The notes under the pieces: generated by a model | What the model was told of the DNA's origin: nothing | The model's database searches: none | Seen by the model: the letters and a program-made list of their open reading frames with translations, nothing else | Shown: positions 1 through 64,000 of the stretch, piece after piece | Layout of the letters: every line of letters begins with the position of its first letter | Position numbering within the stretch: position 1 is the stretch's first letter | NCBI GenBank assembly: GCA_015065935.1 | Contig: SVPI01000006.1 | Location: 1-64,000, forward strand | Source: Oscillospiraceae bacterium | GTDB taxonomy: Bacteria > Bacillota > Clostridia > Oscillospirales > Acutalibacteraceae | Direction of reading: 5' to 3' | DNA length: 64,000 bases | Position numbers and translations under genes: made by a program

Positions 1-489
1 TATGCTACGGCTTTTAAAAAAGCGCTGTGCTTATGCCTTGCGGTATTAATGGTTTGCTGCCTTTTTGGTTGCGCCAAATCCGAAAAGCACACGCCCTACA
101 GCATCTGCCAAAAGGTGCTTCCCCTTTGCAGTGAGGAAATTTCCTGGACGTCGCTAAGCAGTGCGCAGGCGGCGGCCTATTACGGTGTGTCAAGCGACCT
201 GCTTCAAAACTTTGCCGCCTATATTTCTGATGATGATACCCGCTATGATGCGGTGGCGGCCTTCTCCTTTAAAAATGAGGATGAGAAAAAGGAGCTTGCC
301 GACTGCTTTGCCCAAATCCTAACCTCTAACAAGGCCTCGGTTGGGCTTGTTAATGATAAGGAGTCCTCGAAAATACAAAACAGCATTATAATGGAGCTTG
401 ACGATATGCTGATTCTGGTGGCGGTGGAAAACGCACAGGATATATGCATTGAGCTTGAAGCCCTTGGCGCAAGAAAATATATGTATTAA
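1..489 (+). CDS. DUF4358-like lipoprotein, 5' end cut by window
   Basis: The frame is open from base 1. Residues before the first in-window ATG (base 49) form the charged and hydrophobic part of a lipoprotein signal peptide (FKKALCLCLAV...), ending in the lipobox LFGC, so the true start lies left of the window. The mature part has about 125 residues, with SxAxAAxYY-like and LVAVxxAQDI segments that resemble small DUF4358 lipoproteins of Clostridia. The family has no established function; it is expected on the outer face of the membrane. A strong terminator follows directly. Family assignment is by pattern memory only. Confidence 0.6.
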   Translation, partial: YATAFKKALCLCLAVLMVCCLFGCAKSEKHTPYSICQKVLPLCSEEISWTSLSSAQAAAYYGVSSDLLQNFAAYISDDDTRYDAVAAFSFKNEDEKKELADCFAQILTSNKASVGLVNDKESSKIQNSIIMELDDMLILVAVENAQDICIELEALGARKYMY

Positions 490-493
490 ACCC

Positions 494-521
494 ACGGGTG
501 AGCAAGGCTCGCCCGTTTTTG
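494..521 (+). terminator. intrinsic terminator after the DUF4358-like gene
   Basis: ACGGGTGAGC, a 3-base loop and GCTCGCCCGT (one T-G wobble), followed by TTTTT. It starts 5 bases after the stop codon. Confidence 0.85.
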
Positions 522-614
522 ATTTAAAAGGCAAAATTTATTTCACGCTTTTTATTGCTTTTGGAAAACAAATGTAGTATTATTGATTATATAATTTTTT
601 TAAGGTGATTTTTA

Positions 615-1922
615 ATGAAGCAATTTGTTATGGAAAGCGCAGGGGTAAACAGCCTTGGTCACCTAACCCTTGGCGGTGTTGACACCGTTTACCTTGCAGA
701 AAAATATTCCACCCCCCTTTATGTTATGGATGAGGATGTAGTTATAAAAAACTGCCTTGCCTACAAAAACTCTATTGATAAGTTTTACGGCGGCCGCGGT
801 AAGGTGCTTTTTGCCTCCAAGGCGTTATCGGCTGTTTTTATGTATAAAATTGTAAAGGAATGCGGCCTTGGTGTTGATGTTGTGTCGGGCGGCGAGCTTT
901 ACACAGCTTTAAAGGCAGGCACTAACCCTGCTGATATCTGCTTTCACGGCAACAGTAAAAGCGAACAAGAGCTTTTTGAGGCAATAAGCCAGAATGTTGG
1001 CAGAATTATTGTTGATAATAAAGAGGAGCTGCTGCGCATTGAAAAAATCGCAGGAAGCCTTAATAAAAAGGTTAAAATCCTTTTCCGCATTAAACCCGGT
1101 GTTGATGCCCACACCCACCAGTTTATTATGACAGGTCAAATTGATTCCAAGTTCGGCGTGGCAATGGAAAACGGCGAGGCCCTTGATATAATGCGCCTTG
1201 CCGCCACCCTTCAAAATGTTGAGGTTGTTGGTGCCGACTGCCACATTGGCTCCCAGATTTTTGAGGTTCTGCCCTTTAAGGTAACCGCCGAAAAGATGAT
1301 TGACTTTATGGCTCAGGTTAGAGATGAGGTTGGCATTACACTAAGTGAGCTTAACCTTGGCGGTGGCTTTGGTATTAAGTACACCGAAAAGGATGACCCC
1401 GTGCCTTATGAAGAATATATAAAGCTTGTTCACGACACCATTCGTGACACCTGTGCTAAACACAATTTGGAGCTACCCTTTATCTATATGGAGCCCGGCC
1501 GTTCCATAGTGGCAAGCGCGGGCCTTACCCTTTACACCGTTAGCGCCGTTAAGGAAATTAAGGATGTTAGAAACTATGTTCTGATAGATGGCGGTATGTG
1601 TGATAACCCCCGCTACGCCCTTTATAAAAGTGAATATTCCCTGTGTGTTGCCAACAAGGCGCACGAAAACACCGACTATGTTGCCACCGTTGCAGGAAAA
1701 TGCTGTGAAAGCGGCGATTTAATTCAGGAGAATGTACCCTTAACAAAGCCCTGCGCAGGTGATACGGTAGCCGTTTTCGCCACAGGCGCATATAACTACT
1801 CAATGGCTTCAAACTACAACCGCAACCCCCGCCCCGCAATGGTTGCTATTCGCGGCGGTAAGGACCGCTTGGTTATTAAAAGAGAAACCTATGAGGACAT
1901 TATAAGAAACGATGTTTTTTAA
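615..1922 (+). CDS. lysA: diaminopimelate decarboxylase
   Basis: Catalyses the last step of lysine synthesis, meso-diaminopimelate to lysine plus CO2, in the cytoplasm. The 435-residue protein is a full-length fold-III PLP decarboxylase: VLFASKAL carries the PLP lysine (K69), then HIGSQ, the glycine-rich NLGGGFG phosphate loop, the EPGRS motif, and CESGDLI and GAYNYSMASNYN near the C-terminus. ATG is preceded by AAGGTGAT. It stands alone between two terminators, so it is probably monocistronic. The DAP-dependent route fits a Gram-positive with DAP in its wall, and Ddl and MurF-like genes lie in the same window. Confidence 0.97.
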   Translation: MKQFVMESAGVNSLGHLTLGGVDTVYLAEKYSTPLYVMDEDVVIKNCLAYKNSIDKFYGGRGKVLFASKALSAVFMYKIVKECGLGVDVVSGGELYTALKAGTNPADICFHGNSKSEQELFEAISQNVGRIIVDNKEELLRIEKIAGSLNKKVKILFRIKPGVDAHTHQFIMTGQIDSKFGVAMENGEALDIMRLAATLQNVEVVGADCHIGSQIFEVLPFKVTAEKMIDFMAQVRDEVGITLSELNLGGGFGIKYTEKDDPVPYEEYIKLVHDTIRDTCAKHNLELPFIYMEPGRSIVASAGLTLYTVSAVKEIKDVRNYVLIDGGMCDNPRYALYKSEYSLCVANKAHENTDYVATVAGKCCESGDLIQENVPLTKPCAGDTVAVFATGAYNYSMASNYNRNPRPAMVAIRGGKDRLVIKRETYEDIIRNDVF

Positions 1923-1931
1923 AATTGACTT

Positions 1932-1966
1932 AAAAAAAGGAGTGACTAACAGTCACTCCTTTTTTT
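1932..1966. terminator. bidirectional terminator between lysA and spoIIE
   Basis: AAAAAAAGGAGTGACT, loop AAC, AGTCACTCCTTTTTTT: a perfect stem with A-run and T-run on either side. It serves the converging lysA (+) and spoIIE (-) genes; the spoIIE stop codon lies inside the T-run. Confidence 0.93.
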
Positions 1967-4268
1967 ATGCTCTGCTTATAATTGCCGCAATAACGGTAAT
2001 ATCATCGGTGTGGCCATCGCTACGTTTTTCTTTGGCAAGGTGGGCAATGTGCTCGGCCAGATGCTGGGCGGTATCGTTGCCCCATTTTTCCAGCTCCCTG
2101 CAAATCCACTCGTTATCCTCCCCAATAACCCCATCGGAAACCATTAAAATAATATCCCTTGAGCCTATTTTCACCTGCCCTTTATCGAAGCCGATTTCCC
2201 TTAAAATTCCTGCAGGCAGTGAGGTGCTTTGCGCCTTACCCGTGGTACCGTTTCTGCGCACAAAGGTGGGCGCCGCACCCGCCTTTAAAAGGTCCAGGGT
2301 GCCTGTAAACAAATCGAGACAGGCAACATCCACCGTGGTTAGAGATTCATCGGTTGATTTAAAGAGCATTGATGAGTTAAGAATTTTCAGAGCGCAGTCA
2401 AAGCCGAAGCCCGCTTTAATAAGGCGGCTGAGCAGCCCTGTTGCCATGGCAGAATCCACCGCCGCCCTGCCCCCACAGCCCATACCATCGGACAGCAGGA
2501 GAACCAGGCGGCCCTTGCCATCGTTAAACCAGTTGTAGGAATCGCCGCACATTGCGCCGCTTGAACTTATCTGCTCAGCGCCAACCTCGGCAAAAAGGCG
2601 GGCACGCTCCCTAAGTGCAAGATTTATTTCCCCACCACTGCGGGTAACTATGGGAACATCAAAATCCCTATCGCAAATAGCGCCTGCCGAGCGCATTATC
2701 TGCATTTTGTTTATGGCGCCGAAGCCGCTATCTGAAATGGCGGCATCAATCTGGAGGCGGCCGAATTTATCGGTTTTGCAAACACACTCCTTAACATCCA
2801 GCCCTAATTCCTTAAAGGCAAAGCCCAGGCGTGAGGCAAGGCCTGCCTCGTAATGCTCCTGACAGTTAAGTTCATTTACCATTTCGCTGAGCATATCTGA
2901 AATGCCCTCAAATTGGTCGCAAAGGGTGCCGCGCACCTCTTGAATGCGGTTTTCCGCCGCAACCTGGGCATCGTAATCCTTTAAAATTTCCCCTGCCTTT
3001 TGCCTTAAAAGTTCCACCTTAAGGCAGGCGGCCTGGGTTTTCTTTGTCTTGCCTCGAAGCTCCGTGCCGTTTTTGGTAGAAAGCAGGGTGTCGCTTAAAA
3101 ACTCTGTGGTTTGCTCACGGCTTTTTTGCCAGCAGTCCTCAAAATTAGGGCAGCCCTTGCAGGCGCGCACCTTTAGCATTTGCACAAGCCCCGAAAAGCT
3201 GGGGGTGTTAATTTTTGAAAGCTCCCGCGCCACCTGATGAACGGTTAGGGAAACATCCCGCAGTGCCGAGGCGGCAAAGGAAAGGCGCATTGTAACGGTG
3301 CTTTTAAGGGAGGGCGGCTGCACCACCGAAAAGGAGGAGGAAAACACCTTTGAAAGAGCAATGCCAACGCCTTTAGGAATGATTAAAAACAGCGCCGCGC
3401 CAAAAAAGAGCTCGCACACAGCCACCAGGCTTTTTTCGTTTATACCTTGGCTTAAAAATAAGGTGCTAAGGGTTAAAACAAAGCTGATAAGCTGAATGTG
3501 GCGACCCTTATCTCTAAAAAGCCCTGCCGCCACCGAGCCGAAAATGTAGGCAAAGGATAAAAGGGTATCTCCCCCTGTTAGCGCCGAAGCCGCCGATAAA
3601 GTGCCCCCGCAAACAACCGCTGAAAAAACGCCTCCATACCTTGCGGCGGCAAGAATAAGCCCACAGCCCAAAATTTTTCCGAGAGAAATGCCCCCAAAGC
3701 TGACCCCCGCGGCACCTGCCGCAATAAGGGTTAAAACTACTATAGCGCTTGTTAACTCCCGTTGTCCCCGCGCGGCGGTTTTTCGGCGTACAGCAACGCA
3801 GGCAAAGTGGCAAAAATATGCCCCACCTGCCGCCAAAACCGCCTCAATAACCGTGAAAAGGTAGGCATTTTCGGACGCCACGGGCGCCACAATTCCTGTG
3901 ACAAGTGTGGTAACAAAGGCCGTGAAAAGACAAAACCACACCCGCTTTCCCACCGAGGATACCGAGGACGCCATAACCCTTATGCCTGTTACGGCAAGAC
4001 AGGCGGCAACATAACGGAAAACCCCAAAGGAGAAAAGATTTGCAGGAAAAAAGTAACCCGCAACGGCGCCAAAAATACACCCGGGCAGCATAACCTGGGG
4101 GCAGCCCGAAAGCATCGCAATGCCAAAGGGTAGCATTTTCCCCGCAATGCACACGCGGGAGAGAAAAAAGGTGCAGGCGGCACCCAAAATGTGATAAAGA
4201 ATACCATAAATAAGTTCGGTTTTTGTAAGAGCGGGGAGCCGCTCACCAAATTTTGTCATTTCCTTCAT
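1965..4268 (-). CDS. spoIIE: stage II sporulation protein E, SpoIIE phosphatase
   Basis: Membrane-bound PP2C phosphatase which in Bacillus dephosphorylates SpoIIAA, activating sigma-F in the forespore, and takes part in polar septation. The 767-residue protein has about ten hydrophobic segments in roughly the first 330 residues, a cysteine-containing central region (ACKGCPNFEDCW), and a C-terminal PP2C domain with LLLSDGMGCGGRAA and a late SDGVIGEDNEW metal-binding motif. Together with SpoIIID it marks the host as a spore former. The ATG at 4268 has only a weak GGAA Shine-Dalgarno; a second ATG lies three codons in. It is transcribed alone. Confidence 0.95.
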   Translation of the reverse strand: MKEMTKFGERLPALTKTELIYGILYHILGAACTFFLSRVCIAGKMLPFGIAMLSGCPQVMLPGCIFGAVAGYFFPANLFSFGVFRYVAACLAVTGIRVMASSVSSVGKRVWFCLFTAFVTTLVTGIVAPVASENAYLFTVIEAVLAAGGAYFCHFACVAVRRKTAARGQRELTSAIVVLTLIAAGAAGVSFGGISLGKILGCGLILAAARYGGVFSAVVCGGTLSAASALTGGDTLLSFAYIFGSVAAGLFRDKGRHIQLISFVLTLSTLFLSQGINEKSLVAVCELFFGAALFLIIPKGVGIALSKVFSSSFSVVQPPSLKSTVTMRLSFAASALRDVSLTVHQVARELSKINTPSFSGLVQMLKVRACKGCPNFEDCWQKSREQTTEFLSDTLLSTKNGTELRGKTKKTQAACLKVELLRQKAGEILKDYDAQVAAENRIQEVRGTLCDQFEGISDMLSEMVNELNCQEHYEAGLASRLGFAFKELGLDVKECVCKTDKFGRLQIDAAISDSGFGAINKMQIMRSAGAICDRDFDVPIVTRSGGEINLALRERARLFAEVGAEQISSSGAMCGDSYNWFNDGKGRLVLLLSDGMGCGGRAAVDSAMATGLLSRLIKAGFGFDCALKILNSSMLFKSTDESLTTVDVACLDLFTGTLDLLKAGAAPTFVRRNGTTGKAQSTSLPAGILREIGFDKGQVKIGSRDIILMVSDGVIGEDNEWICRELEKWGNDTAQHLAEHIAHLAKEKRSDGHTDDITVIAAIISRA

Positions 4269-4346
4269 TTTAAAATTCCGCCTTTTTAAAAATATCCATT
4301 AAAATTATAGAATATTCGGCTTAAAATAAAGGTCGTTTTAGGACGT

Positions 4347-4384
4347 AAAAAAACACACCTTTTTGAATTTTAAGGTGTGTTTTT
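4347..4384 (-). terminator. terminator downstream of the MATE gene
   Basis: AAAAACACACCTT and AAGGTGTGTTTTT pair across a 10-base loop. It lies just past the stop of the MATE gene and before spoIIE, and has T-runs on both strands. Confidence 0.85.
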
Positions 4385-4400
4385 GTAAATTATTCAAATT

Positions 4401-5780
4401 TTATGAAACAACTCGGTTAATCCAATATCCTTTTTTTATGAAAATGTAACCCACAATGCATTTAATAAGGTTCAGTGCCTGAACGGCTGCATAAATCCAC
4501 AAAATGTTAAGGTTTGTTAAATTAACAAGAAGCATTGCGGCGGGAACACTTATTGCCCACACAAAGCCGCTATCAAAAATAAGGGTGACCCCTGTTTTGC
4601 CGCCCGAGCGCATTGTGAAATAGGCGGCGTGGGCAAAGGCATCAATGGGCATTGCAAAGGCGCAGATTTGCATAAGGGCGGTGGCCATTGCTTTTACCGT
4701 TTCGGTTGTGTTATAAATTTCGGGAATAGCATAGGCCGAAAAGAAAAAGACAACCCCCACAATAATGCTTACCACTACCGAAAAGGTTATAAGCTTTCGG
4801 CAGGCATCCCTTGCCTTTTCGTTTTCCCCGGCCCCCAGCATTTGACCAAGTATTATGCCAACGGCAACACCCACCGCCATAAAGGCAACCGAGAAAACAT
4901 TAAAGAAGGTTTGCAAAATGTTGTTGGCGGCAACAACCTCCAGCCCCCTTAGGGAATAGTTCTGGTTAACCGTTGCCATACCTGCGGCCCACAGCGCCTC
5001 GTTAAGCATTAGGGGTAGTCCCTTTTTAAGAATATTCTTTGTAAGGGTTAGGGGCACCGACAATGTTTTAAATACACCAACAATAAATGGGTTTTTCCTA
5101 TGTGCCAAGCGGGTCCAGATGACAAGGGTTAAAAGCTCGGCAAAGCGGGAAATAACCGTTGCAATGGCGGCGCCGCGCACACCCATTGGGGCAAAGCCCA
5201 ATTTTCCGAAAATAAGGATATAGTTAAGCACCATATTAACACCCATTGCCAAAAAGCCTGCGCACATAGGCAGTACAGGGCGGTCGCACTCTCTAAGGGT
5301 GCCCGACCAGCACTGAGACAGGGCAAAGGGAACAAGGCCTATAAGCATTATGTTAAGATAATCCTTGGCGTAATTTAAAGCCTGCGCCCTATCCTCGGCA
5401 GTACCCTCCCCCTTCAGATAGAGGGATATAAGATTTTCGCCAAACAGGAGCAAAACGCCGATACCAACAGCCGATATAATTAGGGCAAGATATGTTTTCA
5501 GGCGGAAGGAGCGCTGAACACCCTCGTTATCGCCATTGCCGTAGAACTGGGCTGAAAAAATACCCGCACCCGAAACAATGCCGAAAATGCAAAGGTTAAA
5601 AACAAAAAGCAGGGTGTTAGAAACGGTAACGCCTGTCATAGGCAGGGTGCCAACGGCGCCCACCATAACGTTATCCAGCATATTTACAAGATTTGTTATT
5701 CCGTTTTGCGCCATTATGGGCAGTGTTAAAACCAGCACCTTTTTATAAAAATCCCAGGTGCCGAAATATTTCTTAAGCAT
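4401..5780 (-). CDS. MATE family efflux transporter
   Basis: A 459-residue protein with about twelve hydrophobic segments and the two-fold repeat of the MATE family; cation-coupled drug or toxin export across the inner membrane is known for the family, but the substrate here cannot be read. Typical features are the N-terminal VLTLPIMAQNGITNLVNMLDNVMVG segment (residues near 15-40; the NxxDxxMVG motif) and its counterpart SGAGIFSAQFYG. The start lies 11 bases after the DUF6472-like gene on the same strand, so the two are probably co-transcribed. Confidence 0.93.
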   Translation of the reverse strand: MLKKYFGTWDFYKKVLVLTLPIMAQNGITNLVNMLDNVMVGAVGTLPMTGVTVSNTLLFVFNLCIFGIVSGAGIFSAQFYGNGDNEGVQRSFRLKTYLALIISAVGIGVLLLFGENLISLYLKGEGTAEDRAQALNYAKDYLNIMLIGLVPFALSQCWSGTLRECDRPVLPMCAGFLAMGVNMVLNYILIFGKLGFAPMGVRGAAIATVISRFAELLTLVIWTRLAHRKNPFIVGVFKTLSVPLTLTKNILKKGLPLMLNEALWAAGMATVNQNYSLRGLEVVAANNILQTFFNVFSVAFMAVGVAVGIILGQMLGAGENEKARDACRKLITFSVVVSIIVGVVFFFSAYAIPEIYNTTETVKAMATALMQICAFAMPIDAFAHAAYFTMRSGGKTGVTLIFDSGFVWAISVPAAMLLVNLTNLNILWIYAAVQALNLIKCIVGYIFIKKGYWINRVVS

Positions 5781-5791
5781 TATAAAAACCT

Positions 5792-5962
5792 CTAAATTTG
5801 CTTTCTTACCACTTCGTACTCATCGTCGTTGCGGTAATAGGGGCAGTCTTTGTAATCACGGGATAAAAGGGACACAAATTCATCCTCATCCATCGCCGCC
5901 ATGCAGATATATTCCTCTAACTCTTCATCAAAGGCATAGTTTATACAGCTTTCACAGTGCAT
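5792..5962 (-). CDS. small Cys-rich protein, DUF6472-like
   Basis: A 56-residue protein beginning MHCESCINYAFDEELEEY and containing a CxxC pair, a further Cys (YICMAAMDEDE) and CPYYRNDDEYEVV. The pattern of an N-terminal CxxC, a DED stretch and a CPYY segment matches small proteins of Clostridia annotated as DUF6472; function unknown, possibly metal-binding. GAGGAG sits 8 bases before the ATG. It precedes the MATE gene with an 11-base gap. A stable UUCG-capped hairpin lies just upstream. Confidence 0.8.
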   Translation of the reverse strand: MHCESCINYAFDEELEEYICMAAMDEDEFVSLLSRDYKDCPYYRNDDEYEVVRKQI

Positions 5963-5974
5963 AAAAATCTCCTC

Positions 5975-6006
5975 AATTAAAGCCGCACCGAAGTGCGGCT
6001 TTAATT
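5975..6006 (-). terminator. perfect hairpin between pnp and the DUF6472-like gene
   Basis: A 14-base-pair perfect stem (AATTAAAGCCGCAC / GTGCGGCTTTAATT). Read on the minus strand the loop is a C(UUCG)G tetraloop, which is exceptionally stable. It begins 3 bases after the pnp stop region. The T-run is short, so it may act as a terminator for pnp or as an intercistronic stability or processing hairpin before the next ribosome binding site. Confidence 0.75.
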
Positions 6007-6008
6007 AT

Positions 6009-8183
6009 TTAATGTCTTTTCTTAAAACCGTGGCGGTTGTCTCTTTTGCGGGGGGCTTCATCTTCGCCGGAATCCTCAACCACTGCGCCCTCGATTTCAA
6101 CGAGAGCATCACGGCGGGAAAGGTTCAGTCTGCCCTGGTCATCAATTTCGGTTACCTTAACAATAACCTCATCGCCAACGTTAACAACATCCTCAACCTT
6201 TTCGGTGCGCTTAACATCAAGCTTTGAAATGTGAACAAGGCCTTCCTTACCGGGTGCGATTTCAACGAATGCACCAAAGGTCATAAGGCGGGTTACCTTG
6301 CCCTTGTAAATGGCGCCGATTTCGGGGTCATTTGCAATGGTTTCAACAATCATAAGCGCGCGCTTTGCATCATCGCCGTCAACTGCGGTAATAAATACCT
6401 TACCGTCATCATCAATGTCGATTTTGCAGTTGCAGTCGGCCTGAATCTTCTGAATAACCTTGCCGCCCGAACCGATAACCTCGCGGATTTTGTCGGGATG
6501 AATGGTAGTCTGAAGCATTTTAGGAGCATATTTTGAAAGCTCAGCTCTGGGCTCAGCAATTGCCTTGAGCATAACATCATCAAGAATGGTGAGCCTTGCC
6601 TTGTGGGTTTTCTCTAATGCTTCCTTAATAATAGCGGGGGTAAGACCGTGAACCTTTAAATCCATCTGGATTGCTGTAATACCCTTATGAGTACCTGCAA
6701 CCTTAAAGTCCATATCGCCGAAGAAGTCCTCAAGACCCTGAATGTCAACCATAGTCTTAAAGTCATCACCCTTGGTGATAAGACCGCAGGAGATACCTGC
6801 AACAGGGGCCTTAATGGGAACGCCGGCATCCATAAGAGCAAGGGTTGAGCCGCAAACCGAGCCCTGTGAGGTGGAGCCGTTGGAGGAAAGAACCTCAGAA
6901 ACAAGGCGAATGGTGTAGGGGAATTCGGTTTCATCGGGAATAACAGGAAGGAGCGCTCTTTCAGCAAGTGCACCGTGACCCACCTCGCGGCGACCGGGGC
7001 CACGTGAGGGCTTGGTTTCGCCAACGGAATAGGAAGGCATATTGTAGTGGTGAATGTAGCGCTTTGATTCCTCGCTGTCAATACCATCGAGAATCTGAGA
7101 ATCGCGGATAGAGCCAAGGGTTGCAATGGTTAAAACCTGTGTCTGACCGCGGGCAAAAAGACCTGAACCGTGAACTCTGGGGAGGAGACCTACCTCGCTG
7201 TAAAGAGGACGGATTTCATCCATACCACGGCCGTCAACACGCTTGCCCTCATCATAGAGCCAGCGGCGAACGATAAGCTTTTGAAGCTTGTACATACACT
7301 CATCGATTTTTGCGGTTTCCTCGGGGTATGTTTCATCGAGAGCCTCGTGAACGCGGTCGTAAATGGGGCGAAGGCGCTCATCGCGAACTAATTTATCATC
7401 GGTATCAAGAGCCAGCATAACATCGGCTTCTGCAAGGTTTTTAACTGCCTCAAACATTTCCTCACTGGGGTCGGTGTTCTCGAAGGTGAATTTTTCTTTA
7501 CCGATTTCGGCTACAATGCCATTAATAAACTCAACAATTTTCTGGTTAGCCTCGTGACCCTTCATAATGCCATCATACATAACATCATCGGGGATTTCCT
7601 TTGCGCCGGCCTCAATCATTGCAACAAGGTCTGCTGTAGAAGCAACGGTAACCTGCATTTCGCTTTTTTTGGCCTGCTCGGCGGTGGGGTTAATAACGAT
7701 TTCGCCATCAACATAGCCAACGCTAACACCACTGATAGGACCTTCCCAAGGAATGTCGGAAATAGAAAGGGCAACAGATGCGCCAATCATTGCGGTGATT
7801 TCGGGTGAGCAATCGGGGTCAACCGACATAACGGTGCAAACTAAAGAAACATCGTTTCTCATGTTCTTGGGGAACAGGGGGCGAACAGGGCGGTCAATAA
7901 CGCGGGATGCAAGAATTGCCTTGTCGGTAGGCTTGCCCTCTCTTCTTGTAAAGGAGCCGGGAATGCGGCCAACGGAATAAAGCTTTTCCTCAAAATCAAC
8001 AGATAAGGGGAGGAAATCAATACCATCGCGGGGCTTTGCCGAAGCAGTTGCTGCGCAGAACACTGCGGTTTCGCCGTAACGAATAAGGCAGGAGCCATTT
8101 GCAAGAAGACCCATTTTGCCGGTTTCAACGCTTAAAGGGCGGCCTGCAAGCTCGGTTTTGTAAACCTTAAAGTTTTCGTACAT
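6009..8183 (-). CDS. pnp: polyribonucleotide nucleotidyltransferase (PNPase)
   Basis: Phosphorolytic 3'-5' exoribonuclease that degrades mRNA, forming a trimeric ring. The 724-residue protein shows the full order: RNase PH domain 1 (residues about 10-140), alpha-helical linker, RNase PH domain 2 with the GRRE, GSTSQGSVCG and DFFGDMDFKVAGT active-site segments, a KH domain (KIREVIGSGGKVIQKI) and an S1 domain (GKVTRLMTFGAFVEI). A short charged tail follows. It lies downstream of rpsO, the usual rpsO-pnp order, with a structured leader (8215-8273) between them. Confidence 0.98.
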   Translation of the reverse strand: MYENFKVYKTELAGRPLSVETGKMGLLANGSCLIRYGETAVFCAATASAKPRDGIDFLPLSVDFEEKLYSVGRIPGSFTRREGKPTDKAILASRVIDRPVRPLFPKNMRNDVSLVCTVMSVDPDCSPEITAMIGASVALSISDIPWEGPISGVSVGYVDGEIVINPTAEQAKKSEMQVTVASTADLVAMIEAGAKEIPDDVMYDGIMKGHEANQKIVEFINGIVAEIGKEKFTFENTDPSEEMFEAVKNLAEADVMLALDTDDKLVRDERLRPIYDRVHEALDETYPEETAKIDECMYKLQKLIVRRWLYDEGKRVDGRGMDEIRPLYSEVGLLPRVHGSGLFARGQTQVLTIATLGSIRDSQILDGIDSEESKRYIHHYNMPSYSVGETKPSRGPGRREVGHGALAERALLPVIPDETEFPYTIRLVSEVLSSNGSTSQGSVCGSTLALMDAGVPIKAPVAGISCGLITKGDDFKTMVDIQGLEDFFGDMDFKVAGTHKGITAIQMDLKVHGLTPAIIKEALEKTHKARLTILDDVMLKAIAEPRAELSKYAPKMLQTTIHPDKIREVIGSGGKVIQKIQADCNCKIDIDDDGKVFITAVDGDDAKRALMIVETIANDPEIGAIYKGKVTRLMTFGAFVEIAPGKEGLVHISKLDVKRTEKVEDVVNVGDEVIVKVTEIDDQGRLNLSRRDALVEIEGAVVEDSGEDEAPRKRDNRHGFKKRH

Positions 8184-8214
8184 TTTTAATTTACCTCTTT
8201 TCTTTAGGCATTAT

Positions 8215-8273
8215 CGGTTAGCAATAAATCCAATACCGAAGCCGTTTTCGGCACTCGATTTACCGCTAAACCG
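8215..8273 (-). promoter_or_regulatory. long hairpin in the pnp leader
   Basis: CGGTTTAGC and GCTAACCG close a structure that also pairs AAATC with GATTT and GCCG with CGGC. It lies 32 bases before the pnp start. In E. coli, pnp is autoregulated through an RNase III-cut leader hairpin; a similar role here is inference. Confidence 0.5.
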
Positions 8274-8313
8274 CAATAACGCCGTTTTTAAACTTTGCTT
8301 TTTATTACAATAA

Positions 8314-8343
8314 GGCAGACCGCTTTTTAAAAAACAGTCTGCC
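8314..8343 (-). terminator. hairpin after rpsO
   Basis: GGCAGAC and GTCTGCC pair around an A/T-rich inner stem. It lies 17 bases past the rpsO stop. The T-run is imperfect (TTATTG), so it may be a partial terminator or a processing site in an rpsO-pnp transcript. Confidence 0.6.
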
Positions 8344-8359
8344 CTCTTTGTAACATAAA

Positions 8360-8623
8360 TTACTTACGGATGCCGAGCTTCTTGATGATTGCACGGTATC
8401 TTTCAATGTCAACCTTTTGCAGGTATGCAAGAAGGTTTCTTCTGTGACCTACCATTTTAAGAAGACCGCGACGGGAGTGGTGGTCTTTCTTATGAACCTT
8501 TAAGTGTTCGGTAAGCTCATTGATGCGGGTTGTGAGCAGAGCAATTTGTACTTCGGGAGAACCTGTATCGCCCTCGTGAGTAGCGTAGGTCTCGATAATC
8601 TGCTGCTTTTGGTCCTTCATCAT
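8360..8623 (-). CDS. rpsO: 30S ribosomal protein S15
   Basis: Primary 16S rRNA-binding protein of the small subunit platform. The 87 residues cover the whole family from [26 protein letters not shown] to the C-terminal KLGIRK, with the rRNA-binding [12 protein letters not shown] segment. The first ATG of the pair at 8623/8620 is chosen because GAGGTG lies 8 bases upstream and the length matches the family; an upstream start would add 15 unrelated residues. It has its own promoter (8726-8754) and a leader of about 95 bases. Confidence 0.97.
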
Positions 8624-8725
8624 TTCGGTTGCACCTCTTTCTTTAATATTTTTCCGAAAACCAAGCAAAGGGTTGGTGCTTCCACATTATGGCAAACGCC
8701 CAAAGCATAGTAGTCGGTCTTAACG

Positions 8726-8754
8726 ATTATAACACAAGTGTGTCAAATTGTAAA
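8726..8754 (-). promoter_or_regulatory. rpsO promoter, sigma-A type
   Basis: TTTACA (8749-8754), 17 bases, TATAAT (8726-8731), reading on the minus strand toward rpsO. Confidence 0.75.
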
Positions 8755-8814
8755 GTACTAGATTTTGTGTTTTTTATAGAGTAAATACTATATATACATA
8801 TTATATATAATACA

Positions 8815-9021
8815 CTAATCAACCTTTTCAAACCTTTTGAAGGTTTTGCCGTTTCTCGTTACGGTGCCGCTGAATTCATCAGCTTTTCTTACCCAAATTT
8901 GGTTATCGCCGTAAAGTGCCTTGTAAACAACGACTTCCGACTCATCATCGCAGTCCTTGGCCGTGAACAAAACCTCGTAAAGATTACCTTTAAAATGGCG
9001 GTAAATTCCCTTTTCTATCAT
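8815..9021 (-). CDS. DUF1653 domain protein
   Basis: A 68-residue protein that is almost entirely the DUF1653 domain: GIYRHFKGNLYEVL, VVYKALYGDNQIWVRKADEF. The function of the domain is unknown. The ATG at 9021 overlaps the stop of the aminopeptidase gene (ATGA), which fixes the start and shows translational coupling; an upstream in-frame start would only add residues read from inside that gene. It is the last gene of the long minus-strand run. Confidence 0.88.
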   Translation of the reverse strand: MIEKGIYRHFKGNLYEVLFTAKDCDDESEVVVYKALYGDNQIWVRKADEFSGTVTRNGKTFKRFEKVD

Positions 9022-10415
9022 TTGCAAAATTCGTACATTGCACGGTAGCACATATAAACATCAAGCTTTGCGGTGGTTTCAAAGGGGGCGTGCATTGAAA
9101 GCACGGGAACGCCTAAATCAACGGTATCAACACCTAAATTTGCAATGTACATTGCAACGGTGCCGCCGCCGCCTGCATCAACCTTACCAAGCTCGCCTGT
9201 CTGCCAGATAATGCCGCTGTCATCAAGCATTTTTCTTACAAATGCCACATATTCAGCGCTTGCATCGGAGGTGCCGCTTTTTCCCCTGGCGCCTGTGTAC
9301 TTTGTAACAACAACACCGTAGTTAACAAAGCTTGCGTTTCTTCTTTCCATAACATCCTGGAAGGTGGGGTCGGTTGCGGCGTTAACATCGGCAGAAAGGC
9401 ATTTTGAATTTCTAAGCGCAACGCTGCCTCTGCCGCCCTGCATAACTGCCAAATCCTCGGCCAAATCGCGGATGAAATCGGAGTTCATACCTGTGTTTCC
9501 GTCGGAGCCAACCTCCTCCTTATCGGCAAGAACGGCAATGGCGGTGTGCTTCGGAACGCCGATGTCAATAATTGCCTTTAAAGCGGGATATGCGCAAACG
9601 CGGTCATCCTGACCGTAAGCGCCGATTAAAGAGCGGTCAAAACCGATATCACAAGCCTTTTGAGCGGGAACACACTCAAGCTCGGCAGAGAGGAAATCCT
9701 CCTCCTTTACGCCGTATTTCTCAAAGAGAATTTTTAAAATGTTAAGCTTTACAAGCTCACTTCCCTCATCATCCTTAAAGGGGCAGGAGCCAACGAGGAC
9801 ATTGAGTTCTTCGCCGCGAATGCCATCGCTCAAGGTGCGCTTGCTCTGCTCCTGTGCTAAATGGGGTAAAAGGTCGTTAACAACGAACTTTGGCTCGTCA
9901 TCCTTTTCGCCTATGCAAACCTTAACTACCTCGCCATCGGCTTTAACAATAACACCGTGGAGAGCCAGGGGAACGGCGGTCCACTGGTATTTCTTTATTC
10001 CACCGTAATAGTGGGTTTTGAAAAGGGCAAGCTCAATTTCCTCATAAAGGGGGTTGGGCTTTAAATCAAGGCGGGGGGAGTCGATATGGGCGGCGGTAAT
10101 GCGCATTCCCTTTTCTACAGGCTCGGTACCGATAACGGCAAAGGCAACGCTTTTTCCGCGGTTATTAACATAAACCCTATCGCCTGCATTATATTTTTTG
10201 CCGATAACGAATTCGGTAAAGCCTGCCTCTTTAGCAAGGCGAATAGCCTCCTCGGTTGCCTCGCGCTCGGTTTTTGCGGCATCTAAATAAGCCTTGTAGT
10301 CCTCGCAAAAGGCATTTGCCTTTTCCATTTCATTCTCGCTTATCCTCATTAAACCGTTTTTGCGGTTTATGGCAAGCTCCTCTGCCCACTGTTTTGCTGT
10401 TTTAACTTCGCTCAT
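9018..10415 (-). CDS. apeB: M18 family zinc aminopeptidase
   Basis: Cytoplasmic metallo-aminopeptidase of the M18 (aspartyl aminopeptidase-like) family, 465 residues. Metal and catalytic residues are visible in order: TAAHIDSPRLDLKP (His, Asp), GAYGQDDRVCAYPAL (bridging Asp), ADKEEVGSDGNTGMNS (Glu-Glu) and LSMHAPFETT (His). It releases N-terminal residues from peptides; the preferred residue is not readable. It overlaps coaE upstream by 4 bases and DUF1653 downstream by 4. The symbol follows the usual naming of Clostridium M18 enzymes. Confidence 0.93.
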   Translation of the reverse strand: MSEVKTAKQWAEELAINRKNGLMRISENEMEKANAFCEDYKAYLDAAKTEREATEEAIRLAKEAGFTEFVIGKKYNAGDRVYVNNRGKSVAFAVIGTEPVEKGMRITAAHIDSPRLDLKPNPLYEEIELALFKTHYYGGIKKYQWTAVPLALHGVIVKADGEVVKVCIGEKDDEPKFVVNDLLPHLAQEQSKRTLSDGIRGEELNVLVGSCPFKDDEGSELVKLNILKILFEKYGVKEEDFLSAELECVPAQKACDIGFDRSLIGAYGQDDRVCAYPALKAIIDIGVPKHTAIAVLADKEEVGSDGNTGMNSDFIRDLAEDLAVMQGGRGSVALRNSKCLSADVNAATDPTFQDVMERRNASFVNYGVVVTKYTGARGKSGTSDASAEYVAFVRKMLDDSGIIWQTGELGKVDAGGGGTVAMYIANLGVDTVDLGVPVLSMHAPFETTAKLDVYMCYRAMYEFCK

Positions 10416-11008
10416 TGCTGGTTTCCTCCTTTAAATTCCTGCAAAAGACCTTTAAATTCCTCCTGCAGGGCTTTAATATCATTATTATTATAAATAATTT
10501 TTTGCGCTTTATTTAGATAAAACTCATCCTCTTTGCCTGCTGTCAGGCGTAGGGCGGCGGCCTCATCGCTTAAATTATCTCTTTCCTTAATGCGGCTAGT
10601 TCTCAGTTCCTTATCCGCCAAAACTGCAACACTCAGGCAGCAGATTTCATCTATGCCGCTTTCAAACAGTGTTGGAGCATCGAGAATAACCGTTTGCTCC
10701 TCTTTTTCCTCAATTTCTCTTAAAATAGCATAGGTCACAAAGGGAAAAACCGTTTCATTTAAAAGCTGGGTTGCCTCCTTTGAGGCAAAGGCTTTAAGGG
10801 CTAGTGCTTTGCGGTTCACCCTGCCGTTTTCTATAGTGTCCTCCCCAAAGGCGGCGGCCACTGCTTTTATGCAGTCGGCATCGGTTTCAAAGAGACCGTG
10901 CACCACGGTATCGCAGTCAATAAAAGCGGCGCCAAAATTTTCGGATACCTGCCTTAAGGATGATTTTCCTGCCCCTGTGGGGCCTGTTAGTCCGATAATA
11001 TTTTTCAT
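10412..11008 (-). CDS. coaE: dephospho-CoA kinase
   Basis: Phosphorylates the 3'-hydroxyl of dephospho-CoA, the last step of CoA synthesis. At 198 residues it is full-length. The P-loop is GLTGPTGAGKSS (residues 5-16), slightly different from the usual GLTGGIGSGKS; FIDCDTVVH carries the acceptor-site Asp and VILDAPTLFESG the following conserved segment. It overlaps the Sua5 and apeB genes by 4 bases on each side, in the middle of the long operon. Confidence 0.94.
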   Translation of the reverse strand: MKNIIGLTGPTGAGKSSLRQVSENFGAAFIDCDTVVHGLFETDADCIKAVAAAFGEDTIENGRVNRKALALKAFASKEATQLLNETVFPFVTYAILREIEEKEEQTVILDAPTLFESGIDEICCLSVAVLADKELRTSRIKERDNLSDEAAALRLTAGKEDEFYLNKAQKIIYNNNDIKALQEEFKGLLQEFKGGNQQ

Positions 11009-12027
11009 AGTGTTATCACCTTAAACCCTGCGGCTCTTATCAGTCTGTTATAAACCGCAAGGCCCACCCCTGTTTTTTCGGGGGCGTGTACATAGGCCTC
11101 ATCAGCTTCAAGGGTGTCAATTTTCCGCAGCATATCAAAAAGATTTTTAGCCAGCGTTTCGGCGCTGTCACTGCTTCCATAAACCAGCTTTTCTATGGTT
11201 ATTTTCTCGGCTTCATCTTCAAAGCAAAGGGCAACTGCGTTCTCACGGTGGTTTACATAATCACAAAACGCCCTGCTCTCCCCTTCCACCAAAAAGACCT
11301 GCTTTTTAGGGGCATAGTGCTTATATTTCATTCCCGGAGATGCCGCCTGCTCGCCGCTTTCCAGCTCCTTTAAAACGGCGGGGTCAATAACCAAATCGGG
11401 CAAAAATTCTCTGAGCTGTTCGGCTGTAACTGCACCGGGGCGCAGTAGCCTTGGTGGGTGGGTAACCAGTGTTACAACGGTGGATTCAACGCCGACGGCG
11501 CAGTCCTCCCCCATTAAAACGGCATCAATTTTGCCGTTTAGGTCGGCAACAACGTGGGATGCCTTTGTTGGAGAAGGCGAGCCCGAAAGGTTTGCCGAGG
11601 GTGCCGCTAGGGGCAACCCGCTTGTTTTTATAAGCTCAAGGGCGGTTTCATTTTTAGGGCACCTTACCGCAACGGTGTCGAGCCCTGCCGAAACGCTTTC
11701 ACACACATTTTCTCCCTTTGGCAAAACAAGGGTCAGCGGCCCCGGCCAAAATTTTTCAGCCAGACGGAAAACCACATCGGGAATTTCCTTTGCCACTTTA
11801 AAAAGCATTTTAACATCGCTTATGTGAACGATTAGGGGATTGTCCTGAGGTCTGCCCTTGGCGGTAAAAATTTTTGCAACCGCACTATCTGACAGTGCGC
11901 TTGCGGCAAGGCCGTAAACCGTTTCGGTAGGCACAGCCACTGTGCCGCCGTTTTTTAAAATTTCGGCGGCGGTGTTTAGGGAGCCTTGCCTTTGTTCCTC
12001 ATTTAAAAATAACTGTTTTGTTTTCAT
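11005..12027 (-). CDS. sua5: L-threonylcarbamoyladenylate synthase, Sua5 type
   Basis: Makes threonylcarbamoyl-AMP from threonine, bicarbonate and ATP for the t6A37 modification of ANN-decoding tRNAs. The 340 residues comprise the YrdC domain (about 15-205; GGTVAVPTETVYGLAA, KGRPQDNPLIVHI, SANLSGSPSPT) and the extra C-terminal Sua5 domain (about 230-340; SPGMKYKHYAPK), so it is the long Sua5 form, not the short TsaC. It starts one base after prfA ends. Confidence 0.95.
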   Translation of the reverse strand: MKTKQLFLNEEQRQGSLNTAAEILKNGGTVAVPTETVYGLAASALSDSAVAKIFTAKGRPQDNPLIVHISDVKMLFKVAKEIPDVVFRLAEKFWPGPLTLVLPKGENVCESVSAGLDTVAVRCPKNETALELIKTSGLPLAAPSANLSGSPSPTKASHVVADLNGKIDAVLMGEDCAVGVESTVVTLVTHPPRLLRPGAVTAEQLREFLPDLVIDPAVLKELESGEQAASPGMKYKHYAPKKQVFLVEGESRAFCDYVNHRENAVALCFEDEAEKITIEKLVYGSSDSAETLAKNLFDMLRKIDTLEADEAYVHAPEKTGVGLAVYNRLIRAAGFKVITL

Positions 12028-13101
12028 TTAGTTTTCTTCCGATTTTAACATTTCCGCGCGGTAGAAGGTTATAAGGGAATCTATAACCTCGTCCATATCG
12101 CCGTTTAAAATCTGCTCAATTTTATAAAGGGTTAAACCAATTCTATGGTCGGTAACGCGGCCCTGGGGATAGTTATAGGTTCTGATTCTTTCACTTCGGT
12201 CTCCCGTTCCAACCTGTGCCTTTCGCTCTCCTGCAATGGCATCGTTTTGCTCAGCCATCATCTGCTCATAAAGGCGGGAGCGAAGCACCTTCATAGCCTT
12301 GTCCTTGTTTTTGTGCTGGCTTCGTTCATCCTGACACTCAACAATAAGACCCGTTGGAATATGGGTAATTCTGATGGCCGATTCGGTTTTGTTAACGTGC
12401 TGGCCGCCCGCTCCCCCTGCGCGGTAGGTATCAATCTGCAAATCGGCAGGGTTAATTTCAAGTTCAACCTCTTCTGCTTCAGGCAGTACTGCAACGGTTA
12501 CGGTTGAGGTGTGAATGCGACCCTGTGTTTCGGTTTCGGGCACACGCTGAACGCGGTGCACGCCGCTTTCATATTTAAGGCGGGAATAGGCGCCTTCGCC
12601 CTCAATCATAAAGCTGATTTCCTTAAATCCGCCAAGCTCGGTTTCGTTGGCGCCTACAATTTCGGTTTTCCAGCGGCGGGATTCGGCATACATTGAGTAC
12701 ATTCTGTAAAGTGCGCCTGCAAAAAGGGCAGCCTCCTCGCCACCTGCGCCGCCTCTTATTTCAACAATAACATTTCGGTCATCGTTGGGGTCTTTGGGCA
12801 GTAGTAAAATTTTAAGCTCCTCGGAGGTTTCCTCCATTGTTTTGCGGGCCGCCTCTAATTCCTCCTCGGCAAGGGCCTTAAAATCCTTATCAAGGCCGCT
12901 CTCGTTTAAAATTTCTCTTGCCTCGGCTTCTGCGGCCTTTGCGGCGGAATATTCGCGGAACTTTTCAACAATGGGGGTTAGCTCCTTATGCTCTTTCATC
13001 AGCTTTTTAAACTGCTCGTTATCCGACACCACCTCGGGGCGGGTTAGCAGCTCGCCGATTTCCTCATAACGGCCTTCAACAGCCTTTAATTTATCAAACA
13101 T
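12028..13101 (-). CDS. prfA: peptide chain release factor 1
   Basis: Recognises UAA and UAG stop codons and triggers peptide release. At 357 residues it is full-length, with the catalytic GGQ motif in [15 protein letters not shown] and the following [10 protein letters not shown] segment. Its glutamine is normally methylated by PrmC, whose gene is at 55281-56114 in this window instead of being next to prfA as in many Firmicutes. It overlaps the DUF951 gene by one base. Confidence 0.97.
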
Positions 13102-13292
13102 TAGTCGTTCTCTCCGTTTTTAATGATTTTCTTTATATTTTTTTCGCACTTACCCCTTGGCAGCATAACCTCTCGCCCGCAGGAAAGACAACGGATTCTG
13201 AAATCCATTCCAATTCGCAAAACGAGAAACTTATTCTCTCCGCAGGGGTGCGGTTTTTTCATAATTAAGGTATCGCCTACCGATACATCCAT
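13101..13292 (-). CDS. DUF951 protein
   Basis: A 63-residue protein of the DUF951 family: [31 protein letters not shown] then [12 protein letters not shown]. Conserved Cys residues (PHPCG and CxxCG) suggest a small metal-binding beta fold; function not established. It lies 14 bases downstream of the CDF transporter and overlaps prfA by one base. Confidence 0.9.
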
Positions 13293-13306
13293 TTAAAGTC
13301 ACCTCA

Positions 13307-14485
13307 TCAATGTGGTGTGGCATAGTCCTTATCAAAGGTTATAACAAAGAAAAATGTTGGGTCAATTTTCCGCATACCCTCGGTTACTTTTTCGCTTATC
13401 TCTTCCTCGGAAAGCTTGGCGCTTACGGGCACAACAATATCAAAAATAAGGTTGGTGCGGTTTTCGCCCTTTGGGGTCATTCTGAAATCGTGAAAGGAAA
13501 GTCGTCGGTCAATCCCTGTTAAAACAACCCTTAACTGCTCCTTGGTTTTGTTAACCGTTTCATCGTTTGTAACAATGGGGTCCATGTGAACAACCAGCTC
13601 AACCCCCAGCTTTTCATTAACCACCTTTTCGCATAAATCCACCTGCTCGTGGCAGTGAACAATATCAATGTCCACAGGCACCTCAATATGCACCGAGGCG
13701 AAAATTCTGCCTGGACCGTAGTTGTGAACAATTAAATCGTGAATTCCTATAAAGCCCTCAAAGCTTAAAATGGTTTTGTGAAGCTCATCAATTAGCTCCT
13801 TTTCGGGGGGAGTGCCAAGCAGCGGGTCGATGGTTTCCTTGGCCGATTTAATGCCTGTATATAAAATGAACAACGACATAAGCAGGCCTACATAGGCATC
13901 AATGTTAATATTGAACACAACCATAACCCCAACAGAAACCAGAATTGCAAAGGTTACAAGGGCATCGTTTAAGCTATCCTGCGCGGTTGCGGCAAGAACG
14001 CCCGAGTCCGCCGCCTTGGATAATTTTTTATTAAAAAAGAACATCCAAAGCTTTGTAAGGCTTGAAAGCAGCAGGATTATAAGGGTTATGTAGTCCACAT
14101 TGACGGCTGTGGGGGAAATAATTTTTTCCACCGAGCTTTTAAACAGCTCAAAGCCCACAAGTAAAATTAATGCCGAAACAATAAATGCCGCCATATATTC
14201 AATTCGGCCGTGACCAAATGGGTGGTCCTCATCGGCAGGCTTTCCTGCCGCCTTAAAGCCGATAAGGGTTATAACCGAGGAGGCGGTGTCGGAAAAATTA
14301 TTCATTGCATCGGCAACAACCGAAACACTGCCCGATACTATACCTAAAATAATTTTAACAACAGCCAACAGCAGGTTGCAAACAATGCCAACGGTGCCGC
14401 CAAGAACGCCGTAGCGCTCACGAACATTTTTGTCCTCGGTGTTTTTATAGTTTTTAACAAACAGTTTTAAAAGGAGTTTTGTCAT
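13307..14485 (-). CDS. cation diffusion facilitator transporter
   Basis: A 392-residue CDF-family divalent metal/proton antiporter with six membrane segments, followed by the cytoplasmic ferredoxin-like domain (about residues 225-310) and an additional C-terminal extension of about 80 residues. The metal site segments read DAMNNFSDTASS in TM2 and AAQDSLNDALVT in TM5, so the His of the zinc-type HxxxD motif is absent, and TM5 has DxxxD, as in manganese/iron-type CDF proteins. Export of Mn(II) or Fe(II) is inferred. It overlaps ddl by one base. Confidence 0.92.
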   Translation of the reverse strand: MTKLLLKLFVKNYKNTEDKNVRERYGVLGGTVGIVCNLLLAVVKIILGIVSGSVSVVADAMNNFSDTASSVITLIGFKAAGKPADEDHPFGHGRIEYMAAFIVSALILLVGFELFKSSVEKIISPTAVNVDYITLIILLLSSLTKLWMFFFNKKLSKAADSGVLAATAQDSLNDALVTFAILVSVGVMVVFNINIDAYVGLLMSLFILYTGIKSAKETIDPLLGTPPEKELIDELHKTILSFEGFIGIHDLIVHNYGPGRIFASVHIEVPVDIDIVHCHEQVDLCEKVVNEKLGVELVVHMDPIVTNDETVNKTKEQLRVVLTGIDRRLSFHDFRMTPKGENRTNLIFDIVVPVSAKLSEEEISEKVTEGMRKIDPTFFFVITFDKDYATPH

Positions 14486-15669
14486 TAAAGCTTTCCGCCC
14501 TTTGCACCCTTACTGCCGCCAAGGGAAACACCTGCTAAAATATTGGTGTCGATAGTAAAGGTAATATTTTCCTTTTCTCTCGCCCTTTTAAAGGCAAGTG
14601 ATATCATTTCATCAAGCAAATCCTTGTATTTTAAATCCGTTGCATCCCAAAGATAGAAGGCCAATGAGCCGGGAATTGTGTTAATTTCATTAGCGTAAAC
14701 GGTGTCGGTGTCCTTATCAATCATAAAGTCAATTCGAACAACGCCGTTTCCGTCAATAGCCTTAAAGATTTTGCAGGCAAGATTTCTAATTTCATTTGAA
14801 CGCTCTTCCGAAAGGTCGGCAGGGATTTTGCGGCCCAGTGAGGCCATTCCCTTTGATTTACCTGAGGACAAATATTTATCCTCATAGGATAAAATTTCAT
14901 CGTTCATAAAGGGCTCCTCGCAAACCGAGGCTCTGCAGTCGGTTGCGTTTCCTAAAACCGAGCAGTTAATTTCCCTTAAATTTTCAATGGCCTTCTCCAC
15001 CAGAATTCTATCGGCAAAGGAGGCGGCAAGCTCAATGGCCTCAACAAGCTCTGCTTCATTTTTTGCCTTGGAAATTCCAACGCTGGAGCCTAAATTTATG
15101 GGCTTAACAATGGCGGGAAGTCCTATTTTACTAATAATTTCAGCCTTTATATTTTCGGCGTTTTTAGCATATTCCCTGGAATAAAATGTAACGCAATCAA
15201 GGGTGGGAAGTCCGTGGCGCTTTAAGACATCCTTAAAAACCGCCTTATCCATTCCCACAGCGGAGGCCAGCACATTACAGCCAACATAGGGCAGGCCTAA
15301 AAACTCAAGGTAGCCCTGAATGGTGCCATCCTCACAGTTGGTGCCGTGAACAACGGGGAAGGCAACATCAATAACCGTTTCGCTTTTTTTAGCGAAAACG
15401 CCTTTTACCTCTTTAACCATTAAAACCTTGTCACCCCGCCTTACAAAATTAACAGCCCAGGAGCTTTTTAAAAGGGCGGGAAGGTCGCGATAGTTTTCAA
15501 TTTTTAAAAGGTTATCCCCTGTAAACATTTCTCCGTTTTTGGTAACGTAAACAGGAATAACATTATATTTTTCGGTATCCATACTAAGCATTGCCTGAAC
15601 AGCCGAGATAATAGATACCTCGTGCTCAACGCTCATACAGCCGAAGAAAAAAGCAACATTTGTTTTCAT
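14485..15669 (-). CDS. ddl: D-alanine--D-alanine ligase family protein
   Basis: ATP-grasp ligase that joins two D-alanines for the peptidoglycan stem. Visible motifs are SVEHEVSIISA near the N-terminus, the HGTNCEDGTIQG substrate loop, KPINLGSSVGI, and SYEDKYLS in the omega loop, whose Tyr resembles the D-Ala-specific type and not the VanA type. At 394 residues it is longer than DdlB (about 306). The ATG at 15669 is chosen; a GTG three codons upstream abuts AGGAA and leaves no spacer. It follows the MurF-like gene by 14 bases. Confidence 0.9.
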   Translation of the reverse strand: MKTNVAFFFGCMSVEHEVSIISAVQAMLSMDTEKYNVIPVYVTKNGEMFTGDNLLKIENYRDLPALLKSSWAVNFVRRGDKVLMVKEVKGVFAKKSETVIDVAFPVVHGTNCEDGTIQGYLEFLGLPYVGCNVLASAVGMDKAVFKDVLKRHGLPTLDCVTFYSREYAKNAENIKAEIISKIGLPAIVKPINLGSSVGISKAKNEAELVEAIELAASFADRILVEKAIENLREINCSVLGNATDCRASVCEEPFMNDEILSYEDKYLSSGKSKGMASLGRKIPADLSEERSNEIRNLACKIFKAIDGNGVVRIDFMIDKDTDTVYANEINTIPGSLAFYLWDATDLKYKDLLDEMISLAFKRAREKENITFTIDTNILAGVSLGGSKGAKGGKL

Positions 15670-15683
15670 TTTTAACACACTTC

Positions 15684-17264
15684 CTACTTAAGATAGTTAT
15701 CGGGCAGGTCGTTTTCAACCAGCAAAACGGTGCCGCTTTTGGCAAAGGGCTCAAAAATTTCCAAAGCGTTTTTAAAGCTTTCGGCAACAAAAAGGTTTTC
15801 ATTTTTAAAGCCTGCTTCCTTCGCCCCCTTAACAATGGGCTCGCTACGCTTTTTGCCAACGGCAATAATAACATCTGCCGCCTTTGCCGCTGCTGCGCCG
15901 AGGGAATAGTTTACATCGTATTCCCTCTCCCCCAGCTCAACAAGACCGGGGGTTATAATAACCTTAAAGCTATCCTTAAAGCGGGATAAAACGTTAACCG
16001 CCTCAAGACAGCCCTCGGGGTTAGAGTTGTAGGCATCATCAATCATAACCGAGCCGTTTTTAAATGGCTTTAGCTCTAATCGGTGTTGGGTTTGCTCTAA
16101 GCGGGATACCGCGAAGGCGATGTCCTCGTTTTTAACCCCCAGCTCTTTAGCAAGCGCCACAGCGCCGGTTATATTTATAACGTTGTGGGCTCCAAGCAGC
16201 TTTGTTGAAAGGTTAATTCTTTCGTTTTCCAAAACAACCTCAAAGGTGGTACCCTGAGCGCTGTAGACAATGTTTTCGGCCAGCGCCACAGCGCCGTCCT
16301 TTGTACCGTAGCCTATAATATCGGCTCCTCTTCCTTGCCTCTCATAAATAGGGGCAGAATTTATGTTGGCAAAAACCTTGCCATCATTTTTCTTTACGGC
16401 ATCGTAAAGCTCAAACTTTGTACTGCAAACGTTCTCCAGTGTTTTAAAGGTTTCAAGGTGCTGTTCGCCAACACTTGTTATAAGACCCATTGTGGGATTT
16501 ACAATATCGCAGATTTCCTTAATATCCCCAACATTTTTTGCACCCATTTCGCAGACGAAAATTTCGGTTTGGGGGCGCAGCTTTTCTCTTACGGTTCTCA
16601 CAACCCCCATTGGGGTGTTAAAGCTTTGTGGGGTGGCAAGCACATTAAACTTCTCGCTTAAAATTCTGGCTAGAATGAATTTAACCGAGGTCTTGCCGTA
16701 GCTACCCGTAACGCCAATAATCTTTAAATGTCTGTTAGACCTTAAAATTTTCTTGGCATCGTTTATAAAGCCCTTTGTTATTGCCTTCTCGGCAGGCTTC
16801 ATAATAATAAAGGAAGCGGCGGTTAAAAGCTCGGGGAAAATTCCCAAAATATAGCAAAGGGTAACGGCAACAATTTTAACCACGGTGTTTTGAACTAACG
16901 CAAAAAGCGCAGTGCTCACCAAAAGCAGCGCCACCGCCAGTGAGAAGGTCCTTATAATTCTTTGGGTAAAAACCAATGGCTTTATTGCCTTTTTCTGCTC
17001 TTTTATATTTTTATAAAGGCAAAAAGCGGCAAAAAGCAGGCAGATTATAAAGGCAACGGCATACCATTTAACCATAAACAGCAGGGCAACGATAACACCG
17101 AGGGCGGTTCTTGCGTAAAAGCCGAAATCGCTCTCTTCCGAAAGCCATTTAAAATATCTGCTTAAATAATAAGAGTTTTGTTGCATCATGTGCATCTGCT
17201 TTATTGCCCCCGCAGCGCCTGCAAGGCAAAGAGAAACGGCAGATAATAAAATAAAAATGTTCAT
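15684..17264 (-). CDS. MurF-like Mur ligase with N-terminal membrane domain
   Basis: The 526-residue protein has about five hydrophobic segments in residues 1-155 and then a Mur ligase central and C-terminal domain: P-loop GVTGSYGKTS (184-193), EMGAKNVGDIKEIC, SVGEQHLETF, and DDAYNSNPEG. The latter motifs are typical of MurF, which adds D-Ala-D-Ala to UDP-MurNAc-tripeptide. The normal soluble MurF N-terminal UDP-substrate domain is replaced by the membrane region, so activity on the standard precursor is uncertain; a lipid-linked substrate is possible (inference). It sits between an alpha/beta hydrolase and ddl, with gaps of 12 and 14 bases. Confidence 0.85.
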   Translation of the reverse strand: MNIFILLSAVSLCLAGAAGAIKQMHMMQQNSYYLSRYFKWLSEESDFGFYARTALGVIVALLFMVKWYAVAFIICLLFAAFCLYKNIKEQKKAIKPLVFTQRIIRTFSLAVALLLVSTALFALVQNTVVKIVAVTLCYILGIFPELLTAASFIIMKPAEKAITKGFINDAKKILRSNRHLKIIGVTGSYGKTSVKFILARILSEKFNVLATPQSFNTPMGVVRTVREKLRPQTEIFVCEMGAKNVGDIKEICDIVNPTMGLITSVGEQHLETFKTLENVCSTKFELYDAVKKNDGKVFANINSAPIYERQGRGADIIGYGTKDGAVALAENIVYSAQGTTFEVVLENERINLSTKLLGAHNVINITGAVALAKELGVKNEDIAFAVSRLEQTQHRLELKPFKNGSVMIDDAYNSNPEGCLEAVNVLSRFKDSFKVIITPGLVELGEREYDVNYSLGAAAAKAADVIIAVGKKRSEPIVKGAKEAGFKNENLFVAESFKNALEIFEPFAKSGTVLLVENDLPDNYLK

Positions 17265-17276
17265 TTAACTATTCCT

Positions 17277-18035
17277 CTACCCTAAAAAACTGTTTAATAT
17301 TGCAATGGTCTGAGCGGGCGCCTCGGCAAAGGCGAAATGTCCCGCACCCTTTATAACACAAAGGCCTGCATCATTAATAAGGCTTTCAATAATTTTAGCG
17401 TCAGCCAGGGGGGTGGCTGTATCGTTTTCACCCCAAATAAGCAGGGTTGATGCCTTTATGCTCGGTAAAATATCACGAAGGTCGGTATTAACAAGGGAAA
17501 CAAGGGTTTGCCTTAGCACAGGCGGCGCGGCATTATAATCAGCCGAGCCATAGTGCTTTCTTGCTTTGTCCAGCAGACCTGCCGAAAAATTCTTTATAAT
17601 CGGCAGGGTTAAAACCCATTTAATTGCCTTAAAGCTTTTGGCTCTGAATTTTTGTTTTGCGGTTTTTTTAGGAATAAGACCTGCACAATCCAGCAAAACT
17701 ATTTTTTTAGGATTAACCTTTTCTTTTGCACAAAGGGAAAGGGTTACCCTGCCGCCGTGGGAGTGACCCATCATAACAGGGTCTTTAATTTCAAGTTTAT
17801 TTAAAAACTCTAAAACAAAATCCTCATAGTCAGCAAGGGTCCAGGGGCTGTCCATAATTTCACTGCCGCCGCAACCCGGGAAATTGGGTGCAATAAGGCG
17901 ATAGCGGTCCTTTAAAGCGTTCATTATAGGGGCGAAGAAACGGCTTTCCGACCCCCAACCGTGAAGGAGCACAACGGGAGCACCCTGCCCCACATCCTCA
18001 TAAATCACCTTTTTTCCCTTAACGATTATCTCCAT
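17277..18035 (-). CDS. alpha/beta hydrolase
   Basis: A 252-residue cytoplasmic alpha/beta hydrolase. Visible features are the oxyanion loop LLHGWGSES, the nucleophile elbow GHSHGG, the acid in WGENDTATPL, and the catalytic His in GAGHFAFAEAP. A helical lid lies between about residues 125 and 190. Substrate unknown. It heads the long minus-strand gene run, 12 bases before the MurF-like gene, which suggests an esterase or peptidase-like step related to that ligase and Ddl, but nothing in the sequence proves it. Confidence 0.85.
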   Translation of the reverse strand: MEIIVKGKKVIYEDVGQGAPVVLLHGWGSESRFFAPIMNALKDRYRLIAPNFPGCGGSEIMDSPWTLADYEDFVLEFLNKLEIKDPVMMGHSHGGRVTLSLCAKEKVNPKKIVLLDCAGLIPKKTAKQKFRAKSFKAIKWVLTLPIIKNFSAGLLDKARKHYGSADYNAAPPVLRQTLVSLVNTDLRDILPSIKASTLLIWGENDTATPLADAKIIESLINDAGLCVIKGAGHFAFAEAPAQTIAILNSFLG

Positions 18036-18144
18036 CTAAAATTTCCATCCTATGCAAAATTTGGCTATATACTAAATTATTATATCATTGTTTTAAAGAA
18101 AATAGAAGCATAATTTTAAAAATATTTTAATATTATATATTTAC

Positions 18145-18173
18145 TTTACAAAAAGCCCCCTTTTTGATATAAT
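18145..18173 (+). promoter_or_regulatory. dusB promoter, sigma-A type
   Basis: TTTACA (18145-18150), 17 bases, TATAAT (18168-18173), 33 bases before the dusB start. Confidence 0.8.
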
Positions 18174-18205
18174 TTTAGTATGATTTTGGGGCGGAGGTGG
18201 CACAA

Positions 18206-19180
18206 ATGAAAATTGGAAATTTGGAAATTTCAGGCCACGCCGCTTTAGCCCCTATGGCAGGGGTTGCCGACCGCGCTATGCGGGAGCTTTGCCGAGAGGC
18301 AGGCGCCGCCTACACCGTTGGGGAACTGACAAGCGCTAAAGGTGTTAGCATGGGAGATAAGAAATCTGCATCCTACCTTTTTATTGGCCAAAAGGAACGC
18401 CCCATGGCCTCCCAGCTTTTTGGCGGTGAAGCAAAAACAATGGCGTTAGCCGCAGAAGCTGCCGCGAAATATGAACCTGATTTTATTGACATAAATATGG
18501 GCTGCCCCGCCCCCAAGGTTGCGGGAAACGGCGGGGGAAGCGCATTGCTCAAAGAGCCCCAAAAAGCGGGCGAAATTGTTAAGGCGGTTAAAAGCTCAGT
18601 AAACCTGCCTGTAACGGTTAAAATCAGAATAGGTTGGGATGAAAACTCAGTAAACGGCGTTGAGTTTGCCAAAATTTTAGAGGCGGCGGGCGCCGATGCC
18701 ATAACCGTTCACGGCAGAACCAGAAAACAAATGTATGCCCCGCCTGTTGATTATGATACCATTAGAAAAATTAAAGAGGCTGTAAGTGTTCCCATTATTG
18801 CCAACGGTGATATTGTAGATGGTCCCACGGCAAAGGCGGTAAAGGAGAAAACAGGCGCCGATTTTCTTATGGTGGGCAGGGCCGCAATGGGTAATCCCTT
18901 TGTTTTTAAAAGCATAAACCACTTTTTTAAAACGGGCGAAATTCTCCCCGAGCCGACCCTTGAGGAAAGAATTGCCACCCTGCGCCGCCACGTTGAGCTT
19001 ATGTGCCGCTATAAAGACCCTTATGTTGCAATGCTGGAGGCGCGAAAGCACACAGCCTGGTATATGAAGGGCCTGAAAGGCGCCGCAAGCCTCAGAAAAC
19101 TTTGCGGAGAAATTAAAGAAATCGGCGATATTGATTATATTTGTGAAAAAATATGGGAGGAAAATAAAAATGAAAACTAA
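18206..19180 (+). CDS. dusB: tRNA-dihydrouridine synthase
   Basis: FMN-dependent reduction of uridines in the tRNA D-loop. The 324 residues contain APMAGVADRAMR, INMGCPAPKV (the catalytic Cys region), TVHGRTRKQMY and the FMN phosphate site ANGDI and MVGRAAMGNP. The ATG at 18206 is chosen because GGAGGTGG ends 7 bases before it; the GTG at 18197 falls inside that ribosome binding site. It overlaps the VanY-like gene by 11 bases. In Bacillus dus genes often lie near the origin, as here. Confidence 0.95.
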   Translation: MKIGNLEISGHAALAPMAGVADRAMRELCREAGAAYTVGELTSAKGVSMGDKKSASYLFIGQKERPMASQLFGGEAKTMALAAEAAAKYEPDFIDINMGCPAPKVAGNGGGSALLKEPQKAGEIVKAVKSSVNLPVTVKIRIGWDENSVNGVEFAKILEAAGADAITVHGRTRKQMYAPPVDYDTIRKIKEAVSVPIIANGDIVDGPTAKAVKEKTGADFLMVGRAAMGNPFVFKSINHFFKTGEILPEPTLEERIATLRRHVELMCRYKDPYVAMLEARKHTAWYMKGLKGAASLRKLCGEIKEIGDIDYICEKIWEENKNEN

Positions 19181-19967
19181 AACAGTCGCTCTTGTTTTGT
19201 GCTTTGCCCTGCTCTTTGCCCTTTGCGGCTGCGCGGGAAACGACATTGTTGGCAGCTCTCAGGTATCTTCATCAATGGCGCAGGTTGGGACAAGCTCGGC
19301 CGATTCAAGCGAAGCTTCAAGCCAGGTTTCAAGCGGAGCTTCCTCTGAGACCTCCTCCCTTATTTCCAATACCGATTACACCCCCATTGATACTGAGGAG
19401 TATCTTATGATGCTGGTTAACCCCTGGGTTCCCCTGCCCGAGGGCTTTAAACCCAGAACCACCCCCATTCCCGCAGGCTATGGCACCTGGGCTAATATGC
19501 ATTTTGCCACCGTTGGCTTTAACGACCTTATTGAGATGATGGACGATGCAAGAAGCGATGGCGCTAACCTTATTCTCGTTTCCTCAACCAGAACAATGGA
19601 TGAACAGCGCGCCCTTTATAACAACAAGGTTAACCGCGTTATGGAGGCCAACCCCGATTACACAAGAAAGCAGGCCGAAATTGAGGCGGCAAAGGCGGTT
19701 GCTATTCCCGGCACCAGCGAGCATCAGCTGGGCCTTGCGGTTGACTTTAACTCAACCGAGGACAGCTTCAGAAATACAAAGGAGTTTGCCTGGCTTCAGG
19801 AAAACTGTTGGAATTATGGTTTTATCTACCGCTATCCCGATGACAAAACCGACACAACAGGAATTATCCCCGAGCCCTGGCACTATCGCTATGTTGGCAA
19901 GGAAAACGCCAAGCGCATAAAGACAAGCGGCAAGGTGTTTGAGGAATACTTAGCAACGCTTGACTAA
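19170..19967 (+). CDS. VanY/DacB-like D,D-carboxypeptidase lipoprotein
   Basis: Lipoprotein with signal peptide MKTKTVALVLCFALLFALCGC and lipobox LCGC, a serine-rich linker of about 50 residues, then a LAS-family zinc peptidase domain: SSTRTMDEQRALY, PGTSEHQLGLAVDF (SxHxxGxAxD zinc site) and EPWHYRYVG (second His). It is expected to trim D-Ala from peptidoglycan outside the cell. The start at 19170 is chosen because it begins the signal peptide and has GGAGG upstream; it lies inside the end of dusB. 265 residues. Confidence 0.93.
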   Translation: MKTKTVALVLCFALLFALCGCAGNDIVGSSQVSSSMAQVGTSSADSSEASSQVSSGASSETSSLISNTDYTPIDTEEYLMMLVNPWVPLPEGFKPRTTPIPAGYGTWANMHFATVGFNDLIEMMDDARSDGANLILVSSTRTMDEQRALYNNKVNRVMEANPDYTRKQAEIEAAKAVAIPGTSEHQLGLAVDFNSTEDSFRNTKEFAWLQENCWNYGFIYRYPDDKTDTTGIIPEPWHYRYVGKENAKRIKTSGKVFEEYLATLD

Positions 19968-19986
19968 ACATTCCATTAAAATTTTT

Positions 19987-20016
19987 AAAACCCCCTTGTG
20001 TAAAAGGGGGTTTTGT
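19987..20016 (+). terminator. terminator after the VanY-like gene
   Basis: AAAACCCCCTT and AAGGGGGTTTT pair across a 6-base loop, 19 bases past the stop codon. Confidence 0.88.
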
Positions 20017-20049
20017 GTTAGAATGGCAAATGGCAAGAATATAATTTTT

Positions 20050-20078
20050 TTGTAGGGGACGATGCTAATATCGTCCCG
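20050..20078 (+). repeat. TTGTAGG hairpin repeat, copy 1
   Basis: TTGTAGG followed by GGGACGAT / ATCGTCCC, with a 6-base loop. It is the most divergent of four copies in this window; its 5' block TTGTAGGGGACG matches the copies at 39781, 47062 and 47113. Confidence 0.6.
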
Positions 20079-20116
20079 AAATCAATAAATTTTATGAGAA
20101 GGATTGAATTTTAAAA

Positions 20117-20863
20117 ATGTCAGGACATTCCAAATGGAGTACCATTAAAAGAAAAAAGGAAAAGACCGACCAGGCCAGAGCCAAGGTTTTCACCAAAATC
20201 GGTAGAGAAATTGCTATGGTTGTTAAGGCAGGCGGCCCCAATTTAAGCGAAAACAGCAAGCTTAAGGATGTTATTGCCAAGGCAAAGGCAGCCAATGTTC
20301 CCAACGAAAACATTGAGCGCATTATTAAAAAAGCCGCAGGAGAAGGCAACACCGATAACTATGAGGAAATTGTTTACGAGGGTTACGGCCCCTCGGGCGT
20401 TGCCGTTATAGTTGAAACCTTAACCGATAACCGCAACAGAACCGCAGGCGATATGCGCCATTATTTTGATAAGTTCGGCGGTAATCTCGGTCAGCCAGGT
20501 TCTGTTATGTTTATGTTCGAGCGCAAGGGTCTTATTTTAATTGAGGCCGAAGGCAAGGATGAGGAAACCGTTATGGATGCCGCACTTGAAGCCGGCGCTG
20601 AGGACTTTAATTTCGAGGATGGCGACGTTTTCGAAATTTCTACCGACCCCAACGAGCTTGGCAAGGTGCGTGATGCGCTGGAAGCAAAGGGTTATTCCTT
20701 CTTGTCCGCTGAGGTTGCCTATGTTCCCTCGACGCTTACCACTTTAACCGATGAGGAAGCCATTACAAAAATGGAAAAGCTCATTGATATGCTGGAAGAA
20801 AATGATGATGTTCAGAACATCTGGCATAACTGGGATGCCCCCGAGGAGCCCGACGAGGACTAA
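20117..20863 (+). CDS. yebC: YebC/PmpR family regulatory protein
   Basis: 248 residues, full-length YebC/PmpR family: MSGHSKWSTIKRKKEKTDQA at the N-terminus, GGPNLSENSKL, NVPNENIERIIKKAAG, YEGYGPSGVAVIVE, and the acidic C-terminal part. Family members have been reported both as DNA-binding regulators and as helpers of translation through polyproline stretches; which applies here cannot be told. AGAAGGATT precedes the ATG. It is flanked by terminators, so it is probably transcribed alone. Confidence 0.95.
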   Translation: MSGHSKWSTIKRKKEKTDQARAKVFTKIGREIAMVVKAGGPNLSENSKLKDVIAKAKAANVPNENIERIIKKAAGEGNTDNYEEIVYEGYGPSGVAVIVETLTDNRNRTAGDMRHYFDKFGGNLGQPGSVMFMFERKGLILIEAEGKDEETVMDAALEAGAEDFNFEDGDVFEISTDPNELGKVRDALEAKGYSFLSAEVAYVPSTLTTLTDEEAITKMEKLIDMLEENDDVQNIWHNWDAPEEPDED

Positions 20864-20866
20864 AAA

Positions 20867-20878
20867 CATTATGTAAAC
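20867..20878 (-). repeat. GTTTACATAATG motif copy after yebC
   Basis: ATTATGTAAAC on the plus strand, i.e. GTTTACATAAT on the minus strand, 4 bases past the yebC stop and directly before its terminator. One of seven related copies in intergenic DNA of this window. Confidence 0.5.
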
Positions 20879-20880
20879 TA

Positions 20881-20908
20881 AAAAGCCGTGCAATGCACGG
20901 CTTTTTTT
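20881..20908. terminator. bidirectional terminator between yebC and the DUF3048 gene
   Basis: AAAAGCCGTGCA, one base, TGCACGGCTTTTTTT: a near-perfect palindrome with A- and T-runs between converging genes. Confidence 0.93.
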
Positions 20909-20915
20909 GTTTTTC

Positions 20916-22007
20916 TTATTCGGCTGCAGTCGATGAGGTTGCAGGTGGGGGTGCGGCGGTGAAATCAACACGGCCGGAGGAATTTATAATGCAAATCCAG
21001 GAATTGCCGGCGTTGGCCGAAAATGCACTGCCGTCAGCCTTTGTAAAGGTGAGGGGAGCATTATAATCGCCCTTTGCCCACTTGATTTCCTCGTATTTGC
21101 CATCACTTATATAATAGCCCGAGCCGCTGTTTAAAAGCACCTCGCGGTGAACGCCGTCGGGATAATTTCTGATGGTTGTTTTAAGAACGAAAATGTTTTT
21201 AACGCTTACCCTGGCGCCTGTTTTATAGTCGGTGTGGAAGCTGCCGTTTCTGATTCGCTGATAAACACCAACATCGGCATTATATTTAAAGGAATCGGCA
21301 TAACCGCCGTTAAAAACAACCCTAACATCCTGTGCAGTGGTGGCGGCAACCACAGGGGTTCCCTCCTCCGGCTCAGGCAGGAAGCTTATCCAGGTGTTTT
21401 TCTCGGTGGTGGTGCGCTTTTCCAGCTCCTCCATTCCCTTTATAATCTTATCGGCATTTGTGTACATTGTGTGCTCATAGGCAAAGCCGTTAGGCTCTCT
21501 GAAACCGTACTTTGCGGCAAGACCTGTGTTAATGTCCATATGGTCGGAACCAATGTTTTTAAAGTGTGCGGCGCAGTACCTGGGGTCAACACCACAGTGG
21601 AGGAACAATGCATCGTGACCGCAGGCAAGGTCGTTAAAAGGAATGCGGGCAGAACGAACAGGGCCCACCTGTCCCGCAATGGAAATATCCTTAAAAACAG
21701 CCAGCAGTCGGGTTGTTCCGCCCTCAACCTCGGTCTCGTAAATAATATCGGCATTTGTAAGGGAGGTTTGCACGCTTTCAACAGCATTGTTAACCGACAC
21801 AGCCACAGGGCGCAGGTTCACCTTTTCGGGGGTGAGGGTCTTTTCGCCTGTTAGGGGGTTGGTTTCGTAAACAATAACCTCCTCAACCCTTGAAATAAGT
21901 GATGAGGCAAAGCCATCATCAATATCAAGTGTGGGCGAGCCGCCGGAGCAACCGCACAAAAACAAAAGACAAACTGCAAGAAGCAGGCAAACAATTTTTT
22001 TACCCAT
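20916..22007 (-). CDS. DUF3048 domain lipoprotein (YerB-like)
   Basis: 363-residue lipoprotein: MGKKIVCLLLAVCLLFLCGCSG is the signal peptide with lipobox LCGC. The rest matches the two DUF3048 domains (RPVAVSVNNAVESVQTSLTNADIIYETEVEGG, VGPVRSARIPF and a C-terminal WAKGDYNAPLTF region). YerB-like proteins are on the outer face of the membrane and lack a known function. The ATG at 22007 is chosen for the signal peptide; a TTG 26 codons upstream lies in the promoter (22044-22072), so it cannot be used. Confidence 0.92.
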   Translation of the reverse strand: MGKKIVCLLLAVCLLFLCGCSGGSPTLDIDDGFASSLISRVEEVIVYETNPLTGEKTLTPEKVNLRPVAVSVNNAVESVQTSLTNADIIYETEVEGGTTRLLAVFKDISIAGQVGPVRSARIPFNDLACGHDALFLHCGVDPRYCAAHFKNIGSDHMDINTGLAAKYGFREPNGFAYEHTMYTNADKIIKGMEELEKRTTTEKNTWISFLPEPEEGTPVVAATTAQDVRVVFNGGYADSFKYNADVGVYQRIRNGSFHTDYKTGARVSVKNIFVLKTTIRNYPDGVHREVLLNSGSGYYISDGKYEEIKWAKGDYNAPLTFTKADGSAFSANAGNSWICIINSSGRVDFTAAPPPATSSTAAE

Positions 22008-22033
22008 AGTCAGTATTAACCCCTTTAAAAAGT

Positions 22034-22072
22034 GTATATAATAATTATATACCTTTTTATCCTTCCTTTCAA
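22034..22072 (-). promoter_or_regulatory. DUF3048 gene promoter with palindrome over the -10 box
   Basis: TTGAAA (22067-22072), 17 bases, TATAAT (22044-22049) on the minus strand. The -10 box is part of a 19-base palindrome (22034-22052; arms GTATATAAT / ATTATATAC), which could be an operator or only AT-rich symmetry. Confidence 0.7.
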
Positions 22073-22142
22073 TGGTTTTTATCAAAGTTTGACAGGTTTT
22101 TTCTGGAAAAAAGGGGGTTTAAAAAATTTTTTAAATTTCCTA

Positions 22143-22171
22143 TTGATTTTATTTTTCTTTTGTGATACAAT
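22143..22171 (+). promoter_or_regulatory. tRNA-Arg promoter
   Basis: TTGATT (22143-22148), 17 bases, TACAAT (22166-22171), 23 bases before the tRNA. Confidence 0.72.
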
Positions 22172-22194
22172 ACTTTAGCATCAAAAAAATAAAT

Positions 22195-22271
22195 GCGCTT
22201 TTAGCTCAGCTGGATAGAGCGTTTGGCTACGGACCAAAAGGTCAGGGGTTCGAATCCCTTAAAGCGCGCCA
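22195..22271 (+). tRNA. tRNA-Arg(ACG), CCA encoded
   Basis: Complete cloverleaf: acceptor GCGCTTT / AAAGCGC, D-arm GCTC...GAGC, anticodon stem TTTGG / CCAAA with loop CTACGGA (anticodon ACG, reading CGN Arg codons), T-arm AGGGG-TTCGAAT-CCCTT, discriminator G and an encoded CCA. A34 is the substrate of TadA, whose gene is at 37974-38417. The last 15 bases before CCA recur inverted at 22315-22329. Confidence 0.97.
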
Positions 22272-22272
22272 A

Positions 22273-22309
22273 AAACGAGAATCGCACATTGTGCGGTTCT
22301 CGTTTTTTT
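22273..22309 (+). terminator. terminator after tRNA-Arg
   Basis: ACGAGAAtCGCAC / GTGCGgTTCTCGT stem followed by TTTTTTT, starting 3 bases after CCA. Confidence 0.92.
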
Positions 22310-22314
22310 CTATT

Positions 22315-22465
22315 CGCGCTTTAAGGGATGAGGACCCCGAGGGGTTCGTCGAAGCAGCCGAAAAGGCGCGATAGCCTTTTCGGACTGTGAAGTCTCGAGC
22401 AACGCAGATTTTTCGCAACCGTTCGGAACGGTCGAAAAATCAAGCAGCGCAGAGTATCCCGTTAA
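22315..22465 (+). other. multi-hairpin element beside tRNA-Arg, unknown
   Basis: An outer stem TTAAGGGAT (22321-22329) / ATCCCGTTAA (22456-22465, one bulged base) encloses three hairpins: ACCC-CGAG-GGGT (22334-22345), CCGAAAAGGC / GCCTTTTCGG (22358-22383), and GATTTTTCG...CGAAAAATC with an inner ACCGTT / AACGGT stem (22407-22441). The first 15 bases (22315-22329) are the exact reverse complement of the tRNA 3' end. There is no credible coding frame. It could be a structured RNA or a small mobile element. Confidence 0.55.
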
Positions 22466-22590
22466 GGCTGTATTTTAAAATAAAAGCCGTATTTTCTTTT
22501 TGTTCTCTTCTCTCTTCTCTCAAATTGTCGTTTCCAGATAAAAGATAAGAAAGAAAAGATAAGAGAAAAGGTGCTTTGCTGCGCGAAGCG

Positions 22591-22619
22591 TTGATTTAAA
22601 GAGTTAATTCTGATATAAT
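22591..22619 (+). promoter_or_regulatory. promoter before the pseudogene and barstar
   Basis: TTGATT (22591-22596), 17 bases, TATAAT (22614-22619), ending 10 bases before the broken reading frame. Confidence 0.7.
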
Positions 22620-22629
22620 CCAGTCAGAG

Positions 22630-22749
22630 ATGAACATAATAAACAGTCCATTACTTGATAAATCTCTTGATTTTGCAAGACAAATTGTTTTATTTTACGA
22701 AAAATATTTTAAAACAAGAAAAGATACAACTATTGTTTCTGTTTTTTGA
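22630..22749 (+). pseudogene. truncated four-helix-bundle (23S rRNA IVP-like) protein
   Basis: A 39-codon frame, MNIINSPLLDKSLDFARQIV then LFYEKYFKTRKDTTIVSVF and a stop. The first half matches the conserved start of the four-helix-bundle family linked to 23S rRNA intervening sequences (xxDKSxxFAxxIVxLYxYL); the remaining roughly 80 residues, including the usual SxQLxRSxxSIxxNxxEA helix, are missing. No Shine-Dalgarno stands out. It looks like a relic between the promoter and the barstar gene. Assignment rests on one short segment. Confidence 0.5.
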
Positions 22750-22770
22750 AATTGTATAGGAGGTAAAAAA

Positions 22771-23088
22771 GTGAATTATAATGATTATCACGCGTTTAAA
22801 GAAATAACCGAAAACCCTATAATATTAGATTTTTCCAAATGCAAATATTTAGGCGAAATTCACTTAATGCTTAAAGAAAAATTTGGTTTACCGGAGTATT
22901 ACGGAGAAAATTGGGATGCTCTTTGGGATTGTCTCAGATATTTATTTGATGATGAAAAATATGTTGTTGAAATACATAATTTGGATTCTTTAGATAAAAA
23001 ATTGCAGCAAGAGTGCAAAATCATGTTAAGAGTTTTTGATAGAGTTAATTCTATACAAAGCAATTTTTCATATAAAATCATATCATAA
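22771..23088 (+). CDS. barstar family ribonuclease inhibitor
   Basis: 105-residue barstar-like protein: ILDFSKCKYLGEIHLMLKEKFGLPEYYGENWDALWDCL shows the family's start, with the FGLPxYYGxNWDALxDCL motif that binds the RNase active site. Barstar binds and blocks barnase-type ribonucleases in the cytoplasm. GTG start with AGGAGG 7 bases upstream. No barnase gene is in the window, so this is an orphan immunity gene, either against self or foreign toxins or a domesticated inhibitor. Codon use is AT-richer than the neighbouring genes, which suggests transfer. Confidence 0.9.
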   Translation: MNYNDYHAFKEITENPIILDFSKCKYLGEIHLMLKEKFGLPEYYGENWDALWDCLRYLFDDEKYVVEIHNLDSLDKKLQQECKIMLRVFDRVNSIQSNFSYKIIS

Positions 23089-23108
23089 AACTATTTGTTT
23101 GTTCTAAA

Positions 23109-23121
23109 TATTATGTAAACC
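23109..23121 (-). repeat. GGTTTACATAATA motif copy after barstar
   Basis: TATTATGTAAACC on the plus strand, an exact 13-base match (inverted) to the copies at 38448-38460 and 47004-47016. Its last five bases begin the terminator stem. Confidence 0.55.
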
Positions 23122-23150
23122 TCGGCATCTCTGCCGAGGTTTATTTTTTT
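23117..23150 (+). terminator. terminator after barstar
   Basis: AAACCTCGGCA and TGCCGAGGTTT pair across a 4-base loop, followed by ATTTTTTT. Confidence 0.92.
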
Positions 23151-23179
23151 AGAGTGTTTTGGGTGTAAAAGCCTCCCTT

Positions 23180-24544
23180 TTATCTCTCCGAAAGCCTTCT
23201 CACCTTTTCCTTCAAATCCTGTGTGAAATCGCTTTCCTTTACACGCCAGCACCAATTATCCTCGCTCCGGCTCCCCGGGGTGTTAATGCGGGCTTCGTTT
23301 CCCCTTTCCAGATAATCTGCAAATGGAATTATAACAGTATCTGCCCTGCTGTTCATTGCCAGGGTTATCAGCTTTTCGCAGGGTGTAAAGCCTAAATCTC
23401 CACACAAAAGGGACACTCTTTTTTTGGTAGCCTCATCGGCATTTTCATACCAGGCTTCGGCTGTATCGTTATCGTGGGTGCCTGTGTAGCAGACACAGTT
23501 TTTTTCAAAATTTTTAGGCAAAAAGGGGTTGTCCTCCCTGCCATCAAAGGCGAACTGAAGCACCTTCATTGTGGGAAAGCCTGTTTTTTCAAGTAGCCTT
23601 TTAAGGTCATCGTCAGAGCATCCCAGGTCCTCGGCAATAACCTGAACTTTGGAAAACTCTTTTTTAAGCGCCTCGAAAAATGGCAGACCTACACCCTTAA
23701 ACCACTGCCCGCCCTTGGCGGTTTTTTCTCCGCTTGGCACGGCATAAAAGGAGGAAAAGGCGCGAAAATGGTCAAGGCGCACACAGTCGTAAAGAGCGGC
23801 GGCCTGATTTATTCTTTGCCGCCAAAATTTGAAGCCATCGGCGCGCTGTTTTTCAAAATTGTAAACGGGGGTTTCCCATAGTTGGCCTTCCTGTGAAAAC
23901 TCATCGGGCGGCACACCGGAAAGCAGTGTGGGGGTTAAATCCTCACCCACCTTAAAGTTTTTAGGATTTGATATTATGTCAACCGAATTTGCCCCCACAT
24001 AAAAGGGTAAATCGCCAATAATTTTAACGCCGCTTTTATTGGCATACCTGCGAATATTTTCCCACTGTGAAAAAAAGAAAAACTGCAACACCTTTATAAT
24101 ATTTTGGGGTATTTTTTCTCTTTTTTCACGGTATTTTGCATAATCCGAAAGCCAAAATTCGTTTTCCTTTAAAAATTTTAAAAATTCCTTATCCTGCTTA
24201 AAATTCTTTGCCGCCAAAATTAGCCAAGGCATTTTTTCGGCTTTAACGGCGGCATAATCCACCCTGGCGGAGTTTTCCGGCCCCTCAGGTTTTTCCTTTA
24301 AATAACCTTTCTTATAAAGCTCCTCAAGGTCAATAAAAAGCTCATTGCCTGCAAAGGCGCTAAGGCAGGAATAGGGGGAGTTGCCCTGCCCAACCGGTCC
24401 GATGGGCAGAATCTGCCAATAATTTTGCCCTGTTTCCTTTAAAAAATCAATAAAAAAGCGGGCACCCACACCTAAGGTGCCAATGCCCTCCTCCCCGGGT
24501 AGGGAAAAAACAGGCAGCAAAATGCCCTTACCCCTTGACTGCAC
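23180..24544 (-). CDS. malQ: 4-alpha-glucanotransferase (amylomaltase)
   Basis: GH77 enzyme that transfers maltodextrin segments and releases glucose in the cytoplasm. Motifs: GRGILLPVFSLPG-like start (GKGILLPVFSLPGEEGIGTLG), GNSPYSCLSAFAGN, GDLPFYVGANSVD, VRLDHFRAF with the nucleophile Asp, VIAEDLGCSDDD with the acid/base Glu, and YTGTHDNDTAEAW with the third carboxylate. At 454 residues it is slightly shorter than usual (about 490-500). It overlaps the permease gene upstream by 17 bases, placing it last in the importer operon. Confidence 0.95.
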   Translation of the reverse strand: MQSRGKGILLPVFSLPGEEGIGTLGVGARFFIDFLKETGQNYWQILPIGPVGQGNSPYSCLSAFAGNELFIDLEELYKKGYLKEKPEGPENSARVDYAAVKAEKMPWLILAAKNFKQDKEFLKFLKENEFWLSDYAKYREKREKIPQNIIKVLQFFFFSQWENIRRYANKSGVKIIGDLPFYVGANSVDIISNPKNFKVGEDLTPTLLSGVPPDEFSQEGQLWETPVYNFEKQRADGFKFWRQRINQAAALYDCVRLDHFRAFSSFYAVPSGEKTAKGGQWFKGVGLPFFEALKKEFSKVQVIAEDLGCSDDDLKRLLEKTGFPTMKVLQFAFDGREDNPFLPKNFEKNCVCYTGTHDNDTAEAWYENADEATKKRVSLLCGDLGFTPCEKLITLAMNSRADTVIIPFADYLERGNEARINTPGSRSEDNWCWRVKESDFTQDLKEKVRRLSER

Positions 24545-25361
24545 CTGCCGCCACCCCCTCTATAATAAATTTTTGTCCGAAAAAATAAAAAACAACAACA
24601 GGAATAACCGAAAGGGTGAGCACCGCCATAAGGGCACCCATATCCACCGAGCCGTAGCCTCCGCGAAGGTACTGAACGGCTATGGGAATGGTTTTATACT
24701 CGCTTCCGATAATAAGATACGGCAGGAGATAGTCGTTCCAAATCCACATAGCGTTAAGCACGCTAACGGTAGTGGAAATGGGCTTTAAAAGGGGGAAAAC
24801 CACAAGAAAAAAGGTTCTCACACTGCCACAGCCATCAACCAAAGCCGCCTGCTCAATTTCCAGCGGCACCGTTTTAACAAAGCCGCAAAAAAGAAACACC
24901 GAAAGGGGTGCGCCAAAGCCCAAATAGATAAAAACAAGACCTAAAGGCGAATCTAAATTTAGAAAATTTGCGGTTTTAGATAGGGTAAACATAACCATTT
25001 GAAAGGGCACAACCATTGCAAACACAAAGGCGTAATACAGCATTTTAGTAAACCGAGATTTTCTTCTTACAATGTACCACGCCGTTTGAGAGGTAAAAAA
25101 AACAATGGCAAAAACCGAAAAAACGGTTATGAAAAGGGAATAGAAAAAGGCAGACAAAAAGCCTGTTTCGGTGATCCCCGTGATATAATTCTCCAGCCCC
25201 GCAAAGGTATTACTGTTTGGTATCACAAAGGGCGCCGCGCTTATTTCAAACCTTGTTTTAAAGGAATTAATTACTATAACGGCTATGGGGAAAATAAAAA
25301 GGGCGCTTAAAAAAATGAGAAAAAGGCTTTTAACAAGATTTAATATTTGTCTTTTTGCCAT
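24528..25361 (-). CDS. carbohydrate ABC transporter permease, MalG type
   Basis: 277-residue inner-membrane permease with six hydrophobic segments and the EAA loop EIEQAALVDGCGSVRTFFLVVFPLLKP, which docks to the ATPase. MalG-family features include the N-terminal VINSFKTRFEIS segment. It pairs with the MalF-type permease, whose gene it overlaps by 22 bases. With MalQ in the same operon, the substrate is probably a maltodextrin (inference from context). Confidence 0.93.
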   Translation of the reverse strand: MAKRQILNLVKSLFLIFLSALFIFPIAVIVINSFKTRFEISAAPFVIPNSNTFAGLENYITGITETGFLSAFFYSLFITVFSVFAIVFFTSQTAWYIVRRKSRFTKMLYYAFVFAMVVPFQMVMFTLSKTANFLNLDSPLGLVFIYLGFGAPLSVFLFCGFVKTVPLEIEQAALVDGCGSVRTFFLVVFPLLKPISTTVSVLNAMWIWNDYLLPYLIIGSEYKTIPIAVQYLRGGYGSVDMGALMAVLTLSVIPVVVFYFFGQKFIIEGVAAGAVKG

Positions 25362-26203
25362 TTTTTATTGCCCCTTTCTCTGGTTAAATAAAACTGTAAA
25401 AACGCCACAAGGGCAACAATTAAAGAAAAAATTACCGCCTTTGCCTGACCTATGCCTTCCCTGCCCACACTGCCGTAAAATGTGTCGTAAATGTTCAGGG
25501 CAAGCATTGAGCTTTTTCCCGAGGGCGCGCCGCCGGTAAGACTTAGGTTCTGGTCAAAAAGCTTAAAGGCATTGGTAAGGGTTAGAAAAAGGCAAATAGT
25601 AAAGCTTTCCTTTAAATTGGGCAAAATCACCCTTAAAAGGGTGGTTAAATAGCTTGCGCCATCCACCCTTGCCGCCTCCAGCATTTGGGTGGGCAGTGAG
25701 GAAATTCCCGCAACGAAAATGACCATCATATAACCTATCATTTGCCAGTTCATTAAAACAACAAGGCCGAAAAAGCCGTAAACCTCGCTTGTAGTAAGTG
25801 TTACACCGAAATTTTTTAAAATGCCGTTAAGCACCAGCTGCCAAATGTAGCCGAGCACTATGCCACCAATAAGGTTGGGCATAAAAAACACGGTGCGGTA
25901 AAAGGTTTTGCCCCTAACCGATGAAGTGAGCAGCAGGGCAAGCAGAAAGCCGAAAATATTAACGGTTAAAACGCTTACAAGGGTAAAAAGCAGGGTAAAT
26001 TTTAGGGAAGCTAAAAAATCGCCCCCGCTTTTAAACACGCTAATAAAATTTTGCAGCCCTACAAAGGTGGCGTCACTCACGGTGGTGAATGAGGTAAAGG
26101 AAAGGTAAAGCCCCATAACAAAGGGAATTATAAAGGCAACCGTGAAGCAGATAAGTGTTGGGAGAGCAAAGATTATAAAATCCCCTTTTCCCCGTTTTAT
26201 CAT
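25340..26203 (-). CDS. carbohydrate ABC transporter permease, MalF type
   Basis: 287-residue permease with six membrane segments; EAA loop MLEAARVDGASYLTTLLRVILPNLK. Starts 5 bases after the binding-protein gene ends and overlaps the MalG-type gene. It lacks the long periplasmic loop of E. coli MalF, as usual in Firmicutes. Confidence 0.93.
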   Translation of the reverse strand: MIKRGKGDFIIFALPTLICFTVAFIIPFVMGLYLSFTSFTTVSDATFVGLQNFISVFKSGGDFLASLKFTLLFTLVSVLTVNIFGFLLALLLTSSVRGKTFYRTVFFMPNLIGGIVLGYIWQLVLNGILKNFGVTLTTSEVYGFFGLVVLMNWQMIGYMMVIFVAGISSLPTQMLEAARVDGASYLTTLLRVILPNLKESFTICLFLTLTNAFKLFDQNLSLTGGAPSGKSSMLALNIYDTFYGSVGREGIGQAKAVIFSLIVALVAFLQFYLTRERGNKKWQKDKY

Positions 26204-26208
26204 TTATT

Positions 26209-27537
26209 TCACCTTGCTTCCTTCCATTTTTCCTTTACAATTTCTATAACATCATCAAAGGTTTTTGTGCCTTGCGCATATTCAAGAAGCGCTCCGCCAA
26301 ATGCCTTTTTGAAAATTTCGCCCGGGAAGGAGGTAAAGGTCCAGGGCACGTTGTCCTTGCTTTTATCGTTCATAAACCTAACAACCTCTCTTGAAAGCGG
26401 GTCGGCGGGGGCATCCTCGGCAGAAAAGGTTGTAAAGGGGGTTAAAAAGCCCAGCTCCTCGCTTACAAAGCGCTTGCCGTTTTCCTCGGTGAACAGCCAA
26501 GCAAGAAAATCGAGAGATGCTTTTTGCTGTTCGGCAGTTGCCTTTTTGTTAATGGCTAAATAATTTTCGGTGCCAATGCAAATGCCCTGATTTTCCTCCC
26601 CATCAAAATCCATAAAAAGAGGTAAAAAGCCAATTTTATCGGCCTTAACGGTGTTGCCCTTTACCTCGGCAATTTGGGAATAGCTCCAGCTGCCGTTTTG
26701 CACCATTGCCGCCTTGCCGAGAGCGAATTCCGCCATAGAATCGGCAACCGATTTTGTGCCAAGCAGCCCCTTTTCGGTGGTGGAATTATCAAGAAACAAA
26801 TCAAACAGCTTTTTATAATTATCGGCGTGCTTAAAGGAAATTTCCGCCGTTTGCAAAACGGTTAAGGGTGCATTTTCGCTATCCTTAAACTCATAGTGAA
26901 TGGGAATGTTTGCAAGGTGGGTATGGCTTCGCCAATCCTCACCCGAAATAAGTGAGGTTGCCGCAAAGGCGCCCTCAATTCCCAGCTCCTTTTTGTGGGC
27001 GGTCATATCCTCTGCCACCGCCTTTAGGGCATCAAAGGAGTTTATTTCATTTACAGAGGAAATCTTGGTCTTTTTAGTGGGTAAACTAAAATATTTTTCC
27101 ATAATTTCCCCATTGTAAATAATACCGTAGCCCTCAACCACATAGGGAACGGCAAAAACGCCGTCGCCATCCCTTACGGCCAGCGCCTTATCGGTTAAAA
27201 TATTATAAAGGGTGGTGCTTTTAAGGTCTAAACAGTAATCCTTCCAGGCGGTGTAGCCAACAGGGCCGTTAATCTGGAAAATTGTTGGGGCAAAATCCTT
27301 AGCTATTTCCGATTTTAAGGTTTGCTCATAAGCCCCCGATGAGGCGGTTACAACCTTAACCTTAACCCCTTTTTCCTTTTCGTAGGCCTTGGCAATTTCG
27401 CCGTATACCTTGGCGCTTTCGGGCTTAAAATTCAAAAAGTAAACCTGCGCGGTTTCCTTTTTATTACAGCCGCCGAGTGTAAAGGTAAGGCTTAAACACA
27501 AAATAACAGCAAAAATTAAAGAAATTATTTTTTTCAT
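26209..27537 (-). CDS. extracellular sugar-binding lipoprotein
   Basis: 442-residue family-1 solute-binding protein: signal MKKIISLIFAVILCLSLTFT with lipobox LGGC, then the MalE-like fold (AYEKEKGVKVKVVTASSG, ALGKAAMVQNGSWS). It captures sugar, probably maltodextrin, for the two permeases downstream. GGAGA lies 8 bases before the ATG. No ATPase gene is in the operon; as in many Firmicutes a shared MsmX/MsmK-type ATPase elsewhere probably energises it. No LacI-type regulator gene is adjacent. The structured element at 27558-27836 lies just upstream. Confidence 0.93.
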   Translation of the reverse strand: MKKIISLIFAVILCLSLTFTLGGCNKKETAQVYFLNFKPESAKVYGEIAKAYEKEKGVKVKVVTASSGAYEQTLKSEIAKDFAPTIFQINGPVGYTAWKDYCLDLKSTTLYNILTDKALAVRDGDGVFAVPYVVEGYGIIYNGEIMEKYFSLPTKKTKISSVNEINSFDALKAVAEDMTAHKKELGIEGAFAATSLISGEDWRSHTHLANIPIHYEFKDSENAPLTVLQTAEISFKHADNYKKLFDLFLDNSTTEKGLLGTKSVADSMAEFALGKAAMVQNGSWSYSQIAEVKGNTVKADKIGFLPLFMDFDGEENQGICIGTENYLAINKKATAEQQKASLDFLAWLFTEENGKRFVSEELGFLTPFTTFSAEDAPADPLSREVVRFMNDKSKDNVPWTFTSFPGEIFKKAFGGALLEYAQGTKTFDDVIEIVKEKWKEAR

Positions 27538-27557
27538 TTTTTACTTTTCTCCTTTTT

Positions 27558-27836
27558 TTAAGTTGGCGAGAGTCGAACCAGTTACGCCTTCAAAACAAAA
27601 TTTTCGGTAATAGTTTGCCTCAAAACTTGAAATACGCCAGTATCCTCAAGTTTTGTCGGCTTCCTCTAACACAAAAATTTTAGTTTTGAAAGGTCGAAGA
27701 GTTTCTGCCAACGGATTTATTTAGTTGACAAAGCGTAATTTTGCCGCAAGGCTGACGCCTTGCAAAAAAATACGCAAAGTCAGATGATTAAAGGCGGTGA
27801 GCGAAACCGTATCGGGTTCGACTCTCGCCAACTTAA
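27558..27836 (+). ncRNA. candidate structured RNA/element B with 22-bp terminal stem
   Basis: Ends pair perfectly over 22 bases (27558-27579 with 27815-27836; starts TTAAGTTGGCGAGAG). Inside are hairpin 1 (27586-27604 with about 27675-27693), itself enclosing GCC-T-CAAAACTTGA / TCAAGTTTTG-TC-GGC (27617-27660), and hairpin 2 (27727-27781) capped by GC-TGAC-GC (27751-27758). Both hairpins recur, with other stem sequences, in the element at 39438-39748 on the minus strand. No coding frame. It fills the space between the divergent sugar operon and dnaA. Strand assigned from comparison with the other copy; promoter not identified. Not a family I recognise. Confidence 0.6.
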
Positions 27837-28006
27837 GTTCCTTTATATTTTTGCTGTTATTTTCTAAATAATACATTTTTTCTTAAAACCTTTAAATTTG
27901 CGCCCTGCGGGGTTTTAAATTTTGCCTCGTTTTTGTACTCTTTTTGTAAGAAATGTGAATTTCTATAGTTTTTATTATATATTATATATAATATTATATT
28001 TTCTTA

Positions 28007-28035
28007 TTGTAATTTATAAATTTTAGTGTTATAAT
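28007..28035 (+). promoter_or_regulatory. dnaA promoter, sigma-A type
   Basis: TTGTAA (28007-28012), 17 bases, TATAAT (28030-28035), 50 bases before the TTG start. The stretch 27837-28006 is AT-rich and I see no gene or clear DnaA box in it. Confidence 0.75.
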
Positions 28036-28085
28036 ATATAATGTTCAAATATATAAATTTCTCGTTTGAAAAAGGAGGTAATTTT

Positions 28086-29399
28086 TTGAAGATAGAATCG
28101 CTAAACGATGTTTGGGCGGCCGTTAAAGAGGTCTGCCTTGAAAGCATAACCGAGGTTGCCTTTAACTGCTGGCTTAAGGACCTTCACCCAATTGAGCTTC
28201 GCGCCGGCGAATTTGTTATGGGAATTGATAATGAATATAAAAAAGGCATTATTGAGGATAACTACACCCAGCTTTTAAAAAGTGCCCTGAAACAAATTAT
28301 GGGTATTGATTTTGAGATTATTATTTTAATTGAGGATGAAAACGGTTCGGTGCTTACCGAGCAGGTTGCTGAGGATTTTTCCTTTGCCTCCCTTTGTACC
28401 TTCGATAACTTTATCGTTGGTCCCACAAACCGCTTTGCCCACGCGGCATCCTTCTCTATTGCAAATAATGAATCTAACGCACAAACCCCCCTTGTTATTT
28501 ACGGTAACTCAGGCGTTGGTAAAACCCACCTGCTGCTGGCGGTTAAAAACCACTCACTAAAGCATTTCCCCTCAAGGAAAATTGAGTACTTACGGTGTGA
28601 GGATTTCACCAACCAAATGATTGCCGCTATTAAGGACGGTACCATAACCGAGTTTAGAAACCGTTTCCGCTCGGTAGATATTTTACTTATTGATGACATT
28701 CAGTTTATTGCCGGTAAGGAGCAAACTCAGGAGGAATTTTTTAACACCTTTAATGCCCTTTACCAGAACAATAAAAAAATTATTGTTACAATGGACAGGC
28801 CGCCTAAGGACATTAAAACCCTTGATGACCGTATTCGTTCCCGCTTTGAGGGTGGTCTTTTTGCCGACATTACCCCGCCTGATTTTGAAACAAGGGTTGG
28901 TATTATTCGTAAAAAGGCAACCGAACTAAATCTTACTATTGATGATTCCCTTGTTTTTCTTATTGCCGACCATATTAAGAAAAACACAAGGCAGCTTGAG
29001 GGTGTTGTTAAAAATATTAAGGCCTATGTTCAAATTCAGGGAGGCACACCCACCGTTTCGGTTGTTCAGGATTTTATTAAGAAGGTTGTAGATGACTCTG
29101 CACCCGAGCCCATTCGCATTGAAAAGATTATAAGCGAGGTTGCCCGTTCTTATAACGTTTCTGAAGCCGATATTTATTCCAACCGCAAAACACAGCAGCT
29201 GGCCCAAGCACGCCAGGTTGCAATGTTTATTGTTAGGGAAATGACCGATATGTCTTATAAGGCAATAGGTGACCATTTTGGTCGTGACCACACTACGGTT
29301 CTTTATAATATTAAGAAAATTGAAAATTTCTTAAAGGACAAGCCTTATGAGAAAGAAATGATTGAAAATATGATAAGAAATTTACAGGAAGCGCAATAA
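28086..29399 (+). CDS. dnaA: chromosomal replication initiator DnaA
   Basis: AAA+ initiator that binds DnaA boxes and opens oriC. 437 residues: domain I (SLNDVWAAVKEVC), Walker A GNSGVGKTHLL (about residue 140), Walker B LLIDDIQFIAG, sensor and arginine-finger region (LDDRIRSRFEGGL), and the domain IV helix-turn-helix GDHFGRDHTTVLYNI. The TTG at 28086 is chosen because AAAGGAGGT ends 7 bases before it and the protein then begins at the usual domain I; the in-frame ATG at 28041 lies only 6 bases after the -10 box. Confidence 0.97.
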   Translation: MKIESLNDVWAAVKEVCLESITEVAFNCWLKDLHPIELRAGEFVMGIDNEYKKGIIEDNYTQLLKSALKQIMGIDFEIIILIEDENGSVLTEQVAEDFSFASLCTFDNFIVGPTNRFAHAASFSIANNESNAQTPLVIYGNSGVGKTHLLLAVKNHSLKHFPSRKIEYLRCEDFTNQMIAAIKDGTITEFRNRFRSVDILLIDDIQFIAGKEQTQEEFFNTFNALYQNNKKIIVTMDRPPKDIKTLDDRIRSRFEGGLFADITPPDFETRVGIIRKKATELNLTIDDSLVFLIADHIKKNTRQLEGVVKNIKAYVQIQGGTPTVSVVQDFIKKVVDDSAPEPIRIEKIISEVARSYNVSEADIYSNRKTQQLAQARQVAMFIVREMTDMSYKAIGDHFGRDHTTVLYNIKKIENFLKDKPYEKEMIENMIRNLQEAQ

Positions 29400-29618
29400 T
29401 TTTTAAGGACAAGTTATCCCCATAATTAACATAAATTAACCTTAAATTATCCACACCCCTGTTTATAAATAAAAACGCCAAAATTTTATTAACTTTTTAT
29501 TAAATTTATTTTCCACAGTAATTTTCTTTTATTTTAAAGGTTTTTAATGGCTTATCCACACTTTCCACATAATATAATAATACTGATAATTAAAATATTC
29601 TTTTAAAGGAGAATTTTT
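29400..29618 (+). other. oriC: oriC region with DnaA boxes
   Basis: Non-coding stretch between dnaA and dnaN. Perfect DnaA boxes TTATCCACA at 29447-29455 and 29552-29560, TTATCCCCA at 29414-29422, and weaker TTTTCCACA (29509-29517) and TTTCCACAT (29562-29570), all on the plus strand. The run 29461-29510 and 29571-29605 is very AT-rich and could be the unwinding element. Gene order matches known Firmicute origins. Confidence 0.85.
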
Positions 29619-30719
29619 ATGATTTTTGAAGTTGAAAGAGCTCAGCTGCTTGATGCAGTAACAAATTTATCACGAATTGTTTCAAACAAAACCTCACAGC
29701 CTGTTTTAGAGGGAATATTAATTAGTGCAGAAAAGGGCAAAATCACTCTTTTATCATATAACCTTGAAATGGGTATGAAAAAGGAAATTTATGCCAACAC
29801 AAGCGTAGAGGGTGATATTGTTCTGCCTGCACGCTTTCTTTCAGATATTTTAAGAAGAATGAACGGTATTCAGGTTAGAATTGAAAGTGATGACCGTTTA
29901 ATGTGCCATATATCTTCCGGCGGCGCTGTTTTTGACATTATGGGAATGGATGCAAAGGTTTATCCCGAAGTACCCTTCTTTACTGAAGGCGAAAATGTTA
30001 CCATTGAGGCCGAAATTTTAAAGGATATGGTAAGAGGTACCCTTTTTGCTGTTGCTCAAAATGAAGGAACCAGACCAATTCTCACCGGTGTAAATGTTTC
30101 GGTGGAAAACAAAACATTGCAGTTTGTTGCTATTGATGGTTATCGCCTTGCAATTCGCCGCCAAAAGGTATCAACCGATAAAAATTTTGAATTCATTATT
30201 CCCGGTAAATCAATAAGCGAGGTTGTAAAGCTTATTGGTGAAGACTGTGAGGATGTTGATATTAAAATTTCAAGAAAGCTGGTTGCTTTCATTATTAACG
30301 GTTATACATTTATTTCCCGCGTGTTTGAGGGTGAATTTGTAAATTACAAGAAAACCATTCCCGATGAGTTTAAGCAAAGAGTATTTATTAACACAAGGGA
30401 TTTAATTAACATTATTGAAAGAATGTCAATTATTATTAGTGACAGCTTTTCAACACCCGTTCGCTGCCTTTTTGAGGAGGATAAGATTTCCTTCTCCTGT
30501 GCTACCGCAGTTGGACGCGCTAAAGAAGAATATGAAATTTCTTTAGAGGGTGCTTCTTTTGAAATTGGTCTTAACAGCCGCTATTTATTAGAGGCTTTAA
30601 AAGCAACCGAGGAAGAAAGGGTTGAAATTTTATTTAACGGTGCAAATTCCGGCGTTGTTATTAACCCTACCGAGCACGATGAATATAAATATATGATTAT
30701 GCCCATGAGGTTAAAATAA
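29619..30719 (+). CDS. dnaN: DNA polymerase III beta clamp
   Basis: Sliding clamp that tethers polymerase to DNA as a ring-shaped dimer. 366 residues with the three clamp domains; LLSYNLEMGMKK, GYRLAIRR and the C-terminal YMIMPMRLK, which ends in the usual MPMR segment. ATG with AAAGGAGAA upstream. It follows oriC and lies 3 bases before the S4-domain gene. Confidence 0.97.
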   Translation: MIFEVERAQLLDAVTNLSRIVSNKTSQPVLEGILISAEKGKITLLSYNLEMGMKKEIYANTSVEGDIVLPARFLSDILRRMNGIQVRIESDDRLMCHISSGGAVFDIMGMDAKVYPEVPFFTEGENVTIEAEILKDMVRGTLFAVAQNEGTRPILTGVNVSVENKTLQFVAIDGYRLAIRRQKVSTDKNFEFIIPGKSISEVVKLIGEDCEDVDIKISRKLVAFIINGYTFISRVFEGEFVNYKKTIPDEFKQRVFINTRDLINIIERMSIIISDSFSTPVRCLFEEDKISFSCATAVGRAKEEYEISLEGASFEIGLNSRYLLEALKATEEERVEILFNGANSGVVINPTEHDEYKYMIMPMRLK

Positions 30720-30722
30720 AAA

Positions 30723-30938
30723 ATGAAAAAGGTTTTTATAAAAGAAAATTTTATTAAACTTGATTCTGCCTTAAAATTAGCCTCAGCCGTAGGAACAGGC
30801 GGACACGCTAAAATAGTAATACAAAACGGAGAAGTGGCTGTAAACGGCGAAATTTGTTTAATGAGGGGTAAAAAACTTTACAAAGGTGATGTTTTTACCT
30901 TTGAAGGACAAAATTTTGTTATAGAAAATGAAAATTAA
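30723..30938 (+). CDS. yaaA: S4-domain RNA-binding protein YaaA
   Basis: 71-residue S4-like domain protein: FIKLDSALKLASAVGTGGHAKIVIQNGEVAVNGEICLMRGKKLYKGD. This small protein is always found between dnaN and recF in Bacilli and Clostridia; in Bacillus it has been linked to the large ribosomal subunit. It overlaps recF by 11 bases. Confidence 0.93.
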   Translation: MKKVFIKENFIKLDSALKLASAVGTGGHAKIVIQNGEVAVNGEICLMRGKKLYKGDVFTFEGQNFVIENEN

Positions 30939-31995
30939 AAGTTTAAAAATTAAAAATTTTCGCAATTTAAAGGATATTTCATTTTTACCAAGTGATGAAA
31001 TAAATGTTATTTACGGTGAAAATGCTCAGGGCAAAACAAATTTAATTGAGGCTGTGTGGCTTTTTACAGGCGCTAAAAGTTTTAGAGGCGCAAAAGACAG
31101 CGAAATTAAAATGTTAGGCAGCCAAAGTGCAGTTTTAGATTTAACATTTGAATCAAACTGTGTTGAAAAAGATGAAAGAATTATTATTGAAAACAGGCGC
31201 AAAGCCTTTCTTAATTCAAAACCTCTTTCATCTCCCGGTATGCTTGCAGGAAATTTTTATGCCATTGTTTTCTCCCCCTCTGACCTTTCTTTAATAAAGG
31301 ATGGTCCAAAGGAGCGCCGCCGCTTTATAGATATTGCAATAGGTCAGCTTTATCCTAAATACATAAATTATTTAAAGGATTATACAAGGGCTGTAACCCA
31401 GCGCAATGCAATTTTAAAGCATAGTTTAAAGGAAAATATAGATTTAAAGCTTTTATCTGCCTTTGAAGCGGAAATTTGTGAAAACGGCAAAAAAATTATT
31501 AAATACCGTTTAAGGTACATTGAGCTTATAACCCCTATTTTAACCGAAATATATAACGGTCTTTCAGGCGAAAAGGAAAAAATAACAATTAATTATTTAA
31601 ACAGCGCAAATGAAGCTGATTTTGCACAGTATCTTGTTAATTCAAGAAAAAGTGATGCCCTTGCAGGAATAACCTCTGCAGGGCCCCACCGTGATGACAT
31701 TGAATTTTTAATAAATGGGCTTAATGCCAGAAAATTTGGCTCGCAGGGTCAAATGAGAAGTGTGGCACTTAGTTTAAAATTAAGTGAAGCACATGTTATT
31801 AAGAATATAACAGGAGAATTTCCCGTGGCGCTGCTTGATGATGTTATGAGTGAACTTGACCCCTCACGGCAGGAATATATTTTAAACCACATAAAAGGCT
31901 GGCAGGTGCTTATAACCTGCTGTGAGCCTGATGTTGTAAGCCGATTAAAAGAGGGTAAGGCAATTAAAATTAAAAACGGAAAAATTGAGGAATAA
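30928..31995 (+). CDS. recF: DNA replication and repair protein RecF
   Basis: SMC-like ATPase that helps load RecA at gaps. 355 residues: N-terminal KIKNFRNL, Walker A GENAQGKTNL, signature region FGSQGQMRSVALSLKLSEA, Walker B VALLDDVMSELD. ATG overlaps the S4 gene; the next gene starts 4 bases after the stop. Confidence 0.96.
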   Translation: MKIKSLKIKNFRNLKDISFLPSDEINVIYGENAQGKTNLIEAVWLFTGAKSFRGAKDSEIKMLGSQSAVLDLTFESNCVEKDERIIIENRRKAFLNSKPLSSPGMLAGNFYAIVFSPSDLSLIKDGPKERRRFIDIAIGQLYPKYINYLKDYTRAVTQRNAILKHSLKENIDLKLLSAFEAEICENGKKIIKYRLRYIELITPILTEIYNGLSGEKEKITINYLNSANEADFAQYLVNSRKSDALAGITSAGPHRDDIEFLINGLNARKFGSQGQMRSVALSLKLSEAHVIKNITGEFPVALLDDVMSELDPSRQEYILNHIKGWQVLITCCEPDVVSRLKEGKAIKIKNGKIEE

Positions 31996-31998
31996 AAA

Positions 31999-32259
31999 AT
32001 GTATCTTCACCTAGGCCAGGAAAAGGTTATTAAAACCGAGGATATAATTGGTATTTTTGACCTTGATACAACAACGGTATCAAGCAAAACAAGAAAATTT
32101 TTAAATGAAGCAGAAAAAAAGGGGCAGGTTTCGGTTGTTTCATACGAACTGCCAAAATCCTTCATTTTATGTAAAGAAAATGGCGAACAAAAAATTTATC
32201 TTTCGCAAATTTCGCCAACAACTCTACTAAAAAGAAGCGGTTTCCTTGAAAATCTGTGA
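31999..32259 (+). CDS. remB: DUF370 protein, RemB/YaaB type
   Basis: 86-residue protein: MYLHLGQEKVIKTEDIIGIFDLDTTTVSSKTRKFL. In Bacillus the yaaB (remB) gene sits in the same place between recF and gyrB, and the related RemA regulates matrix genes. The role here is not known. The first parS site follows its stop by 21 bases. Confidence 0.9.
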   Translation: MYLHLGQEKVIKTEDIIGIFDLDTTTVSSKTRKFLNEAEKKGQVSVVSYELPKSFILCKENGEQKIYLSQISPTTLLKRSGFLENL

Positions 32260-32279
32260 AAATTTTATTAAAAAAATAT

Positions 32280-32295
32280 TGTTTCACGTGAAACA
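32280..32295. promoter_or_regulatory. parS: parS site 1
   Basis: TGTTTCACGTGAAACA, a perfect match to the 16-base palindrome bound by ParB/Spo0J. It lies between remB and gyrB, about 2.8 kb from oriC. No parA/parB gene is in the window. Confidence 0.95.
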
Positions 32296-32339
32296 TTTTA
32301 ATTAAAGGGTTTCCCTATTTTTTGAACAGGAGATTAAAA

Positions 32340-34277
32340 ATGAGTGAGAATTTAAAGGTACAGGTCACCGAAAATTATGATGAATCTTCAATTCAGGTGC
32401 TTGAGGGTCTTGAGGCGGTAAGAAAACGCCCCGGTATGTACATCGGCTCAACAGGCGAGCGTGGTTTACACCATCTGGTTTATGAAATTGTAGATAACTC
32501 TATTGATGAGGCGCTTGCAGGCTATTGTACAAAAATAACGGTTGAAATTCTTGATGATGGCGTTATCCGCGTTACCGATAACGGCCGTGGTATACCTGTT
32601 GGTATTAACCCTCAAAAGGGTATTCCTTCGGTTACCGTTGTTTTCACCATTCTTCACGCAGGTGGTAAGTTTGGCGGCAGCGGCTATAAGGTTTCGGGCG
32701 GTCTTCACGGTGTTGGTGCATCGGTTGTTAACGCACTCTCCTCTTGGCTTGAGGTTGAGGTTAAGGACGGCGCCGACATTTATAAACAGCGCTATGAAAA
32801 GGGCGTTATTGTAACCGACCTTGAGAAAATTGGTAAAACAAGCGAAACAGGTACAACCGTTACCTTTAAGCCTGACCCCACAATTTTCACCGATACCACA
32901 ACCTATGATTATGATATTTTACTTAATCGCCTTCGTGAGCAGGCATTTCTTAATGCAGGTATAAGAATTGTTTTAGAGGACAAGCGTACCGACGTTTTTG
33001 AAAAAAGAACCGATGACCTTATGTTTGAGGGCGGTATTAAGGAATATGTAAGCTATCTCCTTAAAGGAATTAAGAAGGACCAAATTTCCGATATTATTTA
33101 TTTATCGGGCACAAAGGGCGACTCCACCGCTGAAATTGCTCTTATGTGGTCAACTGCCTATGATAATAAAATTATGTCCTTTGCAAACACACTGCATACT
33201 ATAGATGGCGGTACCCACGAGCAGGCATTCCGCCAAACAGTTGCCCGTGTTGTTAATAAATATGCTCACGATTTTAAAAAGCTTAAGGTTGATTCCGATA
33301 ACCTTAAGGGTGAGGATATTATGGAAGGCCTTGTTGCAGTTGTTTCGGTTAAACTTGCCGATGCACAGTTTGAAAGCCAAACCAAAGCAAAGCTTGGTAA
33401 CACCTCAATTGGTCAGATGGTGCGTGAAATTATTAATGACCAGCTTTATAAATACCTTGAGGAAAACCCTGCCGATGCTAAAATTGTTATTGATAAGGCA
33501 ATTGCCGCATCAAACGCCCGTGAGGCGGCTCAAAAAGCAAGAGATGCATCCAGAAATAAATCGGGAATTGGCGGCAAAACAAGGATGCCCGAAAAACTTA
33601 AGGACTGCATTTCCGATGATGCCACCAAAACCGAAATTTACATTGTTGAGGGTGATTCTGCAGGCGGCTCGGCAGTTGAAGGCAGAAACTCAACCTACCA
33701 GGCAATTCTCCCACTTTGGGGTAAAATGCTTAACGTTGAAAAAGCAAGGGATGATAAGGTTTACGGTAACGATAAATTAACACCTGTTATTGTAGCCCTT
33801 GGTACCGGAATTGGCGAAAACTTTGATATTTCAAAGCTGCGCTACGATAAAATTGTTATTATGGCCGATGCCGATGTTGACGGAAGCCATATCAGAACCC
33901 TGCTGCTCACCTTCTTTTTCCGCTATATGCCCCAGCTTATTGAAACAGGACACATTTATTTAGCACAGCCTCCCCTTTTCCGTGTTTCAAAGGGTAAACA
34001 GCATTTTGATGCCTTTACCGAAGAGGAAAAGGCTGAATACATTGAAAAGCTTGGCGGCACAGCCGATGTTCAGCGTTATAAAGGTCTTGGTGAAATGGAC
34101 CCCGACCAGCTTTGGGAAACCACCCTTGACCCCGAGCGCAGAACATTCTTGCAGGTTACTATGAGCGATGCCGAGCTTGCAAACGAAACCTTTACAATGC
34201 TTATGGGTGAAGAGGTTGAGCCCAGAAAGCAATTTATTGAAGAAAATGCGGTATTTGCTACCGATTTGGATATTTAA
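32340..34277 (+). CDS. gyrB: DNA gyrase subunit B
   Basis: ATPase subunit of gyrase, which introduces negative supercoils. 645 residues: GHKL ATPase (EIVDNSIDEALAGYC, DNGRGIPVG, GGLHGVGASVVNALS), transducer domain, and TOPRIM domain (EGDSAGGSA, DADVDGSHIRTLLLTFFFR), ending at the usual EPRKQFIEENA. ATG at 32340 chosen with AGGAG before it; the TTG 18 bases upstream is part of the leader. Normal length for the short (non-proteobacterial) GyrB. Confidence 0.98.
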   Translation: MSENLKVQVTENYDESSIQVLEGLEAVRKRPGMYIGSTGERGLHHLVYEIVDNSIDEALAGYCTKITVEILDDGVIRVTDNGRGIPVGINPQKGIPSVTVVFTILHAGGKFGGSGYKVSGGLHGVGASVVNALSSWLEVEVKDGADIYKQRYEKGVIVTDLEKIGKTSETGTTVTFKPDPTIFTDTTTYDYDILLNRLREQAFLNAGIRIVLEDKRTDVFEKRTDDLMFEGGIKEYVSYLLKGIKKDQISDIIYLSGTKGDSTAEIALMWSTAYDNKIMSFANTLHTIDGGTHEQAFRQTVARVVNKYAHDFKKLKVDSDNLKGEDIMEGLVAVVSVKLADAQFESQTKAKLGNTSIGQMVREIINDQLYKYLEENPADAKIVIDKAIAASNAREAAQKARDASRNKSGIGGKTRMPEKLKDCISDDATKTEIYIVEGDSAGGSAVEGRNSTYQAILPLWGKMLNVEKARDDKVYGNDKLTPVIVALGTGIGENFDISKLRYDKIVIMADADVDGSHIRTLLLTFFFRYMPQLIETGHIYLAQPPLFRVSKGKQHFDAFTEEEKAEYIEKLGGTADVQRYKGLGEMDPDQLWETTLDPERRTFLQVTMSDAELANETFTMLMGEEVEPRKQFIEENAVFATDLDI

Positions 34278-34296
34278 GGAAAGGAGAGAATGAAAA

Positions 34297-36858
34297 ATGG
34301 CTAAACAAGAAAAGGTTTATTGGCCCGAAAGCGAAGAAACCAATATTTTACCTGTTGAAATTGTTGATGAAGTTAAAAGCAGTATGCTGCAGTACGGTAT
34401 GTCGGTTCTCGTTGGTCGAGCACTGCCTGATGTTCGTGACGGTTTAAAGCCTGTTCACCGCAGAATTCTTTATACAATGTATGAAAACGGCCTAACCCCC
34501 GAAAAGGCATACAGAAAGTGCGCCGACACCGTTGGTTCGGTGCTTGGTCGTTATCATCCCCACGGTGATAGCTCCGTTTACGATGCAATGGTAAGAATGG
34601 CGCAGGATTTCTCTCTCCGCTATCCTTTAATTGATGGACACGGTAACTTTGGTAATATTGATGGCTACCCTGCCGCCGCTTACCGTTATACCGAGTCTAA
34701 AATGAATCGTTTATCGGTTCATATGCTTGATGATATTGATAAGGATACCGTTGATTTTGTTCCAAACTATGATGACCGCTTAAAGGAGCCCACAGTTCTG
34801 CCTGTTCGTTTCCCACAGCTGCTTGTTAACGGCTCCAGCGGTATTGCCTTTGGTATGGCAACCGAAATCCCGCCCCATAACCTGGGCGAAACCATCGATG
34901 CAATGTGCTGCCTTATTGATAACCCCGATGCCGATTTAAGTGAACTTTGCGAGTATATTAAGGGTCCCGACTTCCCCACCGGCGGCATTATTATGGGCAG
35001 AGCAGGCATCCGTGCCGCCTATGCAACAGGTAAGGGTAAAATTATTGTTCGCGGTAAAACCGAAATTGAGGAGCTTTCAAACGGAAAATTCCGCATTGTT
35101 ATTACCGAAATCCCATACAAGGTTAGAAAAGAAGCACTAGTTAAGAAAATCTACGATTTGGCTGCCGAAAAGCGTGTTGAGGGCATTGACGATGTTGTTG
35201 ACTACTCCTCAAAGCGTGATGGCGGTATCAGAATTGTTGTTGATGTAAAGCGAGATGCTAACCCTCAGGTAGTACTCAACAAGCTTTTCTCCTATACCGA
35301 GCTTCAAACCACCTTTGGCGCCAACCTTATTGCTATTGTCGGCGGCAAGCCCCAGATTCTCACCTTAAAGGATATGCTCCAAAACTGCATTGACTTCCAG
35401 TGTGAGATTATTGAGCGCAGAACAGCCTTTGATATGAAAAAGGCACAGGAGCGCGCCCATATTTTAGAGGCGCTTAATACTGCTATTGACTTTATTGATG
35501 AGGTTATCTCCATTATCAGAACCTCTAAAACCATTCCCGAATCTAAAGAGCGTTTATCCGAGCGCTTTGGCTTTGACGATGTGCAGACAACCGCCATTGT
35601 TCAGATGCAGCTCGGAAAACTTGCAGGTATGGAAAAACAAAAAATTGAGGATGAGCTTAAAGAAAAGCACGCCTTTATTAAGGAATGTCAGGAAATTTTG
35701 GCTTCCCACAGCCGTGTTCTTGACATTGTTAAGACCGAGGCATTAAACCTTCGTGATAAGTATTCCGATGACCGCCGCACCGAAATTTCAGCAGTTTCGG
35801 GCGAGGTTGATATTGAAGACCTTATCCCTGAGGAGGAATGTGTGCTCACAAAGACCAGAAACGGCTATATTAAGCGCATTCCTTCAAGTGAATATTCTGT
35901 TCAGAACCGTGGCGGCAGAGGCATTCGCGGTATGACCACAAGAGAAGATGACATTGTGGAAAATATGTTTGTCTGCTCCTCCCACGATTATATTCTTATG
36001 TTCTCAAATCTCGGCAGAATTTATAAGCTTAAGGCTTATGAAATCCCTGAGGGCAGCCGTATTGGCAAGGGAATGAATATGGTTAACATTTTACCCCTTA
36101 TGTCGGGTGAAAAAATCACCAACATTCTCCCCTGCGATGATGTTAACACCGATGCCTATGTGGTTATGGTTACCAAAAACGGCACCATTAAGAGAACCCA
36201 TCTTGACCAGTTCCAGAATATAAGAAAAACCGGTATTATTGCCCTTTCTCTTGATGAGGGCGATGAGCTTGCCTTTACCGAAATGACAAACGGCTCGGAT
36301 GAGCTGCTTATTGCCACCAAAAAAGGTATGGCAATTCATATTAGTGAGACCGATGTTCGCCCCATGGGCAGAACTGCGATGGGCGTTCGCGCAATTAAAC
36401 TAAAGGCGGATGACAGCGTTGTTGCAATGACCAAGGTAAATGAAAACACCGTTGTACTCACCGTTACCGAAACAGGCTACGGCCGTAAGAGCTCTATTGC
36501 CGATTACAGGCTACAAAACCGCGGCGGTAAGGGTATTACCAATTACCGCGTAGAAAAATACGGTGATGTTGCGGCTGTGCTTAATGTAACCGATGATGAC
36601 GATGTTATTATGATTGCCTCCGATGGCGTTATTATAAGAGTTCCTGCAAGTCAAATCAGCACCTTTAACCGCCCCTCAAAGGGTGTAAGGGTGAAAAGAG
36701 TTACAGGCGACACCATAATTCTTTCTGCGGCTATAAGCGAACACGATGATGAGGAGGAATTTACCTCTCCCGAAGCCCCCGAAGCCGATGCGGCTGAGGC
36801 TATAACGGAAGAGGAAAATGAAGGGGAAAACGAAACTGAAGAAATAGCAGAGGAATAA
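34297..36858 (+). CDS. gyrA: DNA gyrase subunit A
   Basis: DNA-cleaving subunit. 853 residues: winged-helix/tower with catalytic Tyr131 in AAYRYTE, then the six-bladed C-terminal domain (GYIKRIPSSEY, RGGRGIRGMTTR as the GyrA box). The quinolone region reads HPHGDSSVYDAMVRMAQ with Ser92 and Asp96, the usual susceptible residues. It ends in a 40-residue acidic tail. GGAGAG precedes the ATG, 19 bases after gyrB. Confidence 0.98.
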   Translation: MAKQEKVYWPESEETNILPVEIVDEVKSSMLQYGMSVLVGRALPDVRDGLKPVHRRILYTMYENGLTPEKAYRKCADTVGSVLGRYHPHGDSSVYDAMVRMAQDFSLRYPLIDGHGNFGNIDGYPAAAYRYTESKMNRLSVHMLDDIDKDTVDFVPNYDDRLKEPTVLPVRFPQLLVNGSSGIAFGMATEIPPHNLGETIDAMCCLIDNPDADLSELCEYIKGPDFPTGGIIMGRAGIRAAYATGKGKIIVRGKTEIEELSNGKFRIVITEIPYKVRKEALVKKIYDLAAEKRVEGIDDVVDYSSKRDGGIRIVVDVKRDANPQVVLNKLFSYTELQTTFGANLIAIVGGKPQILTLKDMLQNCIDFQCEIIERRTAFDMKKAQERAHILEALNTAIDFIDEVISIIRTSKTIPESKERLSERFGFDDVQTTAIVQMQLGKLAGMEKQKIEDELKEKHAFIKECQEILASHSRVLDIVKTEALNLRDKYSDDRRTEISAVSGEVDIEDLIPEEECVLTKTRNGYIKRIPSSEYSVQNRGGRGIRGMTTREDDIVENMFVCSSHDYILMFSNLGRIYKLKAYEIPEGSRIGKGMNMVNILPLMSGEKITNILPCDDVNTDAYVVMVTKNGTIKRTHLDQFQNIRKTGIIALSLDEGDELAFTEMTNGSDELLIATKKGMAIHISETDVRPMGRTAMGVRAIKLKADDSVVAMTKVNENTVVLTVTETGYGRKSSIADYRLQNRGGKGITNYRVEKYGDVAAVLNVTDDDDVIMIASDGVIIRVPASQISTFNRPSKGVRVKRVTGDTIILSAAISEHDDEEEFTSPEAPEADAAEAITEEENEGENETEEIAEE

Positions 36859-36864
36859 TTCCCT

Positions 36865-37863
36865 ATGGATGATGCTTTACTTGAACTTGAAATCCGAGAA
36901 AAGCGGAGAATTGCCCGCAAAAACGAAAAGGATGGCATTCGCCGCCTTGGCAACGCCCTGGGGCTTGCCTACGGCGCAGTTCTCCTGATTTCCCTCGGTT
37001 GGTACACCATTTTGGCCGTTATTCTCGGCATTTTTGGTGTTTCACGAAGCTATATGGATAATATTATCAGCGACCCTGCCGTTTCCTGCTTTGTGCAGAT
37101 AGTTTTATCCATTGCCTTTTTCATACTCCCCTTTTCGGCGGTTATGAAATGGGGCGGGTTTAATACGGATGAGCTGTTACCCTTTGGCAGACCCAAAAGA
37201 GGCAGTTTTTTGCCGCTTACCCTAATAGGCATTGGTGCGGCGGCGTTTTCCAACATTGCAAACTCGGTTAGCGGAATGATATTCATTAGCTTAGGCTTTC
37301 CCGATAAGTATATCGAGTCCGCCTATCCCGAAGGCATTTTCGGTGTAACCCTCGCCTTTATCTCCACCGCTATAGTTCCTGCTTTTGTTGAGGAATTTGG
37401 AATGCGCGGTGTTTGCCTTGGGTCACTGCGGCGTTATGGTGATGGCTTTGCAATAATCGTTTCATCGGTTTTGTTCGGCCTTATCCACGGCAACTTTACA
37501 CAAATTGCCTTTGCCGCCATAATCGGTCTTGCGGCAGGCTATGCCACGGTTAAAAGCGGCTCAATGTGGCCCGCTATTATCATTCACTTTGTTAATAACT
37601 TTATTTCGGTGGGTGTTTATTATTTTAGCGAGTGGTTTGGGCTTGAGTTTGCAAATGTTATTTACCTCTTTGTGCTGTGCTTTAACCTGCTTCTCGGAGT
37701 TTTGGGTATTTTCCTTTTATCGAGAAAGGAAAACGAAAACCTTGAAACCGAGGAAAACAAAACGGTTGCCACCACTAAGGATAAGCTGATTTGGTTCTTC
37801 ACCTCCCCAATTGTTATAATTTGCATTATTTTAACCCTTGTTGAGGCTGTCTTTTTAAGATAA
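36865..37863 (+). CDS. CPBP family intramembrane metalloprotease
   Basis: 332-residue membrane protein with about eight hydrophobic segments and the CPBP (Abi) motifs: EEFGMRG (EExxxR), SVLFGLIHGNF (FxxxH) and IIHFVNNF (HxxxN). Relatives include Rce1 proteases and bacteriocin-immunity proteins; substrate unknown. The N-terminal 25 residues are strongly charged (LELEIREKRRIARKNEKDG). It starts 6 bases after gyrA, so it may be co-transcribed, and ends at a clear terminator. Confidence 0.92.
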   Translation: MDDALLELEIREKRRIARKNEKDGIRRLGNALGLAYGAVLLISLGWYTILAVILGIFGVSRSYMDNIISDPAVSCFVQIVLSIAFFILPFSAVMKWGGFNTDELLPFGRPKRGSFLPLTLIGIGAAAFSNIANSVSGMIFISLGFPDKYIESAYPEGIFGVTLAFISTAIVPAFVEEFGMRGVCLGSLRRYGDGFAIIVSSVLFGLIHGNFTQIAFAAIIGLAAGYATVKSGSMWPAIIIHFVNNFISVGVYYFSEWFGLEFANVIYLFVLCFNLLLGVLGIFLLSRKENENLETEENKTVATTKDKLIWFFTSPIVIICIILTLVEAVFLR

Positions 37864-37887
37864 CAAAAACCTCGCATAAATTAGATA

Positions 37888-37917
37888 AACGCCGGAAACT
37901 CGATTTTCGGCGTTTTT
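37888..37917 (+). terminator. terminator after the CPBP gene
   Basis: AAACGCCGgAAA / TTTtCGGCGTTTTT stem, ending the gyrA-CPBP transcript. Confidence 0.88.
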
Positions 37918-37945
37918 GGTTCGACTTTCGTCAGCCCGAATAAAA

Positions 37946-37961
37946 TGTTTCACGTGAAACA
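37946..37961. promoter_or_regulatory. parS: parS site 2
   Basis: TGTTTCACGTGAAACA, identical to the site at 32280. It ends just before the tadA ribosome binding site, so bound ParB could affect tadA expression (inference). Confidence 0.95.
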
Positions 37962-37973
37962 AAAGGAATGTTT

Positions 37974-38417
37974 ATGGATAAGAAATTTATGTACAAGGCC
38001 ATTGAGTTAGGTCTTGAGGCGGCAAAAAACGGAGAAATCCCTGTAGGTGCAGTGGTTGTCAGAAACGGTGAAATTGTGGGTGTTGGCAAAAATGACCGCG
38101 AGCAAACCTCAAGTGCGCTGGGTCACGCCGAAATCAGAGCCATTGAGGCGGCATCAAAAAAGCTTAACAGCTGGCGGCTTGATGACTGCGAGCTTTATGC
38201 GACATTAGAGCCCTGTGTTATGTGTGCCGGCGCCATTATAAATTCAAGAATAAAAGCTGTGATTTTTGGCGCTTATGATTTTGCGGCGGGCGCCTGCGGC
38301 AGTGCGCAAAATGTTTTCACAGCAAACAAAAATGTGGAAATTTATTCCGGAATTTGCGAAAATCAGTGCACCGAAATGCTGCAAAATTTCTTTAAGAATT
38401 TAAGAAGCCAAGGTTAA
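37974..38417 (+). CDS. tadA: tRNA-specific adenosine deaminase
   Basis: Zinc deaminase converting A34 to inosine in tRNA-Arg(ACG). 147 residues: GHAEIRAIEAA (HAE zinc and proton-shuttle site), LEPCVMCAGAI (PCxxC) and the C-terminal helix. The ATG at 37974 is chosen because AAAGGA lies 7 bases upstream; the ATG two codons earlier overlaps that site. Its likely substrate tRNA is encoded at 22195-22271. The gene directly follows a parS site. Confidence 0.95.
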   Translation: MDKKFMYKAIELGLEAAKNGEIPVGAVVVRNGEIVGVGKNDREQTSSALGHAEIRAIEAASKKLNSWRLDDCELYATLEPCVMCAGAIINSRIKAVIFGAYDFAAGACGSAQNVFTANKNVEIYSGICENQCTEMLQNFFKNLRSQG

Positions 38418-38575
38418 CATAACAACACAAATTTAATCAAAGCGTTGGGTTTACATAATATCGTTAATTTAATTTTTATAACATAGTAAATAATGGGGCT
38501 AAAACATATTATATAGGTTTACATAACACAAACCTAAAAAGCAAAAATCGCCGCGGCGGTTTGGTTTACATAATG
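38412..38575 (+). repeat. cluster of four GGTTTACATAA motifs
   Basis: GGTTAACATAAC (38412, spanning the tadA stop), GGTTTACATAATA (38448-38460), GGTTTACATAACA (38516-38528, followed by AAACC to form a small inverted repeat) and GGTTTACATAATG (38563-38575). Flanks are not alike. The rest of 38418-38639 is AT-rich, with a GC-rich palindrome CGCCGCGGCG at about 38550; I see no gene in it. Confidence 0.6.
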
Positions 38576-38639
38576 TTGCATCTCCCCTGCCCTTTTCTTG
38601 CTTTTTTTAATCAAAAAAATTTAAAGTAATAAAACAAAA

Positions 38640-38699
38640 AACGCTCTCATAAAATTAACTAAGTCCTTTTAATAAGGTGGTTAACAAAATGAGAGCGTT
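38640..38699 (+). promoter_or_regulatory. hairpin masking the spoIIID start
   Basis: AACGCTCTCAT (38640-38650) pairs perfectly with ATGAGAGCGTT (38689-38699), which contains the spoIIID start codon. Inside, TTAAC pairs with GTTAA and CCTT with the AAGG of the ribosome binding site (38674-38677). Confidence 0.6.
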
Positions 38700-38937
38700 G
38701 TCCTTTGATAGAGCTGTTGTTTTAGGACAGTATATTATCGAAACAGGCGGCACCGTAAGGTCTGCGGCAAAGGTGTTCAAGGTGAGCAAATCAACGGTGC
38801 ACAAGGATGTTACCGAGCGGCTAAAGCGCAGTCAGCCCGCCCTTTATAAACAGGTTAAGGCGGTGCTGGAGAAAAATAAGCAGGAGCGCCACATAAGGGG
38901 CGGTATGGCAACCAGAAAGAAATATAAGGGAGAATGA
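38689..38937 (+). CDS. spoIIID: sporulation transcriptional regulator SpoIIID
   Basis: DNA-binding protein that adjusts the mother-cell (sigma-E) gene set during sporulation. 82 residues: RAVVLGQYIIETGGTVRSAAKVFKVSKSTVHKDVTERL is the helix-turn-helix, followed by the basic C-terminal region KNKQERHIRGGMATRKKY. The ATG at 38689 is chosen because AAGGTGG lies 8 bases before it; the upstream GTG is part of that site. The start lies in a stable hairpin. Confidence 0.96.
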   Translation: MRALSFDRAVVLGQYIIETGGTVRSAAKVFKVSKSTVHKDVTERLKRSQPALYKQVKAVLEKNKQERHIRGGMATRKKYKGE

Positions 38938-38964
38938 AAAAGCACCTATTTAGGGTGCTTTTTC
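38937..38964. terminator. bidirectional terminator between spoIIID and the small Cys gene
   Basis: AAAAAGCACC, 6-base loop, GGGTGCTTTTT, starting at the spoIIID stop and ending just before the stop of the convergent small gene. Confidence 0.88.
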
Positions 38965-38966
38965 AT

Positions 38967-39134
38967 TTAATAAAATTCCCTATACATTTCTTTTATTTTT
39001 TCCAGTTTGTCGAAATCTACATCAGGGAAAACACAACCCTCACAAAAGCCCTGTATATTAATGTTTATATGCTCTAAAATACAGGTACCATCCTTTTGAT
39101 AAATACAAAAATAATTTTCACAAGACAGCAGCAT
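38967..39134 (-). CDS. small Cys-rich protein, 55 residues
   Basis: MLLSCENYFCIYQKDGTC then ILEHININIQGFCEGCVFPDVDFDKLEKIKEMY. Five cysteines in a CxxxxC...C...CxxC pattern. I recall similar short proteins from Clostridia (CENNFCIY...GxCxxC...), unnamed and of unknown function; a metal site is plausible. GGGTGAT lies before the ATG. It converges on spoIIID and is divergent from the small HTH gene. Too short for most gene finders. Confidence 0.7.
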   Translation of the reverse strand: MLLSCENYFCIYQKDGTCILEHININIQGFCEGCVFPDVDFDKLEKIKEMYREFY

Positions 39135-39173
39135 ATTTTATCACCCGATTACAATATAATGTACCCTATTTAT

Positions 39174-39229
39174 GGGGATTATATCCCCTTAATAATTAAG
39201 ATTATAACCCCCATAATAATATGTGTCAA
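39174..39229 (+). promoter_or_regulatory. palindromes upstream of the small HTH gene
   Basis: GGGGAT-TAT-ATCCCC (39174-39188) and, further on, TAACCCCC / GGGGGTA, the second arm of which forms the ribosome binding site. Either could be an operator for the adjacent Cro/C1-type protein. Confidence 0.45.
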
Positions 39230-39241
39230 GGGGGTATTGTT

Positions 39242-39439
39242 GTGATAGTTTTTGACAAATTATGGATTACAATGAAAAACAAAGGCTTTTCTACCTACAA
39301 ATTGCGGGAAGAATGTGGAATTGACAGCAAAACAATAAGGCGACTGAAGGCAAACGAAAATATTGAAACAAAAACCATTGATAAGTTGTGTTTGGCATTA
39401 AATTGCCGCGTTGAAGATATAATAGAATATAAAAAATAA
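39242..39439 (+). CDS. small Cro/C1-type HTH protein
   Basis: 65 residues, almost only an XRE-type helix-turn-helix: KGFSTYKLREECGIDSKTIRRLKANENIETKTIDKLCLALNCRVEDIIEY. This class of stand-alone regulators is common in Clostridia, often in mobile or stress loci. GTG start at 39242 with AAGGGGG 8 bases upstream; upstream palindromes may allow autoregulation. Its stop codon touches the structured element at 39438-39748. Confidence 0.85.
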   Translation: MIVFDKLWITMKNKGFSTYKLREECGIDSKTIRRLKANENIETKTIDKLCLALNCRVEDIIEYKK

Positions 39440-39748
39440 AAGCACAGGATACGGAACGTACCCTTAAGGAAAAAACGCCTAAAAAAGCAACTTTTTGCGG
39501 TCTAATGTGTTAAAAAGACACGGTATGCGTCAGCATTACCGTGTCTTTTCGCCTTTTATACCACTAAAAATTTATCTTTTTTAGGTGCAAGCAGTTTTGT
39601 AACATAAAAATTTGTTCTATTATCGAAGCCGACAAACCGCAGGAATACTTTGTGTCTTTCAAGGTTTGAGGCAAAGAGAATAGGCAAATTTTTGTTCCAA
39701 AACCGATTTGTCCTTAAAGGTACGTTCCGTTTGTTTTCCTGTGCTTTT
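39438..39748 (-). ncRNA. candidate structured RNA/element C, relative of element B
   Basis: Terminal stem in two blocks: AAAAGCACAGGA (39438-39449) with 39737-39748, and GGAACGTACC... (39453-39470) with 39711-39728, one mismatch. Read on the minus strand: hairpin 1 (39685-39703 with 39594-39614) encloses GCC-T-CAAACC / GGTTTG-TC-GGC (39628-39672); hairpin 2 AAAAGACACGGTA / TACCGTGTCTTTT (39513-39549) is capped by GC-TGAC-GC. The core between TTTGCCTCAAA and GTCGGCTTC aligns with element B (27611-27662). Terminal stems are unrelated in sequence. No coding frame; promoter not identified. Confidence 0.6.
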
Positions 39749-39780
39749 TAATTTGCATAAAAACAATCTTCTGTCTTTTT

Positions 39781-39809
39781 CGGGATGTCGTAAACGCCAT
39801 CCCCTACAA
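39781..39809 (-). repeat. TTGTAGG hairpin repeat, copy 2
   Basis: On the minus strand TTGTAGG then GGATGGCG-TTTA-CGACATCC: a hairpin with one G-A mismatch. Nearly the same as the copy at 47062. Confidence 0.65.
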
Positions 39810-39843
39810 TATCACACAATATATTTTTGCGGTTATGGGTAGA

Positions 39844-40623
39844 TTATTTTCCATTTTTTATAATCTCATAATTCCTTAAAATTACCTTTCCGCCGCGCCA
39901 GGTGTAGGCTCTGTCACAAAAATCCTCGGTGGGGGAGAAGCAGGAGCGATAGGAACTTATAAATTCGGCAATATCGGTTAGGTCTTTGCCATTATTTTCA
40001 GGGCAGACCTCACTGCAAATATCACAGCCCCAAACACAGCCGCTTTTTTTAATCACAGCCTGCTGTTCGGCCGAAAGCTCGCCCTTTTGCTGGGTGATTT
40101 TTGAAAGGCAGTCTTCATTTTTAAGCCCCACAGGGCAGGCCGCCTTGCATTTCCCACAACCCAAGCAGTGGGTGGGGGAGTGGTCGGCAATTTTAAGGTC
40201 TAGGTCGGTTACAATTTCGCCTAAAAAGACAAAGCTGCCGAACCTATCATCAATAAAAAGACCGTTTTGCCCCACTCTTCCGAGCCCTGTTTTTGAAAGG
40301 GCTAAAACCTCATTTATAGGGGAATTATCAATAAAAGGCTCAAAGGCGTTTTCCGGAAAAAGCGCCTTTAATTTTTCTGCCGCGGTATTAAGCATTTCGC
40401 CGCAAACAAGGTGATAATCTTTAGTGGCGGCATAGCGGCTTATATTTTTTGGCGGCGCGCTTTCCACCCTATAGGGAAAAACAGCGCAAATAACCGTTTT
40501 TGAATTTTGGGGCAGGCGGGCAGAATTTCGGCAGGGGAGAAGGGCATTTTTTACCCCTTCGTAAGTGCAAAAGCCCACTCTGTTTATGCCGCAGGAATTT
40601 AAAATTTCTATAATTCTTTCCAT
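39844..40623 (-). CDS. QueG-like epoxyqueuosine reductase, short form
   Basis: 259 residues: DUF1730-type N-terminal region (NSCGINRVGFC, VFPYRVE, DNSPINEV, GLGRVGQNGLFID) followed by two [4Fe-4S] motifs, CLGCGKCKAACP and CVWGCDICSEVCP. QueG reduces epoxyqueuosine to queuosine in tRNA using cobalamin and Fe-S clusters. The C-terminal HEAT-like tRNA-binding domain of the roughly 380-residue enzymes is missing, so the assignment to QueG proper is uncertain. Starts 3 bases after the ABC gene ends. Confidence 0.8.
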   Translation of the reverse strand: MERIIEILNSCGINRVGFCTYEGVKNALLPCRNSARLPQNSKTVICAVFPYRVESAPPKNISRYAATKDYHLVCGEMLNTAAEKLKALFPENAFEPFIDNSPINEVLALSKTGLGRVGQNGLFIDDRFGSFVFLGEIVTDLDLKIADHSPTHCLGCGKCKAACPVGLKNEDCLSKITQQKGELSAEQQAVIKKSGCVWGCDICSEVCPENNGKDLTDIAEFISSYRSCFSPTEDFCDRAYTWRGGKVILRNYEIIKNGK

Positions 40624-40625
40624 AG

Positions 40626-42557
40626 CTATTCAAGCTCAAAGGCGCCTGTGTAAAGCTGATAATAGGTGCCTTTTTTGGCAATTAATTCATCGTGGGTGCC
40701 GCGCTCAATAATGCGACCCTTATCCAGCACCATAATAACATCGGAATTCATAACGGTGGAAAGCCTGTGGGCAATAACAAAAACTGTTCTGCCCAGCATT
40801 AATTTGTCCATACCCGCCTGAACAAGGGCTTCGGTGCGGGTATCTATAGAGGAGGTTGCCTCATCAAGAATCATAACAGGTGGGTCGGCAACGGCGGCGC
40901 GGGCAATGGCAATAAGCTGGCGCTGTCCTTGGGATAAATTGGCGCCGTTATTTGTAAGCAGTGTGTTATAGCCCTCGGGCAGGCGGCGAATGAAATCATC
41001 GGCACCTGCAAGGCGTGCGGCCTCAATACACTGCTCATCGGTAGCAGTAAGCTCACCATAGCGAATGTTATCCATAACCGTGCCTGTAAACAGGTTTGTT
41101 TCCTGTAAAACAATGCCAAGGGAGCGGCGCAGGTCGGATTTCTTAATTTTATTAATGTTAATGCCATCGTAGCGGATTTTGCCATCGGCAATATCGTAAA
41201 AACGGTTAATAAGGTTTAAAATGGTGGTTTTGCCGGCACCTGTTGCGCCAACAAAGGCAACCTTTTGACCGGGGCGGGCATAAACCGAAATATCGTGAAG
41301 CACCGGCTTGTTTTCCTCATAGCCAAAATCAACCTCAGTCATTGTAACATCGCCTTTAAGCTCGGTGTAGGTTACACTGCCATCAGAGTGGGGGTGCTTC
41401 CAGGCCCAGTGACCTGTGTGCTTTTTGGTTTCCTTAATATTGCCGTTTTCATCAATTTCGGCGTTAACAAGGGTAACATAGCCCTCATCGGTTTCGGGGG
41501 TGCTATCCATAAGCTCAAAAATACGCTGTGCGCCTGCAAGGGCCATAGCAATAGAGTTAAACTGCTGTGCAACCTGGTTAACGTTGCCTGTGAACTGCTT
41601 GGTCATATTAAGGAAGGGGATAATAATATCAATGGTAAAGGGCAGGCCTGCAATGCCGATATTGGGCATTCCCGAAATAAGGAAAAGGCCGCCTGCAGTG
41701 GCACAAATAACATAAAGAATGTTACCGAGGTTTTGTGTTATGGGACCCAGCACGTTGGCATATGCGTGGGCACGGAAGCCAACCTCGTAAAGCTCATCGT
41801 TAAGCTTATTAAAATCCTCCTTAACCCTTTCCTCGCGGGAAAAGACTTTAACAACCTTTTGTCCGGTCATAATTTCCTGAATAAAGCCCTCGGCCTTACC
41901 AACAGCCTTTTGCTGCGCCATAAAGAACTTGGCACTGCCGCCGCCGATTTTGCCTGAGATAAAGAACATTGCGACAACGCCGCAAAGAACAACCAGTGTC
42001 ATAGGAATAGAGTACCACAGCATAATGGAAAGCACGGTGGTAACAATTATAACCGACTGCAAAAGGTGGGGAAGTGACTGGGAAACAAGCTGGCGAAGAG
42101 TATCAATATCATTGGTATAATGGCTCATAATATCGCCGTGCTTATTCTGGTCAAAATATTTAATGGGCAAATTCTGCATTCCATCAAACATTTTGCACCT
42201 CATTTTGGAAAGGAAGCCCTGGGTAATAAAGGTCATAAGCTGGGTGTGGAGGAACATAAAAATGAGGGAAAGCAGATAAAGCACAATAAGGGTGATGATT
42301 TTAGGTAAAATTTCACCCATTGCCGCAGTTATATCGGTAGAGCCCATATCAAGATACTTTGTGATAACCGCAAGCACCTGCTGGGTAAACACCGATGGAA
42401 TTGCCGAAACAAGGGATGAAAAGATAATGCAAAAACAGGTGAAGGGTAAAAGTGCAGGGTAGTATTTAAAGAGCATTTTAACAACGCGAAGCAGCATTTT
42501 AGGGTCTAGCTTTCTTGTTGCTCTGGCGCCCTTTGGCAGCTGTGCCGGCTTACTCAT
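40626..42557 (-). CDS. ABC exporter half-transporter with consensus ATP site
   Basis: 643-residue type IV ABC exporter: six membrane helices (about 20-340), then a nucleotide-binding domain with Walker A GATGAGKTT, signature LSQGQRQ and Walker B VMILDEATSSID with the catalytic Glu. It overlaps its partner upstream by 8 bases, as expected for a heterodimeric multidrug or lipid exporter (LmrCD/TM287-288 type). An insert of about 60 residues (EIDENGNIKETKKHTGHWAWKH) before the NBD is typical of this subgroup. Confidence 0.94.
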   Translation of the reverse strand: MSKPAQLPKGARATRKLDPKMLLRVVKMLFKYYPALLPFTCFCIIFSSLVSAIPSVFTQQVLAVITKYLDMGSTDITAAMGEILPKIITLIVLYLLSLIFMFLHTQLMTFITQGFLSKMRCKMFDGMQNLPIKYFDQNKHGDIMSHYTNDIDTLRQLVSQSLPHLLQSVIIVTTVLSIMLWYSIPMTLVVLCGVVAMFFISGKIGGGSAKFFMAQQKAVGKAEGFIQEIMTGQKVVKVFSREERVKEDFNKLNDELYEVGFRAHAYANVLGPITQNLGNILYVICATAGGLFLISGMPNIGIAGLPFTIDIIIPFLNMTKQFTGNVNQVAQQFNSIAMALAGAQRIFELMDSTPETDEGYVTLVNAEIDENGNIKETKKHTGHWAWKHPHSDGSVTYTELKGDVTMTEVDFGYEENKPVLHDISVYARPGQKVAFVGATGAGKTTILNLINRFYDIADGKIRYDGININKIKKSDLRRSLGIVLQETNLFTGTVMDNIRYGELTATDEQCIEAARLAGADDFIRRLPEGYNTLLTNNGANLSQGQRQLIAIARAAVADPPVMILDEATSSIDTRTEALVQAGMDKLMLGRTVFVIAHRLSTVMNSDVIMVLDKGRIIERGTHDELIAKKGTYYQLYTGAFELE

Positions 42558-44307
42558 TTATACCACCTGCCTTTACCTGTTGTGTGTAAACCTCACGGTA
42601 AATATCACTGCTGCTAAGCAGCTGGTCGTGGGTTCCCAGCGCCGAAATACTGCCGCCATCAAGCACAATAATTAAATCGGCATCCATAACCGAAGCCACA
42701 CGCTGTGCAATAATAATTTTGGTGGTTTCGGGGATAAACCTTTTGAAGCCCGCGCGAATAAGCGCATCGGTTTTAGTATCAACAGCACTTGTTGAATCAT
42801 CAAGAATTAAAATTTTAGGCTTTCGAACTAAGGCGCGAGCAATACAAAGGCGCTGTTTTTGACCGCCCGAAACATTGGTACCGCCCTGCTCAATAAAGGT
42901 GTCGTAACCATCGGGGAAGGACATAACAAAATCGTGTGCCTGGGCAAGCTTGCAGGCCTCAATTAACTCCTCGTCGGTGGCATTTTCATTACCCCAACGC
43001 AGGTTTTCCTTAATTGTGCCCGAAAACAGCAGGTTTTTTTGTAAAACCATTGCAACACTTTGTCTTAGGGTATCAAGGTCATAAACTCTGACATCCCTGC
43101 CGCCAACAAGAAGCTGGCCTTCGGTAACATCATAAAGGCGGTCAATAAGCTGAACAAGGGTGGTTTTACTGGAGCCTGTGCCACCGAGAATACCAACCGT
43201 CATACCCGATTTAATATTAAGGTTTATATTTTTAAGGGCAAACTGCTCGGCAGATTTTGAATATTTAAAGGAAACATTTTTAAATTCAACACTGCCGTTT
43301 TCAACGGTGTAAACAGGGTTTTCGGGGTTTGAAAGCTCAGGCACCTCGGTTAAAACCTCATAAATACGCTTAATGCTTTCTGCCGACATAGTAAGCATAA
43401 CATAAATCATAGAAAGCATCATAAGCTGCATTAAAATTTGCATACCGTAGGTAAGCATAGCGGAAATTTCACCAACATTTATAGTGGTGCCGCCGCTTGT
43501 TATAACAAGGTGGGAGCCAACCAGCAGTACAAATACCATATTAAAGTAGATGCAAATTTGCATTAGGGGGCCGTTTAGCGCCACAATGCGCTCGGCGCGG
43601 GTGAAATCTATACGAATATTTTCACTTGCCACACCGAATTTTTCCTTTTCGTAATCCTCACGGGAAAAGCCCTTAACAACACGCATTGCACGAACATTTT
43701 CCTCAATGGATTCATTTAAGCGGTCATACTTTTTAAATACGCGGCGGAAGGAGGGCATTGCCTTTCTTGCCACCATTAAAAGACCAAAAACAAGGAAGGG
43801 GATAATAACCACAAAGCTGGTTGCCAAGGCTCCGCCCATAACGTATGCCATAATAACGGCGAAAATAAGCATAAGTGGCGCCCTTACCGCCGTTCTTATA
43901 ATCATCATAAAGGACATTTGCACGTGGGTAATATCGGTTGTAAGGCGTGTAACAAGGGATGAGGTTGAAAACTTATCAATATTACTAAATGAAAAGGTTT
44001 GAAGGCGGGAGAAAACATCGCGCCTTAGGTTTCTTGCAAAGCCTGAGGATGCCTTGGCGCTGGTAAAGGCCGCAAGACCGCCGCAGGTTAAAGACAAAAC
44101 GGCAAGCAGCACGAGTATGGCGCCTGTTTTTAAAACGTCGCCCATACTTATTGCTCCCGTTGCGGCGCCGCTTTGAATTGAGTTAATAAGATTAGCGGTT
44201 AAAAAGGGAATAAAGCATTCAATTACAACCTCACCCGTCATTAAAAGCACGGTGAGAATGGTGGGGAGCTTAAACTCTCCGACGCACTTTAAAAGGCGTT
44301 TAAACAT
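42550..44307 (-). CDS. ABC exporter half-transporter with degenerate ATP site
   Basis: 585-residue partner: six membrane helices and a nucleotide-binding domain with Walker A GGTGSSKTT, signature NVSGGQKQR and Walker B ILILDDSTSAVD. The residue after Walker B is Asp, not Glu, so the site it forms cannot hydrolyse ATP normally; this is the known asymmetry of heterodimeric exporters (e.g. LmrC, TM287). It starts the exporter pair. Substrate unknown. Confidence 0.94.
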   Translation of the reverse strand: MFKRLLKCVGEFKLPTILTVLLMTGEVVIECFIPFLTANLINSIQSGAATGAISMGDVLKTGAILVLLAVLSLTCGGLAAFTSAKASSGFARNLRRDVFSRLQTFSFSNIDKFSTSSLVTRLTTDITHVQMSFMMIIRTAVRAPLMLIFAVIMAYVMGGALATSFVVIIPFLVFGLLMVARKAMPSFRRVFKKYDRLNESIEENVRAMRVVKGFSREDYEKEKFGVASENIRIDFTRAERIVALNGPLMQICIYFNMVFVLLVGSHLVITSGGTTINVGEISAMLTYGMQILMQLMMLSMIYVMLTMSAESIKRIYEVLTEVPELSNPENPVYTVENGSVEFKNVSFKYSKSAEQFALKNINLNIKSGMTVGILGGTGSSKTTLVQLIDRLYDVTEGQLLVGGRDVRVYDLDTLRQSVAMVLQKNLLFSGTIKENLRWGNENATDEELIEACKLAQAHDFVMSFPDGYDTFIEQGGTNVSGGQKQRLCIARALVRKPKILILDDSTSAVDTKTDALIRAGFKRFIPETTKIIIAQRVASVMDADLIIVLDGGSISALGTHDQLLSSSDIYREVYTQQVKAGGINE

Positions 44308-44356
44308 TTAAAATTTCGCTTCCTTTCGGAGAATAGGGTTTAAAATATGTAAAAAA

Positions 44357-45052
44357 TCACAAAGAGTTGATTTTACGAACAAGCTCGGGTATTTCGGAAA
44401 CATCGTCAACCTCAAAAGGCGCGCGCTCATCCTCACCAATGGGCCAAACCCCTGTTGTTTTAACCCAAACAGGAATATAGCCGCCGTTTATTGCGCCCCT
44501 TACATCGTTTAAGGGGTTGTCGCCAACATAAAGCAGCTCATTTGGGGCAATGCCTAATTTATTGCTCATAACCAAAAAGGCTTCAGGGTCGGGCTTTGCG
44601 GGGTAACGGATGTCATCACAAACTATAACCTCATCAAAGTGCTTCCATAAATCCATCATATCAAGCTTTCTCGACTGGGTTTCAAAGGGACCGTTTGTTA
44701 TAAGGGCAACCTTTAAACCCATTTGGCGAAGCTCACTTAGCATACTGTCGGTAAAGGGGTACTTTATTGCGGCAATTTTCCAGCAGTGGTTGCAAATGCA
44801 CTGCCAAACCTCTTCGCCTTTTGTACCCTCTAAGAAAACACCGTCTTCAATAAGAAATTTCGTAAGGTTAACCCAGCCGCCGTAAATGTGGAGTTTTTCT
44901 ATCCTAATTAATTTTTCAATAAAATCACTTTCGCTCAAATTTGCAGGGATTTTATCCCGCATAATTTTGTACATTTCAGGGAGTACCGCGCGAAGCGTGG
45001 CATAGCGGTCAAAAAGTGTGTGGTCTAAATCAAAAACAACGCCTTTAATCAT
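44357..45052 (-). CDS. HAD family hydrolase, YjjG/phosphoglycolate type
   Basis: 231-residue haloacid-dehalogenase phosphatase: motif I VFDLDHTLFDRY with the nucleophile Asp, motif II LITNGP, motif IV YVGDNPLNDVRGAINGG, plus an alpha-helical C1 cap (about 20-95). A small phosphorylated metabolite is the likely substrate. It begins 13 bases after lepA on the same strand and may be co-transcribed with it. Confidence 0.9.
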   Translation of the reverse strand: MIKGVVFDLDHTLFDRYATLRAVLPEMYKIMRDKIPANLSESDFIEKLIRIEKLHIYGGWVNLTKFLIEDGVFLEGTKGEEVWQCICNHCWKIAAIKYPFTDSMLSELRQMGLKVALITNGPFETQSRKLDMMDLWKHFDEVIVCDDIRYPAKPDPEAFLVMSNKLGIAPNELLYVGDNPLNDVRGAINGGYIPVWVKTTGVWPIGEDERAPFEVDDVSEIPELVRKINSL

Positions 45053-45065
45053 TTCGGTCTCCTAT

Positions 45066-46871
45066 TTATTCATCAAGCTTTAAAACTGCCATAAATGCCT
45101 CCTGCGGCACCTCTACGCTGCCAAGCTGGCGCATTCTCTTTTTGCCTTCCTTCTGTTTTTCAAGGAGCTTTTTCTTTCTTGTGATATCGCCGCCGTAGCA
45201 CTTGGCAAGAACATCCTTTCTTAGTGCCTTAACGGTTTCGCGGGCAATAACCTTGCCACCAACGGCAACCTGAATGGGCACCTCAAAAAGCTGGCGGGGG
45301 ATAAATTCCTTAAGGCGCTCGGCAATCCTTCTGGCTCTGCCATAGGAATTATCGGCGTGAACAATAAAGGAAAGGGCGTCAACAACATCGCCCGCAAGCA
45401 AAACGTCAAGCTTAACAAGGCGGGAGGTCTCATAGCCCTTCATTTCATAGTCATAGCTTGCATAGCCCTTGGTGCGGGACTTAAGGGCATCAAAAAAGTC
45501 GTAAACAATTTCGCCCATAGGCATAATGTAATGAATGTCAACCCTGTCGCCCATATATTTCATATCGGTGTAGGTGCCGCGCCTTTCCTCACACAGCTGC
45601 ATAATTGCGCCGACAAAGCTGCTTGGGGAATAGATATGCACATCGGCAACAGGCTCAAAGGCCTTTACAATGGTTGCAGGGTCGGGATAGTTGGTGGGGT
45701 TATCAACCGATACGGTTTCTCCGTTTGTCAGTTCAAATTTATAAATAACGCTGGGGGCGGTGGTAACAAGGTCTAAATTGTATTCACGTTCAAGGCGTTC
45801 CTGAATAATTTCCATGTGTAAAAGACCCAAAAATCCGCAACGGAAGCCGAAGCCCAGTGCCGAGGAGGTTTCGGGCTCATAAAGAAGGGAAGCATCATTA
45901 AGCTGCAGCTTTTCGAGGGCTTCTCTTAAATCTCCGTAGCGGGCGCCATCGGCAGGGTAAATTCCACAAAAAACAACAGGAGTTGCCTTGCGGTAGCCTG
46001 CAAGTGCCTCGGCGGCAGGGGAGTCGGCCAAAGTAATGGTGTCGCCAACCTGTGCCTCACTTACAGTTTTAATTGAGGCGGCCAGGTAGCCAACCTCGCC
46101 GGCCTCAAGGCAGTCACACTGCTCAAGGGCAAGGGCGCCCTTTCGGCCAAGCTCTACAACCTGAACGGTGGCGCCTGTTGCCATCATTTTAATGGTGTCG
46201 CCAACCTTAATTTTGCCGCTTACAACGCGGAAGAAAACCACAACACCCTTGTAGGAGTCGTAGTAGGAATCGAAAATAAGCGCTTTTAAAGGTGCGGTTC
46301 TGTCCCCCTTAGGGGCAGGGATATCGGTGATAATGCGCTCCAGCACCTCTTCAACATTTATGCCGTTTTTGGCGCTTATTTTGGGGCAGCCAACGGCGGG
46401 AATACCAATAATATCCTCAATTTCGGTTATAACCCTATCAGGCTCGGCAGAGGGCAGGTCAATTTTGTTGACAACAGGGAGCAGCTCCAGCCCGTGGTCA
46501 GCGGCTAAATAGGTGTTGGCAAGGGTCTGGGCCTCAATACCCTGGGAAGCATCAACAACCAGCACCGCGCCCTCGCAGGCGGCAAGGGAGCGTGAAACCT
46601 CATAGTGAAAGTCAACGTGGCCGGGGGTGTCAATTAAATTAAGCTCGTATTTAACGCCGTCACTTGCGGTGTAATAAAGGGTTATAGCGTGGGCCTTAAT
46701 GGTAATGCCGCGCTCCCTTTCAAGCTCCATACTGTCTAAAATCTGCTCCTCCATCTCTCGTGACGATACCGAATCGGTAAGCTCCAGCATTCGGTCGGCC
46801 AGGGTGGATTTGCCGTGGTCAATATGGGCGATAATACAAAAATTTCTTATGTTTTCAAGTGGGAATGACAC
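45066..46871 (-). CDS. lepA: elongation factor 4 (LepA)
   Basis: Ribosome-associated GTPase that affects back-translocation and 30S assembly. 601 residues: G1 [10 protein letters not shown], switch [11 protein letters not shown]4 [11 protein letters not shown]-like domains III and V, and the LepA C-terminal domain ending [19 protein letters not shown]. The GTG at 46871 is chosen because GAGGAGAG is 5 bases upstream and the protein then begins [18 protein letters not shown], as usual; upstream codons would add unrelated residues. Confidence 0.97.
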
Positions 46872-47003
46872 AAAATCTCTCCTCAAAAAGGATTTTTTAA
46901 TATATACACAGTCATAATACCACAAAACTTATGAATTTACAAATAAATATTATTTAATAAATTATTAATTTTTTAATGGAACGAGGGAAAAGCTAGGGTT
47001 TTT

Positions 47004-47016
47004 GGTTTACATAATA
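47004..47016 (+). repeat. GGTTTACATAATA motif copy between lepA and mfd
   Basis: Exact 13-base match to 38448-38460 and, inverted, to 23109-23121. The 380-base gap between lepA and mfd also holds two TTGTAGG hairpins and the mfd promoter; otherwise it is AT-rich and I see no gene. Confidence 0.55.
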
Positions 47017-47061
47017 TCAAATGTGAGGAACATACAAAACACCAACAAATATTGATAAAAC

Positions 47062-47090
47062 TTGTAGGGTATGGCGTTTACGACATACCG
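47062..47090 (+). repeat. TTGTAGG hairpin repeat, copy 3
   Basis: TTGTAGG then GGTATGGCG-TTTA-CGACATACC, a hairpin with the same internal G-A mismatch as the copy at 39781. Confidence 0.65.
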
Positions 47091-47112
47091 CAAAAATTAT
47101 ACGCAAATTAAA

Positions 47113-47142
47113 CGGGGCGTCGAAAATCGCCGCCTCCTACAA
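47113..47142 (-). repeat. TTGTAGG hairpin repeat, copy 4
   Basis: On the minus strand TTGTAGG then GGCGGCG-ATTTT-CGACGCC, again with a G-A mismatch two pairs from the loop. It faces copy 3 across 22 bases. Confidence 0.6.
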
Positions 47143-47170
47143 ACATACAATATAGATTAATAAAAAAACA

Positions 47171-47220
47171 TTGAAAAAATGGGATAAAATGTGTATAATA
47201 TTTTTAGCGTTTAAAACGCT
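47171..47220 (+). promoter_or_regulatory. mfd promoter and operator-like palindrome
   Basis: TTGAAA (47171-47176), 17 bases, TATAAT (47194-47199), followed at 47206-47220 by AGCGTTTAAAACGCT, a palindrome lying at the expected transcription start. Confidence 0.75.
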
Positions 47221-47251
47221 GCATCTAACTTGTTTAAAAGGAAAGGTTTAG

Positions 47252-50200
47252 ATGGAATTTTTAAAAAGCGTGCTGAAAAGCGAGCCTGCATTCTTAAGGC
47301 TTAAGGCGGCGCTGGGTAGTGGAAAAAAGGGCATTGCCGCTACCGGGCTTTCGAGAATTCACACCGCACTTATTACTGCGGCAACAGAGCAAAGGTGCGT
47401 GGTAATTGCTCCGGATGAGCCCTCGGCAAACGAGCTTTATGAGGATTTAATAAACCTCGGTGCGGATGCGCTTTATTTCCCCTCAAGGGATTTGTGCTTT
47501 AGCGATGCGGGCGTATCAAAAGAGTATGAAATTAAAAGAATAAACACCCTGTCAAGGCTTCTTGACGGGGCTTTTGACGTGCTTGTTTGCCCCATTTCTG
47601 CCGCCGTTTCGGCAACGGTGCCAAGGGCAGTTTTAAGGGACAGTATTTTAACCCTTAAATGCGGCGATGAGGTTGACATAATATCTCTTTGCAAAAATCT
47701 TGAAAATTTAGGCTATAAGCGTAGCGAAACGGTTGATGGCATTGGAATGTACTCGGTTCGCGGCGGTATTATTGATATTTTTTCCTCCCTTATGGGCGCC
47801 CCTACACGAATTGAGCTTTGGGGGGATGAAATTGATACAATTTCATCCTTTGATTTAAGCACACAGCGGCGCAGTGAGAGCCTGAACGAGGTTAAAATAG
47901 GCCCCGCCTGCGAGGTGTTTTGTGACGGCGCTGTTTTAGCGGCAGAGCTTGAAGCTTTCAGGGACAGCGCAAAGCGCCTTGCCGATTTGGCGAGGGAGAA
48001 TATAAACCGTGATATAGACAGCCTTAAAGGTGGTATTTCCCTTTGTCTTGACCGCTTTTTGCCCTTTATTTTCGGAAAAACGGAAACGGTGCTAAGCTAT
48101 GTCGAAAATGCCGTTTTTATTATGAGCGAAAGCGGTAGCTGTGAAAGCCATTTGGACTCTTTTAACCTACTGCAAAATGAGGATATTAAAAAGGCGGTGG
48201 AGCAGGGCTTTTTATACCATAAGGAGCCTAAATTCTCCCTGTCAAGCAGCGAGCTTTTTGCCGCCCTTTGCCCACTTGTTATTGCCGATAGTTTTTCAAG
48301 AGGTAAGTACCCTGTAGAAATTGACGGATTAATTAATTTTGATTACAAGCGCTCCTCCCCTTGGCGAGGGGATACCGAGGTGCTTTTAGAGGATTTGGAG
48401 TTCACCCTTAAAAACGGTGGAAGCGCCGTTGTTGCCGCAGGGGAAGAAAAGGCGGCAAGGGTACTGCTTCGGGATTTAAACGACAGGGGTGTTCCTGCCG
48501 TTTTGGGGCTTAACTGCCAAAAAATTACCTCCGGGGTTACGGTTGTAACAGGGGGGCTAAGCTCGGGCTTTGAACTGCCCTCGGCTAAATTTTCCTTTAT
48601 AACCCACCGCCATATAAACGGTGAAAAACGCCGTGCAAGGCGGCACAGGGCAGGTAAGGAAATCGGCAGTATTGAGGAGCTGAAAATAGGCGACTATGTT
48701 GTTCACGCCGTTCACGGCATTGGCATTTTCGGCGGCATTAATAAAATAACCGCTCAGGGTATAACCAAGGACTATGTTAAAATTTCCTATGCCAAGGGCG
48801 ATGTGCTCTATGTGCCTGTAACACAGCTTGACCTTGTTAGTAAATACATTGGCGCGGCGGATGACAGCGGCATTAAAATTCACAAGCTCGGCGGTACCGA
48901 GTGGCAGAAAACCCGCTCCAGAGTGCGCACCGCCGTTCGTGATATGGCAAAGCAGTTAACCGCCCTTTATGCCAAGCGTATGAGCACCAAGGGGCACGCC
49001 TTTTCGCCCGATACCGACCTGCAAAGTGACTTTGAGCGCCGCTTCCCCTATGATGAAACCCCCGACCAGCTAAGAAGCATTGATGAAATTAAGGGGGATA
49101 TGGAGCGTGCCGTTCCAATGGACCGCCTTCTTTGCGGAGATGTTGGCTTTGGCAAAACCGAGGTGGCGCTTCGTGCCGCCTTTAAGTGCGTTTGTGAGGG
49201 TAAGCAGTGCGCTTTACTTGTGCCCACCACCATTCTTGCCTGGCAGCACTATAACACCGTTTTATCCCGCTTTGGAGAATTGCCGCTTGAAGTAAAAATG
49301 CTCTCCCGCTTTGTAAGCAAAAAGGAGCAGGAAAAGACTATAAGGGGGCTTAAAAACGGCACCGTTGATATGGTTATCGGCACCCACCGAATGATATCGA
49401 GCGATGTGGTTTTCCGTGATTTAGGCCTTGTTATTGTTGATGAGGAGCAACGCTTCGGCGTAGCACAAAAGGAAAAATTAAAGGAAAAATATCCCGCAGT
49501 TGATGTTTTAACACTTTCTGCCACCCCCATTCCCCGAACCCTTAATATGGCAATGTCGGGGCTTCGGGATATGTCCTCAATAGATGAGGCGCCAAATGAC
49601 CGCCACCCTGTTCAGACCTATGTTTTAGAGCACAACAAGGGCGTACTGCTTGATGCCATAAACAAGGAGCTTCGCCGTGGGGGACAGGTTTACTACCTGC
49701 ACAACCGTGTTGAATCCATTGAAAAGTGCGCCGCAAGGCTTAAAGCCGACCTTCCTGAGGACACAAGAATTGCCGTTGCCCACGGCAAAATGAGCGAGGA
49801 GGAATTATCCCGCGTTTGGAAAAGCCTTATGGATGCCGAAATTGATGTTCTTGTTTGCACCACCATTATTGAAACGGGTGTTGATGTGGCAAACGCCAAC
49901 ACTTTAATTATTGAGGATGCCGACCGAATGGGCCTTGCCCAGCTTCACCAGCTTCGCGGCCGTGTGGGCAGAAGCCCAAGACGTGCCTATGCCTATTTTT
50001 GCTTTAGAGGCGGCAAGGCAATGAATGAAACCGCCCTTAAACGCCTTGAGGCTATTAGAGAGTTTACCGAGTTCGGTTCGGGTATAAAAATTGCCATGCG
50101 TGACCTTGAAATAAGGGGGGCCGGCAGTATTTTAGGCGGCGAACAACACGGCAATATGGAGGCGGTAGGTTACGATATGTACCTAAAGCTTCTTGCCGAT

Positions 50201-50665
50201 GCCGTAAAGCAGGAGAATGGGGAAGAGGTTAAGGAGGAGGCCCCCTGCACTGTAGATTTGAGCATTTCTGCCCATATTCCTCCCGATTATATTCAGTCAC
50301 TTCCTGCCCGCCTTGGAATTTACAGGCGCATTGCCGAAATTAAAACGGAGGAGGATGTGAGCGACATTATAGATGAGCTTATTGACCGCTTTGGTGACCC
50401 GCCAAGGGAGGTTGAGGGGCTTATTTCGGTTGCCCGCCTTCGCCAAACTGCCGCGGCAAACGGCATTTACGAAATTAAAGAGGATGCAGGCGGTGTTCGC
50501 CTTAGCGTTAACAGTCTGGAGCCCGAAACAATGCTGAAGCTTACCTCTGCCTTCGGCAAAAATATTTTTGTTAAAGGCAGTGCCGAAAAGCCCTATTATT
50601 ACCTTAAAATAGGCGGCGGCATTTTAAAGGCTGTGGAGGAAATAAGAAAAGCGCTGGCCCGGTAA
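47252..50665 (+). CDS. mfd: transcription-repair coupling factor
   Basis: ATP-driven translocase that removes stalled RNA polymerase and recruits UvrA. 1137 residues: UvrB-like N-terminal module (1-350), RNA polymerase-interacting domain (GDYVVHAVHGIGIF and CID-type Tudor fold), RecG-like helicase with Walker A GDVGFGKTEVALRAAF, DEEQRFGVAQKEK, and the TRG region (RGAGSILGGEQHGNMEAVGYDMY), then the C-terminal UvrA-masking domain. AAAGGAAAGG precedes the ATG. Confidence 0.98.
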   Translation: MEFLKSVLKSEPAFLRLKAALGSGKKGIAATGLSRIHTALITAATEQRCVVIAPDEPSANELYEDLINLGADALYFPSRDLCFSDAGVSKEYEIKRINTLSRLLDGAFDVLVCPISAAVSATVPRAVLRDSILTLKCGDEVDIISLCKNLENLGYKRSETVDGIGMYSVRGGIIDIFSSLMGAPTRIELWGDEIDTISSFDLSTQRRSESLNEVKIGPACEVFCDGAVLAAELEAFRDSAKRLADLARENINRDIDSLKGGISLCLDRFLPFIFGKTETVLSYVENAVFIMSESGSCESHLDSFNLLQNEDIKKAVEQGFLYHKEPKFSLSSSELFAALCPLVIADSFSRGKYPVEIDGLINFDYKRSSPWRGDTEVLLEDLEFTLKNGGSAVVAAGEEKAARVLLRDLNDRGVPAVLGLNCQKITSGVTVVTGGLSSGFELPSAKFSFITHRHINGEKRRARRHRAGKEIGSIEELKIGDYVVHAVHGIGIFGGINKITAQGITKDYVKISYAKGDVLYVPVTQLDLVSKYIGAADDSGIKIHKLGGTEWQKTRSRVRTAVRDMAKQLTALYAKRMSTKGHAFSPDTDLQSDFERRFPYDETPDQLRSIDEIKGDMERAVPMDRLLCGDVGFGKTEVALRAAFKCVCEGKQCALLVPTTILAWQHYNTVLSRFGELPLEVKMLSRFVSKKEQEKTIRGLKNGTVDMVIGTHRMISSDVVFRDLGLVIVDEEQRFGVAQKEKLKEKYPAVDVLTLSATPIPRTLNMAMSGLRDMSSIDEAPNDRHPVQTYVLEHNKGVLLDAINKELRRGGQVYYLHNRVESIEKCAARLKADLPEDTRIAVAHGKMSEEELSRVWKSLMDAEIDVLVCTTIIETGVDVANANTLIIEDADRMGLAQLHQLRGRVGRSPRRAYAYFCFRGGKAMNETALKRLEAIREFTEFGSGIKIAMRDLEIRGAGSILGGEQHGNMEAVGYDMYLKLLADAVKQENGEEVKEEAPCTVDLSISAHIPPDYIQSLPARLGIYRRIAEIKTEEDVSDIIDELIDRFGDPPREVEGLISVARLRQTAAANGIYEIKEDAGGVRLSVNSLEPETMLKLTSAFGKNIFVKGSAEKPYYYLKIGGGILKAVEEIRKALAR

Positions 50666-50759
50666 CAGGGTATTTGTAAATTTTGTGTTAAAGGTATTTC
50701 TTTTTTAGATTATATATGTTATAATAAATTGATTAAGTATATAAAAGGAGGTATTTGCT

Positions 50760-52082
50760 TTGGTTAAACGGTTTGCGGCAATGGTTTTAGCCCTTTGTCT
50801 GTGCTTTTTGCTAACCGCCTGTTCGGGCAGCTTTGGCACAGGGGAAAATCTTTTAAGCCCGCCTGAACCCAGCGGGGAATATGCCCTGATTTCCGCCGCC
50901 TTAAAGGAGAGCGTTACAGGCAAGTACACTCTTAAATACCCAACTAAAGGGGATTATCGCTCGGCAATTATTGTAAGCGATTTAGATGGCGATAAGGTAA
51001 ACGAGGCCATTGCCTTTTACTCCACCACAATGGATAACACCGTTACGGTGCACATTAACTTTATTCTAAAGCAGGATGGGGTTTATAAAAGCGTTGGCGA
51101 TATTAAAATTGTGGGCAGTGATGTTGAGTGTGTTGAGTTTGCCGATTTGGATAAAAACGGCAACACCGAAATTATTGTTGGCTACAATATTTACGGCAAC
51201 GTTGAAAAGCAGGTTGCGGTTTACGAGTTTGCAGGCAGCACACCTGTTCAAAAGTGTCTTGAAAAGTATACCGAGTTTATTATTTGCGACCTTGATGCCG
51301 ATGGGGTTAGCGGTTTGTTTATTGCCGACCTTAATTCGGCCGATAAAACCGCCGTTGCCAAGCTTATGCAGGTTGAAGAGGGCAATATTGTACAGGCAGG
51401 CTCCTGCCCGCTTGATGGCAACGTAACCTCCTACTTTGCTCCACAGCTTACAAAGCTGGAAAGCGGCCGCCCTGCGGTTTACATTGATGCCGTTAAGGGC
51501 ACGGGAATGCTTACCGAGGTTATTTATTACGATAACGGCGTGCTGTCAAATCCGTTTTTCGACCCCGAAACACAGGTGACCCAGGCAACCTACCGCCAGG
51601 GCGCTGTTACCTGCCGCGATATAAACTCCGATTCTATTTTGGAAATTCCAATGCTTTCTCCCTTGCCTACGGCATCAAACCTTGTGCTTACCGATGGCGT
51701 TTCGGTAACCAAATGGTGTGTACCGAGGGATAACAGCCTTATTGTTGCAAGGGCTATGCTTATGAACTATACCGATGGCTATTCCCTGCGAATTCCCGAT
51801 AAGCTTTCGGGCAAGATTTGCGTTATGCGCAAAACCGATTCACGCCTTCGCATTGTTTATTTTTATGATGAGGCAAGCGGCAAGGCCACAGGGGAGCTTT
51901 TCAGAATGCAGGCGGTTGCCGAAAAAGCCTGGGACTCCGCCGAATTCGGCCGCGATGGCTTTGACGAACTCACCCGTGCAAACGGTCTTGTTTTTGCCTA
52001 CCGTTTGGGAAACTTTGAGGGTGCCGAGGCGGTTACCAAGGAAGACATATCAAACATTTTCGCTCTAATTGAGGAGGAATAA
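50760..52082 (+). CDS. lipoprotein with VCBS/FG-GAP-like Asp repeats
   Basis: 440 residues: signal peptide (VKRFAAMVLALCLCFLLTAC, lipobox LTAC) and a region with calcium-loop-like repeats DLDGDKVNEA, DLDKNGNTEI, DLDADGVSGL and DINSDSILEI, spaced as in VCBS/FG-GAP beta-propellers. Expected on the outer face of the membrane. TTG start, with AAAGGAGGT 7 bases upstream. It ends 2 bases before a response regulator gene, so it belongs to the same operon as the two-component system. Exact function unknown. Confidence 0.8.
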   Translation: MVKRFAAMVLALCLCFLLTACSGSFGTGENLLSPPEPSGEYALISAALKESVTGKYTLKYPTKGDYRSAIIVSDLDGDKVNEAIAFYSTTMDNTVTVHINFILKQDGVYKSVGDIKIVGSDVECVEFADLDKNGNTEIIVGYNIYGNVEKQVAVYEFAGSTPVQKCLEKYTEFIICDLDADGVSGLFIADLNSADKTAVAKLMQVEEGNIVQAGSCPLDGNVTSYFAPQLTKLESGRPAVYIDAVKGTGMLTEVIYYDNGVLSNPFFDPETQVTQATYRQGAVTCRDINSDSILEIPMLSPLPTASNLVLTDGVSVTKWCVPRDNSLIVARAMLMNYTDGYSLRIPDKLSGKICVMRKTDSRLRIVYFYDEASGKATGELFRMQAVAEKAWDSAEFGRDGFDELTRANGLVFAYRLGNFEGAEAVTKEDISNIFALIEEE

Positions 52083-52084
52083 AG

Positions 52085-52792
52085 TTGAAAAGAATTTTAA
52101 TTGTTGAAGATGAGGTTGCCATTAGAGAATTTGAGTGTATCAACCTGCGCCGTGTTGGCTATGAAACGGTTGAGGCAGGCTCAGGGGAGGAGGCGCTTGA
52201 TATTTACGACAGCGCTACAGAGCCCTTTGATATTGCTCTTTTGGATATTTCAATGCCCGGAATGGATGGCTTTACCCTTTGCAAGGAGCTTAGAAAGAGA
52301 AGCGCATCATTAGGCATTATAATGCTTACCGCAAGAACACAGGAAATGGATAAAATAAGCGGCCTTATGCTGGGTGCTGACGATTACATTACAAAGCCCT
52401 TTTCACCAACCGAGCTGCTTGCCCGCGTTGATTCACTCTACCGTAGGGTAGAAATGCAAAAGGTTAGCAGTGCGCCTCAGCAAAACGATGAAATAAGGCT
52501 TGGCGAATTTTCTTTGAACCTTCGCCGCCGCACCCTTACAAAGGGTGATAAAAACATTGAGCTTACCCAGGTTGAGTTTCAAATTGTTGAATATTTCTTC
52601 CAAAATCCCGATACCGCCCTTGACCGCACCGATATTTTAAACAAGGTGTGGGGCGCATCCTTTTTCGGGGAAGAAAAGATTGTTGATGTTAACATAAGGC
52701 GTCTTAGAATGAAAATTGAGGATGACCCATCGGCCCCTGCCCACCTTGTTACCGTTTGGGGTATGGGCTATAAGTGGAACACGCAAGGTTAG
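52085..52792 (+). CDS. OmpR/PhoB family response regulator
   Basis: 235 residues: receiver domain with ILIVEDE acidic pocket, phosphoacceptor Asp54 (ALLDISMPGMDG), Lys in ITKPFSPTELLARV, and a C-terminal winged-helix DNA-binding domain (about 135-232; RTDILNKVWGASFFGEEKIVDVNIRRLR). TTG start with GAGGAGG upstream. It acts with the kinase that follows, 79 bases downstream. Confidence 0.95.
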   Translation: MKRILIVEDEVAIREFECINLRRVGYETVEAGSGEEALDIYDSATEPFDIALLDISMPGMDGFTLCKELRKRSASLGIIMLTARTQEMDKISGLMLGADDYITKPFSPTELLARVDSLYRRVEMQKVSSAPQQNDEIRLGEFSLNLRRRTLTKGDKNIELTQVEFQIVEYFFQNPDTALDRTDILNKVWGASFFGEEKIVDVNIRRLRMKIEDDPSAPAHLVTVWGMGYKWNTQG

Positions 52793-52871
52793 CGCCCACA
52801 AAGGCGTTCATATAACTTTGCAAAGGCAAAGAATATAACTAATTATCAGACAAAGGAGTTGACAAACGAGT

Positions 52872-54362
52872 ATGGAAATGGAACTTAAATTTAAAAGCAT
52901 TGGCACACGCTGGTTTGTCAACGTGTTTGCCGTTTTTGCGGTGGTTATCACCATAATTTGCGTTGTTTGCTGTGTGGCGGTAAACTCCCTGCTCCTTGAA
53001 AGGGTGCGCACCTCCGCCTCGGAATATGCCCAGCCTTTTTCGGTTTTGGCACAGGCTCAGGAAAAGGATTTTATAGAATCTGCCCGCCGCTATGCCCAGG
53101 AATTTGAGCACAAGGATAAAATTGAAGTACAAATTATTGATAAAAACGGCAATGTTTTTGTCACCACCAACGGCTTTGAGCCCATAACCGAAACAATGCC
53201 CGACTATGAGGCCGCCGTTTCGGGGGAACGCGGCACAGGGCTTTGGCGCGGCAAAAATGCAAACGGCGAGCCTGTTTTGGCAGAAACTACCGTACTTGGC
53301 GGTGGTGAGGAGCACTCCTTTGGGGCTGTTCGCTTTGTGGTTTCGCTAAAAGAGGCAAACAGGCAGAGTGTTATTCTTTGCGCTGTTATAATCGGTGTGG
53401 CCGCACTGTTTTTAGGGTTTTCCACCTTTTCAGGTGTTTTCTTTATCCGCTCCATTGCAAACCCCATTCGCGATGTTAGCAACACGGCAAGGAAAATTGC
53501 AATGGGTGAGTTTAAAACCCAAATTGAAACCGATAGAAACGATGAAATCGGCGAGCTGTGCGATGCCGTTAACTATATGGCAAGCGAGCTTGACCGTGCC
53601 GAAAATCTTAAAAACGATTTTATATCCTCGGTTTCTCACGAGCTGAGAACGCCGCTAACCGCCATTAGAGGCTGGGGTGAAACGGCAAAAATGTCCATAG
53701 GCTCGGATGATTCCCTTGTGGAAAAGGGTCTCGATGTTGTTTTAAATGAGTCGGAGCGCCTTTCAAAGCTGGTTGAGGAGCTGCTTGATTTCTCCCGAAT
53801 GCAGTCCGGTCGCCTTACGGTTAATGTGGGCAAGCTTAATGTGACAACGCTTGTATTTGCCGCGGCAGATATGTATGTTGAGCTTGCAAAACAGAGGGGC
53901 ATTGAGGTTGTTTCTGTTCCCCCTAAAAAGGATTGCGAAATTTTAGGCGATGCCGACCGACTTAAACAGGTTTTTGTTAACATTATTGATAATGCAGTTA
54001 AGTACACCGAAGCCGGTGGACAGGTGCTCATTGAGCAGTATGAGGAGGAAAGCTGCGTTCGCATTGTGGTTAAGGATACAGGCGTTGGTATTCCTGCGGC
54101 TGACCTTGACCGTGTTAAGGAAAAGTTCTTTAAATCCAACAAAACGGTGCGCGGCTCAGGTATTGGCCTTGCCGTTGCCGATGAAATTGTTAAACAGCAC
54201 CAGGGTCTTTTATTTATTGAAAGCACCGAGGGTGTTGGCACCACCGTTACGGTTGTTTTCCCACTTTTTGAGCAGGAGCAAGAGGTTGCCCTAGAGCCGG
54301 GAAAACTCACCGAAACAGATACTAATCAAATCCAAGAGGAAGCGGATAATGAGCAAATGTAA
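52872..54362 (+). CDS. sensor histidine kinase
   Basis: 496 residues: TM1 (about 14-38), extracytoplasmic sensor region (about 39-165), TM2 (about 166-193), HAMP (RSIANPIRDVSNTARKIAMGEF), HisKA with His256 in SSVSHELRTPLTAIRGW, and HATPase with NIIDNAVKYT, DTGVGIPAADL and GSGIGLAVAD. It phosphorylates the upstream regulator; the signal is unknown, but the preceding lipoprotein could be an accessory. Overlaps the next gene by 14 bases, which ties DUF1385 and prmC into the same transcript. Confidence 0.95.
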   Translation: MEMELKFKSIGTRWFVNVFAVFAVVITIICVVCCVAVNSLLLERVRTSASEYAQPFSVLAQAQEKDFIESARRYAQEFEHKDKIEVQIIDKNGNVFVTTNGFEPITETMPDYEAAVSGERGTGLWRGKNANGEPVLAETTVLGGGEEHSFGAVRFVVSLKEANRQSVILCAVIIGVAALFLGFSTFSGVFFIRSIANPIRDVSNTARKIAMGEFKTQIETDRNDEIGELCDAVNYMASELDRAENLKNDFISSVSHELRTPLTAIRGWGETAKMSIGSDDSLVEKGLDVVLNESERLSKLVEELLDFSRMQSGRLTVNVGKLNVTTLVFAAADMYVELAKQRGIEVVSVPPKKDCEILGDADRLKQVFVNIIDNAVKYTEAGGQVLIEQYEEESCVRIVVKDTGVGIPAADLDRVKEKFFKSNKTVRGSGIGLAVADEIVKQHQGLLFIESTEGVGTTVTVVFPLFEQEQEVALEPGKLTETDTNQIQEEADNEQM

Positions 54363-55284
54363 GTACACCTCCATAGGCGGTCAGGCGCTTATTGAAGGAA
54401 TTATGATGAAGGGCAAAAAGAAAACCGCCATGGCAGTAAGAGGCAAAAACGGCGAAATTATTTTAGAGCCCGTTAAATTTACATCGGTTAAAGAAAAATA
54501 TAAAATTTTAGGCGCCCCTGTTATTCGCGGTGTTGTAAATTTTATTGAAAGTATGGTGCAGGGCTACTCCGCTATGATGAAATCGGCTGACCTTTCGGGC
54601 TTTGCCGAGGATGAGGACGAAAAGGAGAGTCTTAGCGGCGGCGCAATGGGCGTTATAGGTGTTGTTGCCTTTGTTTTGGCGCTTATTTTGGCGGTGGCGC
54701 TGTTTATGTACCTTCCCGCCCTGCTTTTTGATGGACTGAATTTTCTGGCAGGTGGAACCTTAACCCCCTTTAAAAGCCTTTTCGAGGGTCTTCTTAAATT
54801 GGCGGTTTTTGTGGCCTACGTTGCCGGTGTTTCGGCGATGAAGGATATAAAAAGGGTTTTTGCCTACCATGGGGCTGAGCATAAAACCATTTTCTGCTTT
54901 GAAAAGGGCCTGCCTTTAACAATAGAAAATGTAAGGGCACAAAAAAGGCTGCACCCCCGCTGTGGCACATCCTTTATGATTTTAATTTTCATTGTAAGCA
55001 TTATAATTTCTACACTAATTCAAACCTTTTTCCCCACCCTTATTTTAAACCGATTTGTTTGGGTGGCGGTTAAAATTCTAATAATTCCCCTTGTGTGCGG
55101 CCTTGGCTATGAGCTTATTAAAATTTGCGGAAAGCACGATAATCTTTTTACAAAAATTGTGGCTTTCCCGGGGCTTCAGCTCCAAAGGCTTACAACCAAG
55201 GAGCCGGATGACGGTATGATAGAAATTGCCATTGCGGCGCTTAATGCCGTTTTGGAGGATGAGGATAGGGAGCAGTTAAATTGA
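54349..55284 (+). CDS. DUF1385 membrane protein (YqhQ-like)
   Basis: 311 residues: SIGGQALIEGIMMKGKKKTAMAVR at the N-terminus, several membrane helices, YHGAEHKTIFCFE and LHPRCGTSFM as the conserved motifs with His and Cys. Family function unknown; it has been suggested to be a metal-dependent enzyme. It commonly lies next to prmC or prfA in Clostridia, and here prmC starts 4 bases before its end. Confidence 0.93.
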   Translation: MSKCKYTSIGGQALIEGIMMKGKKKTAMAVRGKNGEIILEPVKFTSVKEKYKILGAPVIRGVVNFIESMVQGYSAMMKSADLSGFAEDEDEKESLSGGAMGVIGVVAFVLALILAVALFMYLPALLFDGLNFLAGGTLTPFKSLFEGLLKLAVFVAYVAGVSAMKDIKRVFAYHGAEHKTIFCFEKGLPLTIENVRAQKRLHPRCGTSFMILIFIVSIIISTLIQTFFPTLILNRFVWVAVKILIIPLVCGLGYELIKICGKHDNLFTKIVAFPGLQLQRLTTKEPDDGMIEIAIAALNAVLEDEDREQLN

Positions 55285-56114
55285 CAATTTTTTCCGCTTA
55301 TAACGATACAAAGAATAAACTGCGCGAGGCAGGAATAGAGCCTTACGTTTTTGAAGCCAAGCAGATAATTCGCTTTGTTACCAAATATTCAAACGCTCAG
55401 ATTATGGAAAAATATATGGAGGAGCTGGACCCCTTAAAGGAGCAGTTTTTAAAAAGCGTGGTTTCGGGCAGGGTTAAAAGAATTCCCCTGCAGTATTTAC
55501 TTGGCGAATGGTCCTTTTTCGGTTACGACTTTTTTGTTGGCAAGGGTGTTTTGTGCCCCCGCCCTGATACCGAAACGCTGGTCGAGGTCGCTCTTGACCT
55601 CGTTGGGAACGCTCCCGCTAAAATTGCCGACCTTTGTGCAGGCAGTGGCTGTGTTGGCATTTCGGTGGCAAAGGAAAAGCCCATAACCCTAATAACAGCG
55701 GTGGAAAAGTACGATGCCGCCTACGATTATCTTACAAGAAACATTGAAAAGAACGGCGCCGAAAATGTAATTGCCGTTAAAGCCGACATTGAAACCTATG
55801 AAACAAACGAAAAATTTGACCTTATTTTAAGCAACCCACCATATATTAGTCGTGAGGAAATGTCCACCATCGACGAGGAAACCAAAAACGAGCCCGAAAC
55901 TGCACTTTTCGGCGGTGAGGATGGCCTTGATTTTTATAAAATCATTTTGGATAAATGGCTCCCTCGACTGAACGTGGGCGGCAGTGTTGCCGTAGAGGTT
56001 GGGGCAGGAATGGCCCAAAAGGTTAAGGAATTATTTATTGCCGCAGGGCTTAAAAATGTGAAAACAAAAGAGGATATAAACGAAATCGAAAGGGTCGTTT
56101 ATGGTACTCTTTAA
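55281..56114 (+). CDS. prmC: release factor glutamine methyltransferase
   Basis: SAM-dependent methyltransferase modifying the GGQ glutamine of release factors. 277 residues: N-terminal helical domain, RIPLQYLLGEWSFFG, SAM motif I DLCAGSGCVGISVA, and the catalytic NPPYISREEM. Starts at TTG overlapping DUF1385. Its substrate RF1 is encoded at 12028-13101. Confidence 0.95.
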   Translation: MTIFSAYNDTKNKLREAGIEPYVFEAKQIIRFVTKYSNAQIMEKYMEELDPLKEQFLKSVVSGRVKRIPLQYLLGEWSFFGYDFFVGKGVLCPRPDTETLVEVALDLVGNAPAKIADLCAGSGCVGISVAKEKPITLITAVEKYDAAYDYLTRNIEKNGAENVIAVKADIETYETNEKFDLILSNPPYISREEMSTIDEETKNEPETALFGGEDGLDFYKIILDKWLPRLNVGGSVAVEVGAGMAQKVKELFIAAGLKNVKTKEDINEIERVVYGTL

Positions 56115-56161
56115 GCAATATAATAAATACAGTGAAGTTTTGAATAAAGGAGAAAAGCAAA

Positions 56162-57265
56162 ATGGCAGAAGACAAAATTAAAGCACTTGAAACGGCAATG
56201 AGCCAAATTGAAAAACAGTTCGGCAAGGGTGCGATTATGCGCCTGGGCGAAAACGCCGCAATGAATGTTGACCACATTAAAACAGGCTCCATTGCACTTG
56301 ACCGCGCCCTTGGTATTGGCGGTGTACCCAGAGGCAGAATTGTAGAAATTTACGGTCCTGAATCCTCAGGTAAAACCACCGTTGCACTCCACATTGTTGC
56401 TGAATCTCAGAAAAAGGGCGGCACTGCGGCATTTATTGATGTTGAGCACGCTTTAGACCCTGTTTACGCCGCAAATTTAGGTGTTGACATTGATTCTCTC
56501 CTTGTTTCCCAGCCCGATACAGGCGAGCAGGCGCTTGAAATTACCGAGGCTCTTGTGCGTTCGGGCGCTATTGATGTTGTTGTAATCGACTCGGTTGCAG
56601 CCCTTGTACCCAAGGCCGAAATTGAGGGTGAAATGGGCGACAACCATGTAGGTCTTCACGCACGCCTTATGTCACAGTCACTTCGTAAACTTGCAGGCGC
56701 AATTTCAAAATCCAACTGTGTTGCCGTGTTTATTAACCAGCTTCGTGATAAAATAGGTGTGTTCTATGGCAGCAGTGAAACCACCACAGGCGGCCGCGCA
56801 CTTAAGTTCTATGCCAGTGTTAGAATTGATATCAGAAAGGTTGAAACCCTTAAGGTTAACGGCGAGATGATAGGCTCCAGAACAAAAGCAAAAATCATTA
56901 AGAATAAGGTTGCCCCGCCCTTCCGTGAGGCTGAATTTGACATTATGTACGGAAAGGGAATTTCCCGCGAGGGTGAGCTTGTTGATATGGGTGTTGCCTC
57001 GGGCATTATTGTTCGCTCGGGCGCCTGGTTTAGCTATGGCGATATGAAGCTGGGACAGGGCAGGGACAATACAAAGCAGCTGCTCTGCGAAAACAAGGCC
57101 TTAGCTGATGAAATTGAGGCAAAGATTACCGCTTACTACGAAAACCTTGGCAAAAAGACCGAGGAAACAGAAGAAGAGGTTCCCGGCATTATGCCCGTTC
57201 AGGCTGATACCCCTGAGGAGCCCAAGCGCCGCCGCAAGGTTAACATTGACATTGCTGTTGACTAA
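56162..57265 (+). CDS. recA: recombinase RecA
   Basis: Strand-exchange ATPase and SOS coprotease. 367 residues: Walker [35 protein letters not shown] Walker B, L2 loop [12 protein letters not shown], and a basic C-terminal end ([14 protein letters not shown]). AAAGGAGAA precedes the ATG. It overlaps recX by one base. I do not see a clear LexA box (GAACNNNNGTTC) in the 47-base gap upstream. Confidence 0.98.
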
Positions 57266-57897
57266 TGAAAAAGACAGTTTTGTCGGTTAGCCCGCCAAAA
57301 AGGCACTTGAATCAGGTGACCTTTTCCGATGGCACCGTTTTAGAGCTTGACAGCGACTATCTGCTCACCGCATCAATTTTTGAGGGTGAGCAGATGGATG
57401 ACATTGAAATAGAAAACCACAGGGCCGCTTCCGACTTTATTAGAGCCAGGAGCAGGGCCTTGTGGTATTTGTCACGTTCGGACCACAGCGAAAAAGCCCT
57501 TTTGGATAAGCTTAAAAGGGCAGGCTTTAAAAAGGAAACTGCACAAAGGGCGGTTTGCCGCCTTAAGGAAAGCGGTCTTATAAATGATGAGGCGCTGGCC
57601 CTTCGCCTTGCCGAAAATTATTTAAGAGAAAATCGCTCAAAAAGAGAGTGCGAGCAAAAGCTGATTTTAAAGGGTATACCCCGAGATTTGGCAAAAGCGG
57701 CGCTGGAAAAATACGAAACCGATGAGAAGGCGCAAATTGAGGCGCTTATTGAGAAAAAATACAAAAATAAGGTGGGGGATGAGGAAAACCTCCGCCGCAC
57801 CGTGGCCGCGCTAATGCGAAAGGGATTTAAGTTTTCCGATATTAAGGCGGCTTTAAAAAAATATTCCAATGCCCTTTATGAATGTGAGGAAATGTAA
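57265..57897 (+). CDS. recX: regulatory protein RecX
   Basis: Modulator of RecA filaments. 210 residues with three-helix repeats: ALWYLSRSDHSEKALLDKLKRAGF, RLKESGLINDEALALRLAENYLR and KRECEQKLILKGI. Its ATG shares one base with the recA stop (TAATG), and its stop shares one base with the rimO start; translational coupling is likely. Confidence 0.94.
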   Translation: MKKTVLSVSPPKRHLNQVTFSDGTVLELDSDYLLTASIFEGEQMDDIEIENHRAASDFIRARSRALWYLSRSDHSEKALLDKLKRAGFKKETAQRAVCRLKESGLINDEALALRLAENYLRENRSKRECEQKLILKGIPRDLAKAALEKYETDEKAQIEALIEKKYKNKVGDEENLRRTVAALMRKGFKFSDIKAALKKYSNALYECEEM

Positions 57898-59234
57898 TGG
57901 CTGAAAAGATTGCGGTGGTATCACTCGGTTGCCCCAAAAACCAGGTAGATGCCGAAATGATGCTCCACCTTTTAAAGGAAGCAGGCTTTGAAATCACATC
58001 GAGTGAGGCCGAAGCCGATGCTATTATTGTTAACACCTGCGGCTTTATTGAGGAGGCCAAAAGTGAGGCAATTGAAAACATTTTAGAGGCGGCGCAGTAT
58101 AAAAAAAGCGGCAACTGCAAGGCGGTTATTGTAACAGGCTGTTTAGCCGAAAGATACCGCGATGATATTACAGAGGAAATTCCCGAAGCCGACCTTGTTG
58201 TGGGCATCGGCTCAAATAAGGATATTGCGAAATTGGTAAGAGAGGCTATTTCCGGCAGAGCCAAAAACTCCTACGGCCCTAAGGAGGATTTAGACCTTAA
58301 CACACCGAGGATACTTGGCGGCTACCCCTTTAGCGCCTACATAAAAATTGCCGAGGGCTGTAACAACCACTGCACCTACTGCGCCATTCCTATGATAAGG
58401 GGCAAAATGCGCTCAAGAAAAAAAGAGGATATTGTGGCAGAGGCAAAAACCCTTGCTAAAAACGGCGTAAGAGAGCTTATTGTTGTGGCACAGGACACCA
58501 CCGCCTACGGTACCGACCTTTACGGCGAGCCAAAACTTGCCGAGCTGCTTTCCGAGCTTTCAAAAATAGATGAAATAAAGTGGATAAGAACACTTTACAC
58601 CTACCCCGAAAAGATAACCGATGAGCTTATCAAGGTAGTAAAAGAAAACGACAAGCTTATAAAATATTTCGACATTCCTTTGCAGCACGTAAATGGAGAA
58701 ATTTTAAAGCGAATGAACCGCAGGGGAAATGAGGAGAGTATTAGAAGCCTTTTAAGCAAAATAAGGGAGGAAATTCCTGAGGTGACACTGCGCACCACCT
58801 TTATAACAGGCTTCCCCGGGGAAACTGATGAACAGTTCAGCCAGCTCCACGCCTTTGTTAAGGAGATGCGGTTTGACCGCCTTGGCTGCTTCCCATATTC
58901 CGCCGAGGAGGACACCCCCGCCGCAGAATTTGAAAACCAGGTAGAGGGTCAGACAAAGCAGGACCGAATGGAACTGATTATGGCCGACCAAATGACCATT
59001 GCGGCAGAAAAGAACGAGGAAAAAATCGGCAAAACCGTAACCGTTTTAATTGAGGGCTACGATAGTTACATTCGTTGCTATTTTGGCCGAAGCGAGGCCG
59101 ATGCCCCCGAAATTGACGGAAAGGTGTTCTTTTTAAGTAACTCGCCGCTAAAAATCGGAGATTTTGTAAGGGCGCAGATTAATGACTGTATGGAATACGA
59201 CTTGTTGGGAGAAAAGATAGATGAACCTGCCTAA
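57897..59234 (+). CDS. rimO: ribosomal protein S12 methylthiotransferase
   Basis: Radical-SAM enzyme that adds a methylthio group to the beta-carbon of Asp in S12. 445 residues: UPF0004 domain with VSLGCPKNQVDAEMM, TCGFIEEAK and TGCLAERY cysteines, radical-SAM motif CNNHCTYCAIP, and a C-terminal TRAM domain. The GCPKNQVD and CGFIEEAK patterns distinguish RimO from MiaB. It overlaps pgsA by 14 bases. Confidence 0.96.
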   Translation: MAEKIAVVSLGCPKNQVDAEMMLHLLKEAGFEITSSEAEADAIIVNTCGFIEEAKSEAIENILEAAQYKKSGNCKAVIVTGCLAERYRDDITEEIPEADLVVGIGSNKDIAKLVREAISGRAKNSYGPKEDLDLNTPRILGGYPFSAYIKIAEGCNNHCTYCAIPMIRGKMRSRKKEDIVAEAKTLAKNGVRELIVVAQDTTAYGTDLYGEPKLAELLSELSKIDEIKWIRTLYTYPEKITDELIKVVKENDKLIKYFDIPLQHVNGEILKRMNRRGNEESIRSLLSKIREEIPEVTLRTTFITGFPGETDEQFSQLHAFVKEMRFDRLGCFPYSAEEDTPAAEFENQVEGQTKQDRMELIMADQMTIAAEKNEEKIGKTVTVLIEGYDSYIRCYFGRSEADAPEIDGKVFFLSNSPLKIGDFVRAQINDCMEYDLLGEKIDEPA

Positions 59235-59802
59235 TAAATTAACCGTTGCAAGAATAATTGCAACACCTGTATTTTTGCTTTTTATGATGCTCGATTTTAA
59301 GGGTCACTATGTTGTTGCCCTTGTCATTTTCATTGCCGCCGCCTTAACCGACCTTTTTGATGGCAAAATTGCAAGAAAGCGGGGCATTGTTACCGATTTC
59401 GGCAAGTTTTTAGACCCCGTTGCCGATAAAATGCTCACCACCGCCGCATTTCTTGCCTTTTTAAACGAGAAAGATGGATTTTTTGGAATGGTATGGATTG
59501 TGTTTATCGTTCTTTTAAGGGAGTTTCTTGTCACCTCCGTAAGGCTTGTTGCGGCATCCAGCGGCGGTAAGGTTATTGCCGCAAACATTTGGGGCAAGGC
59601 AAAAACCGTGAGCCAAATGGTGGCAATTATTTTCACCATTACCGTTATGGCATTTGTAGGGCTGTTTCCCGCATTCCCTGTTTTAAATGCAATTCTCTAT
59701 GTTTCGGCCTCGGTGGCACTTTGGATTTCAACCGTGCTTTGTGCCGTTTCGGGTGCAGTTTACCTTGTTCAGAATGGGGAATTTATTAAGAGTGCAAAAT
59801 AA
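59221..59802 (+). CDS. pgsA: CDP-diacylglycerol--glycerol-3-phosphate 3-phosphatidyltransferase
   Basis: Makes phosphatidylglycerol phosphate in the membrane. 193 residues with four to five membrane helices and the CDP-alcohol motif FDGKIARKRGIVTDFGKFLD followed by PVADK (DG..AR........G...D...D). N-terminal MNLPNKLTVARI is typical. It is the last gene of the recA-recX-rimO-pgsA run. Confidence 0.95.
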   Translation: MNLPNKLTVARIIATPVFLLFMMLDFKGHYVVALVIFIAAALTDLFDGKIARKRGIVTDFGKFLDPVADKMLTTAAFLAFLNEKDGFFGMVWIVFIVLLREFLVTSVRLVAASSGGKVIAANIWGKAKTVSQMVAIIFTITVMAFVGLFPAFPVLNAILYVSASVALWISTVLCAVSGAVYLVQNGEFIKSAK

Positions 59803-59805
59803 TGC

Positions 59806-59834
59806 TGGACAAAAGCATATAATAAGCATATAAT
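59806..59834 (+). promoter_or_regulatory. promoter of the T-box/cysE operon
   Basis: TGGACA (59806-59811), 17 bases, TATAAT (59829-59834); transcription would start near 59841. Confidence 0.75.
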
Positions 59835-59856
59835 AAGATAATAAATAATATAGATG

Positions 59857-60093
59857 CGTTTATCGGGAGAAGTAACAGGTAACGTTACCTTTCAGGGAGA
59901 GCCCTGCGTGACTGAAACGGGGCTTAAGTGTGACACCTGCCAAATGCACCCGACAGCACAAGCGGGGGAAAGAGAAGGTCGAGTATCTCGCTTGCGTTTA
60001 TGCCGCGTTAAGGCAAAAGAGTTACAAAACGAAGTGGAACCGCGATTTTTTCGCCTTCGGGAAAGCAGTGCTTTTCCGAAGGCGTTTTGTTTT
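59857..60093 (+). promoter_or_regulatory. T-box leader specific for tRNA-Cys
   Basis: Stem I is closed by TCGGG (59863-59867) / CCCGA (59949-59953). Above it an AGTA (59871-59874) faces AAATGCA in the specifier loop, whose codon is TGC (59945-59947), and CAGGT / ACCTG continues the stem. T-box sequence TGGAACCGCG at 60035-60044; its TGGA pairs with a tRNA ending UCCA, as tRNA-Cys does. The terminator CGCCTTCGG... (60052-60086) plus T-run follows. Uncharged tRNA-Cys should allow readthrough into cysE-cysS. Confidence 0.93.
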
Positions 60094-60107
60094 GGAGAGT
60101 GATTACT

Positions 60108-60746
60108 ATTTTTAGATGGGTAGAAGATGTTAAAGCCGTGAGAGACAGAGACCCTGCGGCAAGAAGCTTTTTAGAGGTGTTTTTTCTTTACCCCGGTGTA
60201 AAGGCAATAAGAATGTACCGAAAGGCAAACTTTTTGCACCGCCACGGTTTAAAATTCTGGGCAAGGGTAATTTCCCAGCGGGCAAGAACCCTAACAGGAA
60301 TTGAAATTCACCCGGGGGCTACCATAGGCCGCCGTTTGGTTATTGACCACGGTGCAGGTGTAGTTATCGGCGAAACCGCCGAAATCGGGGACGATGTTCT
60401 TATCTACCAGGGTGTAACCCTTGGCGGTACCGGTAAGGATACAGGCAAGCGCCACCCAACAATTGGTAACAACGTTATGATAAGCTGTGGCGCCAAGGTG
60501 CTTGGCCCCTTTAAGGTTGGGGATAACGCGCGAATTGCCGCAGGTGCAGTTGTTTTAGAGGAGGTTCCCGCTGATAGCACCGTTGTGGGTGTTCCTGCTC
60601 GTGTTGTTAAACGCGGCGGAATGAAGGTTGTACCCCTTGACCAAATTCACATTCCCGACCCCGTTGCTCAAGAGCTTTGCCGCCTTGAACAGCGCATTGT
60701 AAAAATGGAAAAAGCAGAGGAGAAAAATAAAAATGAGAATATTTAA
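60108..60746 (+). CDS. cysE: serine O-acetyltransferase
   Basis: Acetylates serine for cysteine synthesis. 212 residues: helical N-terminal part (VKAVRDRDPAARSFLEVFFLYPGVKAI) and left-handed beta-helix with hexapeptide repeats (GAGVVIGETAEIGDDVLIYQGVTLGGT, GAKVLGPFKVGDNARIAAGAV). No ATG lies in frame near the start. ATT at 60108 is proposed: GGAGAG ends 8 bases upstream, and the protein would start (I/M)FRWVEDVKAV, like relatives starting MFxxxxEDI. GTG 60099 touches the ribosome binding site and TTG 60087 lies in the terminator. Overlaps cysS by 14 bases. Confidence 0.95.
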   Translation: MFRWVEDVKAVRDRDPAARSFLEVFFLYPGVKAIRMYRKANFLHRHGLKFWARVISQRARTLTGIEIHPGATIGRRLVIDHGAGVVIGETAEIGDDVLIYQGVTLGGTGKDTGKRHPTIGNNVMISCGAKVLGPFKVGDNARIAAGAVVLEEVPADSTVVGVPARVVKRGGMKVVPLDQIHIPDPVAQELCRLEQRIVKMEKAEEKNKNENI

Positions 60747-62112
60747 CACATTAACCAGAGATAAGCAGGAGCTGGTTCCTTTAAAGGATAACACACTTAA
60801 TATTTACGCCTGCGGACCCACCGTTTACAACTTTATTCACATTGGTAACGCTCGCCCCCTTTGCGTTTTCGATGTGCTTCGTCGCTATCTTGAGTGGCGC
60901 GGCTACACCGTTAATTTTGTACAGAACTTTACCGATATTGATGATAAGCTCATAAAAAAGGCAAACGAGGAGGGCACCACCGTTCCCGAAATTGCAAGGC
61001 GTTATATTGAGGAGTTCTTTGTTGACTCAAAGGGCTTAAACATTCGTGAGGCTACCGTTCACCCCAAAGCCACCGAAAACATTGATGCAATTATTGAAAT
61101 TATCAAAAAGCTTGAGGAAAAAGGCTTTGCCTATGAATCAAAGGGTGATGTTTACTTTAGAGCCAAGAAGTTTAAGGAATACGGAAAATTATCCCACCAG
61201 CCGCTAGAGGATTTAGAGGCAGGCGCCAGAATTGATGTAAGCGAGGTAAAGGAAGACCCGATGGATTTCTGCCTTTGGAAATCTGCCAAACCCGGCGAGC
61301 CCTTTTGGGAGTCACCCTGGGGTCAGGGTCGCCCGGGCTGGCATATTGAATGCTCTGCAATGGTAAACCGCTACCTTGGGGATACCATTGATATTCACTG
61401 CGGTGGTCAGGACCTTATTTTCCCCCACCACGAAAATGAAATTGCTCAGAGTGAGTGCGCCAACGGCTGCACCTTTGCCCGCTTTTGGATGCACAACGGT
61501 TATATTAATGTTGATAACCGCAAAATGTCAAAATCCCTCGGCAACTTTTTCACCGTTCGCGAGGTTGCCAAGGTTTACGGTTACGAGCCCATTCGCTATT
61601 TAATGATTTCTTCTCAGTACAGAAGCCCTGTTAACTACAGCACCGATATTATTGAGCAGAGCAAGAATGCCTTAGAGCGTATTTACAACTGCTTTAAGGA
61701 TTTGGACTTTGCCATTACCCACGCCGAGGCAGGCGGTACCGCACCCGATTTCCTTGAGGCAAGGAAAAACGAGTTTATCGCTGCAATGGATGATGATTTA
61801 AATACTGCCGATGCCCTAGCTGCAGTTTTCGGCCTTATTCGTGATATAAACACCCTTATTGCAAAGGGTGCGGGAAAGGATACCCTTTCCGCCTGCAAGG
61901 CGGCTCTTGATGAGCTTTGCGGCGTGCTGGGCCTTGGCTATAATAAAAAGGACGACAATTTAGATGCTGAGGTTGAGGAACTTATAAAACAGCGCACCGA
62001 GGCCAGAAAGGCAAGAGATTTTGCCACCGCTGATGCCATTCGCGATAAACTTAAAGGAATGGGAATTGTCCTAGAGGACACCCCGCAGGGCGTTAAATGG
62101 AGCAGGCAGTAA
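60733..62112 (+). CDS. cysS: cysteinyl-tRNA synthetase
   Basis: Charges tRNA-Cys. 459 residues: CGPTVYNFIHIGNARPL (Cys zinc ligand and HIGH-type motif), zinc ligands C and H in IECSAMVNRYLG and HCGGQDLIFPHHENEIAQ, KMSKS motif KMSKSLGNF, and the C-terminal DALR domain. It is controlled with cysE by the tRNA-Cys T-box, so cysteine supply and charging respond together. Overlaps trmN6 by 16 bases. Confidence 0.97.
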   Translation: MRIFNTLTRDKQELVPLKDNTLNIYACGPTVYNFIHIGNARPLCVFDVLRRYLEWRGYTVNFVQNFTDIDDKLIKKANEEGTTVPEIARRYIEEFFVDSKGLNIREATVHPKATENIDAIIEIIKKLEEKGFAYESKGDVYFRAKKFKEYGKLSHQPLEDLEAGARIDVSEVKEDPMDFCLWKSAKPGEPFWESPWGQGRPGWHIECSAMVNRYLGDTIDIHCGGQDLIFPHHENEIAQSECANGCTFARFWMHNGYINVDNRKMSKSLGNFFTVREVAKVYGYEPIRYLMISSQYRSPVNYSTDIIEQSKNALERIYNCFKDLDFAITHAEAGGTAPDFLEARKNEFIAAMDDDLNTADALAAVFGLIRDINTLIAKGAGKDTLSACKAALDELCGVLGLGYNKKDDNLDAEVEELIKQRTEARKARDFATADAIRDKLKGMGIVLEDTPQGVKWSRQ

Positions 62113-62822
62113 AAAAAGAACCGCTGAACGGCGGAGATTTTAAAATAAATGTATCAAAGCACCACACCTTTGGTACCGATGCGGTGCTTCTCTCCCGCTT
62201 TGCAGCGGCAAAGGAGACCGACACCCTTTGTGACCTTGGCACAGGCTGTGGAATTATTGCCCTTTTAATGCTGTGCGATAATAAGCTTAAAAAGGCGTAC
62301 GGTGTGGATATAAGTGAGGAGGCAATTTCCCTTTGCCAAATGACAAAGGATGAGTTAAATCTCCAAGAGTTCACCCCAATTTGCTCCGATTTAAAGGAGC
62401 TAAAGGGAAAAATCCCCTTTGGGGAATGCACCCTTGTAACCTGTAACCCGCCCTACAAGGCGGCAGGGGCGGGCATTGTAAATCCCGATAGCGTTGACCG
62501 CGTTGCCCGCCATGAGACCGCCTGCAATTTAGAGGACATTTTAGTAGCGGCGGCAAAACTTTTGCAGTTTGGCGGCAGGCTTTGTATGTGCCACCGCCCC
62601 GAGAGAACTGCCGAGCTGCTGGCGAAAATGCGGGAACAAAAAATTGAGCCTAAAAAAATGCGCTTTGTTGCAAAAAGCAAAGGCTGTGAGCCCTGGCTTG
62701 TACTTGTTGAGGGCAAACGAGGCGGCAAAACAGGAATGCGGGTTTTAGATACCCTCTATGTGGAGGAAAACGGAGAATTAAGCTCCGAAATGCTTAAAAT
62801 TTACGGAAAGTATAAGGGATAA
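62097..62822 (+). CDS. trmN6: tRNA1(Val) (adenine(37)-N6)-methyltransferase family protein
   Basis: 241-residue SAM methyltransferase: motif I DLGTGCGIIALL, acidic motif GVDISEEAI and the catalytic CNPPYKAAG (NPPY). N-terminal HHTFGTDAVLLSRF is typical of the TrmN6/YfiC family of Clostridia, which usually sits next to rsmI. Ends 2 bases before rsmI. Confidence 0.92.
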   Translation: MEQAVKKEPLNGGDFKINVSKHHTFGTDAVLLSRFAAAKETDTLCDLGTGCGIIALLMLCDNKLKKAYGVDISEEAISLCQMTKDELNLQEFTPICSDLKELKGKIPFGECTLVTCNPPYKAAGAGIVNPDSVDRVARHETACNLEDILVAAAKLLQFGGRLCMCHRPERTAELLAKMREQKIEPKKMRFVAKSKGCEPWLVLVEGKRGGKTGMRVLDTLYVEENGELSSEMLKIYGKYKG

Positions 62823-62824
62823 AA

Positions 62825-63646
62825 ATGGCAGGAAAACTTTTTGTTGTGGGCACCCCCATTGGAAATTTATCAGATTTTCCCCCTCGCGGAGTTGAAACCT
62901 TAAAAAATGTTGATTTCATCGCCGCCGAGGACACAAGGGTGAGTGTTAAACTGCTTAACCACTTTGAAATTAAAAAGCCTATGATTTCCTATTTCGAGCA
63001 CAACAAGCGGGAAAAGGGCGAGGAGATTATAAACCGAATTTTAAACGGTGAAAACTGCGCTATTATAACCGATGCCGGTATGCCCTGCATTTCAGACCCA
63101 GGCGAGGACCTTGTTCGCCTTGCTCACGAAAAGGGAGTTAAGGTTCAATCGGTGCCCGGTCCCAGCGCTTTAGTTACCGCCCTTGCCATTTCGGGTATGG
63201 CCAGCGGCCGCTTTACCTTCGAGGGCTTTTTATCGGTTAACAAGCAGTCAAGACGGGAGCATTTAGCATCCCTTCAAAACGAAAAGCGCACAATGATTTT
63301 TTATGAGGCGCCACACAAGCTGACTGCCACCCTAAAGGATATGCTAAGCTTTTTCGGGGATAGGCAAATTGCCCTTGTTCGCGAGCTTACAAAGCTACAC
63401 GAAACGGTGGAGAGATTAACCCTGTCATACGCCGCCGAATTTTACAGTGAAAACACCCCCAAAGGCGAATTTGTGCTTATTGTTGAGGGCAAAAAAGAGG
63501 AAAACGGCGAGGAAATGACCATTAGCCAGGCTGTTTTAATGGCAAAAGAGTTAATGGAAAAGGGAATGAGCGCCTCAGCCGCCGCAAAGGCTGCCGCAAA
63601 TAACAGCGGTTTTAAGAAAAACGATATTTATAAGGAACTTGTATAA
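62825..63646 (+). CDS. rsmI: 16S rRNA (cytidine(1402)-2'-O)-methyltransferase
   Basis: Methylates the ribose of C1402 in the decoding centre. 273 residues of the tetrapyrrole-methylase fold: GTPIGNLSDFPPRGVETL, AEDTRVS, DAGMPCISDPGEDLV, VPGPSALVTALAISG and FYEAPHKL. RsmI signature is complete, and the C-terminal HTH-like tail (SASAAAKAAANNSGFKKNDIYK) is present. Confidence 0.96.
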   Translation: MAGKLFVVGTPIGNLSDFPPRGVETLKNVDFIAAEDTRVSVKLLNHFEIKKPMISYFEHNKREKGEEIINRILNGENCAIITDAGMPCISDPGEDLVRLAHEKGVKVQSVPGPSALVTALAISGMASGRFTFEGFLSVNKQSRREHLASLQNEKRTMIFYEAPHKLTATLKDMLSFFGDRQIALVRELTKLHETVERLTLSYAAEFYSENTPKGEFVLIVEGKKEENGEEMTISQAVLMAKELMEKGMSASAAAKAAANNSGFKKNDIYKELV

Positions 63647-63748
63647 AAGTAAAAATTTTTAAATTACCCCTTTAAATTATAGAAAAAATAAGGTATACTT
63701 AATTGTTGGAAAGATAATTTAAATATTTGTATAGGGATGTTTTAAAAA

Positions 63749-64000
63749 ATGGAAATGGAAAACCTAAGCTCCTACAGCAGTGCAAAACGGAGCAAACACG
63801 GAAAAAGACCCAAATATAAAAAGAAAACCTGGTTTACAAGGCTTTCAAAGGGCAAAAAGGTGGCATTTGTTTCAAGTATTGTTGCAATTTCCCTTTGTGT
63901 TGTTCTTGTTGCGGGCGTTTTGGTTGTTGGAAATATGTTTAAATATAACCACAACAACGAATTTGTTAAGGACCCCGAAATCGATTCCATTGTGCCTATA
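63749..64000 (+). CDS. probable LytR-CpsA-Psr family protein, 3' end beyond window
   Basis: 84 codons are visible: a basic cytoplasmic N-terminus (SAKRSKHGKRPKYKKKTW), one membrane segment (about 39-60, VAFVSSIVAISLCVVLVAGV) and the start of an extracytoplasmic part (YNHNNEFVKDPEIDSIVP). This layout, and the YNHN segment after the membrane helix, recall Clostridial LCP proteins, which attach wall polymers to peptidoglycan. The catalytic domain is outside the window, so the call is tentative. Confidence 0.5.
   Translation, partial: MEMENLSSYSSAKRSKHGKRPKYKKKTWFTRLSKGKKVAFVSSIVAISLCVVLVAGVLVVGNMFKYNHNNEFVKDPEIDSIVPI

Follow-up and report, generated by a model that had tools for sequence, protein, structure and literature searches.

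Insertion sequences of the IS30, IS1182 and IS1397 types enter palindromes or terminators and carry a transposase, and palindromes are prone to correction between their arms. Among bacterial MITEs with stable folds, Coxiella QMITE2 and the BOX, RUP and SPRITE elements are described in PMC10969869 as short, non-coding and AT-rich with inverted ends, as intergenic, as able to nest and as giving transcripts that are predicted to fold. REP and REPIN sequences, composed of inverted hairpin units, are associated with RAYT (REP-associated tyrosine transposase) genes, and PMC3733652 also reports RAYT-like genes that have long inverted repeats in place of REPs on their flanks.

Here, a structured element termed copy C was analyzed in a window of 64,000 nucleotides, which comprises positions 1 to 64,000 of contig SVPI01000006.1 from an Oscillospiraceae bacterium. 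With a probability of roughly 0.85, copy C is a non-autonomous (MITE-like) transposable element, one member of an element family that is widespread in a single GTDB family of Clostridia.

Copy C and its insertion site

Copy C is located on the minus strand at 39452-39729 (278 nt). It was aligned with 15 other copies and with copy L149 of genome G282, the latter having nearly identical ends. Both ends are inverted repeats, and in the MFE fold the left one (39710-39729, the 5′ end on the minus strand) pairs with the right one (39452-39471, minus strand) to form helix 1, in which 20 of 26 pairs have changed on both sides. No open frame of at least 45 aa lies inside the element. The first-pass annotation had proposed a structured element, and C indeed folds far better than shuffled sequence, with -125.7 kcal/mol compared to -63.5 ± 5.2 kcal/mol for the shuffles (RNA z -12.0, DNA z -10.6).

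Outside the element, the two arms of a further stem were found at 39438-39449 (AAAAGCACAGGA) and 39737-39748 (TCCTGTGCTTTT). Joined together, the flanks of C form a 12-bp hairpin with an A tract and a T tract and about -17 kcal/mol on either strand. A small Cro/C1-type HTH gene on the plus strand (39221-39439; Pfam HTH_26, E 9.7e-16 for the residues from 39242) stops at this stem, just as had been noted, and a QueG-like gene (39844-40623, minus strand; NCBIfam TIGR00276 at E 9e-37, which is below the cut-off, and Pfam QueG_DUF1730 above its cut-off) is convergent to it. Copy C is thus located inside a bidirectional host terminator between the HTH gene and the QueG-like gene. The outer 12-bp stem belongs to this terminator and the inner stem to the element, which explains why the terminal stems of C and of copy B had appeared unrelated. 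The terminal stem of 12 bp plus 18 bp reported before does exist, but it is two things, the stem of the host terminator and the inverted repeat of the element.

The dinucleotides flanking C differ (AA and TA), so that no clean duplication is present at C itself. In the sister species G049, a short hairpin composed of the identical 12-bp stem and a single inner arm occupies this site, and it is read as the product of a deletion between GTA repeats.

Between C and the QueG-like gene lies the decayed fragment of a RAYT gene (39749-39843, minus strand). It scores below the profile thresholds itself, and the fragment of the sister species (L053, about 1350-1490) and the RAYT of genome G010 share 72% identity across 39 aa. 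The fragment beside C is an N-terminal piece that occurs in both species of the genus and is longer in G049. At 39201-39229 on the minus strand, adjoining the start of the HTH gene, a TTGACA-17-TATAAT sequence with 12 of 12 matching positions was observed upstream of a 55-aa frame.

Copy B and its kinship with copy C

Copy B belongs to another clade of the same family and adjoins dnaA. It is located on the plus strand between TA dinucleotides at about 27561-27833 (27557-27838 at its widest). Its arm 1 (27586-27694, plus strand) scores 92.0 bits with the arm-1 model R1 and its arm 2 (27697-27809, plus strand) 87.1 bits with the arm-2 model R2, whereas arm 1 of C, the first hairpin (39594-39704, minus strand), reaches 99.3 bits with R1; all three values come from members of the training sets. 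R2 obtained almost no base pairs and was used on the window only. Within the window, the pattern GCCTCAAAACTTGA with at most one mismatch finds B and C only, and the same holds for R1, R2 and BLAST, besides short matches or matches with E > 0.1.

The pairing GCC-U-CAAACC / GGUUUG-UC-GGC of hairpin 1, including its bulges, and the cap GC-TGAC-GC of hairpin 2 are present in C as annotated. A 10-bp stem given for hairpin 1 of B was found in some B copies; it is only a variant, as other B copies read CCTGCG. The proposed kinship of B and C is supported by alignment, with a global score of 65.5 (shuffle maximum 53.5) and a local score of 53 (shuffle maximum 27). Since none of 300 shuffles scored as high, the objection that the two copies align no better than shuffled sequence does not hold.

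Copies, subtypes and clades

Instead of the two copies assumed at first, far more were identified by pattern and DNA searches of the window genome (1.48 Mb, 87.5% complete, 23 contigs) and of the sister species G049. The window genome contains 13 full-length copies, namely four B, two D, two E, two F, one A, one A2 and C, together with several remnants and an E copy whose parts lie at two contig ends. The members of the family are non-coding, about 280 nt long (277-287 nt as cut for the alignment) and have terminal inverted repeats and a Y fold consisting of a terminal stem and two hairpin arms of about 110 nt each. In the genus, seven subtypes form three clades (B+D; C+E; A+A2+F) with 38-48% identity between the clades and 63-81% within them. 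In global alignments of B with F, C with F, B with A, C with D and E with A2, none of 300 shuffles scored as high. The comparison of B with E by sequence alone is non-significant (68 of 300 shuffles as high), so that E joins the family through C.

The chimera L029 (1309-1588) is composed of the 5′ two thirds of an F-type copy and a D-type 3′ end, and it occupies the site at which the window genome has the D copy L027. This shows that copies exchange sequence. Deletion remnants in the form of short hairpins were found for B (L035, L038), F (L112) and another type (L323, about 4036-4063). At L035, L038, L053, L112 and L323 the element has collapsed to the outer stem and one inner arm; the two cases that were closely inspected show repeats of 2-3 bases at the deletion points.

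Conservation of the Y fold

Each subtype was folded separately. Of 360 base pairs, 231 are found again in all three clades at a shift of no more than one column, and 34 are in exact register; subtype D prefers an alternative fold in which the arms are paired with each other. The sequence-only alignment A4, with 15 rows and a consensus of 121 pairs, has these pairs formed in 77.8% of the cells, compared to 35-47% for slid versions. Changes on both sides were found in 81 of the 121 pairs, and the covariation score is 0.411 (at most 0.144 for slid versions). An alignment of arm 1 comprises 46 rows, of which 45 come from other genomes and were not used to derive the structure. With the reservation that the inclusion of these 45 rows depended on an R1 match and therefore leans towards the fold, 75.8% of the cells are paired, compared to 34-55% for slid versions, and 33 of 46 pairs have changed on both sides. 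The compensatory stems proposed earlier are borne out by these changes, which lie far above both controls. The alignments show that base pairs, more than letters, are conserved in the predicted Y fold. The arms have lengths of 109-111 and 113-115 nt in 16 copies, and as some consensus columns pair in few rows, they are irregular rods and not perfect helices. A chance palindrome was rejected on the basis of the fold relative to shuffles, the alignment of B with C and the compensatory pairs.

The stems might also have arisen as fold-back palindromes of a conventional MITE, which is moved by a DDE transposase with a 2-bp duplication and in which template switching, not selection on the fold, keeps the stems complementary. 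The terminal inverted repeats, the 2-bp duplications described below and the general tendency of palindromes to be corrected between their arms fit this explanation. However, template switching does not explain the constant total length, arm length and pairing register at 38-48% identity, and transposases of the three DDE families examined are scarce or missing (see below), which leaves this explanation possible, though doubtful.

The two arms as an inverted unit

Arm 2 of C (39476-39590, minus strand) is an inverted relative of arm 1, as R1 scores 57.5 bits on the plus strand but 28.8 bits on the arm's own strand. In 41 of 88 loci, the same model detects arm 2 at a distance of about 10 nt or less, on the strand opposite to arm 1. 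Judged by these model matches, the element resembles an ancient inverted dimer and has, like a REPIN, two inverted hairpin units. The corresponding test by sequence alone is weak, as 20 of 102 elements exceed a z of 3, compared to 2 of 60 in direct orientation. A shortened form, about 233 nt long and devoid of the greater part of arm 2, recurs in the genomes G118 (L144, L201, L204-L207) and G211 (L220). The full Y is therefore unnecessary for spread, and arm 2 seems dispensable.

Ends and target-site duplications

Inverted repeats in which 12 or more of the 16 outermost bases pair were found for 117 of 143 arm-1 matches, while the remaining 26 have no ends under this rule. The paired ends give element lengths of 262-284 nt, most of them 275-280 nt. 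The elements end in TA/GGG, TA/AGC, TA/GCC or TT/CGG and show 2-bp duplications of TA for the B, D, A and F types and of TT or AA for the E/C clade. Identical flanking dinucleotides are present in 11 of 15 E/C rows (9 TT, 2 AA), C being an exception, and TA is located near both ends in 99 of the 108 copies outside this clade.

Two pairs of filled and empty sites were identified. In the first one, an A-type copy in G000 corresponds to an empty site in G049, and one TTAA becomes two. In the second one, L244 reads GATTA-element-TACAG and L301 reads GATTACAA, with TA being doubled and the flanks 75.6% identical. Together with the dispersed copies, these pairs confirm the earlier assumption that the element has moved or been duplicated. 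Nesting was observed in L148, in which one element has entered the second arm of another; in the alignment with 19 uninterrupted relatives, the exact duplication is ambiguous. ORFs of 120 aa were called around 36 of 96 sites and at 1300 of 1920 control points, by a caller which also takes spurious frames.

Insertion of the E/C clade into terminator loops

A host hairpin stem of at least 8 bp surrounds 9 of 15 E/C sites (L137, L192, L149, L215, L218, L058/L052, L047, L050 and C) but none of 96 sites of other clades (Fisher 1e-9), and 0.84% of random flank pairs have such a stem. Loop insertions amount to 8 of 14 when L047 and L050, which are orthologous, are counted as one site, and 6 of the 15 sites have no host hairpin of 8 bp. 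These counts show that E/C elements preferentially enter loops of hairpins bearing A and T tracts, i.e., of predicted intrinsic terminators.

In genome G291, a gene for a DDE_Tnp_1 transposase was observed between two copies of one terminator-like palindrome (L349, 1331-2909, and L353, 860-2438), with the ends CAGCCTGTCG. This stretch is possibly another terminator-seeking element with different ends.

Conservation of orthologous copies

Two intact orthologous pairs, one of B and one of E, were compared between the two species. The B orthologues are identical at 281 of 282 positions, compared to 336 of 365 in the flanks (Fisher 6e-7), and the E orthologues at 278 of 279, compared to 1032 of 1200 (Fisher 3e-15). 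For a truncated F remnant, the values are 79 of 81 and 1135 of 1201 (p 0.31). In these aligned sequences, the constancy could be due to selection acting on the copy, to conversion among copies or to exchange between species.

The far higher conservation of the intact B and E copies relative to their flanks, which the truncated F remnant lacks, and the compensatory changes would both be expected of a functional multicopy non-coding RNA or RNA-level regulator, in which the Y is kept for the host, e.g., for shielding or processing 3′ ends. Yet the copies lie at different places beside unrelated genes, the filled sites have empty counterparts in two cases, insertions are nested or abutting and deletion remnants are many. 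Moreover, the intact orthologous pairs are only two, and exchange between copies, as in the chimera L029, could alone keep copies alike. Such a function for the host is considered unlikely.

Distribution and previous records

The taxon searched with R1 was one GTDB family. At E ≤ 0.01, with E-values that are rough, matches were found in 127 of 300 sampled genomes and 69 of 135 genera, and in 88 of 230 genomes of good quality. At most 12 candidates were scored per genome, so that copy numbers are lower bounds. In three element-rich genomes (G282, G118 and G197), 793 kb contain 19 copies or pieces. A strict pattern, which proved too narrow and misleading, gave three chance-level matches outside the genus in 200 genomes of the family.

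An A/F-type pattern was found in 84 stretches of named genome contigs. Among the matches listed (80 of 84), the titles name Clostridia, Oscillospiraceae, Ruminococcaceae and Eubacterium MAGs and a few cases of "uncultured bacterium", and the sources are mostly guts of ruminants and other herbivores. A phage or plasmid origin was rejected, since B is unmatched in plasmids, C in phages and A in both. In viral contigs, one pattern gave four stretches, mostly of coding DNA and read as chance, and another gave none.

For B, C and five other loci, no match at the gathering score was obtained in Rfam (release 15); all matches were below the threshold, and a known RNA family was rejected. The sequence GGTTCGACTC resembles a T-arm, but the only tRNA identified by ARAGORN and Rfam is the tRNA-Arg at 22195, and a tRNA-derived element was rejected as well. 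In the literature searched, with subscription papers and preprints mostly outside its scope, the accessible text of papers including PMC8040213, PMC10969869 and PMC3733652 contains no description of the family. It is apparently a large, undescribed family of herbivore-gut Clostridia, common in the sampled genomes and yet absent from Rfam.

Search for the mobilizing enzyme

Twenty-four element-rich genomes, a small sample picked by us from the R1 survey and not phylogenetically independent, were compared with 15 genomes without an R1 match; DDE_3 was run on the 24 only. IS630 DDE_3 was found in none of the 24 genomes, IS30 in 2 of 24 element-rich genomes compared to 5 of the 15, and DDE_Tnp_1 in 2 of 24 compared to 3 of 15, which points neither to an IS630/mariner nor to an IS30 derivative. 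Y1_Tnp matches occur in 18 of the 24 and 5 of the 15 genomes. Weak matches of the RAYT type, defined by a cut of the Y1_Tnp scores at 60 bits of our own choice, occur in 17 of 24 compared to 1 of 15 (Fisher 1.6e-4), the 17 including G138, whose protein differs in length and type. For two of the RAYT proteins, matches to NCBIfam REP_Tyr_transpos were obtained below its cut-off (E 1.7e-19 and E 6.8e-19).

The RAYT-like genes co-occur with the elements but are not adjacent to them, as 1 of 30 Y1_Tnp loci has an R1 match, about 1 kb apart. A flanking inverted repeat above shuffles is absent in 14 of 15 RAYT genes tested, and the genes carry GTAG repeats of their own. In L169-L187, a GTAG-type repeat sequence was observed in frame inside the RAYT coding region (IVGGGALDAP-like stretches). 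GTAG-tagged short REP hairpins beside a RAYT gene, as in REPINs, were not found for the family.

A giant relative of REPINs, whose two inverted hairpin units are moved by a RAYT as single-stranded DNA, would account for the related inverted arms seen at the 41 loci and in C, for the co-occurrence with weak RAYT-type matches and for the RAYT fragment adjoining C, and the RAYT-like genes with long flanking inverted repeats mentioned above would provide a precedent. This origin is nevertheless improbable, since 7 of the 24 element-rich genomes, including G197 (98% complete), have no RAYT-type match, the Y1_Tnp loci lie apart from the elements in all but the one case, the genes have their own GTAG repeats and mostly lack flanking inverted repeats, and the co-occurrence itself comes from the small, hand-picked sample.

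No gene-bearing version with the ends of the family was found in the examined loci or in the 793 kb of G282, G118 and G197. As no autonomous element with shared ends was found there, MITE-like is the safe term for C and its relatives. For this MITE-like family, we tentatively propose a mobilizer that reads the fold and not the sequence. An enzyme acting in trans, perhaps of the RAYT type, would recognize the folded ends, perhaps with the Y bound as single-stranded DNA, and this would leave ends and arms free to drift while they stay complementary. The enzyme of the E/C clade would take a palindromic or extruded hairpin as target, and with such a target the terminator may remain functional around the insert. 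If this is true, a fold-reading element colonizes the ends of genes without breaking them.

Comparison with known systems

The family is a clear example of compensatory evolution within mobile DNA and includes a clade that has a terminator loop as target. This hairpin or palindrome target is shared with the IS30, IS1182 and IS1397 types; those carry a transposase, and IS30 and DDE_Tnp_1 are rare in the element-rich genomes.

The traits of QMITE2, BOX, RUP and SPRITE listed at the beginning all apply to the family described here. In contrast to these elements, as presented in PMC10969869, it shows a compensatory fold across clades of 38-48% identity, a two-arm Y and, in one clade, insertion into terminator loops; no parent IS was found, and its target-site repeats have 2 bp, compared to 7-9 bp for QMITE2. 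With REP/REPIN and RAYT systems and with TIRYT/TIRtron (PMC3733652, PMC3116915), it has two inverted hairpin units and the co-occurrence with Y1 RAYT-type genes in common. The REP/REPIN units comprise 20-40 nt, whereas those of the present family comprise about 110 nt and bear no GTAG tag. Unlike REPINs and TIRtrons, the family combines long terminal inverted repeats and 2-bp duplications with RAYT genes that are not flanked by the elements.
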